This document shows, piece after piece, positions 1 through 49,471 of a stretch of DNA of 49,471 nucleotides (within the stretch, counting starts at the first letter, position 1; each line of letters begins with the position of its first letter). Both the position numbers and the translations under genes were made by a program. The DNA comes from Bacteroidota bacterium. GTDB lineage: Bacteria; Bacteroidota; Bacteroidia; Chitinophagales; Saprospiraceae. The stretch spans positions 1 through 49,471 of the forward strand of contig BJGN01000006.1 of the NCBI GenBank assembly GCA_014190515.1, written 5' to 3'. The notes under the pieces are model-generated. The model was not told the DNA's origin, did no database searches, and saw nothing but the letters and a program-made list of their open reading frames with translations.

Positions 1-259
1 CGCCAACAACGGCTGAAAACGTGGTCGCAGGGTTAAATAAGCCAAAATACCCTGGATGGGGAACATGGATATTGCCTTCTTTCAGCCAAGGTAGTAAGTC
101 GTCCAGGGTGCTTTCAATGTTTTCTCCGGCCATTAAATCTCTTTCTTTTAGATAGTTTTTTATCTCTTCCACTGTTTTTTTAGGCACAATGGACAGGTCT
201 GATAAACCAGAATAATAATTTTCTGTGACAGATTGGAGTTTTGAAAAAATAGAATCCAT
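1..259 (-). CDS. PLP-dependent decarboxylase (group II), N-terminal fragment
   Basis: The minus-strand frame opens with ATG at 259 and runs off the left edge, giving the first 86 residues. Near the end of the fragment it reads HPGYFGLFNPATTFSAVVG, which matches the HPxYFGxFNP segment conserved near the N-terminus of group II pyridoxal-phosphate decarboxylases (aromatic amino acid, glutamate and related decarboxylases). The catalytic lysine and PLP-binding core lie outside the window, so the substrate cannot be judged. It is divergent from the flippase gene at 288 with only 28 bases between the two starts, so any promoters must overlap the neighbouring genes. Confidence 0.75.
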   Translation of the reverse strand, partial: MDSIFSKLQSVTENYYSGLSDLSIVPKKTVEEIKNYLKERDLMAGENIESTLDDLLPWLKEGNIHVPHPGYFGLFNPATTFSAVVG

Positions 260-287
260 ACCTTACGCTTTTAAATGCTAAGGTAAT

Positions 288-1781
288 ATGTTTTTATTAA
301 AAAAGTTGGCTGGGGAAACAGCTATTTATGGATTAAGTAGTATTTTAGGTCGATTACTTAATTATGTTTTGTTGACGCCCTATCTGACGAGGGTTTTCAG
401 CACAGAATCCTATGGTATCATTTCCGACATATATGCTTATGTTGCTTTATTGATGGTCATTTTTACCTACAGAATGGAAACGGCTTTTTTTAGATACGCC
501 AGTCGGTCTGAAACAAAGGAAAATGCAATGGCTACTGCTAGCGTTATGTTATTGGTCAGCACGCTCTTTTTTGCAGGTATTTTATCGTTTTTTGTTCCAC
601 AATTATCAGCCCTCCTTGGTTATGAAAAGTTTCCGGAGTATCTCTATATATTTATTGGCGTTTTGGCTTTAGATACTTTGGTGGCTATCCCGTTTGCTCA
701 ATTAAGGTTACAGAACAGACCCTGGCGATTTGCTGGTTTGAGAATGATGAATATCTTGGTTAATATAGTGTTTCTTTACTTTTTCCTTGAATTGTGTCCT
801 TATTTAATCGAAAGTGATTATACCTGGATAAACAATATTTATAATGAAGATTTTCGCATTGGTTATGTTTTTCTGTCCAATCTTATAGCAAGTGCGCTAA
901 CTTTTTTTCCATTTTTAACCGCTTACAAAAATCTGAAATCCAGATTTGATAAGTTATTAGCTGGAAACATGATCAGATACTCCGCGCCATTAGTTATTTC
1001 AGCTATTGCGGGTATAATTAACCAATTTATTGGAACACCCCTTCTAAAATATCTCGGGCCTGGCACTATTTCTCAGAATTTAAGTGATGTAGGTATTTTT
1101 AATGCGGCCGCAAAAATAGCTGTATTGATGACATTATTTACCCAGGCTTTTAATTACGCTGCAGAACCTTTTTTTTTCAGGCATTCGCAACGAGATGATT
1201 CGGTGCTAATTTATGGACAAGTAGCCAGAGCTTTTACCTTGATTGGGAGCATTGTTTTTTTAGGAATTCTTAGTTTTATAGACCCTATAGGTCTTTTCAT
1301 TGGTCCCGATTTTAGAAGTGGATTGTACATTTTGCCTTATTTACTCCTGGCTTATTTATTTTTAGGCCTGTTTTACAGTTTCTCTATCTGGTATAAATTG
1401 GCGGATAAAACTTTCATCGGAGGAAGAATTTCTTTTGTTGGCACATTAATTACCTTGCTTTTAAATATTGTTTTAATTCCATATCTGGGTATGTTAGGCC
1501 CTGCGATTGCGGCGCTGGCCTGTTATTTTTTTATGGCCGCTGCTGCTTACATTACTGGAAAGTGCAATTATCCAATTCCATATCCAATAGACAAAATGAC
1601 ACATTATCTGGGTGGAGCGATAGTGGGGTATATTGCTACTACTTTTATACCTGCTTTTTTCCCTAATGATATGATTTATCGCATTTTGTTCGGTGGAATC
1701 ATTTTTTCTTGTTACATTATTTTTTTGCTATTTATAGAAAGGGAAATGGTAGTGGCCTGGTTAAAACAAAAAACAAAATAA
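288..1781 (+). CDS. Oligosaccharide flippase family protein (Wzx/MATE-like)
   Basis: This 497-residue, strongly hydrophobic protein has about 12-14 predicted membrane spans. It begins with the segment AGETAIYGLSSILGRLLNYV, typical of the polysaccharide-biosynthesis branch of the MOP/MATE exporter superfamily (Wzx flippases moving lipid-linked glycans across the inner membrane). Length and span count fit the family. No glycosyltransferase cluster directly adjoins it, although two glycosyltransferases lie at 31.8-34.2 kb. The SDR gene starts 12 bases after its stop, so the two are probably co-transcribed. The glycan substrate is unknown. Confidence 0.85.
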   Translation: MFLLKKLAGETAIYGLSSILGRLLNYVLLTPYLTRVFSTESYGIISDIYAYVALLMVIFTYRMETAFFRYASRSETKENAMATASVMLLVSTLFFAGILSFFVPQLSALLGYEKFPEYLYIFIGVLALDTLVAIPFAQLRLQNRPWRFAGLRMMNILVNIVFLYFFLELCPYLIESDYTWINNIYNEDFRIGYVFLSNLIASALTFFPFLTAYKNLKSRFDKLLAGNMIRYSAPLVISAIAGIINQFIGTPLLKYLGPGTISQNLSDVGIFNAAAKIAVLMTLFTQAFNYAAEPFFFRHSQRDDSVLIYGQVARAFTLIGSIVFLGILSFIDPIGLFIGPDFRSGLYILPYLLLAYLFLGLFYSFSIWYKLADKTFIGGRISFVGTLITLLLNIVLIPYLGMLGPAIAALACYFFMAAAAYITGKCNYPIPYPIDKMTHYLGGAIVGYIATTFIPAFFPNDMIYRILFGGIIFSCYIIFLLFIEREMVVAWLKQKTK

Positions 1782-1793
1782 TATCGGATAAAT

Positions 1794-2615
1794 ATGGAAT
1801 ATGCATTAGTTACAGGTGGAAGTCAGGGTATTGGCCGTGCCATCGCCAGAGAATTGGCTGGCAGGGGTTATGGTATTTTTCTCGCAGCGCTTGATAATTC
1901 ATTTTTAGATGAAACGGCTGCGGAGCTGAAAGCTAATTTTAAGGTTCCAGTTATTAAATTCCCCATAGATTTAACGCATGAAAAGGCCGCTTTAACCATC
2001 AAAGAAACCGTTGAATCTGAAGGTATTTGCCTGAAAATTCTAGTCAATAATGCAGGTTTTGGTAGAGGCGATTTTTTTGAAAATATCACCATAGAAACTT
2101 ATCATACCATGATGGGGCTAAATAATCGGGTGATGGTTGAACTTTGCTACTATTTGCTGCCAGTGTTGAAGAAAAATAAGGCGTCATATATTTTGAATCT
2201 GGGCAGCATGGAAAGCTTTTTACCCATGCCTGTGAAAGCGATATACACTGCTTCTAAACATTTTGTTCTTGCCTTTTCTTTAGCATTGGGAACGGAATTG
2301 ATAGGAACCGGGGTCTCTGTTTCTATTTTATGTCCCGGCCCTGTGGTTACGAATGAAGATGGTATGCGGCGGATAAAAAACAATGGGGCAAGAGCCAGAT
2401 TGGTAGTAATGATGCCCGAAGAGGTAGCTCCTATTGCGGTAAATGGCTTACTGGCCAGAAAAAAAGTGATAGTTCCGGGAAAAATAAATAAACTGATTCT
2501 TTTTATGAATAAGTTACTTCCCCTTTCTTTAAAAATGGTGCTTTTAAAAAAAATAGGGATTAGTTTCTTACCTAAAGAAAGTTTAGGGGACGAACGATTT
2601 AAAAATCAGGGTTGA
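1794..2615 (+). CDS. SDR family NAD(P)-dependent oxidoreductase
   Basis: A 273-residue short-chain dehydrogenase/reductase. The Rossmann nucleotide-binding motif is TGGSQGIG near residue 8, the NNAG motif follows around residue 85, the catalytic serine lies in LGSMES, and the YTASK motif provides the Tyr/Lys pair. The overall style resembles the DltE/YqjQ group of classical SDRs. The natural substrate cannot be told from sequence. It lies 12 bases downstream of the flippase, and its last 17 bases overlap the 3' end of the convergent SDR gene on the other strand. Confidence 0.88.
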   Translation: MEYALVTGGSQGIGRAIARELAGRGYGIFLAALDNSFLDETAAELKANFKVPVIKFPIDLTHEKAALTIKETVESEGICLKILVNNAGFGRGDFFENITIETYHTMMGLNNRVMVELCYYLLPVLKKNKASYILNLGSMESFLPMPVKAIYTASKHFVLAFSLALGTELIGTGVSVSILCPGPVVTNEDGMRRIKNNGARARLVVMMPEEVAPIAVNGLLARKKVIVPGKINKLILFMNKLLPLSLKMVLLKKIGISFLPKESLGDERFKNQG

Positions 2616-3462
2616 AAAAGTCCTCGATTTTACAAAAGTTGCAACACATTTGCCATAATTTTTCTGCATCGTCTAGTTTATAAGTATCTGCAGAGGATGG
2701 TTTAGGTTTGCATTTGTCCCAATACAAGCCGCTTTGATTATGAACGGATGGTTCAGATGCTAAAAATATTTGTGTTTGAGCACCTATGTCAGGATTAACT
2801 CCTCCGCTTCTTCTTAATTTCCAGGCTAAAGCATGTAGCCAATTCGTTTTTTTGACGCCAATATCCGTCTTTACTAATCCCGGTTGAACGGCAAAAGTAG
2901 ATAAATGATTCACTGGTTTTCGCCTGTTCAATTCATACATAAAATGTATATTAGCCATTTTAGATTGAGCATAAGCTTTAAGGCCGTGGTAATTTTTGGT
3001 TAAATGAATATCGTCGAAATGTATTTTCCCTTTAAAATGGGAATCGGAAGCAACACTGACCACCCGTGGATTTTCCGCTAATATTAAATTTGGATAGAGC
3101 GCATGAGTGAGCAGAAAATAGGCCAGATGGTTTATGGCAAACATAGATTCTACCTTATCTTCGGTAAAGGTTAGTTCAGAAATCCAGGTACCTGCATTGT
3201 TCACTAAAACATCAACGACGGGAAAAATCTGTCTTATCTGGCCAGCAACTTGTCGTATATTTTGCTGAGATTCAAGTAAAATAGTTAAAACCTGAAGATT
3301 TGCTGAGGGGTATTCCTCTTTAATTTTAGCTGCAGCTGCTTCTCCCTTCTCTTTAGAACGACAAAGCATCATTACATTAGCATCCATTTTAGCCAATGCG
3401 CGGGCTGTTTCATATCCTAATCCAGCATTGGCGCCAGTAATGACAACATTTTTATTTTTCAT
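2599..3462 (-). CDS. SDR family oxidoreductase, retinol-dehydrogenase-like
   Basis: A 287-residue short-chain dehydrogenase. It shows the glycine-rich TGANAGLG motif near residue 9, NNAG around residue 90, and a YAQSK catalytic Tyr/Lys pair. The layout (TGANxGLG start, LTxxKxExxFxxNHLxxFLLTxxL-like centre) is that of retinol dehydrogenase/WW-oxidoreductase-like SDRs. Its start codon overlaps the stop of the upstream NlpE-like gene (ATG/TGA sharing four bases), so the two are translationally linked. The two opposed SDRs are different subfamilies and not a recent duplication. The substrate is unknown. Confidence 0.87.
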   Translation of the reverse strand: MKNKNVVITGANAGLGYETARALAKMDANVMMLCRSKEKGEAAAAKIKEEYPSANLQVLTILLESQQNIRQVAGQIRQIFPVVDVLVNNAGTWISELTFTEDKVESMFAINHLAYFLLTHALYPNLILAENPRVVSVASDSHFKGKIHFDDIHLTKNYHGLKAYAQSKMANIHFMYELNRRKPVNHLSTFAVQPGLVKTDIGVKKTNWLHALAWKLRRSGGVNPDIGAQTQIFLASEPSVHNQSGLYWDKCKPKPSSADTYKLDDAEKLWQMCCNFCKIEDFFNPDF

Positions 3463-4016
3463 TGCTTATTGCTTATTTGTCGAATGGCTTGTTTATGAAG
3501 AATCGGAGCGGGGGTAATACCTAAGGGAAGCAGTTGATCATTAAGGAGCTCCAGGTTAGTATCATTTAAAATAAGAAAATATTGAATTTGTGACGTATCT
3601 GCTTCAAGACCATATATAAGAGCATGATGATCTATATCATTGCCTTGTATAAAACTAAGGGCTCCGCTATCAATCTTCATTGTAAATGCCTGGTCGTCCG
3701 AATAAAATTTTTGTTTTCTTTTGTAAGTGAATCGTTGAAGGTCAAAGTATAAATACGTTGAAATCATTTTGCAATGGTCACAAGGCAGATTACCCTCAAA
3801 GGCAACCTCGTTTTCCATTGGTAACTCCTTCTCTTTGAATAGGAAAGAAAACTCTTTGTCGTTCAAAGATTTAGTGTGTTTATTTACTTTATCTTTTTCG
3901 CAAGACGAGAAACAGACAAGTAATAAAAAGTAAAATAAAATATTTGTAATTTTCTCCAGGCTCAAAGCAAAAACTTTATGCGCAAAAGTAAAAGTTTTTT
4001 TGAATCTGACAAGCAA
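3459..4016 (-). CDS. NlpE-N-like lipoprotein
   Basis: A 185-residue protein with a hydrophobic segment ending in the lipobox-like CFSSC (Cys39) and then a charged linker, so it is probably a lipoprotein. From residue 73 it reads FEGNLPCDHCK, which matches the G-x-LPCADC signature of the NlpE N-terminal domain (envelope-stress/copper-related lipoproteins; the CxxC pair is Cys79/Cys82). The start is uncertain. A TAnnTTTG box on this strand lies inside the N-terminal codons (3983-3990), and a TTG codon at 3965 would give a more usual signal length. It overlaps the downstream SDR by four bases and follows the T9SS-tagged gene by 23 bases. Confidence 0.6.
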   Translation of the reverse strand: MLVRFKKTFTFAHKVFALSLEKITNILFYFLLLVCFSSCEKDKVNKHTKSLNDKEFSFLFKEKELPMENEVAFEGNLPCDHCKMISTYLYFDLQRFTYKRKQKFYSDDQAFTMKIDSGALSFIQGNDIDHHALIYGLEADTSQIQYFLILNDTNLELLNDQLLPLGITPAPILHKQAIRQISNKQ

Positions 4017-4039
4017 TATTATAAAAAAGAGAGAAAATG

Positions 4040-4390
4040 TTATTGCTTATAGAGCCGTTTAACGGCAAGATTGACATTATTTGTACCTATGATTTGCACC
4101 AGATACATACCTCTTGGCAAATTTTCCAGGGAATGCCTGGCGTCCGGTGTTATTTCTGTAAACTCTCTTACCCTTACCCCCACCATATTGTAAAGTACAA
4201 TTTTTGTAACACCTGTAACATCACTTAGACTTATAAAATGAGTAGCTGGATTCGGGAAAACATCAATATTAATGCGGGATTCTTTCCGTAAATTATCAAT
4301 TCCCCAGGAGGTACGCAAGGCTGATTGAGCCGTGAGAGACATTCCCGGCAGAGTCAAAAGTACGATAAGGATGAACAATAAACGCATCAC
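4040..4390 (-). CDS. Small T9SS-targeted protein (sorting domain almost alone)
   Basis: A 116-residue protein with a clear signal peptide (hydrophobic residues 3-20, ending ...LTAQS). A type IX secretion C-terminal sorting domain follows, starting around residue 40. It includes the VFPNP motif, the LYNMVGVRV strand and the closing GMYLVQI...K segment typical of the Por secretion-tail (type A). Only about 20 residues separate signal and sorting domain, so there is almost no cargo. It could be a decayed remnant of a larger secreted protein or a real micro-protein. It is first in a probable minus-strand operon with the NlpE-like lipoprotein and the SDR. Confidence 0.75.
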   Translation of the reverse strand: MMRLLFILIVLLTLPGMSLTAQSALRTSWGIDNLRKESRINIDVFPNPATHFISLSDVTGVTKIVLYNMVGVRVREFTEITPDARHSLENLPRGMYLVQIIGTNNVNLAVKRLYKQ

Positions 4391-4567
4391 ATTTTTATTT
4401 TCCTAAAATGTAAATGTACATGATTTCAAGGTAAGGAGCAAATTAATATTGTTCGAAAAGGGAATTATTTTTCAATTTTCAAACATTATTTTTTAAATAT
4501 CGTGAATCAAAAGGGATTGTATTTTATTTTTTAAAAACAGAATGGACAAAAGGCATCAAAGTGCGCT

Positions 4568-4575
4568 TATCTTTG
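4568..4575 (+). promoter_or_regulatory. Bacteroidota -7 promoter box of rsmA
   Basis: TATCTTTG fits the TAnnTTTG -7 consensus of Bacteroidota sigma-A promoters and lies 19 bases before the TTG start of rsmA. The -33 element is not convincing. Confidence 0.55.
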
Positions 4576-4594
4576 TTCCCTAAAAACTAAAAGA

Positions 4595-5380
4595 TTGAAA
4601 GCAAAAAAATCGTTTGGTCAACATTTCCTTCATAGGGTGGATATTGCTTCGGCCATTGCTGGAGCTTTAAAACAGACCGAATCCGTTCCACGGATACTCG
4701 AAATTGGTCCGGGAAAAGGTATGTTAACCAAATATTTAAAAAATATTCCTGCTGATTTTAAAATGGTTGAAGCAGATATGGATATGATTACCTTCCTGAA
4801 AAAAAATCACCCAGAATGGTCAGACGATATCATAGAGGGAGATTTTTTAAGCTTGAATCTAACCCATATTTTTGAGGGTAAATCGTTTCTAATGATTGGA
4901 AATTTCCCCTATAATATTTCATCGCAAATTGTTTTCCGTCTCATTCAATACAGAGCTCAAATTCCTGAATTGGTTGGCATGTTCCAAAAGGAAATGGCCG
5001 TAAGAATTGTATCCCAGCCAGGCTCAAAGGATTATGGAATCATTAGTGTGCTCACTCAGGCTTATTACACGGGTGAATTGCTTTTCGATGTAGATAGATC
5101 TTCTTTTAAACCGCCTCCAAAAGTGCAGTCAGCCGTCATTCGATTGGAAAGAAAACCCCAGTTGTCGCTAGATTGTAGTGAAAGCCTTTTTAAATCTGTC
5201 GTAAAACAGGCCTTCAATCAACGAAGGAAAATGCTGAGAAATTCTTTGAAATCTCTTTTTCCCCAGTCCGATTTGATGACGGATCCTTTTTTTAATCAGC
5301 GCCCGGAAGATTTAAGCCTGGAGGATTATATTTCACTGACAAAGCAAATTGAGCAACAAAGAATAGATTCTACAAAGTAA
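4595..5380 (+). CDS. rsmA: 16S rRNA (adenine(1518)-N6/adenine(1519)-N6)-dimethyltransferase
   Basis: RsmA (KsgA) dimethylates two adjacent adenines in helix 45 of 16S rRNA with S-adenosylmethionine, a late step of 30S assembly. The 261-residue length is normal for the family. It opens with KKSFGQHFL, has the SAM-binding motif EIGPGKGMLT at about residue 37 and the catalytic motif NFPYNIS (family NLPYNIS) at about residue 103, and ends with the family's small helical domain including RRKMLRNSL. The start is TTG, supported by the N-terminal family match beginning directly after it and by the -7 box just upstream. Confidence 0.95.
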   Translation: MKAKKSFGQHFLHRVDIASAIAGALKQTESVPRILEIGPGKGMLTKYLKNIPADFKMVEADMDMITFLKKNHPEWSDDIIEGDFLSLNLTHIFEGKSFLMIGNFPYNISSQIVFRLIQYRAQIPELVGMFQKEMAVRIVSQPGSKDYGIISVLTQAYYTGELLFDVDRSSFKPPPKVQSAVIRLERKPQLSLDCSESLFKSVVKQAFNQRRKMLRNSLKSLFPQSDLMTDPFFNQRPEDLSLEDYISLTKQIEQQRIDSTK

Positions 5381-5387
5381 ATACCCT

Positions 5388-5395
5388 TATCTTTG
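5388..5395 (+). promoter_or_regulatory. Bacteroidota -7 promoter box of the yqeY-like gene
   Basis: A second perfect TATCTTTG lies 34 bases before the ATG of the YqeY-like gene and just after the rsmA stop. It suggests that rsmA and the next gene have separate promoters. Confidence 0.5.
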
Positions 5396-5429
5396 TATAA
5401 TTATTTCTTAAGTTTTAAAGTATAATAGT

Positions 5430-5882
5430 ATGAGTCTGGAAGAAAAAATAATGGAAGACCTTAAGGTAGCTATGAAAGCACAGGACAAGGCGTCCATGCG
5501 TGGCTTAAGGGCTGTTAAAAGCGCCCTGCTTTTATTGAAAACAGATGGATCTGGAAAAGAAATAACCCCTGAAAGGGAGATTCAGTTGTTACAAAAGTTA
5601 GTTAAACAACGCAGAGAATCTATCGCTATTTTTGAAAAAGAAAATAGAACTGATTTAGCCGAAGTGGAAAAAGAAGAAGTGGCCGTTATTGAAAAATATT
5701 TGCCGGAGGCTCTTTCCAATGAAGATCTTGAAAAATTTATTCAATCTTTGATCCTTTCGTCCGGTGCAACCTCCGCAAAAGATATGGGAAAAGTAATTGG
5801 CCTTGCTTCTAAAGAATTGGCAGGGAAAGCCGATGGACGGGCTATTTCGGATATGGTAAAAAAGTGCCTGGCTGCATTATAA
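5430..5882 (+). CDS. GatB/YqeY domain-containing protein
   Basis: A 150-residue soluble helical protein matching the YqeY family from end to end. It starts with MSLEEKIMEDLKVAMKAQD and contains the typical KQRRESIAIFE and the IEKYLPEALS segment, with a C-terminal helical bundle carrying KDMGKVIGLASKELAGKADG. The domain is also found at the C-terminus of GatB and GlnRS, where it contacts tRNA. The function of the free-standing form is not settled. It has its own -7 box, and the next gene follows after 21 bases, so the pair may be co-transcribed. Confidence 0.9.
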   Translation: MSLEEKIMEDLKVAMKAQDKASMRGLRAVKSALLLLKTDGSGKEITPEREIQLLQKLVKQRRESIAIFEKENRTDLAEVEKEEVAVIEKYLPEALSNEDLEKFIQSLILSSGATSAKDMGKVIGLASKELAGKADGRAISDMVKKCLAAL

Positions 5883-5903
5883 GGTCAATTTATTTAAAAT
5901 ATC

Positions 5904-7433
5904 ATGGAAACTACATTTTTTAAGGAGCTCGGTTTGAAGGAACAAAATGCGGGTACTTCAACGGGATTATCTTTTTCAAATGATTCGCATCGGTTTATTG
6001 ATTCTTTTTCTCCTGTGGATGGTTCGCTATTAGGTCGTGTTTCCATAACTACAGACCTTGAGTTCAAAAATATCATCGAAAAGGCTTCTGCCGCTTTTGT
6101 AATCTGGCGCGCTATTCCCGCTCCTAAAAGAGGGGAGGTGGTTCGTCAATATGGCAATGTCCTTAGGAAACATAAAGAAGCACTTGGGAAACTTGTTTCC
6201 GCTGAAATGGGAAAAAGTTTGCAAGAAGGCTATGGTGAGGTTCAGGAAATGATCGATATATGCGATTTTGCCGTTGGTCTTTCCCGTCAATTGTATGGAT
6301 TAACTATGCATTCAGAGAGGCCCGGGCACAGAATGTATGAGCAATGGCATCCGCTGGGAATCGTTGGTGTCATTTCCGCTTTTAATTTCCCCGTCGCCGT
6401 GTGGTCGTGGAATGCTATGATTGCTCTCGTTTGTGGGGATGTGGTAGTGTGGAAGCCGTCAGAAAAAACACCACTTTGTGCCCTTGCCTGCCATTTGCTT
6501 TTGGAAAATGTACTTCGTGAAAATGCAGTGCCCGAAGGGGTTTGTAACCTGGTTACAGGTAATTATGAAGTGGGTGAATGGCTCACATCTGACAGAAGAA
6601 TACCTCTGATATCCGCTACCGGCAGCACCAGAATGGGTAAAAGCGTTGCCACAAAATTGGCCGCTCGTTTGGGGAAATCAATCCTGGAACTGGGGGGGAA
6701 TAATGCCATTATAGTAACTCCAAGTGCCGATCTGGATCTTGTTCTTACTGGTGCTCTGTTCGGAGCCGTCGGAACTGCAGGCCAAAGATGTACCTCTACC
6801 AGAAGATTGATTGTTCATGAATCAATTTTTGATGTCGTTAAAGATAAATTGAGCCGCGCTTATGCGCAACTAAGAATAGGTAATCCTCTGGATGCCAATA
6901 TGCACGTAGGTCCTCTTATCGATAAAGAGGCCGTCGAAAATTATTTAGAGGCTATTCGTCAGATTTCTTTGCAAGGGGGTACCTTACTGGTTGAAGGGGG
7001 TGTGCTGACAGGTGAGGCTTATTCAAGTGGTTGTTATGTAAAACCTTGTATCGCCGTAGCAAAGCCCGACATGGAGATAGTTAAACACGAAACTTTCGCG
7101 CCTATTTTATACCTATTGTCTTACCGTACTTTGGAGGAGGCCATAGCTATTCAGAACAATGTTCCTCAAGGTCTTTCCAGTGCCATTATGACAAATGATT
7201 TAAGAGAAGCAGAGTTGTTTTTATCAACAAATGGCTCAGATTGTGGTATCGCCAATGTCAATATTGGAACCAGTGGTGCTGAAATAGGTGGCGCTTTTGG
7301 TGGAGAAAAAGAAACTGGCGGTGGCAGAGAAAGTGGTTCCGATGCATGGAAAGCTTATATGCGCCGTCAAACCAATACGATAAATTATGGGAAAACCCTT
7401 CCTTTGGCACAAGGTATTACTTTTGACCTCTAA
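5904..7433 (+). CDS. Aldehyde dehydrogenase, ALDH7 (aminoadipate-semialdehyde) type
   Basis: This 509-residue NAD(P)-dependent aldehyde dehydrogenase has the FNFPVAVWSWN and KPSEKTPL cofactor segments, the glutamate motif ELGGNNA, and the catalytic cysteine in GTAGQRCTSTRRL. The GTAGQRCT wording and the FGGEKETGGGRESGSDAWK C-terminal segment are those of the ALDH7/antiquitin group. In known members this group oxidises alpha-aminoadipate semialdehyde/piperideine-6-carboxylate in lysine breakdown. No other lysine-catabolism gene is nearby, so the exact substrate is inferred from the subfamily only. Confidence 0.9.
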   Translation: METTFFKELGLKEQNAGTSTGLSFSNDSHRFIDSFSPVDGSLLGRVSITTDLEFKNIIEKASAAFVIWRAIPAPKRGEVVRQYGNVLRKHKEALGKLVSAEMGKSLQEGYGEVQEMIDICDFAVGLSRQLYGLTMHSERPGHRMYEQWHPLGIVGVISAFNFPVAVWSWNAMIALVCGDVVVWKPSEKTPLCALACHLLLENVLRENAVPEGVCNLVTGNYEVGEWLTSDRRIPLISATGSTRMGKSVATKLAARLGKSILELGGNNAIIVTPSADLDLVLTGALFGAVGTAGQRCTSTRRLIVHESIFDVVKDKLSRAYAQLRIGNPLDANMHVGPLIDKEAVENYLEAIRQISLQGGTLLVEGGVLTGEAYSSGCYVKPCIAVAKPDMEIVKHETFAPILYLLSYRTLEEAIAIQNNVPQGLSSAIMTNDLREAELFLSTNGSDCGIANVNIGTSGAEIGGAFGGEKETGGGRESGSDAWKAYMRRQTNTINYGKTLPLAQGITFDL

Positions 7434-7491
7434 GAAATTATATAAAGGATGTTGAAACGTTGGTCAGCATTGAAATTGAAAGAATGTCTCG

Positions 7492-9132
7492 TCATTCTTT
7501 GAAAATTTGAATGAGATTAACAGATGTTTCAACATCCCAATTCGCTTTTATTTCCTCAACAGGTATTAATACTATTTTTTCAGGTTGTCGGTGAAACTGC
7601 AAACTTCCTGTATCCCATATTCCATTATTATTACCATCTTTTATAACCTTCAAGGTGTATTTTCCGGGAGTCAATAAGTTAAGAGAAATGCCTTCCGGCG
7701 CATTTCCATGAATCTGTTTTTCATATAAAATTCGTTGCGATTCATCCGTAATCTGAACAACGTAATGCATATTTGAATCAATATCCGCTATTTTAACCAC
7801 TAAATTGCCATAATCTTCCGTTTTCCCAACAGTAAGGCTAACCCTTAAACTATCGGTTGTTTTACCGTAAATATCCTGAATAGCTCCTGGCGGAATATTC
7901 AGTTTATAAGTGTTTCCCTCTTGCCAACGTCCATATAATAAAAATTTTCTCGGATAAATGCTGTCCTGGACAAAATATAGCGTGTCAGAAACGGGTATAC
8001 TGTCTATTATTTGAATAATTTTTGATGCATCAAAGGATAACAAGGGTCTCAACATTGACATTTCAAGAGGAGCCCCTGGTTTTATGTTTTGTTGTATTAC
8101 GCCACTTTCCGGGGCATTTTCTACCTTTAATTTATCAAAAGCAGGCATTACAACAGAAGTATTAAATTTTAAGGTGTCAACGGAATTCAAACCACTTTGC
8201 ACGCCAATTTGCCAGGGAATTTTTGTTCCTGTCGGATTAAACCAAAGCTTTAATGTATCTTTAACGCTTTCTCTATAAAGTTTAGGCGCAAGGGAATCGG
8301 TAAAAATAAGAACCTCATCAGGCGATTGGTTAAACAGCATTTTAGCTAAGCCATAACTCTTTATATCAGTGGAATTAAGACGTAAGGTGGGTTTTTCCTG
8401 GAAAACCTGAAGCGTTAATGAATCGGTGCGGGAAAAATTCAAGATAAGAATAGAATCAGGAAATCCAATGCGCTCATTACCTAAATCGAATTTATAATTA
8501 AAATTTACATCCTCCAGGGCAAAAAGGGAAAAGGTATCACTTCGAACATTTTCCATAGTAAAACGCCCCTCTTTGTCCGTTAAGCTCAAATACAGCGGTT
8601 TTTGCGTCCTAACCACGGAGTCCTGGGTCGAATTATAGAGCATAACCCTTATTTTCTCCAGCGGTTTGCCATCCAGTGCATCGACTACTTTTCCTGAAAG
8701 GGACAGAGAATCTATAAAATCTCCGGTAGAAAAAACAAAACGTAATTTTTCAGCCGGATTTTTTTCTGTGAGATCTTTTACGGACTCACCAAAATTAAAC
8801 GTGTAGGTCACATTTTCACGGAGTATTTCCCGCTCATCCCAGCCAATAACAACGCTCTTTTTTTTGACATAAATTTCAGGTTTATATTGTAATGGGGGAG
8901 ATATAATCACTTGATTAAAAACGTCTTCCAACTGAACCCATTCATTGAATGTCAGAGAGATATCTTGCTTTAAAAATTTAGTTTGAAAGTTAGGCGTGCT
9001 TAGGGCAGTATCAATGACAGGGGGTGCTTCATCTCTCGGTCCACCTGTAGGCGTAGTAGGGGTAGCACAAGAAGTCAGCATATAAACCAATGCAGATAGA
9101 ATACACCATGGTAAGAAACGACTCATTCCCAA
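7492..9132 (-). CDS. Ig-like domain-containing lipoprotein
   Basis: A 546-residue exported protein. A signal peptide ends in a lipobox with Cys22 (YMLTSC), followed by a Pro/Thr/Gly-rich linker. Residues about 35-130 form a bacterial Ig-like (SbsA-type) domain with FNEWVQL, YTFNFGESVKDLTE and LRFVFSTG. The next segment, around residues 145-230, looks like a carboxypeptidase-regulatory beta sandwich (SGKVVDALDGKPLEKIRVMLY). The C-terminal half is again beta-rich and ends with a DGNNNGIWDTG loop. Such lipoproteins are common in Bacteroidota and poorly characterised. An alternative ATG lies two codons in. No enzymatic motif is seen. Confidence 0.8.
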   Translation of the reverse strand: MGMSRFLPWCILSALVYMLTSCATPTTPTGGPRDEAPPVIDTALSTPNFQTKFLKQDISLTFNEWVQLEDVFNQVIISPPLQYKPEIYVKKKSVVIGWDEREILRENVTYTFNFGESVKDLTEKNPAEKLRFVFSTGDFIDSLSLSGKVVDALDGKPLEKIRVMLYNSTQDSVVRTQKPLYLSLTDKEGRFTMENVRSDTFSLFALEDVNFNYKFDLGNERIGFPDSILILNFSRTDSLTLQVFQEKPTLRLNSTDIKSYGLAKMLFNQSPDEVLIFTDSLAPKLYRESVKDTLKLWFNPTGTKIPWQIGVQSGLNSVDTLKFNTSVVMPAFDKLKVENAPESGVIQQNIKPGAPLEMSMLRPLLSFDASKIIQIIDSIPVSDTLYFVQDSIYPRKFLLYGRWQEGNTYKLNIPPGAIQDIYGKTTDSLRVSLTVGKTEDYGNLVVKIADIDSNMHYVVQITDESQRILYEKQIHGNAPEGISLNLLTPGKYTLKVIKDGNNNGIWDTGSLQFHRQPEKIVLIPVEEIKANWDVETSVNLIQIFKE

Positions 9133-9173
9133 TTTTTAAACAAATATAAGACAGGGAAGCCTCTTTATTTTAA

Positions 9174-10058
9174 TTAAAATCCAAAGATGTTCTTAGCAGA
9201 TAAGATAATGATAACGCAACCTACGACAATGAGCAATAATCTTTGGCTAACTATTTTTGCCATCCATGCTCCTAATGGTGCGGCTAAAACACCCCCAATA
9301 ATGAGTCCGATGATGATTGGCCAACCTGTAATGCCTATGAAAACAGTAAAAATGCCGGAGGCTGCTAAGGCAACGAGAAACTCCGCAGCATTAACGGTCC
9401 CAATCGTAGTTCTGGGAGTATTTCCCCGACTTAATAAAGTAGTGGTAACAATAGGACCCCAGCCGCCACCGCCGCTGGCATCCGCAAATCCACCTATAAA
9501 TCCAAGAAAAGGTATATTAATCTTTTTTTTATCGGCTACTTTATTTTTGATTCCCTTTAGGAGCACAACAGTGCCCATAACAATGAGATAAAATGAAATA
9601 AAGGGTTTGAGAGCATTTCCATCGAAATAGGAAACTACGCCAGCGCCAAGAATAGCTCCCAAAATGCCGGGTAAGGCTAGTTTTTTAAAAAGTTGTTTAT
9701 CCACATTTCCAAATCGCCAGTGTGAAAGACCAGAGGCTGCTGTTGTGAAAATTTCAGCCAGATGAACACTGGCACTGGCAACAGCCGGACTAACGCCAGT
9801 AGTGAGTAAGAAAGTAGTAGAACTTATACCATAAGCCATTCCCAACGCACCGTCTATCAGCTGGGCTAAAAAACCAGCAGCCAGCCAAACAAAAAATTTA
9901 GGGTCAACATATTGAAGCACAAAGGACTTAGCGGCGTTTTCACCTAAGGGTAACCACAAAAAAAGAAGAAAACTTATAATAAGTAGAAAGGCGATAACAT
10001 ATAAAATTACAAATACATAGGATATATCTTTTTGGGCAGGCAGTCTGAGCGCTTTCAT
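9174..10058 (-). CDS. Sulfite exporter TauE/SafE family permease
   Basis: This 294-residue membrane protein has about eight predicted spans. The first follows a short cytoplasmic tail, and a longer loop precedes FVWLAAGFLAQLIDGALGM. It carries the paired TauE/SafE repeats: the G-x-GGGxxxP type loop is seen as GFADASGGGGWGPIVTTTLL in the second half. Members export sulfite, sulfoacetate or related small organic anions. It lies directly downstream of, and on the same strand as, an Rrf2 regulator (62 bases apart), which suggests control by that regulator and a role in sulfur handling. The substrate is an inference. Confidence 0.88.
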   Translation of the reverse strand: MKALRLPAQKDISYVFVILYVIAFLLIISFLLFLWLPLGENAAKSFVLQYVDPKFFVWLAAGFLAQLIDGALGMAYGISSTTFLLTTGVSPAVASASVHLAEIFTTAASGLSHWRFGNVDKQLFKKLALPGILGAILGAGVVSYFDGNALKPFISFYLIVMGTVVLLKGIKNKVADKKKINIPFLGFIGGFADASGGGGWGPIVTTTLLSRGNTPRTTIGTVNAAEFLVALAASGIFTVFIGITGWPIIIGLIIGGVLAAPLGAWMAKIVSQRLLLIVVGCVIIILSAKNIFGF

Positions 10059-10120
10059 TTGTCAGTGTTAAAGGTAACGAAAATGCAAAGATATAAATTC
10101 TATTAAACAAGTAGGGTATT

Positions 10121-10528
10121 TTACAATATATCTGATACTGTTTTTTGTAACATTAGTTTTAGCGTTTGGTCGCGAATTTGTAAAAAAACTCTATGGAGGC
10201 CGCAAGCAACTTCATCCGGACAATCTTTACATTTTTCATAAAATTTTAGGGAAACGCAAGGTAAAAGGGCAATAGCTCCATCAAATAGGCGGTATATTTC
10301 ACCGAGTAAAATAGTTTCAGGTGCTTTAACCAGATAGTAGCCTCCTCCAGCACCTTGTTTGCTGTTTACAAATCCCCCTTTTTTTAGGTCAAGTAAAATA
10401 AGTTCCAAAAATTTTCTTGGAATATTTTCAACCCGGGCAATTTCAGCCGTTTGGCAATGAGTATCAGGGTACCGCTTAGCCAGATGAGTGAGTGCCTTAA
10501 AAGCATATTTACATTTTTTGGACATCAT
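10121..10528 (-). CDS. Rrf2 family transcriptional regulator
   Basis: A 135-residue winged-helix regulator, taken from an ATG at 10528 because Rrf2 proteins normally begin M-S-K-K-C-K-Y-A. The frame extends 13 codons further upstream to 10567, but that extension has no family match. The recognition helix region contains IPRKFLELILLDLKKGGFV and the wing GAGGGYYL. Near the C-terminus are Cys91, Cys100, Cys103 and Cys109. The spacing differs from the classic three-cysteine IscR/NsrR arrangement but could still bind an Fe-S cluster or sense redox. It lies upstream of the TauE/SafE gene and divergent from the RND efflux operon, so either could be its target. Confidence 0.88.
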   Translation of the reverse strand: MMSKKCKYAFKALTHLAKRYPDTHCQTAEIARVENIPRKFLELILLDLKKGGFVNSKQGAGGGYYLVKAPETILLGEIYRLFDGAIALLPCVSLKFYEKCKDCPDEVACGLHRVFLQIRDQTLKLMLQKTVSDIL

Positions 10529-10713
10529 AAGTAAAAGGCATAAAAAGTGAAATTCGACAGAAAGCAATATTTCTATGTATATGATAGGTTTTAGTAGTTA
10601 AACGGCAAAGAATCGAATATTTATGTATAAAAATCGCCTTAAAACTAATCAAATTTTCTCAAAAAAATTGAATTTAAAAATGTCCTACTTACGCTAATTG
10701 CTTTATTCTTTTA

Positions 10714-10721
10714 TAATTTTG
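10714..10721 (+). promoter_or_regulatory. Probable -7 box of the RND efflux operon
   Basis: TAATTTTG fits TAnnTTTG and lies 42 bases before the ATG at 10764. It sits in the 235-base AT-rich gap between the divergent Rrf2 gene and the efflux operon. I see no clear operator palindrome there. Confidence 0.4.
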
Positions 10722-10763
10722 TATCTTTAAAAATACTTGAGTTCAATTAACTGCCATTTATCG

Positions 10764-11864
10764 ATGAATACATTTAAAAAAGAAATTTTGTTAAAGGGAA
10801 AATTAATTTTTGCATCCCTTTTGTGCCTTTTAGTTTCCAGCGCATGTGAAAAGGAGGTTAAACCTGGTATGGGTGGAGGTCCGGGAAAGGGAAAAGACAT
10901 GCCGCCAAGTGTAGTAGATTATACTATTGCCACCGGACAGGAGTTGACGATGAGTATTTTAGCCACGGGAAATCTTTTACCTAATGAAACGGTTGAAATA
11001 AGACCTGAACGTGCCGGCAGATTAGAAAAAATATATTTTAAAGAGGGCGGAACGGTCCAAAAAGGTGCTTTACTGGCGGAGCTGGATAGAGATGATCTGG
11101 AGGCGCAGTTGGCAAAATTGAAAGTAAATGAACAATTTTCAGATCGCGAAGTAAAAAGAGCAAAGGCTTTATTAGATATTGACGGAATCACGCAGGAAGA
11201 ATATGACCGATTGGTCACTAATCTTAATCTTGTGAAAGCTGATATTCGGGTAACGGAAGTTGGTATTGAAAAAACGAAGATTTTTGCCCCGTTTTCAGGT
11301 AAAGTGGGTTTGAGACAACTCAGTGAAGGAGCTTTTGTCTCCAATGCCGATCGCCTGGTTTCATTGCAGCAAACTAATCCTATTAAATTAGAATTTGATG
11401 TGCCAGAAAGGGAAGCAAGGGATTTAAAAAACGGTCAGCTTATCACTTTCACCGTCGAAGGGTTAAAACAGTCGTTCAAAGCCACGGTGTATGCTCTTTC
11501 TTCTGTCATTAATCAAAGTACAAGAACCCTTACGGTTAGAGCAACTTGTCCTAATGGAGATGGATTATTACAACCTGGAAATTTTGCCAGAGTATCACTC
11601 GTTACCAGTAAAGTTCAAAATTCAATACTAGTACCTACCGATGCCATTATTCCCGTTTTGGAGGGACAGCAATTGTTTATAATTAAAGAAGGAATAGTGG
11701 TACCAATGCTTGTCGAAACTGGGTCCCGCAAAAACAATAAAATAGCAATTACCAGTGGAATTTCTATTGGAGATACGATCCTTTTAAGCGGTTTATTGGC
11801 TGTGAAGCCAGGAGATATGGTTATTCCTGGAAATTTTATTGATCTCGTTAAAATGGACAAATAA
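10764..11864 (+). CDS. Efflux RND transporter periplasmic adaptor (MFP) lipoprotein
   Basis: A 366-residue membrane-fusion protein that bridges the inner-membrane RND pump and the outer-membrane channel. The ATG at 10764 is preferred over an in-frame TTG at 10737 because it gives a standard signal sequence with lipobox LVSSAC. Domains in order: an N-terminal barrel strand with VEIRPERAGRLEKIYFKEGG, a lipoyl half with GALLAELDRDDL, a short helical hairpin, the second lipoyl half with IFAPFSGKVGLRQLSEGAFV, then beta-barrel and membrane-proximal domains. Its stop shares one base with the pump gene's ATG, so the three genes form one operon. Confidence 0.92.
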   Translation: MNTFKKEILLKGKLIFASLLCLLVSSACEKEVKPGMGGGPGKGKDMPPSVVDYTIATGQELTMSILATGNLLPNETVEIRPERAGRLEKIYFKEGGTVQKGALLAELDRDDLEAQLAKLKVNEQFSDREVKRAKALLDIDGITQEEYDRLVTNLNLVKADIRVTEVGIEKTKIFAPFSGKVGLRQLSEGAFVSNADRLVSLQQTNPIKLEFDVPEREARDLKNGQLITFTVEGLKQSFKATVYALSSVINQSTRTLTVRATCPNGDGLLQPGNFARVSLVTSKVQNSILVPTDAIIPVLEGQQLFIIKEGIVVPMLVETGSRKNNKIAITSGISIGDTILLSGLLAVKPGDMVIPGNFIDLVKMDK

Positions 11865-14800
11865 TGACTTTTTCTTCCTTAAGTATTAATAGACCGGTTT
11901 TAGCCAGTGTAATTTCCATTGTTATCGTTCTTTTTGGTATCATCGGTTACACCTATCTGGGTATTCGTGAATATCCGAGCATTGATCCTCCCGTTATTTC
12001 CGTAAGTACCAGTTATACTGGCGCCAATGCTGATGTTATTGAATCGCAAATTACAGAACCTCTCGAGGAAAGTATCAATGGTATATCAGGTATTCGTTCT
12101 CTATCTAGTATCAGCACACAAGGTCGCAGTAGCATTACCGTTGAATTTGAAGTCGGATTAGATTTGGAGGCTGCAGCAAATGATGTGCGCGATAAAGTTT
12201 CCCAGGCACAGCGTTCATTGCCAGCGGATACCGATCCTCCTATTGTAAGTAAATCGGATGCTGGTTCTTCTAATATAATGACAGTAACCGTGCAGAGCTC
12301 TAAGAGAGATTTATTATTTCTTAGTGAATATGCCAATAATGTTTTAAAAGAAAGACTGCAAACTATACCAGGCGTTTCAAATATTAGAATCTGGGGTGAA
12401 AAAAGGTTTGCCATACGTATTAAAATGGATCCTGCCCGTCTTTCTGCCTATTATTTAACGCCTTTAGATGTAAGAAACGCTCTCCAAAGACAAAATTTGG
12501 AACTTCCTGCGGGTAAAATAGAGGGAAATAGAACGGAATTGACCATTCGTGCACAAGGAAGATTATACACACCTGAAGAGTTTGGAAATATCGTGTTGAG
12601 AGAACAAAATGGCATTATTGTTCAGGTCAAAGATGTCGCTGAAGTGGTTTTGGAGGCTCAGAATACAAGAACTATAATGAGGGGTAACAATGGTAAACCT
12701 CAAGTGGGCGTTGCTTTAACGCCTCTCCCAGGTGCCAACTACATAGAAATCGCCGATGAAGTGTATCGTCGGGTAGAGGCAATTAAAAAGGATAAACCTG
12801 AAGATATCATCCTTGATTACGCTTTTGATAGTACAAAACCTATTAGAAGAGCTATTTCGGAAGTGCAGGAAACTATTCTCATTGCCTTCGGCCTGGTGGT
12901 ACTGGTTATCTTTTTCTTTCTCAGAGACTGGCGTACCACAATCATCCCCGTTGTCGCTATTCCAATCTCTCTGATTGGAGCTTTCTTCATTATGTATCTT
13001 TTTAATTTTTCTATTAATATCTTAACCTTGCTTGGTATTGTATTAGCCACCGGTTTAGTGGTTGACGACGCCATAGTAATGCTTGAAAATATTTATCGAA
13101 GGGTGGAGGAAGGGGAAAGCCCGATGGAGGCGGCTCATAAAGGCTCTGAGGAAATATTTTTTGCCATTGTAGCCACTTCAGTAACCTTAGTGGTAGTATT
13201 CTTGCCTATCGTTTTTTTACAAGGCCTTACCGGAAGACTATTTAGAGAATTTGGTATTGTAGTAGCAGGGTCGATCATTATCTCTGCCATTGTTTCTCTT
13301 TCCCTGACACCCATGATGGCTTCACGCATTCTTAAAAAGAATGATTCCCACGGCTTTTTATTTAGATTTATAGGTAAGGGTTTAGATAATCTTACCAATG
13401 TCTATAATAGATTGTTGTCGAAATTCATGAAAGTAAGATTTCTGGCCATAATCATAGTTCTGGCTTGTATTGGGGGTATTTACAGATTAATTCAAATCAT
13501 TCCATCTGAGTTATCTCCAATGGAAGATAAGAGCGGATTGAGGGTATTTTCCACGGCACCTGAGGGAACTTCTTATGAAATTATGGATAAATACATGGAA
13601 GAGGTATTGAAATTAGTAGATACTCTTCCCGAAAAATCGGCGGTTATTGCCGTAACAGCTCCTGGTTTCGGTGGTGCCGGAGCTTTGAATAGCGGTTTCG
13701 TTTCTCTTTCTTTAACGCCACCATCGGAAAGAACAAGAAGTCAGGATGACATTGCAAAAAGTTTAATGCCCCATTTGAATCGTTTGAATTATGCTAAGTC
13801 TATTGTCTCTCAGGAGCAAACCATTAGCGTGGGCAGAAGTTTCAGGAGTTTGCCTGTTCAATATGTAATTCAGGCTCAATCTTTCGAAAAGTTAAAAAGT
13901 ATTATTCCTGTTTTTATGGAGGAGGTGTCTAAACATCCCGCCTTTGCAGTGAACGATTTAGATTTAAAATTCAATAAACCTGAAATCAGGGTAGATATTG
14001 ATAGAGAGAGGTCTCAGGAACTTGGCGTGTCTGTCAGGGATGTTGCGGAATCATTACAGCTTTATTTTAGTGGCCAGCGATATGGTTATTTCCTTAAAAA
14101 TGGGAAACAATATGAAGTAATTGGTGAAGCAGATCGAGGGTATCGGGATGATCCATCCGATTTATCCTCTCTTTATGTCAGGAATAATCGGGGAGAACTT
14201 ATACCTATCAGTAATGTTGTCCGACTTAAAGAGGAATCCAGTCCACCTCAACTTTATCATTATAATAGATATCTTTCAGCCACCGTATCTGCCGCATTGG
14301 CAGAAGGTTATACAATAGGTCAAGGAATACAAGCGATGGATGAAATAGCTAAAAAAGTGTTGGACGAGTCTTATCAAACAGCATTGGCAGGCGTTTCAAA
14401 AGATTTCAGGGAAAGTTCCAGTGGTCTTTATTTTGCCTTTCTCTTAGCTTTAGCCCTTATTTATCTGGCATTGGCAGCACAGTTTGAAAGTTTTCTGGAT
14501 CCGCTTATTATCATGATTACGGTTCCTTTAGCACTCGTTGGTGCGCTTTGGGCACTAAATATTTTTGATCATACCCTGAATATATTTAGTCAAATTGGTA
14601 TCATCGTTTTGGTAGGTATTGTAACTAAAAACGGTATTCTGATCGTAGAATTTGCGAATCAAAAAATGGAAGAAGGTATGGATGCCACCTCGGCAGCTAT
14701 TTTTGCAGCAACGCAAAGAATGAGACCTATTCTTATGACAAGTATTGCTACGGTGCTCGGTGTTTTACCTATTGCTGTTGCCTTTGGCGCAGCGGCTACC

Positions 14801-14926
14801 TCGAGAATCCCCATGGGTGTTGCCATTATTGGGGGTTTATTATTTTCGTTAGTATTAACCTTATTTGTTATTCCTGCGATTTATACGTTTTTTAATCGTC
14901 AGCATAAAAAAGAATTAACGGCATGA
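11864..14926 (+). CDS. Efflux RND transporter permease subunit (HAE1-type)
   Basis: A 1020-residue inner-membrane proton-driven pump with the usual 12 spans and two large periplasmic loops. The N-terminus FSSLSINRPVLASVISIV and the REYPSIDPPVISVSTSYTGA segment are typical. The proton-relay aspartate pair is present in transmembrane helix 4 as GLVVDDAIVMLEN, and helix 10-11 carries GIVTKNGILIVEFANQ. Length and motifs match the hydrophobe/amphiphile group (AcrB/MexB relatives), so drugs, bile-like compounds or fatty acids are plausible substrates. The gene overlaps its adaptor by one base and the outer-membrane gene by four bases. Confidence 0.95.
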   Translation: MTFSSLSINRPVLASVISIVIVLFGIIGYTYLGIREYPSIDPPVISVSTSYTGANADVIESQITEPLEESINGISGIRSLSSISTQGRSSITVEFEVGLDLEAAANDVRDKVSQAQRSLPADTDPPIVSKSDAGSSNIMTVTVQSSKRDLLFLSEYANNVLKERLQTIPGVSNIRIWGEKRFAIRIKMDPARLSAYYLTPLDVRNALQRQNLELPAGKIEGNRTELTIRAQGRLYTPEEFGNIVLREQNGIIVQVKDVAEVVLEAQNTRTIMRGNNGKPQVGVALTPLPGANYIEIADEVYRRVEAIKKDKPEDIILDYAFDSTKPIRRAISEVQETILIAFGLVVLVIFFFLRDWRTTIIPVVAIPISLIGAFFIMYLFNFSINILTLLGIVLATGLVVDDAIVMLENIYRRVEEGESPMEAAHKGSEEIFFAIVATSVTLVVVFLPIVFLQGLTGRLFREFGIVVAGSIIISAIVSLSLTPMMASRILKKNDSHGFLFRFIGKGLDNLTNVYNRLLSKFMKVRFLAIIIVLACIGGIYRLIQIIPSELSPMEDKSGLRVFSTAPEGTSYEIMDKYMEEVLKLVDTLPEKSAVIAVTAPGFGGAGALNSGFVSLSLTPPSERTRSQDDIAKSLMPHLNRLNYAKSIVSQEQTISVGRSFRSLPVQYVIQAQSFEKLKSIIPVFMEEVSKHPAFAVNDLDLKFNKPEIRVDIDRERSQELGVSVRDVAESLQLYFSGQRYGYFLKNGKQYEVIGEADRGYRDDPSDLSSLYVRNNRGELIPISNVVRLKEESSPPQLYHYNRYLSATVSAALAEGYTIGQGIQAMDEIAKKVLDESYQTALAGVSKDFRESSSGLYFAFLLALALIYLALAAQFESFLDPLIIMITVPLALVGALWALNIFDHTLNIFSQIGIIVLVGIVTKNGILIVEFANQKMEEGMDATSAAIFAATQRMRPILMTSIATVLGVLPIAVAFGAAATSRIPMGVAIIGGLLFSLVLTLFVIPAIYTFFNRQHKKELTA

Positions 14927-16239
14927 TCTACTGTTTTCGAATGGCTATATTTTGCCTATTTATTACCCCTGTTTTTGCACAGGAGGCACCGATTCTATCT
15001 CCGGAATCGGCCGTTAAAATAGGCTTGGAAAAGAATTTTGGTATTCAGATCCTTAGAAATAATGAACGAATAGCTCAGTTAAATAACACCCCGGGGCGAG
15101 CTGGCTTATTACCCACGTTGGGTGTAAATAGTTTGGCAAACTATGCAAGTAACAACACAGAGCAAAAGTTCTTTAATGGTGAAACCCGTTCTGGTATAGG
15201 CGCGGGAAATCTTACAACCAGAATGGGTTTGGAGATGAACTGGACGGCTTTCGATGGTTTTAACATGTTTGTGGAGAGAGACAGGTTAGCGCTCATGGAA
15301 AAAATGAGCCGAGCTGAGACTACCGCTCAGATGCAAACTTTCGCCGCAGGTATTCTCGCCGCTTATTATCGCTTGGTTGAATTGGAAAGATCTACAGAAA
15401 ATCTGAGATATGCCGTTTCTTTGGATCGGGATATTCTCGATTTAGTGAAAAATAAGAAAAAAATTGGTACTGCAAATGGTTTGGAGGTACTCCAGTCACA
15501 AACGAGGTTAAATAGTGATTCCGCGCGCCTGGTTTTGTTGGAAAATGATATCTCAAGATCAAGAATGAATTTTAATATTTTGTTGAATCTTGATCCTAAT
15601 ACGCCCTTTACGCTGGATACTCGGTTTCAAAATGCTGCCATGCCTTCCTTGGAAGAGCTCCTTTTGCGGACTCGTCAGAATCACCCGGATTTATTGCTTA
15701 CAAAATTGCAAAAGGAACAAGCTGCTTTAAGACTGGAAGCGGTTAAAAGTAGTTTCTGGCCCGTAATAACACTTCAAGCTGCTTATAATATGGCTTTTTC
15801 ACGTTCCGAAGTAGGGTTTTTGCTTTCAAACCGTTCAAACGGCCCTTTTGTTGGTTTGACCTTAAGATATACTATTTTTGATGGTCAGAACAGGAAAAAT
15901 GATCAGCAAATTGCCATGGTCCAGATGGAGAATGCAGCGTTAAGAGAAACCGATTTGGTGACTATTCTAGAAGGCAGAATTAAAACTAAAATATCAGATT
16001 ATAGTGCTCTTTCTAACCTTATAACTATGGAAGAGGAGAATTTAAATGCTTCCCGTCAACAATCGGCTTTGGCAAGGGAACTATATAGATTGGGGAAAAC
16101 TACTAATTTTGAGGTAAGAGAGTCTATTCTGCAAGAAATTCAGGCGCTTGACAGAGTTATCAACGCTCAGGCAAGGGTGAAACAAGTAGAAATTGAGATT
16201 TTCAATGATGCAGGAATTCCTTTGTTTCCTGTGCAATAA
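14923..16239 (+). CDS. TolC family outer-membrane efflux protein
   Basis: A 438-residue TolC-like channel subunit. An N-terminal signal sequence (IFCLFITPVFAQ) is followed by two repeats of the outer-membrane efflux domain: long amphipathic helices such as KKKIGTANGLEVLQSQTRLN and beta strands such as GLEMNWTAFDGFNMF and LTLRYTIFDGQNRKND. A trimer would form the outer-membrane barrel and periplasmic tunnel of the pump encoded by the two upstream genes. The ATG overlaps the pump stop (ATGA), so it is translationally coupled. No regulator is found in the same operon. Confidence 0.93.
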   Translation: MIYCFRMAIFCLFITPVFAQEAPILSPESAVKIGLEKNFGIQILRNNERIAQLNNTPGRAGLLPTLGVNSLANYASNNTEQKFFNGETRSGIGAGNLTTRMGLEMNWTAFDGFNMFVERDRLALMEKMSRAETTAQMQTFAAGILAAYYRLVELERSTENLRYAVSLDRDILDLVKNKKKIGTANGLEVLQSQTRLNSDSARLVLLENDISRSRMNFNILLNLDPNTPFTLDTRFQNAAMPSLEELLLRTRQNHPDLLLTKLQKEQAALRLEAVKSSFWPVITLQAAYNMAFSRSEVGFLLSNRSNGPFVGLTLRYTIFDGQNRKNDQQIAMVQMENAALRETDLVTILEGRIKTKISDYSALSNLITMEEENLNASRQQSALARELYRLGKTTNFEVRESILQEIQALDRVINAQARVKQVEIEIFNDAGIPLFPVQ

Positions 16240-16263
16240 TTTTGTCAGCATTAATTTACTATT

Positions 16264-17802
16264 ATGAAAAAAATGACTCTGCAGATACTTTCTGCCTGTT
16301 TTTTCCTGCTTATGGTTGGAAATAAACTTTCCGCCCAACGTGAACCTATAAATGCTCAACTTGTCGAGGCAATTCGCAAAGAAGGCCTGGAAAATAGTCA
16401 GGTTATGGAGGTTGCAGCATGGTTAACTGATGTGCACGGACCACGTTTAACGGGTTCTCCAAAACTTGATGATGCAACGAAATGGGCTAAATCTACTCTT
16501 GAAAAATGGGGGATGTCCAATGTACACTTAGAGGAATGGGGCCCTTTTGGCAGAGGATGGCAACTAAGTCATTTTTCTATGCATGCGCTAACTCCAACGT
16601 ATTTTCCCATTATTGCTGTGCCTAAAGCGTGGTCGGGTTCTACAAAAGGTGAAATAACAGGAGAGGTCATTTATTTAAATGCCAATGATTCCACAGATTT
16701 ACCAGCCTATAAGGGTAAATTAAAGGGTAAATTTATTCTATTAGATACCATAAGAGATTTAAAAGAATGGTTCGATGCACCTGCAGAAAGACATTCTGAT
16801 GCTGCTTTGTTGCAAATGGCTCAAGCTCCCCTTCCCGGAGGAAGACCTGAAAGAGATTATAGCAGAATGGGTGGATTTAGTTTCAATACGCAATTGTGGA
16901 AATTTATTTCTGATGAAAAACCTGCGGCTGTGCTCGATCGCGGATTTAAAGGTGATTTAGGGGTAGTATTTGCTACCGGCGCGCGTGTTACGACAGGTAG
17001 AGCTCAGGATGTTGATAATCCGGTCATCCCTCAAGCTACTTTGTCGGTGGAACACTACAACAGAATTTTACGTATGGTCAACAGAAATATGCCCGTTTCC
17101 CTTAGTTTGAATTTATTGGGTACTTATACCAATCCCGATGGAATGGAACATAATCTGATAGCGGAAATTCCAGGATCTGATAAAGCGGACGAGGTGGTCA
17201 TGTTAGGTGCACACATAGATTCATGGCACAATGGAACCGGAGCAACAGATAATGCCGCTGGTTCTGCTGTAATGATGGAGGCATTACGTATTATCCATGA
17301 AGTTACTAAAGCAACTGGCATTAAACCAAGACGTACTATTCGCCTGGCTCTTTGGACAGGGGAAGAACAAGGCCTCTTGGGCTCAAGAGCTTATGTGAAA
17401 AATCATTTTGGTGAAACGCCTGAGGGAGACGCTAAAAGAGCTAAGATTTCTGCCTATTATAATCTGGATAATGGAACAGGTAAAATAAGAGGTATTTATA
17501 CGCAGGGTAATGAAAAAATAGCTCCTATTTTTAATAGCTTGCTTCAGCCTTTTAAAGATCTGGGCGCAGCAACCGTTACATATAGTAATACCGGCGGGAC
17601 GGACCACCAAGCCTTTGATGGCGTTGGAATTCCTGGATTTCAGTTTATACAGGAACCTATTGCCTATTCCACCAGAACACATCACTCAAATATGGATAAT
17701 TGGGATCATTTAATCGCTGATGACCTAAAGCAGGCAGCAACGGTTATTGCTTCTATAGTGTTGCATACAGCTATGCGTGATGAACTTATGCCTAGAAAAT
17801 AA
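16264..17802 (+). CDS. M28 family zinc metallopeptidase, carboxypeptidase Q-like, secreted
   Basis: A 512-residue exported aminopeptidase/carboxypeptidase-type enzyme. Residues 1-24 are a signal peptide ending in ...KLSAQ. A PA-type insert covers about residues 115-260. The catalytic domain shows the two-zinc signature: His in GAHIDSWHN, bridging Asp in GATDNAAGS, the Glu pair in WTGEEQGLLGS, Asp in YYNLDNGTG and the late His in TRTHHSNMD. This is the carboxypeptidase Q-like group of M28. It starts 24 bases after the TolC gene, so read-through from the efflux operon is possible. It carries no T9SS tail, so a periplasmic location is most likely. Confidence 0.92.
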   Translation: MKKMTLQILSACFFLLMVGNKLSAQREPINAQLVEAIRKEGLENSQVMEVAAWLTDVHGPRLTGSPKLDDATKWAKSTLEKWGMSNVHLEEWGPFGRGWQLSHFSMHALTPTYFPIIAVPKAWSGSTKGEITGEVIYLNANDSTDLPAYKGKLKGKFILLDTIRDLKEWFDAPAERHSDAALLQMAQAPLPGGRPERDYSRMGGFSFNTQLWKFISDEKPAAVLDRGFKGDLGVVFATGARVTTGRAQDVDNPVIPQATLSVEHYNRILRMVNRNMPVSLSLNLLGTYTNPDGMEHNLIAEIPGSDKADEVVMLGAHIDSWHNGTGATDNAAGSAVMMEALRIIHEVTKATGIKPRRTIRLALWTGEEQGLLGSRAYVKNHFGETPEGDAKRAKISAYYNLDNGTGKIRGIYTQGNEKIAPIFNSLLQPFKDLGAATVTYSNTGGTDHQAFDGVGIPGFQFIQEPIAYSTRTHHSNMDNWDHLIADDLKQAATVIASIVLHTAMRDELMPRK

Positions 17803-17808
17803 AGAAAT

Positions 17809-18435
17809 TTGATACTCGAAGCTTGTGTTGAATCAGCCAATCAGGCTGTTTTAGCTGAACAAAATGGGGCAGATAGAATTGAACTCTGTTCCCACCTCGA
17901 ATGGGATGGCTTAACGCCTACCGATGATTTGTTGAATGAAACCCTTTCCCGGATCTCTATTCCTATTATGGCTATGGTGAGGTCCAGGAAAGGTGATTTC
18001 GTTTATTCTTCAGAGGATATATTCGATATGAAAGTTTCTGCTTCATTTTTTAAGGATGTTGGTGTTAAAGGTATCGTTTTCGGTAGCCTTTTGAAAAATA
18101 ATGAAATTGATTTTAATGCGCTTGATAAAATTTCAAATGCTGCCCTAGACTTACCCATTACTTTTCATAAAGCCATTGATTTTACCCCGAATCCTTTAAA
18201 ATCGTTAATGTCTCTTGCCAAAGAAAAGATGGTTTCAACTGTTCTTACCTCTGGAGGACCTGGCTCAGCATGGGATAATAGATTGGTGTTAAAGGAAATG
18301 GTTGCCTTTGGAAAAGATAATAATGTGACTGTTTTGGTGGCTGGTGGTGTTCGCTTTGATAATCTTCCAGTCCTGCACGAGTTCTTGCATGCGACAGCCT
18401 ATCATGGTAGAAAAATAGTACCCAATATTGGGTGA
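17809..18435 (+). CDS. Copper homeostasis protein CutC-like
   Basis: A 208-residue TIM-barrel protein of the CutC family. It starts at a TTG (17809) giving MILEACVESANQAVLAEQNG, directly followed by the family signature ADRIELCSHLEWDGLTP. MVRSRKGDFVYS and TFHKAIDF also match family motifs. The usual family length is about 230-250 residues, so the C-terminus here is somewhat short, ending soon after the histidine-containing AYHGRK segment. The role in copper handling rests on the family name, and the biochemical function is not firmly known. It starts six bases after the M28 peptidase stop. Confidence 0.87.
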   Translation: MILEACVESANQAVLAEQNGADRIELCSHLEWDGLTPTDDLLNETLSRISIPIMAMVRSRKGDFVYSSEDIFDMKVSASFFKDVGVKGIVFGSLLKNNEIDFNALDKISNAALDLPITFHKAIDFTPNPLKSLMSLAKEKMVSTVLTSGGPGSAWDNRLVLKEMVAFGKDNNVTVLVAGGVRFDNLPVLHEFLHATAYHGRKIVPNIG

Positions 18436-18446
18436 AAACCAATATT
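18424..18446. terminator. Palindromic hairpin between convergent genes
   Basis: AATATTGG and CCAATATT form a perfect 8-bp stem around GTGAAAA, at the junction of the converging cutC-like gene and the unknown gene at 18446. An overlapping palindrome CCCAATATTGGG ends cutC itself (18421-18432). No U-tract follows on either strand, so an intrinsic terminator is not certain. Confidence 0.35.
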
Positions 18447-19000
18447 TACCACCATAGAAAAGAGGAGTCTTCTGCATAGAGGGTAATTTCCATGTTTACA
18501 AGACCAAGAGAAGAAAAAGAATGGCTTATCCATCTTGGGATAGTCTCATTTTCAAGTTCCCTCCAGGTAATCACCCTTCCTTCTTCTTTTTCGTTTTTAT
18601 ATAAAAGCGGTGCATTAATCCCCTTTTTAGAGAATAAATAAGGGAAGAAATCTATTGAAAATGGTCCTGGAACAACCTTTCTAAAAGATGAAAATCGGTA
18701 GATACTTCTTGTATTGTGCGTAAATAACCATTTTTCAGCATAGATAATCTGGTAGGTCAGGTCGGCATAAAAAATATATTGCTTAGTGTCAGTATTTATA
18801 TAAAGCTTACCTTCTAAAGGTGTTTTTTGTCCTTTTTTGGAAACAAAATGCCCTTTTACCCTTATCCGCAGACATGGCCCATCAACATACAGCGTTTTTG
18901 CTATAGAAATAGCTTGTTTTCTAAGGCTATTTGCTCCAAGGGAATCTAAAAGTATAAAGAAAAATAAGATCCAAAGTAAGGAAGTAGTGATAAGAATCAT
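18446..19000 (-). CDS. Hypothetical exported or membrane-anchored protein
   Basis: A 184-residue protein that I do not recognise. It begins with a hydrophobic stretch (residues 2-19) that could be a signal peptide or anchor, followed by a beta-rich soluble part. The segment from RIRVKGHFVSKKG to GKLYINTDTKQYIFYADL, followed by IIYAEKWLF, loosely resembles the start of LolA-like lipoprotein-carrier folds, but I cannot confirm this. It ends in two tryptophans. It follows the M90-like gene on the same strand with 29 bases between them, so the pair probably forms an operon. No catalytic motif is visible. Confidence 0.6.
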   Translation of the reverse strand: MILITTSLLWILFFFILLDSLGANSLRKQAISIAKTLYVDGPCLRIRVKGHFVSKKGQKTPLEGKLYINTDTKQYIFYADLTYQIIYAEKWLFTHNTRSIYRFSSFRKVVPGPFSIDFFPYLFSKKGINAPLLYKNEKEEGRVITWRELENETIPRWISHSFSSLGLVNMEITLYAEDSSFLWW

Positions 19001-19029
19001 GGTTATTTGTAAAGTAAAAGCTTAAAAAA

Positions 19030-19836
19030 TCATAGATCTTTTGCGTGTAATAAAGAAAAGATATCTGGGAATTTTTCCATCGTTGGTACAGGAAAATAAA
19101 GAAGATGAACGATAACGGCTGGTAATATTTCAATATCTGGCCTCCCAACACATTCAAAAATGCAAGTTTTATCCCAGCCACTTATTTCGGATAACGTATC
19201 CCACCAAGCTTCTTCTCCTTCCGGCCATTTCCTGTCCGCATTTTGCGCTATGTAAATTTTAGACCATTCGTGAGCGGTAACCGGATAATGATTTATCGGA
19301 TTAATATATCCCTGAAATATAGCTTGTGCCGAAAAGAGTAAAACACCGTCCTCTGAAAATGATTCTGAATGATGAAAGTTATTAGGATACTGTGGAGAAG
19401 GAAAAGCCGTAGGATAAATCACTATTTTTTCATAACCGCTAAAAAGAAATTTCTCTTCGTTGAAGGTTAACATAATAGCGGGAATAATGGCCATAAGTTT
19501 GAAATCTTCAGGCAAACTCTCTTCCGATTGGCCTTGAAAATCAATAGCCAGAAGCATAAGAAAACACCTTTGCTCAAAAACTATTTTTTTTTCCGCACTC
19601 AATGCAACATAAAATGGACAACCTGTTAGAAGGATCTGTTTTTGAATATTATCAAGGCCTGGTGTGAATTTTTTATAGTAAAACCAGTCTATCTGAGGTG
19701 AAAGAACATAGATAACGGCTATCAAAATGATAGGAGGTAACATCCATATACCATACAAACCGTCATTTATCCATGAATAATAACCCATAATAAGAAATAT
19801 AATAAAACAAGGAATGAGAAGTATCCTGGATGGCAT
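19030..19836 (-). CDS. M90/MtfA-like membrane protein with altered zinc site
   Basis: A 268-residue protein with two N-terminal membrane spans (about residues 3-20 and 30-46) and a soluble domain. The layout resembles zinc-dependent M90 (MtfA-type) peptidases: a membrane N-terminus, an FEQRCFLML... helix, the ...IVIYPTAFPSPQY strand, and a metal-site region after VLLFSAQAIFQGYINP. Where active members have HEFAH the protein reads HEWSK (residues 189-193). Where they have the distal glutamate in an E-x-FFE-like motif it reads VHLLYF (His244). Two of the expected ligands are therefore missing, and the protein is probably not an active protease. The family assignment is moderate. Confidence 0.55.
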   Translation of the reverse strand: MPSRILLIPCFIIFLIMGYYSWINDGLYGIWMLPPIILIAVIYVLSPQIDWFYYKKFTPGLDNIQKQILLTGCPFYVALSAEKKIVFEQRCFLMLLAIDFQGQSEESLPEDFKLMAIIPAIMLTFNEEKFLFSGYEKIVIYPTAFPSPQYPNNFHHSESFSEDGVLLFSAQAIFQGYINPINHYPVTAHEWSKIYIAQNADRKWPEGEEAWWDTLSEISGWDKTCIFECVGRPDIEILPAVIVHLLYFPVPTMEKFPDIFSLLHAKDL

Positions 19837-19937
19837 CTTTTTTTTGTAAAGATAAGTGGATTCGGATTAGACAAATCTGCTTTTTAAAATATTTGTATTT
19901 TTTTTTGGGAGGATGGTATTTCTTTAAAAAAGAATAC

Positions 19938-19945
19938 TATCTTTG
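19938..19945 (+). promoter_or_regulatory. -7 promoter box upstream of tRNA-Phe and the his leader
   Basis: A perfect TATCTTTG lies 29 bases before the tRNA-Phe gene. No other TAnnTTTG occurs between it and the his leader peptide, so it is the best candidate promoter for both the tRNA and the his operon. The -33 element is weak. Confidence 0.6.
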
Positions 19946-19974
19946 TCCCGCTCAAAAGAAGAGATTAATAGGAA

Positions 19975-20047
19975 GGTATGGTAGCTCAGTTGGTAGAGCA
20001 CAGGACTGAAAATCCTGGTGTCGGCGGTTCAATTCCGCCCCGTACCA
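19975..20047 (+). tRNA. tRNA-Phe (anticodon GAA)
   Basis: This 73-base cloverleaf has all arms paired. The acceptor GGTATGG pairs with CCGTACC (one G-U), and the D arm is GCTC/GAGC. The anticodon stem CAGGA/TCCTG encloses CTGAAAA with anticodon GAA at 20008-20010. The T arm GGCGG/CCGCC has the TTCAATT loop. The discriminator is A and the terminal CCA is not encoded. The T-rich stretch that follows has no hairpin of its own, and the his leader peptide starts 13 bases after the tRNA end. Confidence 0.97.
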
Positions 20048-20060
20048 CAATTTTTTTTAT

Positions 20061-20123
20061 ATGATTAACATAGCGTTTCATATTGGTCATCATCATCACG
20101 TACTACCTTGTAGTGTGGGTTGA
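20061..20123 (+). CDS. Histidine operon leader peptide
   Basis: A short frame ATG...TGA encodes MINIAFHIGHHHHVLPCSVG: five histidines in 20 residues, four of them consecutive (codons 20088-20099). The stop at 20121-20123 falls inside the 5' arm of the antiterminator. It is placed directly before a terminator hairpin and the hisG gene, which is the arrangement of ribosome-mediated attenuation. When charged tRNA-His is short, the ribosome would stall on the histidine run. When it is plentiful, the ribosome would reach the stop and cover the antiterminator arm. There is no Shine-Dalgarno site, as is usual in the phylum. Confidence 0.88.
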   Translation: MINIAFHIGHHHHVLPCSVG

Positions 20124-20182
20124 AACCGGTATAAATGGTTTAAAAGAGGTTTACCCACTCGTGGTTAAACCTCTTTTTTTTT
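20115..20182 (+). promoter_or_regulatory. his operon transcription attenuator (antiterminator/terminator pair)
   Basis: Two mutually exclusive structures are visible. The antiterminator pairs GTGGGT (20115-20120) plus AAACC (20123-20127) with GGTTTACCCAC (20148-20158): 11 base pairs with a two-base bulge. The terminator pairs AAAAGAGGTTTA (20142-20153) with TAAACCTCTTTT (20166-20177), with a small inner stem, and runs into nine T residues (20174-20182). Both use bases 20148-20153, so only one can form. hisG starts 15 bases after the T-tract. A smaller hairpin AAACC/GGTTT (20123-20141) may act in pausing. Confidence 0.88.
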
Positions 20183-20196
20183 GCAATTTTTATCAA

Positions 20197-21057
20197 ATGA
20201 GTGATATGCTTAAGTTAGCGGTACAAAAATCGGGAAGACTTCTTGAGGGTTCTTTAGATTTGTTGAAATCTTGTGGTATCAAAATTGATAATGGAGAAGA
20301 CCGGTTGCGTGTTACGGCCACTCATTTCCCAATGGAGCTTTATTTTTTAAGAAATTCAGATATTCCGCAATACGTTCAGGACGGTATCGCAGATATCGCT
20401 ATTCTCGGAGAAAATACGCTGGTGGAGAAAAATAGGGAGATGGATAAAATTATGCCTCTGGGTTTTTCAAAATGCCGTCTTTCTATTGCCGTACCCAAAG
20501 GGGTGAACTATACGGGCGTGCATTGGCTGGAAGGTAAAAAAATAGCTACTTCCTATCCGCATTCACTGGCAAATTATCTAGATGCCTTAAAGATAAAAGC
20601 TGAAATTCATGAGATTTCCGGCTCTGTAGAAATCGCTCCTAATATTGGTCTCGCCGATGCTATCTGTGATTTGGTGAGCAGTGGTTCCACGCTTTTCAAG
20701 AATAATTTGGTGGAAAAAGACATACTTTTCAAATCAGAAGCTTGGTTGGTATCACACAAAGCTATCTCCCAAGAAAAAAAGGTTTTACTCGATAAATTGA
20801 TATTTAGAATGAAAGCCGTACTTACTGCGGCGAATAATAAATACCTTTTGATGAATGTTCCTAATGATAAAGTAAAAGAAGTGATTGAGCTGCTACCAGG
20901 TATGAAAAGTCCAACCGTTATGCCGCTGGCAGACCAACAATGGAGTTCCGTACATACAGTGATTGGAGAAGATCAGTTTTGGGATATTATTGACAGATTA
21001 AAAGACGCAGGTGCTCAAGGGATTTTAGTTATTCCAATTCAAAAAATGATTCTATGA
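20197..21057 (+). CDS. hisG: ATP phosphoribosyltransferase
   Basis: HisG catalyses the first, feedback-controlled step of histidine synthesis (ATP + PRPP to phosphoribosyl-ATP). From ATG 20197 it is 286 residues, the long form with a C-terminal regulatory ACT-like domain (ending GILVIPIQKMIL). The N-terminus MLKLAVQKSGRL, DIAILGENTL around residue 70, and the PRPP-site segment DLVSSGSTLFKNNL are family features. An in-frame ATG at 20083 would run back through the attenuator and is not the true start. It is first in the operon and sits directly behind the terminator. hisD begins four bases before its stop. Confidence 0.95.
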   Translation: MSDMLKLAVQKSGRLLEGSLDLLKSCGIKIDNGEDRLRVTATHFPMELYFLRNSDIPQYVQDGIADIAILGENTLVEKNREMDKIMPLGFSKCRLSIAVPKGVNYTGVHWLEGKKIATSYPHSLANYLDALKIKAEIHEISGSVEIAPNIGLADAICDLVSSGSTLFKNNLVEKDILFKSEAWLVSHKAISQEKKVLLDKLIFRMKAVLTAANNKYLLMNVPNDKVKEVIELLPGMKSPTVMPLADQQWSSVHTVIGEDQFWDIIDRLKDAGAQGILVIPIQKMIL

Positions 21058-22355
21058 CTTCTTTTATAAAGCACTTTTATGATAATCCACCCAAGGTGGA
21101 ATGGGCAAAAATTCTTGCCAGGCCAAATCCCGGGGGTGCTGATATTTCTGCACTGGTTGCTGATATTCTGGTAGCCGTTAAAGAAAAAGGGGATCAGGCT
21201 ATTGTAGATTTTAATACCCAATTTGATGGATTTGACAGTGTGTCACTTGAAGTGACTGAAGAGGAAATAAAGGAAGCGGTTTTATCATTACCAGAAAATC
21301 TGAAAAAAGCTATACTAAGTGCAGCGGCTAATATTACCGCGTTTCACGAAAAGCAAAATGTAGATCAGGAACCTGTCGAAACTATGCCAGGTGTTTTATG
21401 TTGGCGAAAGAGTGTGCCTATTGAAAAAGTAGGTTTATACATTCCGGGTGGAACGGCGCCTCTGTTTTCAAGTGTACTTATGTTGGGTATTCCAGCTAAA
21501 ATAGCTGGTTGTAGTGAAATAATATTGTGCTCTCCTCCGCAGAAGGACGGAAAAATTCATCCGGCTATTTTATTTGCCGCTCATATTACGGGTATAACCC
21601 GGATATTTAAAACAGGGGGTGCTCAGGCAATCGCCGCTATGGCCTTCGGTACCGAAACCATTCCAGCCGTTTATAAAATAGCCGGACCAGGAAATAGGTA
21701 TGTCACAGAGGCAAAACAATCGGTCACAAAGTTTGGTGTAGCTATTGATATGCCCGCCGGACCAAGTGAGGTGCTGGTTTTTGCTGATGAAGGAGCAAAT
21801 CCTGCCTTTGTGGCTGCCGATTTACTCTCACAGGCTGAACATGGGGAAGATAGTCAGGTTGTGTTGATTTGTCCGGATAAAATGTTTTTTGAAAAGGTGG
21901 ATATTGAAATTGGTAAGCAATTAACCTTCTTGCCAAGAATGGAAATTGCAAAAAAAGCCCTTCAAAATAGTGTGGCCATCGCTGTAAATGATGCTGCCAT
22001 AGCGATGGATTTAATAAATGATTATGCGCCAGAACATTTGATCATAGCGTTCCGAAACCCAATCGATTTTGTGAATGATATCAGGAATGCTGGATCTGTA
22101 TTTCTTGGTGATTACACCCCTGAAGCGGTAGGTGATTATGCTTCGGGTACTAATCATACTTTGCCAACCAATGGTTTTGCCCGCGCTTTTAGCGGAGTTT
22201 CTGTTGATTCTTTTATAAAAAAGATTACTTTTCAACAAGTTAGCCAATCTGGATTAACTACATTGGGGCCAATCGTTATGACTATGGCGGAAGCTGAACG
22301 GCTCGAAGCCCATAAGCAAGCAGTTTCAATCAGACTTGATAATCTTCAATTATGA
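21054..22355 (+). CDS. hisD: Histidinol dehydrogenase
   Basis: HisD is the zinc-dependent enzyme for the last two oxidations, L-histidinol to L-histidine with two NAD. Its 433-residue length is normal. Motifs include VGLYIPGGTAPLFSS, KTGGAQAIAAMAFG, KIAGPGNRYV, DMPAGPSEVLV and the zinc-site segment LLSQAEHG. The end carries the expected NHTLPTNGFARAFSGVSVDSF segment. The start overlaps hisG (ATGA) and the stop overlaps the next gene by four bases, so translation through this stretch is coupled. Confidence 0.96.
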   Translation: MTSFIKHFYDNPPKVEWAKILARPNPGGADISALVADILVAVKEKGDQAIVDFNTQFDGFDSVSLEVTEEEIKEAVLSLPENLKKAILSAAANITAFHEKQNVDQEPVETMPGVLCWRKSVPIEKVGLYIPGGTAPLFSSVLMLGIPAKIAGCSEIILCSPPQKDGKIHPAILFAAHITGITRIFKTGGAQAIAAMAFGTETIPAVYKIAGPGNRYVTEAKQSVTKFGVAIDMPAGPSEVLVFADEGANPAFVAADLLSQAEHGEDSQVVLICPDKMFFEKVDIEIGKQLTFLPRMEIAKKALQNSVAIAVNDAAIAMDLINDYAPEHLIIAFRNPIDFVNDIRNAGSVFLGDYTPEAVGDYASGTNHTLPTNGFARAFSGVSVDSFIKKITFQQVSQSGLTTLGPIVMTMAEAERLEAHKQAVSIRLDNLQL

Positions 22356-23542
22356 GGAATATAGCCTTTTTGTTATTGATTTTTCTCTCTTATTTTTCGC
22401 TTAAGGGCCAGTCGTTCCTTTCAGGGAGAACCTATTATAGCGATAAGGAATATATAGAATATTTCGCTGGAAATATGCCTCTTATTTTGACAGTACCCCA
22501 TGGAGGTTTGTTAGTTCCATCTACTATTCCTAATAGGAATTGTGCTGAATGTGTGACCGTTATGGATACAAATACCCAAGAACTAGGAAGATTAATTGCC
22601 GATGAGATTAAAAAAATTACTGGGGGGAATTGTTTTCCTCATCTTATTATTAATCGCCTGAGACGAACGAAACTTGACGCAAACAGAGATCTTTTTGAGG
22701 CAGCTTTAGATAATCCCGACGCTGTAAATGCTTGGTATGCCTTCCATAAGTTTATTGATTCTGCCAAAATGATGGTCGCCAATCAGTTTCAACGAGGCTT
22801 ATTGATAGACCTTCACGGTCACGGTCATGCCATTCAAAGACTGGAATTGGGTTATTTACTCTCTGCTTCCAATCTTAGAAGTGGGAATAATTTTCTGAAC
22901 AGCCAGGTGGCTATAGAAAATAGTAGTATCAGGCATTTAGCCTCAAATAATAAAAATGAATACCGTCACGCTGAATTGTTGAATGGTCAGGAGAGTTTGG
23001 GTGGATTTTTTGAAACAGAACGTTATACCGCAGTGCCTGGCCCCGCAGATATTGCACCAAGAAGTGGGGAGGATTATTTTTCCGGAGGATACAATACAGA
23101 GAGACATGGCTCGGTGGATAGTGGAAAAATAGATGCTATACAAATTGAATGTAATTTTAAAGGGGTAAGGGATTCAGAAATAGCTCTCCAGTTTTTTGCT
23201 GAAGCTACAGCTAATGCATTGGTTAAATTTTTAAAAACTCACTATTTTGGTAAAGATGGATTTTCATGTCCTACTTCTATAACCAGTAATTTTGAAAAAA
23301 ATACGGAGTTATCTTTTAGCGTATTTCCTAATCCCGCCTGCGAATCGGTCACGTTGAATTTACCTTCTCCGGGTACGCTGCGAATGTATAACGCAACCGG
23401 GCAGGTTTTAAATGAATTTTCTTTTCTCAAGGATGGCGAATATGCTCTTCCTTTAGCGTTTATTGATAAGTTTGTTCTTCTTCAATTTATTGGTAAAGAT
23501 GGATCAGGTGCTTCCATGAAACTTATACGTCAATGTTATTGA
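22352..23542 (+). CDS. Secreted N-formylglutamate amidohydrolase-like protein with T9SS tail
   Basis: A 396-residue protein embedded in the his operon. It has a signal peptide (residues 1-20, ...LKGQS). The catalytic-type domain, about residues 35-300, carries VPHGG, a RTKLDANRDLFEA segment, DLHGHGH and IQIECNF, in the order seen in N-formylglutamate amidohydrolase (FGase) zinc hydrolases. Residues from about 318 form a T9SS sorting domain with FPNP and a LRMYNATGQVL strand, so it should be exported to the surface. It overlaps hisD by four bases and hisC by ten. The family fit is good. The substrate is unknown, since a surface enzyme is unlikely to act in intracellular histidine degradation. 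Confidence 0.85.
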   Translation: MRNIAFLLLIFLSYFSLKGQSFLSGRTYYSDKEYIEYFAGNMPLILTVPHGGLLVPSTIPNRNCAECVTVMDTNTQELGRLIADEIKKITGGNCFPHLIINRLRRTKLDANRDLFEAALDNPDAVNAWYAFHKFIDSAKMMVANQFQRGLLIDLHGHGHAIQRLELGYLLSASNLRSGNNFLNSQVAIENSSIRHLASNNKNEYRHAELLNGQESLGGFFETERYTAVPGPADIAPRSGEDYFSGGYNTERHGSVDSGKIDAIQIECNFKGVRDSEIALQFFAEATANALVKFLKTHYFGKDGFSCPTSITSNFEKNTELSFSVFPNPACESVTLNLPSPGTLRMYNATGQVLNEFSFLKDGEYALPLAFIDKFVLLQFIGKDGSGASMKLIRQCY

Positions 23543-24597
23543 ATAAATTAGACTTCAACCGCCTGGTGCGCGCAAATATTCTTAAGCTCACTCCTTATTC
23601 GTCGGCAAGGGGAGAGTTCAAAGGTTCTGCCTCCGTTTTTTTGGATGCGAATGAAAATCCTTTCGATTCTGGGTATAATCGATATCCTGATCCGCTGCAA
23701 TTAACCCTAAAAGATAAAATTAGTGCCCTTTGGCATGTTCCCGTCCATTCTATTTTTCTAGGAAATGGAAGTGATGAACCTATTGATTTACTCGTTCGTC
23801 TTTTCTGTGAACCAGGCTTAGATCATATCATTATAACTCCTCCCACCTACGGAATGTATCGTGTCGCCGCTGATATTGCGGGGGTTGAAGTCAAAGAAAT
23901 AAATCTTCTCACTGATTTTCAACTTCCCGTTAAGAATATACTCGAACAGGCAAATGAACACAGTAAAATCCTATTCTTATGCAGCCCCAATAATCCAACG
24001 GGGAACCTTTTAAATAAGGAGGATATTATTCAGATTATCCATCATTTTCCGGGTATTGTAGTACTCGATGAAGCCTACACCGACTTTGCAGAGAATACCA
24101 GCTTCCTTCCGGAGCTCTCTAATTTTCCAAATTTGGTCATCCTCCAGACGTTCTCTAAAGCATGGGGCCTTGCTGCTATTCGATTGGGAATGGCCTTCGC
24201 TTCTATGGAAATTATAGATTTGCTCAATAAGATTAAATCTCCCTACAATCTAAATATTTTAACTATAGATTTTATCCTTCGTCAACTTGACTTTTTAAAG
24301 GAAAAAAATGACGCAGTGGACATTTTAGTAAAGGAAAGACACCTGCTGATAGAACATTTTAAGTCTTTTACCTTTATAAACAAAGTAAATCGTTCCGACG
24401 CTAATTTTATCCTCATTCAGTTAGATGACGCAGATGGACTTTACCAATTTCTTGTTTCTAAAGGCATTATCGTGAGAAATAGGTCAAACATGCCACTTTG
24501 CGAGGGAGGATTAAGAATTACCGTAGGTACAACGCTGGAAAATAATAATCTTTTAGCGTCCATGAGCGAATGGGCCAGTTTAAAATCTTTATCATGA
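23533..24597 (+). CDS. hisC: Histidinol-phosphate aminotransferase
   Basis: HisC transfers an amino group from glutamate to imidazole-acetol phosphate, using PLP. The 354-residue class I/II aminotransferase has the [11 protein letters not shown] substrate loop, [30 protein letters not shown] and the PLP lysine in [14 protein letters not shown]. The C-terminal arginine segment is GGLRITVGT. The chosen ATG lies inside the upstream gene's last codons (ten-base overlap), and a TTG at 23539 is an alternative. Its stop shares bases with the hisB ATG. Confidence 0.95.
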
Positions 24598-25730
24598 AAA
24601 GAGTTTTATTTATAGATAGGGACGGAACATTAGTGTTTGAACCTGCTGATTATCAAATAGATAGTAAGGAAAAAGTTTCCTTTTTACCTGCCGTTTTTGC
24701 TTCATTGGCGCGTATTTGTAAAGAAACTGATTTTGAATTGGTTATGGTGACCAATCAGGATGGATTAGGCACAGATTCCTTCCCGGAAAATACTTTTTGG
24801 CCAGCTCATGAATTCATTTTAGATGCCTTTAAGAAGGAGTCGGTTGTTTTCAGTGAAGTTTATATCGACAAATCTTTCCCTCACGAAAATGCTCCCACCC
24901 GGAAACCCAGGCTTGGCATGCTGCAAAAGTATTTGTCCAATGAGTATGATCTTAAAAATTCCTGGGTCATCGGTGATCGATTAACCGATATGGAATTGGC
25001 CTATAATCTTGGTGCAAAAGGTATTTTTATCACAAGCAATGAGGAACTAGGTGTACAGGAGGTAGGTCGGGATATGACCGATATTAATAAAGTGATTGCC
25101 CTGAAAACGAGAGATTGGAATGAAATGGCATCCTTTTTATGTCAACAAAGAGGGCCAGTCACCTTATCAAGAAAGACCCTGGAAACAGATATTTTCGTAA
25201 GTCTTAATCTCGATGGTGCAGGTAATTATAATCATCAAACCGGATTGGGTTTCTTTAATCACATGTTGGATCAATTGGCTAAACACAGTGGAATAGATTT
25301 ATCTGTAACCGTTTCTGGTGATTTACATATTGATGAACATCATACTATAGAAGATACCGCCCTTGCTCTGGGCGCCGCATTTAAAAAGGCATTGGGGGAT
25401 AAAAGAGGTATTGAAAGATACGGTTTTTTTATTTTACCTATGGATGATGCTTTGGCTCAGGTGGCCATAGATTTTAGTGGAAGATCCTGGTTGGTGTGGA
25501 ATGCCTCTTTTCTAAGGGAAAAAGTAGGCGATTTTCCAACGGAAATGGTGTATCATTTCTTTAAATCCTTTTCTGATGCCGCAGCTTGCAATATTAATAT
25601 TGCGGTGAGTGGGGAAAATGAACACCATAAAATAGAGGCACTTTTCAAATCTTTTGCCAAAGCTATAAAAATGGCAGTGAAAAAAGACCCGGAAAACCAT
25701 GCGTTACCTTCCACAAAGGGTTTGATTTAA
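24594..25730 (+). CDS. hisB: Bifunctional histidinol-phosphatase/imidazoleglycerol-phosphate dehydratase
   Basis: A 378-residue fused HisB performing two non-adjacent steps. The N-terminal half is a HAD phosphatase with the [10 protein letters not shown] nucleophile motif, a metal-binding Cys/His-type loop reduced to [12 protein letters not shown], and [10 protein letters not shown]. The C-terminal half from about residue 190 is the dehydratase with [25 protein letters not shown] and the late EHHKIEA histidine motif. The start at 24594 (ATGA overlap with hisC) is preferred to an ATG eight codons upstream. Fused HisB is common in Bacteroidota. Confidence 0.95.
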
Positions 25731-25739
25731 ATTGATTTT

Positions 25740-26339
25740 ATGAGTCAGCAAATTGCCGTTATTCAATATAATGCAGGAAATATACACTCCGTATTATCCG
25801 CTTTACATCGACTTGGTTTCAAGGGTATCCTTACCGATAATCCGGAGATTATTCAATCTTCCGACAAAGTTATTTTTCCCGGAGTGGGTGAGGCCAGGTC
25901 AACTATGAATCATTTAAGGGGAAAAGGTTTGGATGAGATTATTAAAAACTTAACCCAACCGGTCCTTGGAATTTGTTTGGGAATGCAACTTCTATGTAAA
26001 CATTCAGAGGAAAATGACACAGATTGTTTGGGAATTATTCCCCTTGAAGTGAAAAAATTTATTCCCCAACAGAGGGAAAATGTTCCCCATGTCGGTTGGA
26101 ATACCCTGCTGAATACCCAAAATATACTCTTTGATGGACTTCCTGAAAATTCTTTTGCCTATTTTGTGCATAGTTACTATGCAACGTTGGGGTCTGAAAC
26201 CATAGCACAAACTGATTATATTTTTCCTTTTAGTGCAGCGGTCCAAAAAGATAATTTTTACGCAACGCAGTTCCATCCCGAAAAATCCGGATGGGTTGGA
26301 GAAAAAATTCTTAATAATTTCTTAAATATCGCTCCCTAA
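25740..26339 (+). CDS. hisH: Imidazole glycerol phosphate synthase, glutamine amidotransferase subunit
   Basis: HisH hydrolyses glutamine and passes ammonia to HisF. The 199-residue class I amidotransferase has IQYNAGNIHSV, the oxyanion segment FPGVGEARSTM, the catalytic cysteine in GICLGMQLL and the His-Glu pair in FHPEKSG. It follows hisB after nine bases. Its obligate partner hisF is not in this window and must be elsewhere in the genome for the enzyme to work. Confidence 0.95.
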   Translation: MSQQIAVIQYNAGNIHSVLSALHRLGFKGILTDNPEIIQSSDKVIFPGVGEARSTMNHLRGKGLDEIIKNLTQPVLGICLGMQLLCKHSEENDTDCLGIIPLEVKKFIPQQRENVPHVGWNTLLNTQNILFDGLPENSFAYFVHSYYATLGSETIAQTDYIFPFSAAVQKDNFYATQFHPEKSGWVGEKILNNFLNIAP

Positions 26340-26360
26340 TTCATTTCTTAAATTGTATGT

Positions 26361-27104
26361 ATGATTATTATTCCTGCCATTGATATTATAGGTGGAAAAT
26401 GCGTAAGATTAACGCAAGGTGACTATAATCAAAAGATTGAGTATAATTCCAATCCATTGGAAGTTGCCAAACTTTTTGAAGGAAATGGATTAAATTATTT
26501 GCACGTTGTTGATCTTGATGGTGCTAAGGCTGGTAAAATTGTCAATTATCAAATCTTAGAACAAATTACTCATCGAACCAATCTAAAGGTTGATTTTGGG
26601 GGTGGATTGAAATCAAATGACGATTTGAAAACAGCTTTTGAATGTGGCGCCAATCAAGTTACAGGAGGTACTATCGCTGTCAAAAATAAGGCTTTATTCC
26701 TTCATTGGCTGGAACAATTCGGGGCAGAAAAAATAATATTAGGTGCTGATTTCAAAGCGGATTATATAGCAACTGACGGTTGGCAGGAATCGAGTGATAA
26801 CTTGCTTTTACCCTTCTTGGAAAGTTATTTTAAAGAAGGAATTAGGTATGTCATTTCAACAGACATAAGTAAAGATGGCCTATTAAAGGGTTGTTCTTTA
26901 ACTAAATACGAAGAAATAAGACACAAATTGCCTGAAATAAAACTGATAGCCAGCGGGGGAGTAACGACGGTAGATGAGTTAGACAAATTATTTGAACTCG
27001 GTTGCCATGGGGCTATAATTGGTAAAGCGCTCTATGAAGGTCACTTTACAGCAAAAGCTTTAGGTCTTCTTCAGGAAACATATTTTTCAAAACATGGGAG
27101 CTAG
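26361..27104 (+). CDS. hisA: ProFAR isomerase
   Basis: HisA, 1-(5-phosphoribosyl)-5-[(5-phosphoribosylamino)methylideneamino]imidazole-4-carboxamide isomerase, is a 247-residue TIM barrel. The N-terminal catalytic aspartate is in IPAIDIIGGKCVRL, and the central motif is DLDGAKAGK. The second catalytic aspartate is in ISTDISKDGLLKG, and the phosphate-binding loops are DFGGGLKS, ASGGVTTVDEL and GAIIGKALYEG. The ISTDISKDG wording and the LTQGDY start separate it from HisF. It is the last his gene here. uvrA follows after 56 bases, so hisF and hisI/E are not part of this transcript. Confidence 0.93.
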   Translation: MIIIPAIDIIGGKCVRLTQGDYNQKIEYNSNPLEVAKLFEGNGLNYLHVVDLDGAKAGKIVNYQILEQITHRTNLKVDFGGGLKSNDDLKTAFECGANQVTGGTIAVKNKALFLHWLEQFGAEKIILGADFKADYIATDGWQESSDNLLLPFLESYFKEGIRYVISTDISKDGLLKGCSLTKYEEIRHKLPEIKLIASGGVTTVDELDKLFELGCHGAIIGKALYEGHFTAKALGLLQETYFSKHGS

Positions 27105-27151
27105 TTTATTTGTTTAACTATTGTTTCCTATCCCATATTTGCAAATAAACT
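27103..27151. repeat. Inverted repeat between hisA and uvrA
   Basis: AGTTTATTTG (27103-27112) is repeated inverted as CAAATAAACT (27142-27151) across 29 bases, and the right arm overlaps the palindrome ATTTGCAAAT (27137-27146). The left TTTG and the CATATTTG at 27134-27141 are spaced about like -33 and -7 elements, so the repeat may frame a weak uvrA promoter. An operator or a hairpin are both possible. Confidence 0.35.
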
Positions 27152-27160
27152 GGTATTATA

Positions 27161-30007
27161 ATGGATACATCCAACTCACCTGAAGATTTAAAGCAGGAAT
27201 TCATAGAGATTATTGGTGCTAGAGAGCATAATCTTCAAGGTATTGATCTAAATATTCCCAGAAATCAACTCGTTGTTATTACGGGTATAAGTGGCAGTGG
27301 AAAGTCTTCCCTGGCTTTCGATACCTTATATGCCGAAGGTCAACGCAGATATCTTGAAACTTTTTCAGCTTATGCGAGACAGTTTATAGGAGAAATGGAG
27401 AGACCTGATGTGGAAAAAATTTCCGGATTGAGTCCGGTTATTTCCATTGAACAGAAAACGACGGGGAATAATCCTCGTTCTACCGTTGGTACAGTGACTG
27501 AAATCTATGATTTTATGCGTCTTTTATTTGCCAGAACAGCTGAAGCTTTTTCTTATGTGACTGGGGAAAAAATGATTGCATATAGCGAGGAACAAATGAA
27601 AGAAAGAATACTTTCCGATTTTGAACAAAAGAAAATCATGATTCTTGGTTCCCTCGTCAGAGGTAGGAAGGGACATTACAGAGAGTTATTTGAACAAGTT
27701 AGAAAAACAGGATATACCAAAATCAGGGTAGATGGGGAAATGCTGGATTTAACACCCGGACTGTCTGTCGATCGTTATAAAGTACATGATATTGAAGTAG
27801 TGGTTGATAGAATTCAAGTGACTGAGGACAAATTGCCCAGAATAAATGAAGCGCTGCAAATGGCGCTGAAGCTTGGCCAAGGTTTATTAATGATTCAAGA
27901 TACAGATTCCGGAGTTACCACCACCTTAAGTAAATTCTTGATGGATCCGGTTGCTGGTATTTCCTATAGTGAACCCTCTCCAAATTCCTTTTCGTTTAAC
28001 TCTCCGTATGGCGCCTGTCCCGCATGTAATGGTTTGGGGGTTCTAACCAGGGTGGACGTAAATAAGATGGTCCCTGATCCGCAGAAATCAATCAATGAGG
28101 GAGGTATTATTCCTCTTGGTGAGCCTCGGGATAATACCCTATTTAAACAATTAAGAGAGCTTTCAAAGCATTTTAAATTTAGTTTTTCCCTCCCTATTTC
28201 AGAATTACCAGCCGAAGCCTGGAAAATAATTCTTTACGGTACAAGTAAAATAAGTAACCAAAAAGAAGAATTTACCTACGATATTGTGGCAGAGGGATTA
28301 ATTAAAATGATGATGCATTGGTATTCTGATACCTCTTCTGAAAAGGTTCGACTTTGGGCAGAGGAATTTATGGTGGTAGATACCTGTCAGGAATGTAATG
28401 GCTACCGTTTGAAGAAGGAATCCCTTCATTTCAAACTAGCCGGTAAGCATATTGGTGAACTTTCTTCTATGGACATAGAGACCTTAAAAAATTGGATTCA
28501 AGATTTACCACATAACTTAGAAGAAAGACAGGTGACTATTTCAGAACCTATACTGAAGGAAATCGAATTGAGAATTGGATTTCTGTTGAAAGTTGGACTC
28601 GATTATTTAACCCTCAACAGACCCGCGCGGACCTTATCGGGTGGAGAATCCCAGCGTATTCGTCTGGCTACACAGATTGGTTCCCAACTTACGGGTATAA
28701 CTTATATTCTCGATGAACCAAGTATCGGTTTACATCAAAGAGATAATCAACGATTAATCGATTCGCTAAGACAATTGACCGATATAGGTAATACAGTACT
28801 AGTTGTCGAACACGATAAAGATATCATGATGGCTTCCGATTATTTGATTGATATGGGGCCAGGCGCGGGTAAGCTGGGGGGAAGAATAGTAGGGGAAGGA
28901 ATTCCTGCCTCTTTCGCTCAAAAAAATACCTTAACCGCAGACTATTTGAGTAAGAGGGTTTCTATTGAAATACCTCAAAGCAGAAGAATTGGTTCTGGGA
29001 AATATTTGCATTTAGAAGGTGCAACAGGGAATAATTTACATGATGTTTCTATAAAAATTCCTTTGGGTATATTTGCCTGTATAACAGGTGTTTCAGGTAG
29101 CGGAAAATCAACGCTCATTAACGAAACACTGTATCCCATTCTCAGGCAACATTTCTTTAAAAGCCTGAAGCCGCCCATGCCTTATCAATCTATTTTGGGA
29201 CTGGAGCATTTAGACAAAGTGATCGATATTGATCAATCTGCTATTGGCAGAACGCCTCGTTCTAATCCAGCAACCTATACGGGAGTTTTTACTGAAATAA
29301 GAAAAATATACTCGGATCTTCCGGAATCAAAAATACGCGGTTATCTTCCTGGTCGGTTTTCGTTTAACGTAAAAGGGGGGCGCTGCGAAGAGTGTCAGGG
29401 TTCTGGAATGAGGGTCATAGAAATGAATTTTCTTCCCGATGTTCACGTTCATTGTGAAAAATGTCAGGGAAAACGCTATAATAGAGAAACACTGGAGGTG
29501 GTTTATAAGGGTAAATCTATTAATGATGTGCTCGAAATGACGGTAGCTGAGGCTGTTAGCTTTTTTGAAAATATACCGGCCATTTATCGTAAAGTAAAAA
29601 CCCTGGAGGAGGTTGGTCTTGGCTATATTTCTTTGGGACAACAGGCAACAACCCTGTCAGGTGGCGAGGCTCAAAGAGTTAAACTCGCCGAAGAATTATC
29701 AAAAAAGGATACAGGAAATACCATGTACATCCTGGATGAACCTACCACAGGACTACATTTTGAAGACATTCGTCATTTGTTGGTCGTCCTTCAAAAATTG
29801 GTCGACAGGGGAAATACGGTGTTGGTTATTGAACATAACATGGATGTTATCAAAGTGGCAGACTATGTTATTGACATGGGACCTGAAGGTGGAAACCGTG
29901 GAGGTGAAGTTATAGCAGAGGGAACACCAGAACAAGTGGCCACGGTGGATAGAAGTTTTACCGGTCAATTTCTTAAATTAGAATTACCTGATTTTAATTC
30001 TAATTGA
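27161..30007 (+). CDS. uvrA: Excinuclease ABC subunit UvrA
   Basis: UvrA is the damage-recognition ATPase of nucleotide excision repair, acting with UvrB. Its 948 residues are the normal size. Two ABC modules are complete. The first has Walker A GISGSGKSS, signature LSGGESQRIRLA and Walker B ITYILDEPS. The second has GVSGSGKST, LSGGEAQRVKLA and YILDEPTTG. Zinc modules are seen as CPACNGLG with CQECNGYRL, and as CEECQGSG with CEKCQGKR. It stands alone in the plus orientation with its own short leader. No LexA-type box is recognisable. Confidence 0.97.
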   Translation: MDTSNSPEDLKQEFIEIIGAREHNLQGIDLNIPRNQLVVITGISGSGKSSLAFDTLYAEGQRRYLETFSAYARQFIGEMERPDVEKISGLSPVISIEQKTTGNNPRSTVGTVTEIYDFMRLLFARTAEAFSYVTGEKMIAYSEEQMKERILSDFEQKKIMILGSLVRGRKGHYRELFEQVRKTGYTKIRVDGEMLDLTPGLSVDRYKVHDIEVVVDRIQVTEDKLPRINEALQMALKLGQGLLMIQDTDSGVTTTLSKFLMDPVAGISYSEPSPNSFSFNSPYGACPACNGLGVLTRVDVNKMVPDPQKSINEGGIIPLGEPRDNTLFKQLRELSKHFKFSFSLPISELPAEAWKIILYGTSKISNQKEEFTYDIVAEGLIKMMMHWYSDTSSEKVRLWAEEFMVVDTCQECNGYRLKKESLHFKLAGKHIGELSSMDIETLKNWIQDLPHNLEERQVTISEPILKEIELRIGFLLKVGLDYLTLNRPARTLSGGESQRIRLATQIGSQLTGITYILDEPSIGLHQRDNQRLIDSLRQLTDIGNTVLVVEHDKDIMMASDYLIDMGPGAGKLGGRIVGEGIPASFAQKNTLTADYLSKRVSIEIPQSRRIGSGKYLHLEGATGNNLHDVSIKIPLGIFACITGVSGSGKSTLINETLYPILRQHFFKSLKPPMPYQSILGLEHLDKVIDIDQSAIGRTPRSNPATYTGVFTEIRKIYSDLPESKIRGYLPGRFSFNVKGGRCEECQGSGMRVIEMNFLPDVHVHCEKCQGKRYNRETLEVVYKGKSINDVLEMTVAEAVSFFENIPAIYRKVKTLEEVGLGYISLGQQATTLSGGEAQRVKLAEELSKKDTGNTMYILDEPTTGLHFEDIRHLLVVLQKLVDRGNTVLVIEHNMDVIKVADYVIDMGPEGGNRGGEVIAEGTPEQVATVDRSFTGQFLKLELPDFNSN

Positions 30008-30113
30008 GATGGAACGCTCTTTAAATGGATCGAAAGGGAAAAAGGTATTAACATGAATAGGCTTATAAATTGCTTCGAAACTATAGTTATTTAAGTATCT
30101 TTATCTAATAAAG

Positions 30114-31643
30114 ATGTTTATGCGGCATTGGATAAATAGTGTTTTCAGGCTTTATTATTCTCGCAGGTATCTGCACTTTAATTCTATTTACAGCAACCCT
30201 GAAAAATTACAAGAGCATTGGAGGTCGTATTTAGTTCAAAGGGCTGAAAAAACAAACTACGGAAAAGCGTTTAATTTTTCTCAAATCAAAGATTATCATT
30301 CATTTTCCGAGCAAATTCCCGTAGTCGATTATGAGCCTTTGAAACCTTTTATACATCAAATGATGTTGGGGCAATCAGATGTGTTATGGCCGGGAAAAGT
30401 TCGCTGGTTTGCAAAATCTGCTGGAACCTCTCAGGATAAAAGTAAGTTTATTCCAGTTTCAACAGAGAATAGACAAAAATGTCATCTTCGGGGTACCTGG
30501 GACACTATGATGTTTTATTATCATTTTCGTCCCAATGCCAGGCAATTTGAAGCTAAAACGCTTCTGATGGGCGGTAGTATTTTGCCCTTTGATGAGTTTC
30601 CGTATTCACAGGTAGGAGATATTTCTGCTATAATGATTAAACACCTTCCATGGGTGGCCATACCTTTTTTCGCTCCAGATATCCCCACTGCTCTTATTTC
30701 AAATTGGGATGAAAAGTTAGAGAAAATAGCTCAACATGCCGCTAATCAATCAGATATTGTAATGGTTGGGGGCGTCCCAACCTGGACTTTACTTCTTTTC
30801 CACAGGATATTAGCCATTACAGGAAAAAATCATATTCAAGAGGTTTGGCCTAATTTTCAACTTTACACTCATGGCGGCGTAAGTTTTTTACCTTATAGAG
30901 AACAATTTAAAGCTCTTTTTCCTCTTCCTGGCGTGCAATTTATCGAAACCTACAATGCAACGGAAGGTTTTTTTGCTGTCCGCGATCACCCCGATGAAGA
31001 TTCAGGCATGCGACTTCTGTTGAATAATGGTATATTCTATGAATTTATTCCTCAAGATGCTCATAATGAGTATAATAGTTCTCCCATTCCTTTATCGGAG
31101 GTAGCTTTAAACCTTAATTATGCTATGGTCATTACTACCAATAGTGGCTTATGGCGGTATAAGATTGGGGATACTGTAGAATTTACCAGCTTGAATCCTT
31201 ACAGATTAAAGGTGACTGGCAGAGTTCAACAGTTTTTAAATACCTTTGGAGAAGAGGTAATGGTAGAAAATACAGACAAAGCGCTAGCTATGACTTGCCA
31301 GCAGTTTGCTGTTTTTGCTATTGAATATACTGTAGCTCCTAAGTTTTTATCTCATAATGAAAAGGGTGCCCATGAATGGATTATAGAATTTGAAAATCCT
31401 CCCCCCGATGTGGAACTTTTCGCTGTCTCTTTAGATAAAAATTTGCAAACTATAAATTCTGATTATGAAGCCAAGAGATTTTCAAATTTGGCCATAACGC
31501 AACTTATCTTGCACAGTGTAAATAAAGGGACATTTCATAGATGGATGCGATCAAAAATGAGATTTGGAAATCAGAATAAGGTGCCCAGATTATCCGAAAA
31601 TCGTCGAGTTTTAGAAGAAATTATGAGTTTTTCTAAATTATAA
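30114..31643 (+). CDS. GH3 auxin-responsive promoter family protein
   Basis: A 509-residue member of the GH3 family, adenylate-forming enzymes known in plants for conjugating amino acids to acyl substrates. The nucleotide-binding signature is seen as WFAKSAGTSQDKSKFIPVS near residue 100. A second motif is ETYNATEGFFAV near residue 280, and the GLWRYKIGDTVEFT segment carries the expected aspartate. Bacteroidota often carry such genes, and the bacterial substrate is not known to me. A near-consensus box TATCTTTA lies about 20 bases upstream. A terminator hairpin at 31787-31814 lies downstream. Confidence 0.88.
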   Translation: MFMRHWINSVFRLYYSRRYLHFNSIYSNPEKLQEHWRSYLVQRAEKTNYGKAFNFSQIKDYHSFSEQIPVVDYEPLKPFIHQMMLGQSDVLWPGKVRWFAKSAGTSQDKSKFIPVSTENRQKCHLRGTWDTMMFYYHFRPNARQFEAKTLLMGGSILPFDEFPYSQVGDISAIMIKHLPWVAIPFFAPDIPTALISNWDEKLEKIAQHAANQSDIVMVGGVPTWTLLLFHRILAITGKNHIQEVWPNFQLYTHGGVSFLPYREQFKALFPLPGVQFIETYNATEGFFAVRDHPDEDSGMRLLLNNGIFYEFIPQDAHNEYNSSPIPLSEVALNLNYAMVITTNSGLWRYKIGDTVEFTSLNPYRLKVTGRVQQFLNTFGEEVMVENTDKALAMTCQQFAVFAIEYTVAPKFLSHNEKGAHEWIIEFENPPPDVELFAVSLDKNLQTINSDYEAKRFSNLAITQLILHSVNKGTFHRWMRSKMRFGNQNKVPRLSENRRVLEEIMSFSKL

Positions 31644-31771
31644 TCGTACTTTGTGTATCGTAGTTTAAACAAAAATCAATATTAGATGTTTTTTTATTAC
31701 GATTAAGAGTTAAATGATAGTAATATTATCATTTTAGGAGTAAAATAAATTTTAGGTTAGTTAATAGGGTT

Positions 31772-33106
31772 TTAGGTGTTTTTTCGGGTCGGCGTTCTAT
31801 CGCTGACCTTTTTTATTAGGGCATTTCTCTTGTTCTCAGAAAATTTTTGCGCTATTTTATTTCTATCACAATGATAGTTCTGGTTATTTTTCCAAAACTT
31901 ATATATTGTTGTTATCCAAGCCTTTAATCTCTTGTTTTCACTGTTATGAAAATAGCCTTCCGTTTGATAACAGGATAAAATACTTTTCATCTCCGTTTCC
32001 AATATCCCATTTGTCAGAACCAGAATAGGTTTGCCCGTTGCTAAATATTCAAAAAGTTTAGTGGTTAAGATGCCTTTTTGAACGGAGGTACTCCAGGTTA
32101 TTACCAGATTTATCGCTGCCCCCCACTGCCTTTCCCGGGCTTCCGAAAGGGGCAGAAATGCTTTAATGCCTATCTGTTCTTTAGGAAAATGTGGAATCAG
32201 CCATTGCTCATATTGCCATGGATGTAAACCGCAATAGGTCCAGAATATATCTCTTTTATTCATTATTCCTTCCTCAATTAACGCTAAAATAACTTTGACT
32301 AAAGGAGATAAGTCCTGATAATCAGGATAAATAGAGCCTGTATAATTTATGTTAAAGTTTGTAGATATGATCGTTGGACGTTGTACTTCTTCGGGAAAAA
32401 TACAACCTGAGTATATACTAATATTTGTATGAAATTTTTCTAATTCGTTAGCGATGCCTTTTGAAACGGTGATGACAGCATCAGCTTTTTTTAGTAAATG
32501 TTTTAAAAAATATTTACAGATGGTATGATTCAAATAATGGGGGTATTTAACATCTACGGGCAAATCCCTGAAATCTGCCATCCAATGTAGGTGTGGAAAA
32601 GTGCATTTTAATAAAAAAGCGGTGAAATGGTCAACCATAGGGCTGTAAGAAGTGAAAAGATGAGTGATTTTATAGTCTTTTATCCATTTTACCGCCTTGA
32701 AGTAAGCTATCAAAAGGTAAATTAAGCCGCCGTCTCCAATAATAATATTGAATGGAATACGGTTTCTAAAAGTTAAAAGCGACGAAATAAATACCTTCTT
32801 TTTCCACATAAGAGGTAAGGTATAATGAGTCAATATAAAATTTGACAACAATTGTCGCAAACCAATAAGGGGTATATGGTAAATGTTCGAAATGGGTAAA
32901 TTTATAGTCTGTTCTCCTGCCATTTTCTTTGGGAATTTTCCGGTAAGTACGGAAATTGTAAATCCGTTGGCAATAAATCCTTCATAAAAATGCCTTAGTC
33001 TAATAGAAGAACTGACCTGAACAGGTGGAAAATAGTAACTCAGGAAAAGCAAATTTTTGGCCTTGTAGGTAGAAATAGTTTGCATTTTTTTATTCATTTC
33101 AAACAC
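31772..33106 (-). CDS. Glycosyltransferase family 4-like protein
   Basis: This 444-residue GT-B fold protein has the N-terminal donor of GT4 enzymes (SYYFPPVQVSSSIRLRHFYE) and a middle DFRDLP segment often seen in WbuB-like transferases. Its C-terminal half has NYTGSIYPDYQDLSPLV and the nucleotide-sugar contact region LFEYLATGKPILVL. It overlaps the upstream glycosyltransferase gene by 13 bases, so they form an operon for surface-glycan or O-antigen-like synthesis. Donor and acceptor sugars are unknown. A + strand terminator sits inside its last codons. Confidence 0.85.
   Translation of the reverse strand: MFEMNKKMQTISTYKAKNLLFLSYYFPPVQVSSSIRLRHFYEGFIANGFTISVLTGKFPKKMAGEQTINLPISNIYHIPLIGLRQLLSNFILTHYTLPLMWKKKVFISSLLTFRNRIPFNIIIGDGGLIYLLIAYFKAVKWIKDYKITHLFTSYSPMVDHFTAFLLKCTFPHLHWMADFRDLPVDVKYPHYLNHTICKYFLKHLLKKADAVITVSKGIANELEKFHTNISIYSGCIFPEEVQRPTIISTNFNINYTGSIYPDYQDLSPLVKVILALIEEGIMNKRDIFWTYCGLHPWQYEQWLIPHFPKEQIGIKAFLPLSEARERQWGAAINLVITWSTSVQKGILTTKLFEYLATGKPILVLTNGILETEMKSILSCYQTEGYFHNSENKRLKAWITTIYKFWKNNQNYHCDRNKIAQKFSENKRNALIKKVSDRTPTRKNT
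31787..31814 (+). terminator. Rho-independent terminator for the GH3 gene
   Basis: GGTCGGCG pairs with CGCTGACC (8 bp including one G-T) around TTCTAT, followed by six T residues on the plus strand. It lies inside the 3' end of the converging glycosyltransferase gene. On the minus strand no T-run follows. A weaker AT-rich hairpin AAATGATA/TATCATTT sits at 31712-31734. Confidence 0.6.
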
Positions 33107-34236
33107 ATAATCTTTTCTATAGAAAGGGCATAACCTTGGTGAATAGACAGATTGAAGTAGCGGGGTGGAATACTGCCTGGCGATTGCTTGGCCATAGACA
33201 AAAGTTTTGAGTAAGGCATGAGCAGTATTTTTTTTAATAATAGGGTTAACTCTTTTATGTTATCTGTTGGAAAAAGCCAGCCATTCTCGCCTTCTTTGAT
33301 TAATTCTGCACAACCGGGTGCAGTGGAAGAAACAACCGGTCGCCCACAGGCAAGGGCCTCTAAAATAGTTCTGGATAAGCCTTCTCTTTTGGAAGTTTGC
33401 ACAATCATATTCGCAAGGGCTATTAATGGGCGAACGTCAGAATGATTACCTACGTATTGTATAATGCCCTCTTTTTCCCATTCCAATATCCTGCTTAATG
33501 GAATGTCAGTGGGGTGTCCTCCGCCTATTTTACCTGCCATCAAACAATGGAATGGAATATTTTCATTTTTAAGGCGTTTTAAACTGGCAATTAAACATTG
33601 TAAGCCTTTATCGTATTGAATGCGACCTAAATATAAAATTACTCTGGTGTTTGCACGTTCGGGATAAGTAATAGGCTGGTAATAAGATGTACAAATGCCG
33701 GATCCGGCAATAATGCTCATTTTTTCATTATTTATCCATCTGTTCCTGAGAAAATAATTTGCATCCTCCTTATTTTGAAAAAAGATTATTGGGCATTGCT
33801 GGAATATTTTTTTCAATAAAAAACCTGATATAGTAGCAGTGATTTTCTGGTGCATAAATAAAAAGCCCAATCCGGTGAAAGTTGGAATTAATGGTATGTT
33901 TAATTCCCTGCAAACGATGGCAGCGGTAATAGATATTTTAAATGTAAAGGAAAAAACAGCCGATGGCTTCGTTTCCAATATTATCTTTTTAAGTTCCCGA
34001 TGTAATCTAATTTGTTGGAAACCATTGAATTGATAGGCATGAAAAAATGGTAAAAAGTAAGTGTCGTATTCAGTTGGGAAATCATTTTCCATGGCATTAC
34101 TGTCCAAAGGAATAATGATACTAACTCGATAACCCGATGATATAAAAAATATGAGGAGGTGTTCATAGTAATGATGTAAAAAATAAGCACTATTTGCAAT
34201 GAAAAGGATAGAAACAGGTTTTGATGAAACATTCAT
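33094..34236 (-). CDS. Glycosyltransferase family 4 protein
   Basis: A 380-residue GT-B glycosyltransferase. The N-terminal half begins with ILFIANSAYFLHHYYEHL, and the C-terminal half is the classical glycosyl transferases group 1 domain: LYLGRIQYDKGLQCLIASL and the donor-site EALACGRPVVSSTAPGCAEL with the following EGENGWL. The style is that of WcaL/RfaG-like capsule or O-antigen enzymes acting on lipid-linked sugars at the cytoplasmic face. It is the first gene of a two-gene minus-strand operon with the following glycosyltransferase (13-base overlap). It is divergent from the DUF4294 gene. Confidence 0.92.
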   Translation of the reverse strand: MNVSSKPVSILFIANSAYFLHHYYEHLLIFFISSGYRVSIIIPLDSNAMENDFPTEYDTYFLPFFHAYQFNGFQQIRLHRELKKIILETKPSAVFSFTFKISITAAIVCRELNIPLIPTFTGLGFLFMHQKITATISGFLLKKIFQQCPIIFFQNKEDANYFLRNRWINNEKMSIIAGSGICTSYYQPITYPERANTRVILYLGRIQYDKGLQCLIASLKRLKNENIPFHCLMAGKIGGGHPTDIPLSRILEWEKEGIIQYVGNHSDVRPLIALANMIVQTSKREGLSRTILEALACGRPVVSSTAPGCAELIKEGENGWLFPTDNIKELTLLLKKILLMPYSKLLSMAKQSPGSIPPRYFNLSIHQGYALSIEKIMCLK

Positions 34237-34366
34237 TAGTATGTTGTTAGGTTGGACTTAGAAAAGATTAAATATCCCATCATTTTATGGGAATCACATC
34301 TTTTGACCTACTCTAATGAAGGACAAAACACCTGATTTGTCGACCTGCTGAAAACATTCGATTTAT

Positions 34367-34382
34367 TATATTTGTATATTTG
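34367..34382 (+). promoter_or_regulatory. Tandem -7 boxes of the DUF4294 operon
   Basis: Two consecutive TATATTTG octamers (34367-34374 and 34375-34382), each fitting TAnnTTTG, lie 21-37 bases before the ATG at 34404. One or both could serve the DUF4294/small protein/oxidase operon. No matching -33 element at the usual distance stands out. Confidence 0.45.
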
Positions 34383-34403
34383 TATAAAATTAGATCCTAG
34401 CTT

Positions 34404-35051
34404 ATGCGAATCTTGTGGCTGGTCCTCAGCATTTTTTTTCTTTCCAACCTTCAGGCCCAGGAGAAAAAGACCCTTCTCATCAATGGAGATATATTTGAAT
34501 ATATCCTCGATGATTGTGGAGATACCATTGTGTTGGCAAATTTTGGAGACATGACGGTAACCTCAAGAAGGGAATTCGCCAGTATGGACGAATATAATAG
34601 GTACCAAAGATATAGGAGATATGCCTATCAGGTGTATCCTTACGCGGAAAAAGCGATTAGAATTTTCAAGGAAGTTCAACGGCAAACGGCGGAAATGAGA
34701 AAGGGAAAAAGAAGAAAATATACCAGGGAACTTCAGGATCAACTAAAAAATGAGTTTGAAACACCTCTGCGAAATTTATCGAAAACCCAGGGCATGATTC
34801 TTATGAAGATGATTGAAAAGGAGGTAAAAGCGCCTATTTTTTATTTGATAAGAGATTTAAGAGGAAGTTTTACCGCATTTTATTGGAATACACTCAGTGG
34901 ATTTTACGGCCATAAATTGAAAGATGGGTACAAAAGGGGGAAGGATTCCATATTGGATATGGTTCTTGACGATGTTAATCTTACCTACGGAAGTGATGAG
35001 GGGCCTTTGCCTGCGAGCATAAGGCTACCTAAAAAATTAGGAAAAGAATGA
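34404..35051 (+). CDS. DUF4294 domain-containing exported protein
   Basis: A 215-residue protein with a signal peptide (LVLSIFFLSNLQAQ). The DUF4294 core runs from about residue 25 with DGDIFEYI-like INGDIFEYI, RYRRYAYQVYPYAEKAI, and GMILMKMIEKEV. The C-terminal GFYGHKLKDGYKRGKD segment is conserved in the family. DUF4294 is a Bacteroidota family of unknown function, and no catalytic motif is visible. Its stop overlaps the ATG of a 56-residue membrane protein by four bases, and that in turn is followed by a large FAD/Fe-S oxidase. The three are therefore one operon. Confidence 0.88.
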   Translation: MRILWLVLSIFFLSNLQAQEKKTLLINGDIFEYILDDCGDTIVLANFGDMTVTSRREFASMDEYNRYQRYRRYAYQVYPYAEKAIRIFKEVQRQTAEMRKGKRRKYTRELQDQLKNEFETPLRNLSKTQGMILMKMIEKEVKAPIFYLIRDLRGSFTAFYWNTLSGFYGHKLKDGYKRGKDSILDMVLDDVNLTYGSDEGPLPASIRLPKKLGKE

Positions 35052-35218
35052 AATTATTCGGCTCTCCTGGTTTAAAGGGTAGATTTTGGCGCATTTTACC
35101 CTGGATAATTGGCATTTTATGTACCTTACTCTTATGGCAATACATTCGAACCAGACGTCCTTTGTCACAACCCTCCACCAGTTTTTACAATACTAACAAT
35201 ATCAATTTAATTCTTTAA
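35048..35218 (+). CDS. Small single-span membrane protein
   Basis: This is a 56-residue frame from ATG 35048 to TAA 35216-35218. It starts with a short basic segment (MKLFGSPGLKGR), has one membrane span at residues 13-33 (FWRILPWIIGILCTLLLWQY) and then a basic stretch TRRP and a polar tail. The ATG shares four bases with the stop of the DUF4294 gene, and the next gene starts two bases after its stop. Such tight coupling on both sides supports a real gene. The charge pattern gives no clear topology. I do not recognise a family. Confidence 0.65.
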   Translation: MKLFGSPGLKGRFWRILPWIIGILCTLLLWQYIRTRRPLSQPSTSFYNTNNINLIL

Positions 35219-35220
35219 AT

Positions 35221-38151
35221 ATGGATTTTCCCGGGGAGCTATTATCTGACATTGCGAAAGATTTCGAGGGTGATTTTTTTCAAGACGAAACTACACGCAT
35301 TCTTTATGCAACAGATGGGTCTGTTTATAGGGAAATTCCTTTGGCCGTAGCTTGTCCGAAAAATGAAAAGGATATTAAAACATTGGTGTCGTTCGCTCAC
35401 CAACATGGTATTTCCTTAATACCGCGAACTGCAGGGACTTCTCTTGCCGGCCAATGTGTTGGTAGTGGCATAGTGGTTGATGTTTCAAAATATATGAATC
35501 GTATCCTGGAATTCAATGCTGAAGAAGGGTGGGTAAGAGTGCAACCTGGCGTTATTCGCGATGAGCTAAATCATTATCTAAAACCGTTTGGCTACTTTTT
35601 TGGACCAAATACCTCGACGGCAAATCGATGTATGATCGGTGGAATGGTAGGAAACAACAGCTCCGGCACTACTTCTATTAAATATGGGGTAACCAGAGAT
35701 CATGTTCTTGAAATAAAAGGATTTTTGTCAAATGCCGATCCTGTTCATTTTTCTCCCCTCAGTAAGGAAGCGTTTCAAGAAAAAACCAAAGGCGAAAGTC
35801 TTGAAAATGAATTGTATAAACATATTTTTTCGGTATTAGATGATGCTGAAAATAGAAGGGAAATTGAATCCCAGTTTCCAAAACCTGAAATTCATAGACG
35901 AAATACAGGCTATGCTATAGATCTGTTGCTTCGCTCAGAGGTGTTTACTCCTGGGGGGAAACCATTTAATTTTTGCGAGTTGCTGGCAGGTTCAGAAGGC
36001 ACGCTGGCCTTTTTTACAGAAATAAAATTGCATGTTAATCTTTTGCCTCCTCCCGCAGAAGCCATCCTTTGTGCTCATTTTTCTTCGCTGACAGAAGCCT
36101 TGGAGGCTACTTTAACTGTCATGGAACATGGCCCTTATGCCTGCGAACTGATGGATAAATTCATCATGGATTGTACCAAAGAAAATAAAGAGCAACAAAA
36201 AAATAGATTTTTTCTTGAAGGTGATCCAGCAGCTATTCTAATTATTGAGTTGAGAGATAAAGAGTTAATTTCCTTAAATAAACAAGCGGAACACCTTATT
36301 AATGTGTTGAAAGAAAGGGGATTTGGTTATGCTTACCCCATAGTTTATCCACCAGATACACAGAAAGTAATGGCGTTGAGAGCGGCAGGATTTGGTGTCC
36401 TTTCTTTGGTGAAAGGAGATAAAAAGCCCCTGGAATTTGTTGAAGATACGGCCGTTGCATTAGCTGATTTGCCTGCTTATATAGCTGAATTTCAAGAATT
36501 AATGAAGAAATTTGGTCAGGAAGCTGTGTATTATGCCCATGCCGGTGCGGGTGAATTACACATTAGACCATTGGCAAATCTGAAAACCACAGATGGTTTA
36601 AATGAATTCAGAGCCATTGGTGAAGCATCGGCAAGATTGGTTAAAAAATATAATGGGTCGCTTTCCGGTGAACATGGCGATGGTAGAGTAAGAGGAGAAT
36701 TTATTCCTCTGATGCTCGGTTCACATAATTATGAGTTATTGAAAGGACTCAAAAATAAATGGGATCCAAAACATATTTTTAATCCAGGCAAAATTATTGA
36801 TACGCCTCCTATGAATGCAGGTACACGGTATCTGGTCGATGTGGAACAACCGAAATGGCAGACTATTTTCGATTTTTCTTCTCATGGAGGCATATTGAAA
36901 GCTGCTGAAAAATGCAGTGGATCAGGAGATTGTAGGAAATTACACGATGTTTCTGGCGGGGTTATGTGCCCTTCTTATATGGTTACTAAAAATGAAAAGG
37001 ATTCCACCCGGGGAAGGGCTAATGTTTTGCGTGAGGTCCTTACGCGCACAAATCAGGGTCAAAGTGCTTTTAATAGAAAGGAATTGGACGAGGTGATGGA
37101 TTTATGCATTTCCTGCAAGGGTTGTTCATCTGAATGTCCTTCCAATGTGGATATGTCCACGTTAAAAGCGGAATATCTTTATCAGAAATATAAAGAAACA
37201 GGTATTCCCTTTCGTTCGTTTATGATTGCAAATATCAGTCTGTTTAATCATATAGGTTCTTTTTTTCCTCTTTTAGCCAATTTCTTCTTTTCAAATGCTT
37301 TCTTTAGTCGATTCATAAAAATGGCTATGGGCATTGCTGTAAAAAGGAATCTCCCACGCATTGAAGGCGATTTAAAGAAATGGTTTACATCAAATAAACC
37401 TAAGCCAAAGGGAAAAATGCTGGGCAGCGTCTTGTTCTTTTGTGATGAATTTACCCGGTTTAATGACGTAGAAATAGGAAAAAAGGCTATTTTATTGCTT
37501 ACCAGACTAGGTTATCAGGTAGAAATTCCCGATCATGTGGATAGCGGAAGGGCGGCTATTTCAAAAGGTTTATTAAAACATGCCCAAAAATCTGCAGAGA
37601 AAAACCTTCTTCTTTTAGGTGGTAAAGTTTCTGAATTTATCCCACTTATTGGTATTGAGCCTTCTGCTGTGCTAAGCTTTAGAGATGAATATCCAAGGTT
37701 AGTGCAGGAAAAATTGAAAAATGTTGCCAATAGCGTCAAAAATCATGTTTATTTGCTGGAAGAGTTCATCGCCAGGGAAGTTGAAAGGGGAAATATCACA
37801 CAGGAAAGTTTTACGAAGGCGCAAGCTAAAGTAAAATTACATGGGCACTGTCACCAAAAGGCATTAGCGTCGCAAAGTGATGTTGCTTTTTGCCTGAATT
37901 TGCCTGAAAATTATCAGGTAGAAGTACTTCCAACGGGTTGTTGTGGCATGGCAGGGTCGTTTGGTTACGAAAAGGAACATTATGATTTAAGTATGAAAAT
38001 TGGGGAATTGGTGCTTTTCCCTGAAATTCGTAAAAATGAAAAGGAGGTTATTATTGCCGCTTCTGGAACAAGCTGCAGACACCAGATTTTTGACGGAACA
38101 AACAGATTAGCAGTTCATCCCGCAGAAATATTATATGATGCCCTCAGATAA
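35221..38151 (+). CDS. FAD-binding and Fe-S oxidoreductase, D-lactate dehydrogenase/GlcD-GlpC-like fusion
   Basis: A 976-residue multidomain oxidase. The N-terminal FAD-binding domain (about residues 35-190) has RTAGTSLAGQCVG and GGMVGNNSSGTTSIKYG. A GlcD-type C-terminal FAD-oxidase domain (to about 540) includes YYAHAGAGELHIRP and SGEHGDGRVRGEF. A [4Fe-4S] dicluster region has C-SGSGDC and CISCKGCSSECP near residue 630. C-terminal CCG-type cysteine motifs are GHCHQ (~874) and TGCCGMAGSFGYE (~905). This is the known fusion of glycolate/D-lactate oxidase with a GlpC/LldE-type electron-transfer part. The substrate is likely a 2-hydroxy acid. It is the last gene of the DUF4294 operon. Confidence 0.93.
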   Translation: MDFPGELLSDIAKDFEGDFFQDETTRILYATDGSVYREIPLAVACPKNEKDIKTLVSFAHQHGISLIPRTAGTSLAGQCVGSGIVVDVSKYMNRILEFNAEEGWVRVQPGVIRDELNHYLKPFGYFFGPNTSTANRCMIGGMVGNNSSGTTSIKYGVTRDHVLEIKGFLSNADPVHFSPLSKEAFQEKTKGESLENELYKHIFSVLDDAENRREIESQFPKPEIHRRNTGYAIDLLLRSEVFTPGGKPFNFCELLAGSEGTLAFFTEIKLHVNLLPPPAEAILCAHFSSLTEALEATLTVMEHGPYACELMDKFIMDCTKENKEQQKNRFFLEGDPAAILIIELRDKELISLNKQAEHLINVLKERGFGYAYPIVYPPDTQKVMALRAAGFGVLSLVKGDKKPLEFVEDTAVALADLPAYIAEFQELMKKFGQEAVYYAHAGAGELHIRPLANLKTTDGLNEFRAIGEASARLVKKYNGSLSGEHGDGRVRGEFIPLMLGSHNYELLKGLKNKWDPKHIFNPGKIIDTPPMNAGTRYLVDVEQPKWQTIFDFSSHGGILKAAEKCSGSGDCRKLHDVSGGVMCPSYMVTKNEKDSTRGRANVLREVLTRTNQGQSAFNRKELDEVMDLCISCKGCSSECPSNVDMSTLKAEYLYQKYKETGIPFRSFMIANISLFNHIGSFFPLLANFFFSNAFFSRFIKMAMGIAVKRNLPRIEGDLKKWFTSNKPKPKGKMLGSVLFFCDEFTRFNDVEIGKKAILLLTRLGYQVEIPDHVDSGRAAISKGLLKHAQKSAEKNLLLLGGKVSEFIPLIGIEPSAVLSFRDEYPRLVQEKLKNVANSVKNHVYLLEEFIAREVERGNITQESFTKAQAKVKLHGHCHQKALASQSDVAFCLNLPENYQVEVLPTGCCGMAGSFGYEKEHYDLSMKIGELVLFPEIRKNEKEVIIAASGTSCRHQIFDGTNRLAVHPAEILYDALR

Positions 38152-38153
38152 AT

Positions 38154-38161
38154 TATCTTTG
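38154..38161 (+). promoter_or_regulatory. -7 promoter box of the CNNM/CorC-like gene
   Basis: TATCTTTG starts just after the oxidase stop and lies 48 bases upstream of the ATG at 38210, so this gene probably has its own transcript. Confidence 0.5.
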
Positions 38162-38209
38162 TGCTATATTTTTAATCTTCTTGCTTTTTTTGAATAAATA
38201 TTTTTTTTG

Positions 38210-39496
38210 ATGGGACTTGAAATTTTCTTAACATTCTTTTTAGTATTCTTAAATGGTTTTTTTGTAGCTGCTGAATTTGCTATTGTGAAAGTTAGAATTT
38301 CGCAGATTCAGGTAAATAATAATGCTAGTTTTAATGCTAAAATGGCTCATAATGTAGTATCAAATCTCGATGCCTATCTAGCAGCCACACAATTAGGAAT
38401 TACACTGGCTAGTTTAGCTTTGGGCTGGATTGGTGAAGACGTGGTCACCCGCATTATTTTAAATTTCATGGATTGGCTGGGCTTTGAGTTTTCTGAAAGT
38501 GCAGCACATAAAATAGCTATTCCTATTGCCTTTTCTTTCATTACCGTCCTTCATATTGTTTTTGGTGAGTTAGCTCCAAAATCGTTGGCTATAAGACATC
38601 CTAAAGAAACCGCACTGGCTGTTTCTCTGCCTCTTAAAGTGTTTTATCTTCTTTTCCGTCCCTTTATTATCGTTCTAAATGGTTTCGCTAACTTTATATT
38701 GAGAATTATTGGTATAAAGCCCGTTCCTCATGGTGATATACATTCTGAAGATGAATTGAAGTTAATTATTGCCGAAAGTGCTGAAGGAGGTGCCATTGAA
38801 GCCTCGGAAAGAGAACTTATCCAAAATGTTTTCGATTTTGATGATAGAACCGTAAAAGAAGTTCTTAAACCTAGAAATCAATTGGTCGGTTTAAGTGCAA
38901 ATTTAACGGTTATCGACGCCATTGATATAGCCATCGAGGAAGGTTATTCCCGATATCCCGTGTATGAAGACAGTATGGATGTGATCATTGGATTCGTTCA
39001 CACTAAAGATTTGTTATCCAGCTCTAAAATAAATCCAGATAAAATAATTAAGGATATGGTTCGACCTATCCTTTTCCTCTCTGCCAATAAAAAGATTTTA
39101 CAAGTTTTAAGGCTTTTTCAAAGCAAGAAAACACAGATGGCAGTCGTTGTCAATGAATTTGGAGGAACCATTGGCTTACTCACTTTGGAAGATATTATCG
39201 AGGAGCTGGTAGGCGAAATACAAGATGAGCATGATACAGAGACGCCTATCGTGGAAAAAATCAAAGAAAATTCATTTAGGATTAAAGCGCAAAATCCTAT
39301 GGATGAAATAAATGAATTTATTCCCGTTCCTTTCATAAAAAGTGATTCTTATGTTACGCTTGCTGGCTTAATTTTGGAATCATGTGAAAGTATTCCCGTC
39401 GAAAATCAGGAAATTTTCATTCATCCCTATCAAATTAAAATTCTTAAAATGGGGCAAAATAGTCCTGAAGATGTTCAAGTTACGCTCACTGAATGA
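38210..39496 (+). CDS. Hemolysin family / CNNM-CorC transporter-like protein
   Basis: A 428-residue protein with the order DUF21 transmembrane domain (about residues 1-190, four spans, including NGFFVAAEFAIVKVR and TLASLALGWIGE), two CBS domains (about 210-330) and a C-terminal CorC/HlyC domain (ending with VENQEIFIHPYQIKILKM). This is the CNNM/CorC family linked to Mg2+/Co2+ transport, and the hemolysin name is historical. The ATG at 38210 is used because the TTG before it lies in a T-run and adds nothing. No neighbour suggests a partner. Confidence 0.92.
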   Translation: MGLEIFLTFFLVFLNGFFVAAEFAIVKVRISQIQVNNNASFNAKMAHNVVSNLDAYLAATQLGITLASLALGWIGEDVVTRIILNFMDWLGFEFSESAAHKIAIPIAFSFITVLHIVFGELAPKSLAIRHPKETALAVSLPLKVFYLLFRPFIIVLNGFANFILRIIGIKPVPHGDIHSEDELKLIIAESAEGGAIEASERELIQNVFDFDDRTVKEVLKPRNQLVGLSANLTVIDAIDIAIEEGYSRYPVYEDSMDVIIGFVHTKDLLSSSKINPDKIIKDMVRPILFLSANKKILQVLRLFQSKKTQMAVVVNEFGGTIGLLTLEDIIEELVGEIQDEHDTETPIVEKIKENSFRIKAQNPMDEINEFIPVPFIKSDSYVTLAGLILESCESIPVENQEIFIHPYQIKILKMGQNSPEDVQVTLTE

Positions 39497-39508
39497 TATT
39501 TGAGTTGT

Positions 39509-40531
39509 ATGGAAAAGGAACTTGTGGCCTGTGTGCCCAATTTTAGTGAGGGTAGGAATACCGACAGTATAGCGTCAATAAAACAAGCTATTGAATCAGT
39601 CAGAGGTGTAAAAATATTACATACAGATATAGGTTTTTCTGTAAATAGGACAGTGATTACCTTTGTTGGCCCACCTCAACATATCGTTGAAGCTGCTTTC
39701 CTCGGAATTTGTAAAGCTTATGAGCTCATTGATATGAGTAATCACACCGGTACTCATCCCCGAATGGGTGCTGTGGATGTGTGTCCTTTAGTGCCTTTGA
39801 TTGGGGTAACTATGGCACAGACAATGGCTTTGGCTGAGAAGTTGGCCGCTAAAGTGGCAGCCGTCTGCTATCTCCCCGTTTTTAGATACGAGAAAAATGC
39901 AGTCTTATCCCATCGTAGGAAGCTTTCCCAAATCCGTTTTGGGGAATATGAAGGCTGGTTTCAGAAGATAAAAAATCCGGAATGGAAACCAGATTTCGGC
40001 CCAGGCGAAGTGTCGGTTGAAAAGGGAATTCTAGCTGTTGGTGCCAGAGATATTATGCTGGCTTATAATGTTAATTTACACTCAAAGGATGTATCTATAG
40101 CGAATAAAATAGCTCGTGAATTAAGAGAATCCGGGTATGTTGCCGCAGATAATCAAGGAAATAAGAAGATTATACCTGGTTTATGTAAAGGGGTACGCGC
40201 TATTGGATGGTTTATTCCAGAATTCCAGTGTGCCCAGATTTCTATGAATCTTATGGATTTAAATGAAACATCGTGGGTTCAAGCTTTTGAAACTTGTAAA
40301 AAGTTAGCGGCCAATTACGGCGCAGAGGTAAGCGGTTCCGAATTGGTGGGTATGGTGCCAGAATCTGTCATTGTAGCCGCCGGGAATCATTTCCTGGGGA
40401 TTGAAAAATCTCATTTTACTAAAAAGGACATAGTTTCCGCAGCCATTAATGGACTAGGATTGTCCGACAAAGTGCCTTTTGTTCCGGAAGAAAAAATTAT
40501 TGAATGGAGATATAATATCTTAGCCATTTAA
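39509..40531 (+). CDS. ftcD: Glutamate formimidoyltransferase
   Basis: This 340-residue enzyme matches the transferase half of FTCD from end to end. It opens with ELVACVPNFSEGRN, then has the conserved SVNRTVITFVG, NHTGTHPRMGAVDVCPLVPL and a C-terminal EVSGSELVGMVPESVIVAAG. It moves a formimino group between N-formiminoglutamate and tetrahydrofolate in histidine degradation or the one-carbon pool. The cyclodeaminase half is absent, which is the usual bacterial split form. A TTG at 39500 would add three residues. No other hut gene is adjacent. Confidence 0.93.
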   Translation: MEKELVACVPNFSEGRNTDSIASIKQAIESVRGVKILHTDIGFSVNRTVITFVGPPQHIVEAAFLGICKAYELIDMSNHTGTHPRMGAVDVCPLVPLIGVTMAQTMALAEKLAAKVAAVCYLPVFRYEKNAVLSHRRKLSQIRFGEYEGWFQKIKNPEWKPDFGPGEVSVEKGILAVGARDIMLAYNVNLHSKDVSIANKIARELRESGYVAADNQGNKKIIPGLCKGVRAIGWFIPEFQCAQISMNLMDLNETSWVQAFETCKKLAANYGAEVSGSELVGMVPESVIVAAGNHFLGIEKSHFTKKDIVSAAINGLGLSDKVPFVPEEKIIEWRYNILAI

Positions 40532-40580
40532 AATGCCTAAATTGTGTTCGATTTCATTTGCTTTTTAAATATCTTGAAAA

Positions 40581-41384
40581 ATGATACTGAATTATATAAA
40601 TTGGAACGCTAATCCTGAAATATTTTCTCTGGGAAGTATCTCTCTTAGATGGTATGGGCTTCTGTTTGCATCAGGCTTTCTAATTGGCCTTTATATGGTG
40701 CGAAAAATGTATCAGGCGGAGGGAGCACCTGAAAAATGGTTGGATTCTGCCTTCATTCATATTGTTTTAGGGGCTGTTATTGGGGCAAGATTGGGACATG
40801 TTTTTTTCTACGATTGGGATTATTATAAAGAGCATTTAATTGAAATTCCTCAAACATGGCATGGTGGTTTGGCTAGTCACGGGGGAGCATTTGGCATCTT
40901 TATTGGCCTTTGGCTTTTCTCAAGAAATGTGTCGAAAAAACCAATGGTCTGGATGCTCGATAAAATTGCCGTGCCAACAGCCCTCGCAGGATTCTTTATA
41001 CGTATGGGGAACTTAATGAACTCCGAAATTTTGGGTAAACCAACTGACGTCTCCTGGGCTTTTATCTTCGTAAGGGAAGGAGATGGATTACCAAGACATC
41101 CAACGCAATTATATGAATCATTGGCATATCTTGTCATCTTTTTTATCCTTTATATTGTTTATTGGAAAACGGAAAAAAGACATCAGCCAGGTTACCTTTT
41201 CGGTGCTTTTATGATGTTGGTTTGGGGCGTTCGATTTTTTCTTGAATTTACTAAAGAGAGTCAGGGTGGTTTCGAATCTGCTTTGGGTCAATCACTTAGC
41301 ACCGGTCAATGGCTAAGTATTCCTTTTGTTTTGATAGGTGCCTATTTTGTTTTTAGGCCCTGGGATTCATTGAAGAAAATTTGA
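40581..41384 (+). CDS. lgt: Prolipoprotein diacylglyceryl transferase
   Basis: Lgt moves the diacylglyceryl group of phosphatidylglycerol onto the lipobox cysteine of prolipoproteins, the first step of lipoprotein maturation. The 267-residue membrane protein has about seven spans. It contains ISLRWYGLLFASGFLIG, GARLGHVFFYDW, the conserved HGGLASHGGAFG loop, GNLMNSEILGKP and PRHPTQLYE. The window also encodes several probable lipoproteins that would be its substrates. It starts 49 bases after ftcD and about 30 bases before odhB. Confidence 0.96.
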   Translation: MILNYINWNANPEIFSLGSISLRWYGLLFASGFLIGLYMVRKMYQAEGAPEKWLDSAFIHIVLGAVIGARLGHVFFYDWDYYKEHLIEIPQTWHGGLASHGGAFGIFIGLWLFSRNVSKKPMVWMLDKIAVPTALAGFFIRMGNLMNSEILGKPTDVSWAFIFVREGDGLPRHPTQLYESLAYLVIFFILYIVYWKTEKRHQPGYLFGAFMMLVWGVRFFLEFTKESQGGFESALGQSLSTGQWLSIPFVLIGAYFVFRPWDSLKKI

Positions 41385-41413
41385 ACAAATTATTTAAATA
41401 TATTTGAAGCGAT

Positions 41414-42631
41414 ATGAGTTTGATTGAAATGAGGGTGCCACCCGTCGGTGAATCCATAAATGAAGTTACGTTGTCTCGATGGCTTAAAGAAGAAGGGGCA
41501 ATAGTTAAATTAGATGAGCCTATATGTGAATTTGAATCCGATAAAGCTACCCTTGAATTTCCAGCGGAAGCAACGGGTAAGTTGATTTATGTTGCAAAAG
41601 AAGGTGATGATCTTACTATCGGTGCACTGGTAGCAACTATTGATACTTCTTTTGTTAGTGAAGCCGCTACCGCTCCAACTGCGCCTAAGGAAACTTCTGC
41701 ACCTACGGTGGTAGTTGAAAAAGCTGCCCCAGTGGCGGCAAATACCTATGCAGCTGGACACCCATCTCCGGCTGCTTCGAAAATACTGGAAGAAAAGGGT
41801 ATTCCGGCAAATTCCTTGCAAGGATCAGGAAAGGATGGCAGAATTACCAAGGCTGATGCCACACAGGCCGTTCCACCTAAACAACAGGAACAACCTAAAG
41901 TAGTTAAAGAATCTGCCCCGGGGCACTTCTCAAGAACAGAGGAACGCAAAAAGATGTCCCGCATGCGCAGGACTATCGCAAAAAGGTTAGTTAGTGCCAA
42001 AAATGAAACGGCTATGCTAACTACTTTCAATGAAGTGGACCTTACCGCAATTATGCAAATTCGCGATAAATATCAAGAAAAATTTGTCGCTAAATACGGT
42101 ATTAAACTTGGCTTTATGTCCATCTTCGCCAAAGCTTGCGCAAAGGTGTTAATGGAAATGCCGGAAATTAATGCCAGAATTGATGGCGAAGAGCTCGTTT
42201 TACCTAATTATGCGGATATTTCTTTCGCTATCTCTACCCCAAATGGTCTCGTCGTTCCACCAATAAAAAATATTGAGTCTCTTTCTTTTGCTGATATTGA
42301 ATTAGCACTGAAAAATCTGGCTCAAAAAGCCAGAAATGGTTCATTAACTTTAGACGAAATGTCTGGAGGTACTTTTACCATTACCAATGGTGGCGTTTTC
42401 GGTTCTTTGCTGAGTACACCCATTATAAACGAACCTCAATCAGCTATTTTAGGTATGCATAGTATCAAAAATAGACCCGTTGCTATAGATGGTAAGGTGG
42501 AGATTCGTCCGATGATGTATCTCGCCATGTCTTATGATCACAGAGTAATCGATGGAAGTAGCTCGGTCACTTTCTTAGTTAAAGTCAAAGATTTACTGGA
42601 AGATCCTATCTTACTTTTTATGGATCTATAA
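41414..42631 (+). CDS. odhB: 2-oxoglutarate dehydrogenase E2 component
   Basis: Dihydrolipoyllysine succinyltransferase, the core of the 2-oxoglutarate dehydrogenase complex, 405 residues. An N-terminal lipoyl domain (residues 3-80) carries the lipoyl-lysine in [11 protein letters not shown]. An Ala/Pro-rich linker follows, then a peripheral-subunit-binding domain ([13 protein letters not shown]...[12 protein letters not shown]). The catalytic domain from about residue 180 has the active-site histidine in [13 protein letters not shown]. The E1 gene is not adjacent. TATATTTG eight bases before the ATG could be a near-leaderless promoter. It overlaps the converging DUF5691 gene by six bases. 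Confidence 0.94.
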
Positions 42632-44152
42632 TAGTTGGCTAACCTTCTTTCGTATATCTATTATCTCATTGAAGGCAAAAATTAAGGACGGTTGGTTTGA
42701 GGGTATGTCTAATGCTTCTAACCAACCGTCTTCATTTATAGTTTCTGATAAGTTACAACGCCTCGCATACAATAAAAAAAGTTCCTCATAGTGTTCGAAG
42801 GCAAAAAATCCTCGGACTAAATATTTTTCCCACATTTTTACTAAGTGAACTTGTAAATGTTGTGAGTTCTTTTCCGACCAGTTTAAATACGGATGTATAA
42901 TTATGGTATATAAAATATGATCAGCATCAATGGGTTCCTTCCAATGAAGCAAATATTTCTGCGTTAATTTAATGGATTCTTCTCCTGAAAGCATATCTAT
43001 AAGAGCGGTGATGACCTCATCTGATAAAGCACAGGTTTCAGCATATTCAATGGCGTATTGTAACAAATAAAATGCCCATTCATTGCTTTTGTAATGCAGT
43101 ACCGCTTGCGTAAGATGTGGTAGCCAAAGCTTATAAACAGATTCTTTAAGCAAAATATCTAAAAATTTTTCTGGGCTTAGCTGTAGCTTTTCATGCCACA
43201 CAGATGGGTGGAAAATGGAAACAAAGGATAGATAGGACGTTGATTTTTTTCTATCTTCATTAAAGCCCAGACGTCCCCAGTGTTCAGGCCAAGGTTCCGG
43301 CATTTGAACCCAAAGGGTTTTTTCATTGAACTTAAAACAAGCTAAAACTTCGGTTTTTAACTGTTCAATTTCTTTATCATCAGGATGTAATTTACATCTG
43401 ATTCGGGTCGAAATCTTAATTAATTCAAAGTCATTATCTTTTCTGGCCAGTTCTGTCAAATAATCACCGGGTAGAATATCCATTTTCTCAAGGAGCAAAA
43501 AAAAATGAATTTTGTCATAAGTACTATCCTCTTTCCAGGTACTGGAAAGAATGGTTTCTATCCTGTAAGGAAGGTGTACGCACAGATGTGTCAATAAAGC
43601 AATTCTTTCAGAAAAGGTGCCAATATACCATATATTCTCATCATTTGACGGTAAAAGTGAACGCCATTTTTTATTTTTTGGCAATAAATGGTATCCATTT
43701 TCGGGAATAACTGGTAGCAATCTCTTGTAATAAAATGCATCCTGGCAGGCAATATCAAATAAGGTGGGTAAAAGCAAAACGGGAATAAATCTGTTTTCTT
43801 CCTTTACCCTGTTAAACAGGGCAATCTGTAAGTCCAGATAGCTGGTATTTTTAAATATTTTTTTAAGATAAGTAAGCTCCTGAAACGAAAGGTTTTTTTC
43901 ATTATTCGTTACGTTATTAACAGTGATTTCAGCTGAATTTTCAAGGTATGAAGTGCTTGTCTTTTCGGAAGTCGGTTTGGAAAGAGGGGGAGATATTTTT
44001 TTAAAGCCAACATGCATGGCCAGAGAAATGCGCATAAATGCAGTATCATTTAAAGCAGAATCAATGCCGGCGGATGACCAAAATGCTCGTATTTCAGGGG
44101 TTACGGGTAGATGATCGGTGCCAAGTATCAATATTTTTTCCCATTCGTTCAT
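42626..44152 (-). CDS. DUF5691 family protein
   Basis: A 508-residue mainly helical soluble protein. The central part carries [39 protein letters not shown] and a following region of HEAT-like helices. This matches the DUF5691 pattern (LL-P-LLD, N-x-x-W, W-x-GT-x-x-ER-x-x-L). The family has no known function and often occurs beside SWIM-finger, MoxR-ATPase and VWA-domain genes, none of which is present here. The ATG overlaps the stop of the BCCT transporter gene by four bases, so the two are co-translated. The N-terminal 90 residues include a variable Ser/Thr/Asn linker. Confidence 0.72.
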
Positions 44153-45669
44153 TTTGCACCTTCTTTAAATAATGTACTCTTTTTACCCTGAATTAGCATG
44201 CGAAAAGTGCTAGCAATAACGAAAAGATATAAAAAAAGAGCAGGGAATCCACCAAGGTTAGAGGCCATTTTGACTCCGTCTATACCCGCCTGACTTACCA
44301 TAATCCAGGCAGTAAGTCCGACGATAACACCCCAAATTATTTTGATTTGGTAAGGTGCTTCCTCCTCATTTTCCGAAATACCTTTGGTACTTAATGCGCT
44401 CATTGCCGACGTATTGGAATCGGCGGCAGTTGCAAAAGATATGAAGACTAAAAGGAAGTAAAAAATAATCCACCAGGTTGCCAATGGAAGTTGTTTTATT
44501 AATTCAAAAATAATAGTTTCCGGTCCCTTTTTTACCAAAAGCTGGTATAACGCGCCATCAAATATCTGGTCGAAATGTAGGGAATACCCACCAAATAGAA
44601 ACATCCAGATCATGGAAAAAAGACTCGGAAAAAGAAGGTTAAATCTTATAAAAGTCCTGATATTATAACCTCTTCCCAATCGACCTAAAAATAAGGCAGA
44701 AATAGGGGTCCATGCCAGCCAATTTGCCCAATAAAAAATAGTCCAGCTATTTGCCCAGCTTTTATCTATACCTAATGCTAAGCTTTTGGGGATAAGGGTA
44801 GTGGCGAAATCAGAAAAATACGAACCAAAATGAGGCAATATTTCGGTGAATGGGCCAAAAAAAGTGAACCACCCAATAAGGATGACAAAGCCAATGATAT
44901 TAATATTCGATAATAATTTAATCCCTTTTTGTAGTCCCGATGCAGCAGACAAAATAAAAGTTATGGTCAAAAAAAAGGCAATGATGCCTAAGTTTGTTTG
45001 CGTTTTTGCCGCAGGAAAAAATTGATTTATGCCGCCCGAAAGGGTCAGCAATCCGGCACCCATGGAGGCCGACATACCTGCCACTAGACTAAATAGACTT
45101 AGGCTGTCAACGTAAGGGGAAAGTTTTAATGACCTTTTTTCGCCAAGTATCGGCATGAGTAAACTGCCAATCTGGAAGGGTTGTTTCAAATTATAAAAGC
45201 CGATAGCAAACATGAGGGCAGTCAGGGTGTAAATGCTGTAGGGTATAAAAGTCCAGTGTAAAAATAAGGTGGAAATAGAAAAAATCTTCGCCGATTCACT
45301 TCTACTATCAATACCTAATCCAGCAGGGGGTGTATTGAAATGATAAAGTGGCTCGGCAGAAGCCCAAAATAAAATGCCTACCGCTATGGTCGTACACAGT
45401 GAAATCGAAAACCAATGAAGTTTATTCAGTAACGGCTTTGCCTCTTTACCTCCTATGATTATGCCGCCAATGGGAGAAATGTAAAGAAGAACAACCAGGA
45501 TTAATCCAGCAATGGCAGCTGTAGCAAATAACCATCCAAAATGATTTAATATCCATTGGTTGGCAGCTTTTGTAACTGTTAAGAAGCCATTCCCGTCTGC
45601 CAAACTATAAAAAATAGTGAGTATCAGTAAAATAACAGGTACACCAAAAACTGCTTTGCGAAGGTTCAT
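44149..45669 (-). CDS. BCCT family betaine/carnitine/choline transporter
   Basis: A 506-residue transporter with 12 expected spans of the betaine-choline-carnitine family. Family motifs are WASAEPLYHF near the third span, the glycine-rich GMSASMGAGLLTLSGG stretch, and the signature FYWANWLAWTPISALFLGRLGRG followed by WMFLFGG. No long regulatory C-terminal tail is present, so it is not obviously a BetP-type osmosensor. Likely role: uptake of a quaternary amine as osmoprotectant or carbon source. It is the first gene of the minus-strand pair with the DUF5691 gene. Confidence 0.93.
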   Translation of the reverse strand: MNLRKAVFGVPVILLILTIFYSLADGNGFLTVTKAANQWILNHFGWLFATAAIAGLILVVLLYISPIGGIIIGGKEAKPLLNKLHWFSISLCTTIAVGILFWASAEPLYHFNTPPAGLGIDSRSESAKIFSISTLFLHWTFIPYSIYTLTALMFAIGFYNLKQPFQIGSLLMPILGEKRSLKLSPYVDSLSLFSLVAGMSASMGAGLLTLSGGINQFFPAAKTQTNLGIIAFFLTITFILSAASGLQKGIKLLSNINIIGFVILIGWFTFFGPFTEILPHFGSYFSDFATTLIPKSLALGIDKSWANSWTIFYWANWLAWTPISALFLGRLGRGYNIRTFIRFNLLFPSLFSMIWMFLFGGYSLHFDQIFDGALYQLLVKKGPETIIFELIKQLPLATWWIIFYFLLVFISFATAADSNTSAMSALSTKGISENEEEAPYQIKIIWGVIVGLTAWIMVSQAGIDGVKMASNLGGFPALFLYLFVIASTFRMLIQGKKSTLFKEGAK

Positions 45670-46060
45670 AACATGAATTTAAAACAAAGAAATGGTAAAA
45701 TATTACAAGCCATGTTAAATTTTAAAATTCAACACGTCCTAATGGACTTGTTAGCAGTATTTATGTCATGAACATAAAATTGTCTGATATCGAAATAGCC
45801 TAATTTTTTTCTTCGAATGCATGGTTAAGAAGATTGCAGGGCTATGAAACTTTGTGACGTAAAATATCAAGAAACGACCATCAGAGACAAACATTTCCAA
45901 TTAACCATTACTTCCAAAACGAAGACGTCTCCTTTAATTCTAAAAATCCAGTAAATCCTGATTCAAAAATAGGTTCTGAGGGTGAAATTTATATTGAAAC
46001 CTATTGGGGAGAAGATGCGAGGCATCGCTTCTCTACATGGCGGAATCCCATCGGGTTGAT

Positions 46061-46119
46061 TCGTCAGACGTCCTACATCACACAGGGGCATAGCCCGGCC
46101 ATCTTTGTAACCCGCTATC
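46061..46119. repeat. 59-bp direct repeat, copy 1
   Basis: It begins TCGTCAGACGTCCTACATCA and ends in AACCCGCTATC. It is 56 percent G+C, far above the surrounding sequence. Copy 2 at 46158 differs in three positions. The start includes the small palindrome CGTCAGACG. Confidence 0.85.
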
Positions 46120-46140
46120 GACAGGTCAGCCAGCCCATCC

Positions 46141-46157
46141 GGTCAGAAAGTCTGACC
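46141..46157. repeat. Perfect hairpin between the two direct repeats
   Basis: GGTCAGA and TCTGACC form a 7-bp perfect stem around AAG. It abuts the start of repeat copy 2, giving the REP-like look of the island. Confidence 0.7.
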
Positions 46158-46216
46158 TCGTCAGACGTCCTACATCACACAGGGGCATAGCCCCGACATC
46201 TTCGTAACCCGCTATC
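46158..46216. repeat. 59-bp direct repeat, copy 2
   Basis: It starts 97 bases after copy 1 and is identical at 56 of 59 positions. The 97-base offset is not a multiple of three, so the repeat is conserved as DNA and not as a protein repeat. Confidence 0.85.
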
Positions 46217-46284
46217 CTGCCGCGCCATCTCCACTTTATTTTACTGAAGTGAACAGGCTTTGAAAAAATTATAATGTAGCTGCT

Positions 46285-46292
46285 TATCTTTG
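46285..46292 (+). promoter_or_regulatory. -7 promoter box of the acyltransferase gene
   Basis: A perfect TATCTTTG lies 24 bases before the ATG at 46317. An apparent TTG start at 46290 falls inside the box and is therefore rejected. Confidence 0.6.
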
Positions 46293-46316
46293 TGCCATCT
46301 GAAACGTAACTTCCTC

Positions 46317-47147
46317 ATGAATAAAGCAAAAGAAACCCATACTTCCCTTTCCTATTCAGAACCTGGAGATCCATGGGTGACGAAATGGATAATTCAAATG
46401 GTGGAAGGCCTGACTGGTAGGAATCTTATCGAAAAAAAGTATAATGAGGTGTTGAATAGGGGCTTACCTGGAAAGGATTTGATGAGTGCCGCCCTTAGGG
46501 AGTTAAATATAAATTTATGCTTTGATGGTTTTTCAATCATGGATATTCCCCGTGAAGGTCCAATCATCTTTATTGCTAATCATCCGTTCGGTGTTGTGGA
46601 TGGCCTGGCGTTAGGGGAGATTATTTCAAAAGTTAGAGACAAATTTGCCATCCTGGTAAATGCCGTCCTTTGCAGAAATCCACAGTTGGATCCATTTTTA
46701 TTGCCCATTGATTTTAGGGAAATACCGGAAGCAATGAAGACAAATATTAATACCCGACAAGAAGCAATAAATAGACTTTTAAATGGAGAAGCCATCGCTA
46801 TTTTTCCCTCAGGGGCAGTAGCAACAGCTCCTTTTCCAGGGAAGGAACCTGTCGATTTAGAGTGGAAAAGATTCGTAGTTAAACTTATTACTCAATCTAA
46901 AGCTACCGTAATTCCTCTTTATTTTCATGGAAATAATAGTTTCTGGTTCCAATTGGCCAGTTATATTCACATGAATTTAAGATTAGGTCTTTTATTGTTT
47001 GAAGTGAAAAATAAAATGGGTAAACCTCTTTTTGTATCTATAGGTAAACCAATAACACCGGCAGAATGGCAGTCAAAAAATGTCGTTTCAGAATTATTGC
47101 CTTTTTTACGCGCACAAACGATGTCTTTAGGTGAGAAAAACCCTTAA
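46317..47147 (+). CDS. Lysophospholipid acyltransferase family protein (PlsC-like)
   Basis: A 276-residue acyltransferase starting at ATG 46317. The catalytic motif I is NHPFGVVDG (His-x5-Asp spacing), as in the hemolysin-type subgroup of glycerolipid acyltransferases. Motif III is FPSGAVATAP, with the conserved FPSG wording. There is no obvious membrane span, but an amphipathic association with the inner membrane is likely. Probable role: acylation of a lysophospholipid, or of an ornithine-type lipid as in OlsA-like relatives. The substrate is not determined by the sequence. It lies between the repeat island and ileS. Confidence 0.88.
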   Translation: MNKAKETHTSLSYSEPGDPWVTKWIIQMVEGLTGRNLIEKKYNEVLNRGLPGKDLMSAALRELNINLCFDGFSIMDIPREGPIIFIANHPFGVVDGLALGEIISKVRDKFAILVNAVLCRNPQLDPFLLPIDFREIPEAMKTNINTRQEAINRLLNGEAIAIFPSGAVATAPFPGKEPVDLEWKRFVVKLITQSKATVIPLYFHGNNSFWFQLASYIHMNLRLGLLLFEVKNKMGKPLFVSIGKPITPAEWQSKNVVSELLPFLRAQTMSLGEKNP

Positions 47148-47206
47148 TTGCTTACTTTTGCATTCTAATCCTATTTTACTATCTTTCTTTTTCCAAAATA
47201 AACAAT

Positions 47207-49471
47207 ATGTTTAAAGAGTTTAAAGGACTTAATCTGCCTCAAATTGATAAGGAAATTCTCGAATATTGGGATAATGCTCAAATTTTTCAGAAAAGTATCG
47301 ATCAAAGAGATTCCAATCAGCCTTTCGTATTCTATGAAGGTCCACCGTCCGCAAATGGTATGCCTGGGATTCATCATGTTATGGCACGTGCTATAAAAGA
47401 TATTTTTTGTCGCTTTCAAACGATGAAGGGTAAAAGAGTTGAGAGAAAAGGAGGGTGGGATACCCATGGGTTACCCATTGAATTAAGCGTGGAAAAGGAA
47501 TTGGGTATTACAAAGGAAGATATCGGCAAATCAATTTCAGTGGAGGAATATAACGATAAATGTCGTGAAACCGTCATGCGTTATAAAGATAAATGGGATG
47601 CTATCACTAAGCAAATGGGGTATTGGGTCGATCTTGAGAATCCTTACGTTACTTATACGAATGAATATATTGAATCAGTCTGGTGGTTGATTTCGCAATT
47701 ATACCAAAAGGGGTTGCTTTATAAGGGTTATACCATTCAACCATATTCACCTGCTGCAGGTACCGGTCTGAGTTCCCATGAGCTGAATATGCCCAATGCT
47801 TATCAGGAAATTACAGATATTTCAGCCGTTGCTCAGTTCAAAGTTAAAGGGCAAGTCAATACTTTTATTTTGGCATGGACAACAACGCCCTGGACTTTAC
47901 CGTCCAATACTGCGTTAGCTGTTGGAAAAGATATCCGATACGTTAAAGTACACACTTTCAATAGATATACAAAGGAAGAATGTTTTGTCATTCTGGCTAA
48001 AGATAGGTTTTCATCCTATTTTAGTGAGCAACAGCCCGATGTACAACCGGATCAGATAAAAGCAGGTAATCAACCTATTCCTTATATAGAAATAGTGGGC
48101 GAATATACGGGAAAAGAATTGGAAGGTATTCATTATGAACAACTTTTGTCTTACGTCATTCCTGAAGGCAAGGCATTTGAAGTCGTTGTTGGTGATTTTG
48201 TGACAACAAGTGACGGTACAGGAATAGTGCACATTGCACCTACTTTTGGAGCGGACGACTTTAAAGTAGCCAAAATAAATGGTATCGCCGCGCTTACTGT
48301 TCCAGACGTGAATGGCAATCCAATGCCTTTGGTTGATAAACAAGGCAAATTTGTCCCACAGGTAACTGATTTTGCAGGCCGTTATGTGAAGGATTATGGG
48401 CAAAAAGAGGAAAGATCAGTAGATACCGACATTACCATAAAACTTAAAACGGAAAATAAGTTATTCGTTTCTGAAAAATATGTACACTCCTATCCTCATT
48501 GCTGGAGAACAGATAAGCCGATTCTTTATTATCCTTTAGATTCCTGGTTTATCAAAACGTCCAGCCTGAAGGAAAGAATGGTGCAGTTAAATCAAACCAT
48601 CAATTGGAAACCTGCTTCGACAGGTGAAGGTAGGTTCGGAAAATGGTTAGAAAATCTTCAGGACTGGAATCTCTCCCGCTCAAGATACTGGGGTATTCCT
48701 CTGCCTATCTGGAGAAGCGCAGACGCTAAAGAAGAAATTTGTATTCAATCTATCGCTCAGTTGAAAATGGAAATCGATCGGGCTAATGATGTTTTAGGTC
48801 TCCAACAATCCGTTCCCGCCGATCTTCATCGTCCTTATATGGATGAAATTATTCTTGTGTCGGCAAATGGGGAAAAGCTTTTTAGAGAACTCGATTTAAT
48901 TGACGTTTGGTTCGATTCAGGGGCCATGCCCTACGCTCAATGGCATTACCCATTTGAAAATAAAGAAAAATTTGAACAGAATTTTCCAGCCGATTTTATC
49001 GCTGAAGGCGTAGATCAAACAAGAGGGTGGTTCTATACCTTGCACGCTATCGGAGCAATGGTGTTTGATAGTGTTGCTTTTAAAAATGTAGTGTCGAATG
49101 GTTTAGTCCTGGATAAAAATGGACAAAAAATGTCGAAACGCTTAGGTAATGGTATCGACCCTTTTTCAACCATCGAAAAATATGGCGCCGATGCTACGCG
49201 CTGGTATATGATTTCTAATGCGCAGCCTTGGGATAATCTGAAATTTGATTTGTCGGGTATTGAGGAAGTGTCTAGAAAATTCTTTGGAACGCTCTATAAT
49301 ACCTATTCTTTCTTTGCCCTTTATGCTAATATTGACCAGTTTAGATGGTCCTCCGCCGAAGTTCCATTGGAAAAAAGACCTGAAATAGATCGTTGGGTTT
49401 TATCGGAATTAAATACGCTGATTCATTTAGTGGATACAGATTATGCTACCTACGAACCAACGAACGCTACA
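47207..49471 (+). CDS. ileS: Isoleucyl-tRNA synthetase, 5' part (runs off the window)
   Basis: The frame is open from ATG 47207 to the right edge, 755 codons, the first two-thirds of the enzyme. It carries YEGPPSANGMPGIHH, then GWDTHGLPIE (residue ~85), the editing-domain region with TTTPWTLPSNTALAV (~225), the WGIPLPIWR segment, and the KMSKR loop at 49127-49141. The THGLPIE wording suggests the type 2, eukaryote-like IleRS group. The usual HxGH class I motif reads GIHH (residues 54-57). It starts 59 bases after the acyltransferase stop, and a near-consensus TATCTTTC lies upstream. Confidence 0.95.
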   Translation, partial: MFKEFKGLNLPQIDKEILEYWDNAQIFQKSIDQRDSNQPFVFYEGPPSANGMPGIHHVMARAIKDIFCRFQTMKGKRVERKGGWDTHGLPIELSVEKELGITKEDIGKSISVEEYNDKCRETVMRYKDKWDAITKQMGYWVDLENPYVTYTNEYIESVWWLISQLYQKGLLYKGYTIQPYSPAAGTGLSSHELNMPNAYQEITDISAVAQFKVKGQVNTFILAWTTTPWTLPSNTALAVGKDIRYVKVHTFNRYTKEECFVILAKDRFSSYFSEQQPDVQPDQIKAGNQPIPYIEIVGEYTGKELEGIHYEQLLSYVIPEGKAFEVVVGDFVTTSDGTGIVHIAPTFGADDFKVAKINGIAALTVPDVNGNPMPLVDKQGKFVPQVTDFAGRYVKDYGQKEERSVDTDITIKLKTENKLFVSEKYVHSYPHCWRTDKPILYYPLDSWFIKTSSLKERMVQLNQTINWKPASTGEGRFGKWLENLQDWNLSRSRYWGIPLPIWRSADAKEEICIQSIAQLKMEIDRANDVLGLQQSVPADLHRPYMDEIILVSANGEKLFRELDLIDVWFDSGAMPYAQWHYPFENKEKFEQNFPADFIAEGVDQTRGWFYTLHAIGAMVFDSVAFKNVVSNGLVLDKNGQKMSKRLGNGIDPFSTIEKYGADATRWYMISNAQPWDNLKFDLSGIEEVSRKFFGTLYNTYSFFALYANIDQFRWSSAEVPLEKRPEIDRWVLSELNTLIHLVDTDYATYEPTNAT

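Follow-up and report, generated by a model that had tools for sequence, protein, structure and literature searches.

A predicted leader-peptide attenuator between a tRNA-Phe gene and the his operon of a Saprospiraceae bacterium

Attenuation of the his operon in Escherichia coli and Salmonella is the textbook case of control by a leader peptide, the enteric leader carrying a run of seven His. Attenuators in Bacteroidetes/Chlorobi are said to have been named by Vitreschak and co-workers in a comparative study of 2004. As of 2010, leader-peptide systems were, ermC apart, known from Proteobacteria and Actinobacteria, with Firmicutes then added (excerpt of PMC2965389), and for some Firmicutes His-leader attenuators have been predicted in which a short leader containing three to five His codons is combined with hairpins that can form alternatively (excerpt of PMC9413887). 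The latter leaders are of the same type as the one described here, from another lineage, and the excerpt mentions no upstream tRNA. Within the phylum, mapped transcripts of Flavobacterium psychrophilum gave strong indications that leader peptides attenuate amino-acid operons (PMC9723704); the main text does not contain the word histidine, and an upstream tRNA is not mentioned in the sections cited. Leader-peptide-like ORFs are mentioned for Bacteroides thetaiotaomicron (PMC7366714, cited in part), leader genes in general are treated in sections of PMC4833913, and a 2021 study of the his genes of the superphylum mentions attenuation for enterics, the word leader being absent from the sections cited (PMC8305728). 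Among the matches listed, none, as far as its excerpt goes, treats a tRNA gene preceding a his attenuator or surveys his leader peptides across Bacteroidota.

The stretch of DNA analysed here (49,471 nucleotides, hereafter the window) makes up contig C6; the genome totals 3.57 Mb and is split into 355 contigs. The closest HisG loci in genome_contigs, with 97–99% identity, come from MAGs labelled Haliscomenobacteraceae, Saprospiraceae, Bacteroidetes and Haliscomenobacter hydrossis. The following features of the window are referred to below:

19938–19945, + strand: TAnnTTTG -7 box TATCTTTG, putative promoter for both tRNA-Phe and the his genes, the sole such box between 19700 and hisG and invariant in seven genus members
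19975–20048, + strand: tRNA-Phe(GAA), detected with ARAGORN and as Rfam RF00005 (73.3 bits), the only tRNA-Phe found in the genome
20049–20060, + strand: U-rich spacer of 12 nt from the tRNA to the leader ATG, without promoter box and too short for a hairpin terminator
20061–20123, + strand: leader ORF MINIAFHIGHHHHVLPCSVG of 20 codons, with His at codons 7 and 10–13 (run 20088–20099)
20074–20087, + strand: 5' arm of P1, a tentative third helix, pairing with 20125–20137
20115–20127, + strand: antiterminator 5' arm, containing the leader stop codon UGA (20121–20123)
20142–20177, + strand: intrinsic terminator hairpin, with T run 20174–20182
20148–20158, + strand: antiterminator 3' arm, of which 20148–20153 is common to the terminator
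20197–21057, + strand: hisG, the first gene of the operon (TIGR00070, 178.8 bits)
21054–27104, + strand: remaining gene row, hisD, an N-formylglutamate-amidohydrolase-like gene, hisC, hisB, hisH and hisA

The amidohydrolase-like gene within the his gene row (22352–23542, 396 aa) has a weak likeness to N-formylglutamate amidohydrolase, under the cut-off of Pfam.

The locus resembles the enteric his leader in its His-run peptide, in an antiterminator and a terminator that share bases, in its place before hisG and in its inferred logic, and differs from it by the run of four His and by the tRNA gene 12 nt upstream of the leader. The original prediction had passed over this tRNA-Phe gene; what it said of the leader itself, namely a 20-codon ORF with five His codons of which four are consecutive, a stop codon within one arm of an 11-bp antiterminator, and bases 20148–20153 common to two mutually exclusive structures, was borne out throughout. 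The antiterminator pairs 20115–20120 with 20153–20158 and 20123–20127 with 20148–20152 (11 bp, 2-nt bulge), and the terminator pairs 20142–20153 with 20166–20177, plus 3 bp between 20155–20157 and 20162–20164. A stem of about 12 bp followed by nine T had also been claimed. Both stem and T run are present, but not all nine T lie behind the stem: four of them (20174–20182) form its last A-U pairs, so that the stem consists of 8 bp and 4 A-U pairs, followed by five unpaired T. The 14 nt that separate the T run from hisG are too few for a promoter, which speaks against a hisG transcript starting downstream of 20182. The region 20049–20185 folds at -34.8 kcal/mol as compared to -22.7 ± 3.1 for 200 shuffles (z -3.85, no shuffle as low).

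The RF00514 His_leader model had no match in the window at gathering score, nor up to E 10 in 19900–20260, and 20 related loci likewise gave no match at gathering score. A T-box covariance model had no match in the window, and in 19900–20260 at a permissive Rfam threshold only tRNA reached gathering score, with 17 other matches below it. The Bacteroid-trp motif RF01692, a trp leader and not a histidine one, had no match in the window either; it is listed as a cis-regulatory RNA of Bacteroidetes in the cited part of PMC2864571. The proposal that an unrelated sequence here works like the enteric his leader is supported without an RF00514 match, by the arrangement of its parts.

Folding with a masked ribosome (assumed footprint -18 to +14 of the A site) was used to follow both states of the switch. 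In a transcript reaching 20158, before the terminator 3' arm, the antiterminator had a probability of 0.884–0.888 with the ribosome on His codons 10, 11 or 13, of 0.008 in free RNA and of 0 with the ribosome at the stop, in line with the expectation that a ribosome on the His run favours the antiterminator and one at the stop blocks it. In the complete leader transcript, the terminator reached about 0.95 in every ribosome state. As the terminator is favoured in all states of the finished transcript, the switch can only be kinetic, and the order of events must decide. The P1 helix reached 0.91 in free RNA to 20158 and would possibly keep the antiterminator from forming in the absence of leader translation; with two changes among relatives keeping and three breaking its pairs, a role of P1 in forcing termination of the untranslated leader was not adopted. 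All parts of an attenuator are present and workably arranged, and the modelling supports the proposed stalled-ribosome geometry.

To place the locus among its relatives, a HisG search was evaluated that yielded 57 loci from genome_contigs and hits in 122 of 199 genomes of the window's family. After removal of copies (L001, L059, L060, L176–L178) and cut loci (L058, without hisG start; L063 and L168, with less than 150 nt upstream), 170 upstream regions were counted. A His-run ORF, here meaning a short ORF in which three or more of five residues are His, was found in 157/170 regions, as compared to 9/170 on the reverse strand; with at least four His in five the numbers were 125/170 and 1/170. 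The remaining 13 of the 170 regions had no passing His-run ORF, two of them being cut by contig ends. The run is specific to His, with at least four of five residues in 115/170 regions as compared to 17 for the next amino acids, in a count in which ten loci were misoriented. In a separate phylum-wide sample, hisG was found in 128/148 genomes, 110 of which were examined; outside these 110 were two genomes already in the first set (G000 and G080) and 16 others, including G268 of the window's class. His-run ORFs occurred in 64/110 of these genomes (reverse strand 2/110), following lineage: all 30 examined genomes of the window's class (families f1, f2, f3, f4, f5 and f8) had one, as had 12/12 in f14, 18/18 in f21, 3/4 in f19 and 1/2 in f27, and 0/44 genomes of thirteen other families in this sample. 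As the attenuator is very common in the window's class, its presence in this genome is no surprise.

A terminator, defined as a hairpin with T run of at most -8 kcal/mol, followed the leader stop in 150/156 distinct loci as compared to 25/780 dinucleotide shuffles. In the phylum sample it was found at -8 kcal/mol in 38/64 leader loci versus 3/192 shuffles, and the 26/64 leaders lacking one at that threshold belonged to f21 (18), f3 (5), f8 (2) and f19 (1). Among 46 loci without a leader, 5 had a -10 kcal/mol terminator no farther than 200 nt from hisG. The 3' part of the leader, from the His run to the terminator, was complementary to the terminator 5' arm at p ≤ 0.05 in 103/152 terminator-bearing loci (mononucleotide shuffles; p 0.013 for the window's own leader), and in the same test the antiterminator was not significant in 49/152. 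A duplex of at most -12 kcal/mol was formed by 113/152 own pairs versus 319/1511 pairs between different loci. The antiterminator arm covered the stop codon in 64 of the 103 significant loci and not in the other 39.

Since close relatives show hardly any variation, the antiterminator is supported chiefly by this comparison of different loci. The His run was expected to persist in the genus and does so, with HHHH in four of seven members and three His in L004, L005 and L006. Of the predicted conservation of the pairing arms in the six close relatives, the integrity of the pairs was confirmed, none of the 15 terminator and 11 antiterminator pairs being broken; covariation proved too scant, as one pair of each structure varies, and was dropped as support because the structures change too little within the genus. 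The attenuator parts, their recurrence and the mutual exclusion of the two structures can be read directly from the sequences. Together they suggest, with a high degree of confidence, that the mechanism is a classical leader-peptide his attenuator reading charged tRNA-His through a short leader with a His run.

The E. coli thrU-tufB unit is a tRNA-mRNA cotranscript, and we know of no attenuator between tRNA and genes in such cotranscripts. Likewise in the window, a tRNA and a protein gene follow each other without a terminator between them: neither a terminator nor a TAnnTTTG box, which we take to be the Bacteroidota -7 promoter consensus, separates the tRNA from the leader and hisG, and no such box occurs from 19946 to hisG. 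The promoter scans covered TAnnTTTG and the sigma70 consensus; the sigma70-type scan gave 32 matches versus 29.4 expected and was discarded as uninformative. The window's genome (G000) has one BLAST match and one pattern match for tRNA-Phe. Terminators start within 30 nt behind 18 of its 33 tRNA rows, and in the other rows the next tRNA follows, the row is cut, or there is no close terminator (tRNA-Trp, some tRNA-Arg); the reading of the flanks took in 30 of the 33 tRNA matches. Behind the tRNA-Phe of the window no terminator was found before the attenuator.

Among the 170 regions, 40 have tRNA-Phe upstream of hisG, and a scan of the 600 nt before hisG in 280 regions found no other kind of tRNA. 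The distance from tRNA to leader is 0–26 nt in 28 loci, here termed fused together with the tandem locus L126, whose first leader lies 21 nt from the tRNA, and 51–209 nt in ten separated loci; L121 is linked to the tRNA without a passing His-run ORF. In 37/40 linked loci the 80 nt preceding the tRNA include a TAnnTTTG box (background 0.09 per 80 nt); these comprise all 29 fused loci, none of which has a box in the spacer; the short spacer of these 29 holds neither promoter box nor terminator. Four fused loci (L066, L067, L071 and L080) have an extra TAnnTTTG box between tRNA and hisG, 149–169 nt before hisG. Nine of the ten separated loci have a terminator of their own between tRNA and leader, and L073 and L076 carry a strict TAnnTTTG box inside the spacer. 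Of the 28 fused loci, 27 have a -10 kcal/mol terminator behind the leader, starting 93–118 nt past the tRNA. Reading on from the tRNA end, one meets the first hairpin with T run past the leader stop in 26/28; L067 has one within the leader ORF, and L087 has a terminator that passes only if a looser T run is allowed, in which case L072 too has a hairpin within the leader ORF. A degenerate tRNA-Phe pattern, which a diverged second copy could escape, matched exactly once in each of 39 genomes, of which 36 are linked; one of the linked genomes, G062, is a single contig. The single tRNA-Phe match per linked genome and the bare short spacers together indicate that the attenuator probably also serves to terminate tRNA-Phe transcription.

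The fused loci span 17 genus codes of one family, with L002, L003, L005 and L006 lacking a code. In a quick HisG tree of 69 rows, in which 28/66 inner branches are weak, the unlinked label needs 7 changes as compared to 22.1 in shuffles, which places the link in clusters; one branch with support 93 holds 36 linked rows, 5 unlinked rows and 1 unknown row. We propose, with a probability of about 0.65, that the sole tRNA-Phe gene heads the his operon across a large group within the window's family, that one promoter serves both, that tRNA processing makes the 5' end of the leader, and that the attenuator picks between a tRNA end and a his mRNA. What appears new, going by the literature matches listed, is an apparently sole tRNA-Phe gene with a histidine attenuator as its first terminator, in 17 genus codes of one family, by a mechanism that would itself be classical.

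That tRNA-Phe and the his operon share one transcript seems probable to us, and it is this part alone that would fall if a promoter of another type overlapped the tRNA gene and gave a genuine attenuator its own transcript, the two units merely adjoining. Such an arrangement would agree with the ten linked loci in which tRNA and leader are apart, nine with a terminator between them and L073 and L076 with a box in the spacer, and the promoter scans were limited to TAnnTTTG and the sigma70 consensus. It is unlikely, however, in view of the 29 loci with a spacer of 0–26 nt and no box, of the window's sole box between 19700 and hisG preceding the tRNA, and of the genome's tRNA rows, 18/33 with a terminator within 30 nt and tRNA-Phe with none before the attenuator. 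The hairpin could alternatively be nothing but the terminator of tRNA-Phe, the His-run ORF being no sensor and hisG being reached by leaky read-through; it is indeed the first terminator-like site past the tRNA in the window. Yet many relatives without a tRNA at this place have a His-run ORF and terminator before hisG, and the specificity of the run to His (115/170 versus 17 for the next amino acids, ten loci being misoriented in that count) makes this explanation highly improbable.

Equally improbable is that the leader governs access to the hisG start rather than transcription. Leader loci without intrinsic terminator do occur elsewhere in the phylum (a terminator at -8 kcal/mol in 0/18 for f21 and 0/5 for f3), but the window does have one, complete with T run, and the folds of 20049–20240 and of 20137–20240 both leave the hisG ATG free of pairing. 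His-rich peptides bind metals, and the 20-residue peptide could be functional itself, for example as a metal binder or as a nascent chain, which would fit the recurrence between lineages of parts behind the His run such as HHHHFHTCTQAS; the motif is absent from most leaders, including that of the window, and may reflect RNA pairing instead, and we regard this as the least probable of the explanations.

According to the attenuator reading with a shared transcript, transcription would start before tRNA-Phe (box 19938) and run through tRNA and leader. By default it would stop at the terminator 20142–20182, giving the 3' end of the tRNA-Phe unit. With scarce His-tRNA, a ribosome coupled to the polymerase would stall on 20088–20099 and leave 20115–20127 free, the antiterminator would form ahead of the synthesis of the terminator 3' arm, and the polymerase would continue into hisG; with ample histidine, the ribosome at the stop would cover the antiterminator arm and the terminator would form. 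Processing of the tRNA would release the leader RNA. If this holds, the promoter would link tRNA-Phe supply to histidine synthesis, with only the attenuator setting them apart, and in the tRNA-headed form one transcript could serve both an ever-needed stable RNA and an operon for starvation only. The fused and separated forms among relatives provide ready comparisons. Leader-peptide attenuation requires translation keeping pace with transcription, and his attenuators so common in a class of Bacteroidota imply transcription-translation coupling there. Most translation initiation in Bacteroidota is considered to proceed independently of Shine-Dalgarno pairing.

Several other leader forms were observed among the relatives. 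QA, QS or QT comes no more than six residues after a His pair in 20/48 leaders of the contig set, 17/102 of the family and 11/64 of the phylum sample. Leaders from Flavobacteriales and from some members of the window's family repeatedly show a HHHHFHTCTQAS-like motif downstream of the His run (part of L018–L032, L093, L099, L100, L105, L109, L112, L144, L145, L150 and L209–L288). The view that the peptide is unconserved outside the His run was ruled out by this recurring motif.

Tandem his leaders before hisG, each with its own terminator, were found in 10/279 distinct regions. Seven of these (L033, L038, L042, L043, L045, L050 and L056) are from Carboxylicivirga and a Marinilabiliaceae bacterium and three (L126, L151 and L158) from the window's family, the pair of L126 following tRNA-Phe. 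Tandem attenuators with two leader ORFs in series are described for Salmonella mgtCBR (excerpt of PMC3641672); both cases have serial leader ORFs, mgtCBR with other genes and signals and the his loci with two His leaders.

Family f21 has a His-rich leader in 18/18 loci (L180–L182, L186, L194–L196, L201, L205, L206, L210, L212, L223, L224, L238, L248, L264 and L266) and no intrinsic terminator. The stretch from leader to hisG is nearly unstructured, C-rich and G-poor in this family, with a C/G ratio of 2.81 and an MFE of -0.038 per nt as compared to -0.221 in f5, and looks like a possible Rho-dependent form of his attenuation.

A Phe codon is present in the leaders of 26/28 fused loci as compared to 43/70 unlinked leaders of the family (L002–L007, L061–L156; Fisher p 0.0015, or 0.009 without six near-copies). 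As the loci are related by descent, no conclusion is drawn from this excess, which perhaps reflects only common descent. Elsewhere in the window's genome (L326, G000:C4), a tRNA-Trp is followed after 19 nt by the start of a 62-aa ORF, with the first terminator-like site at 120 nt, possibly forming another tRNA-mRNA unit.
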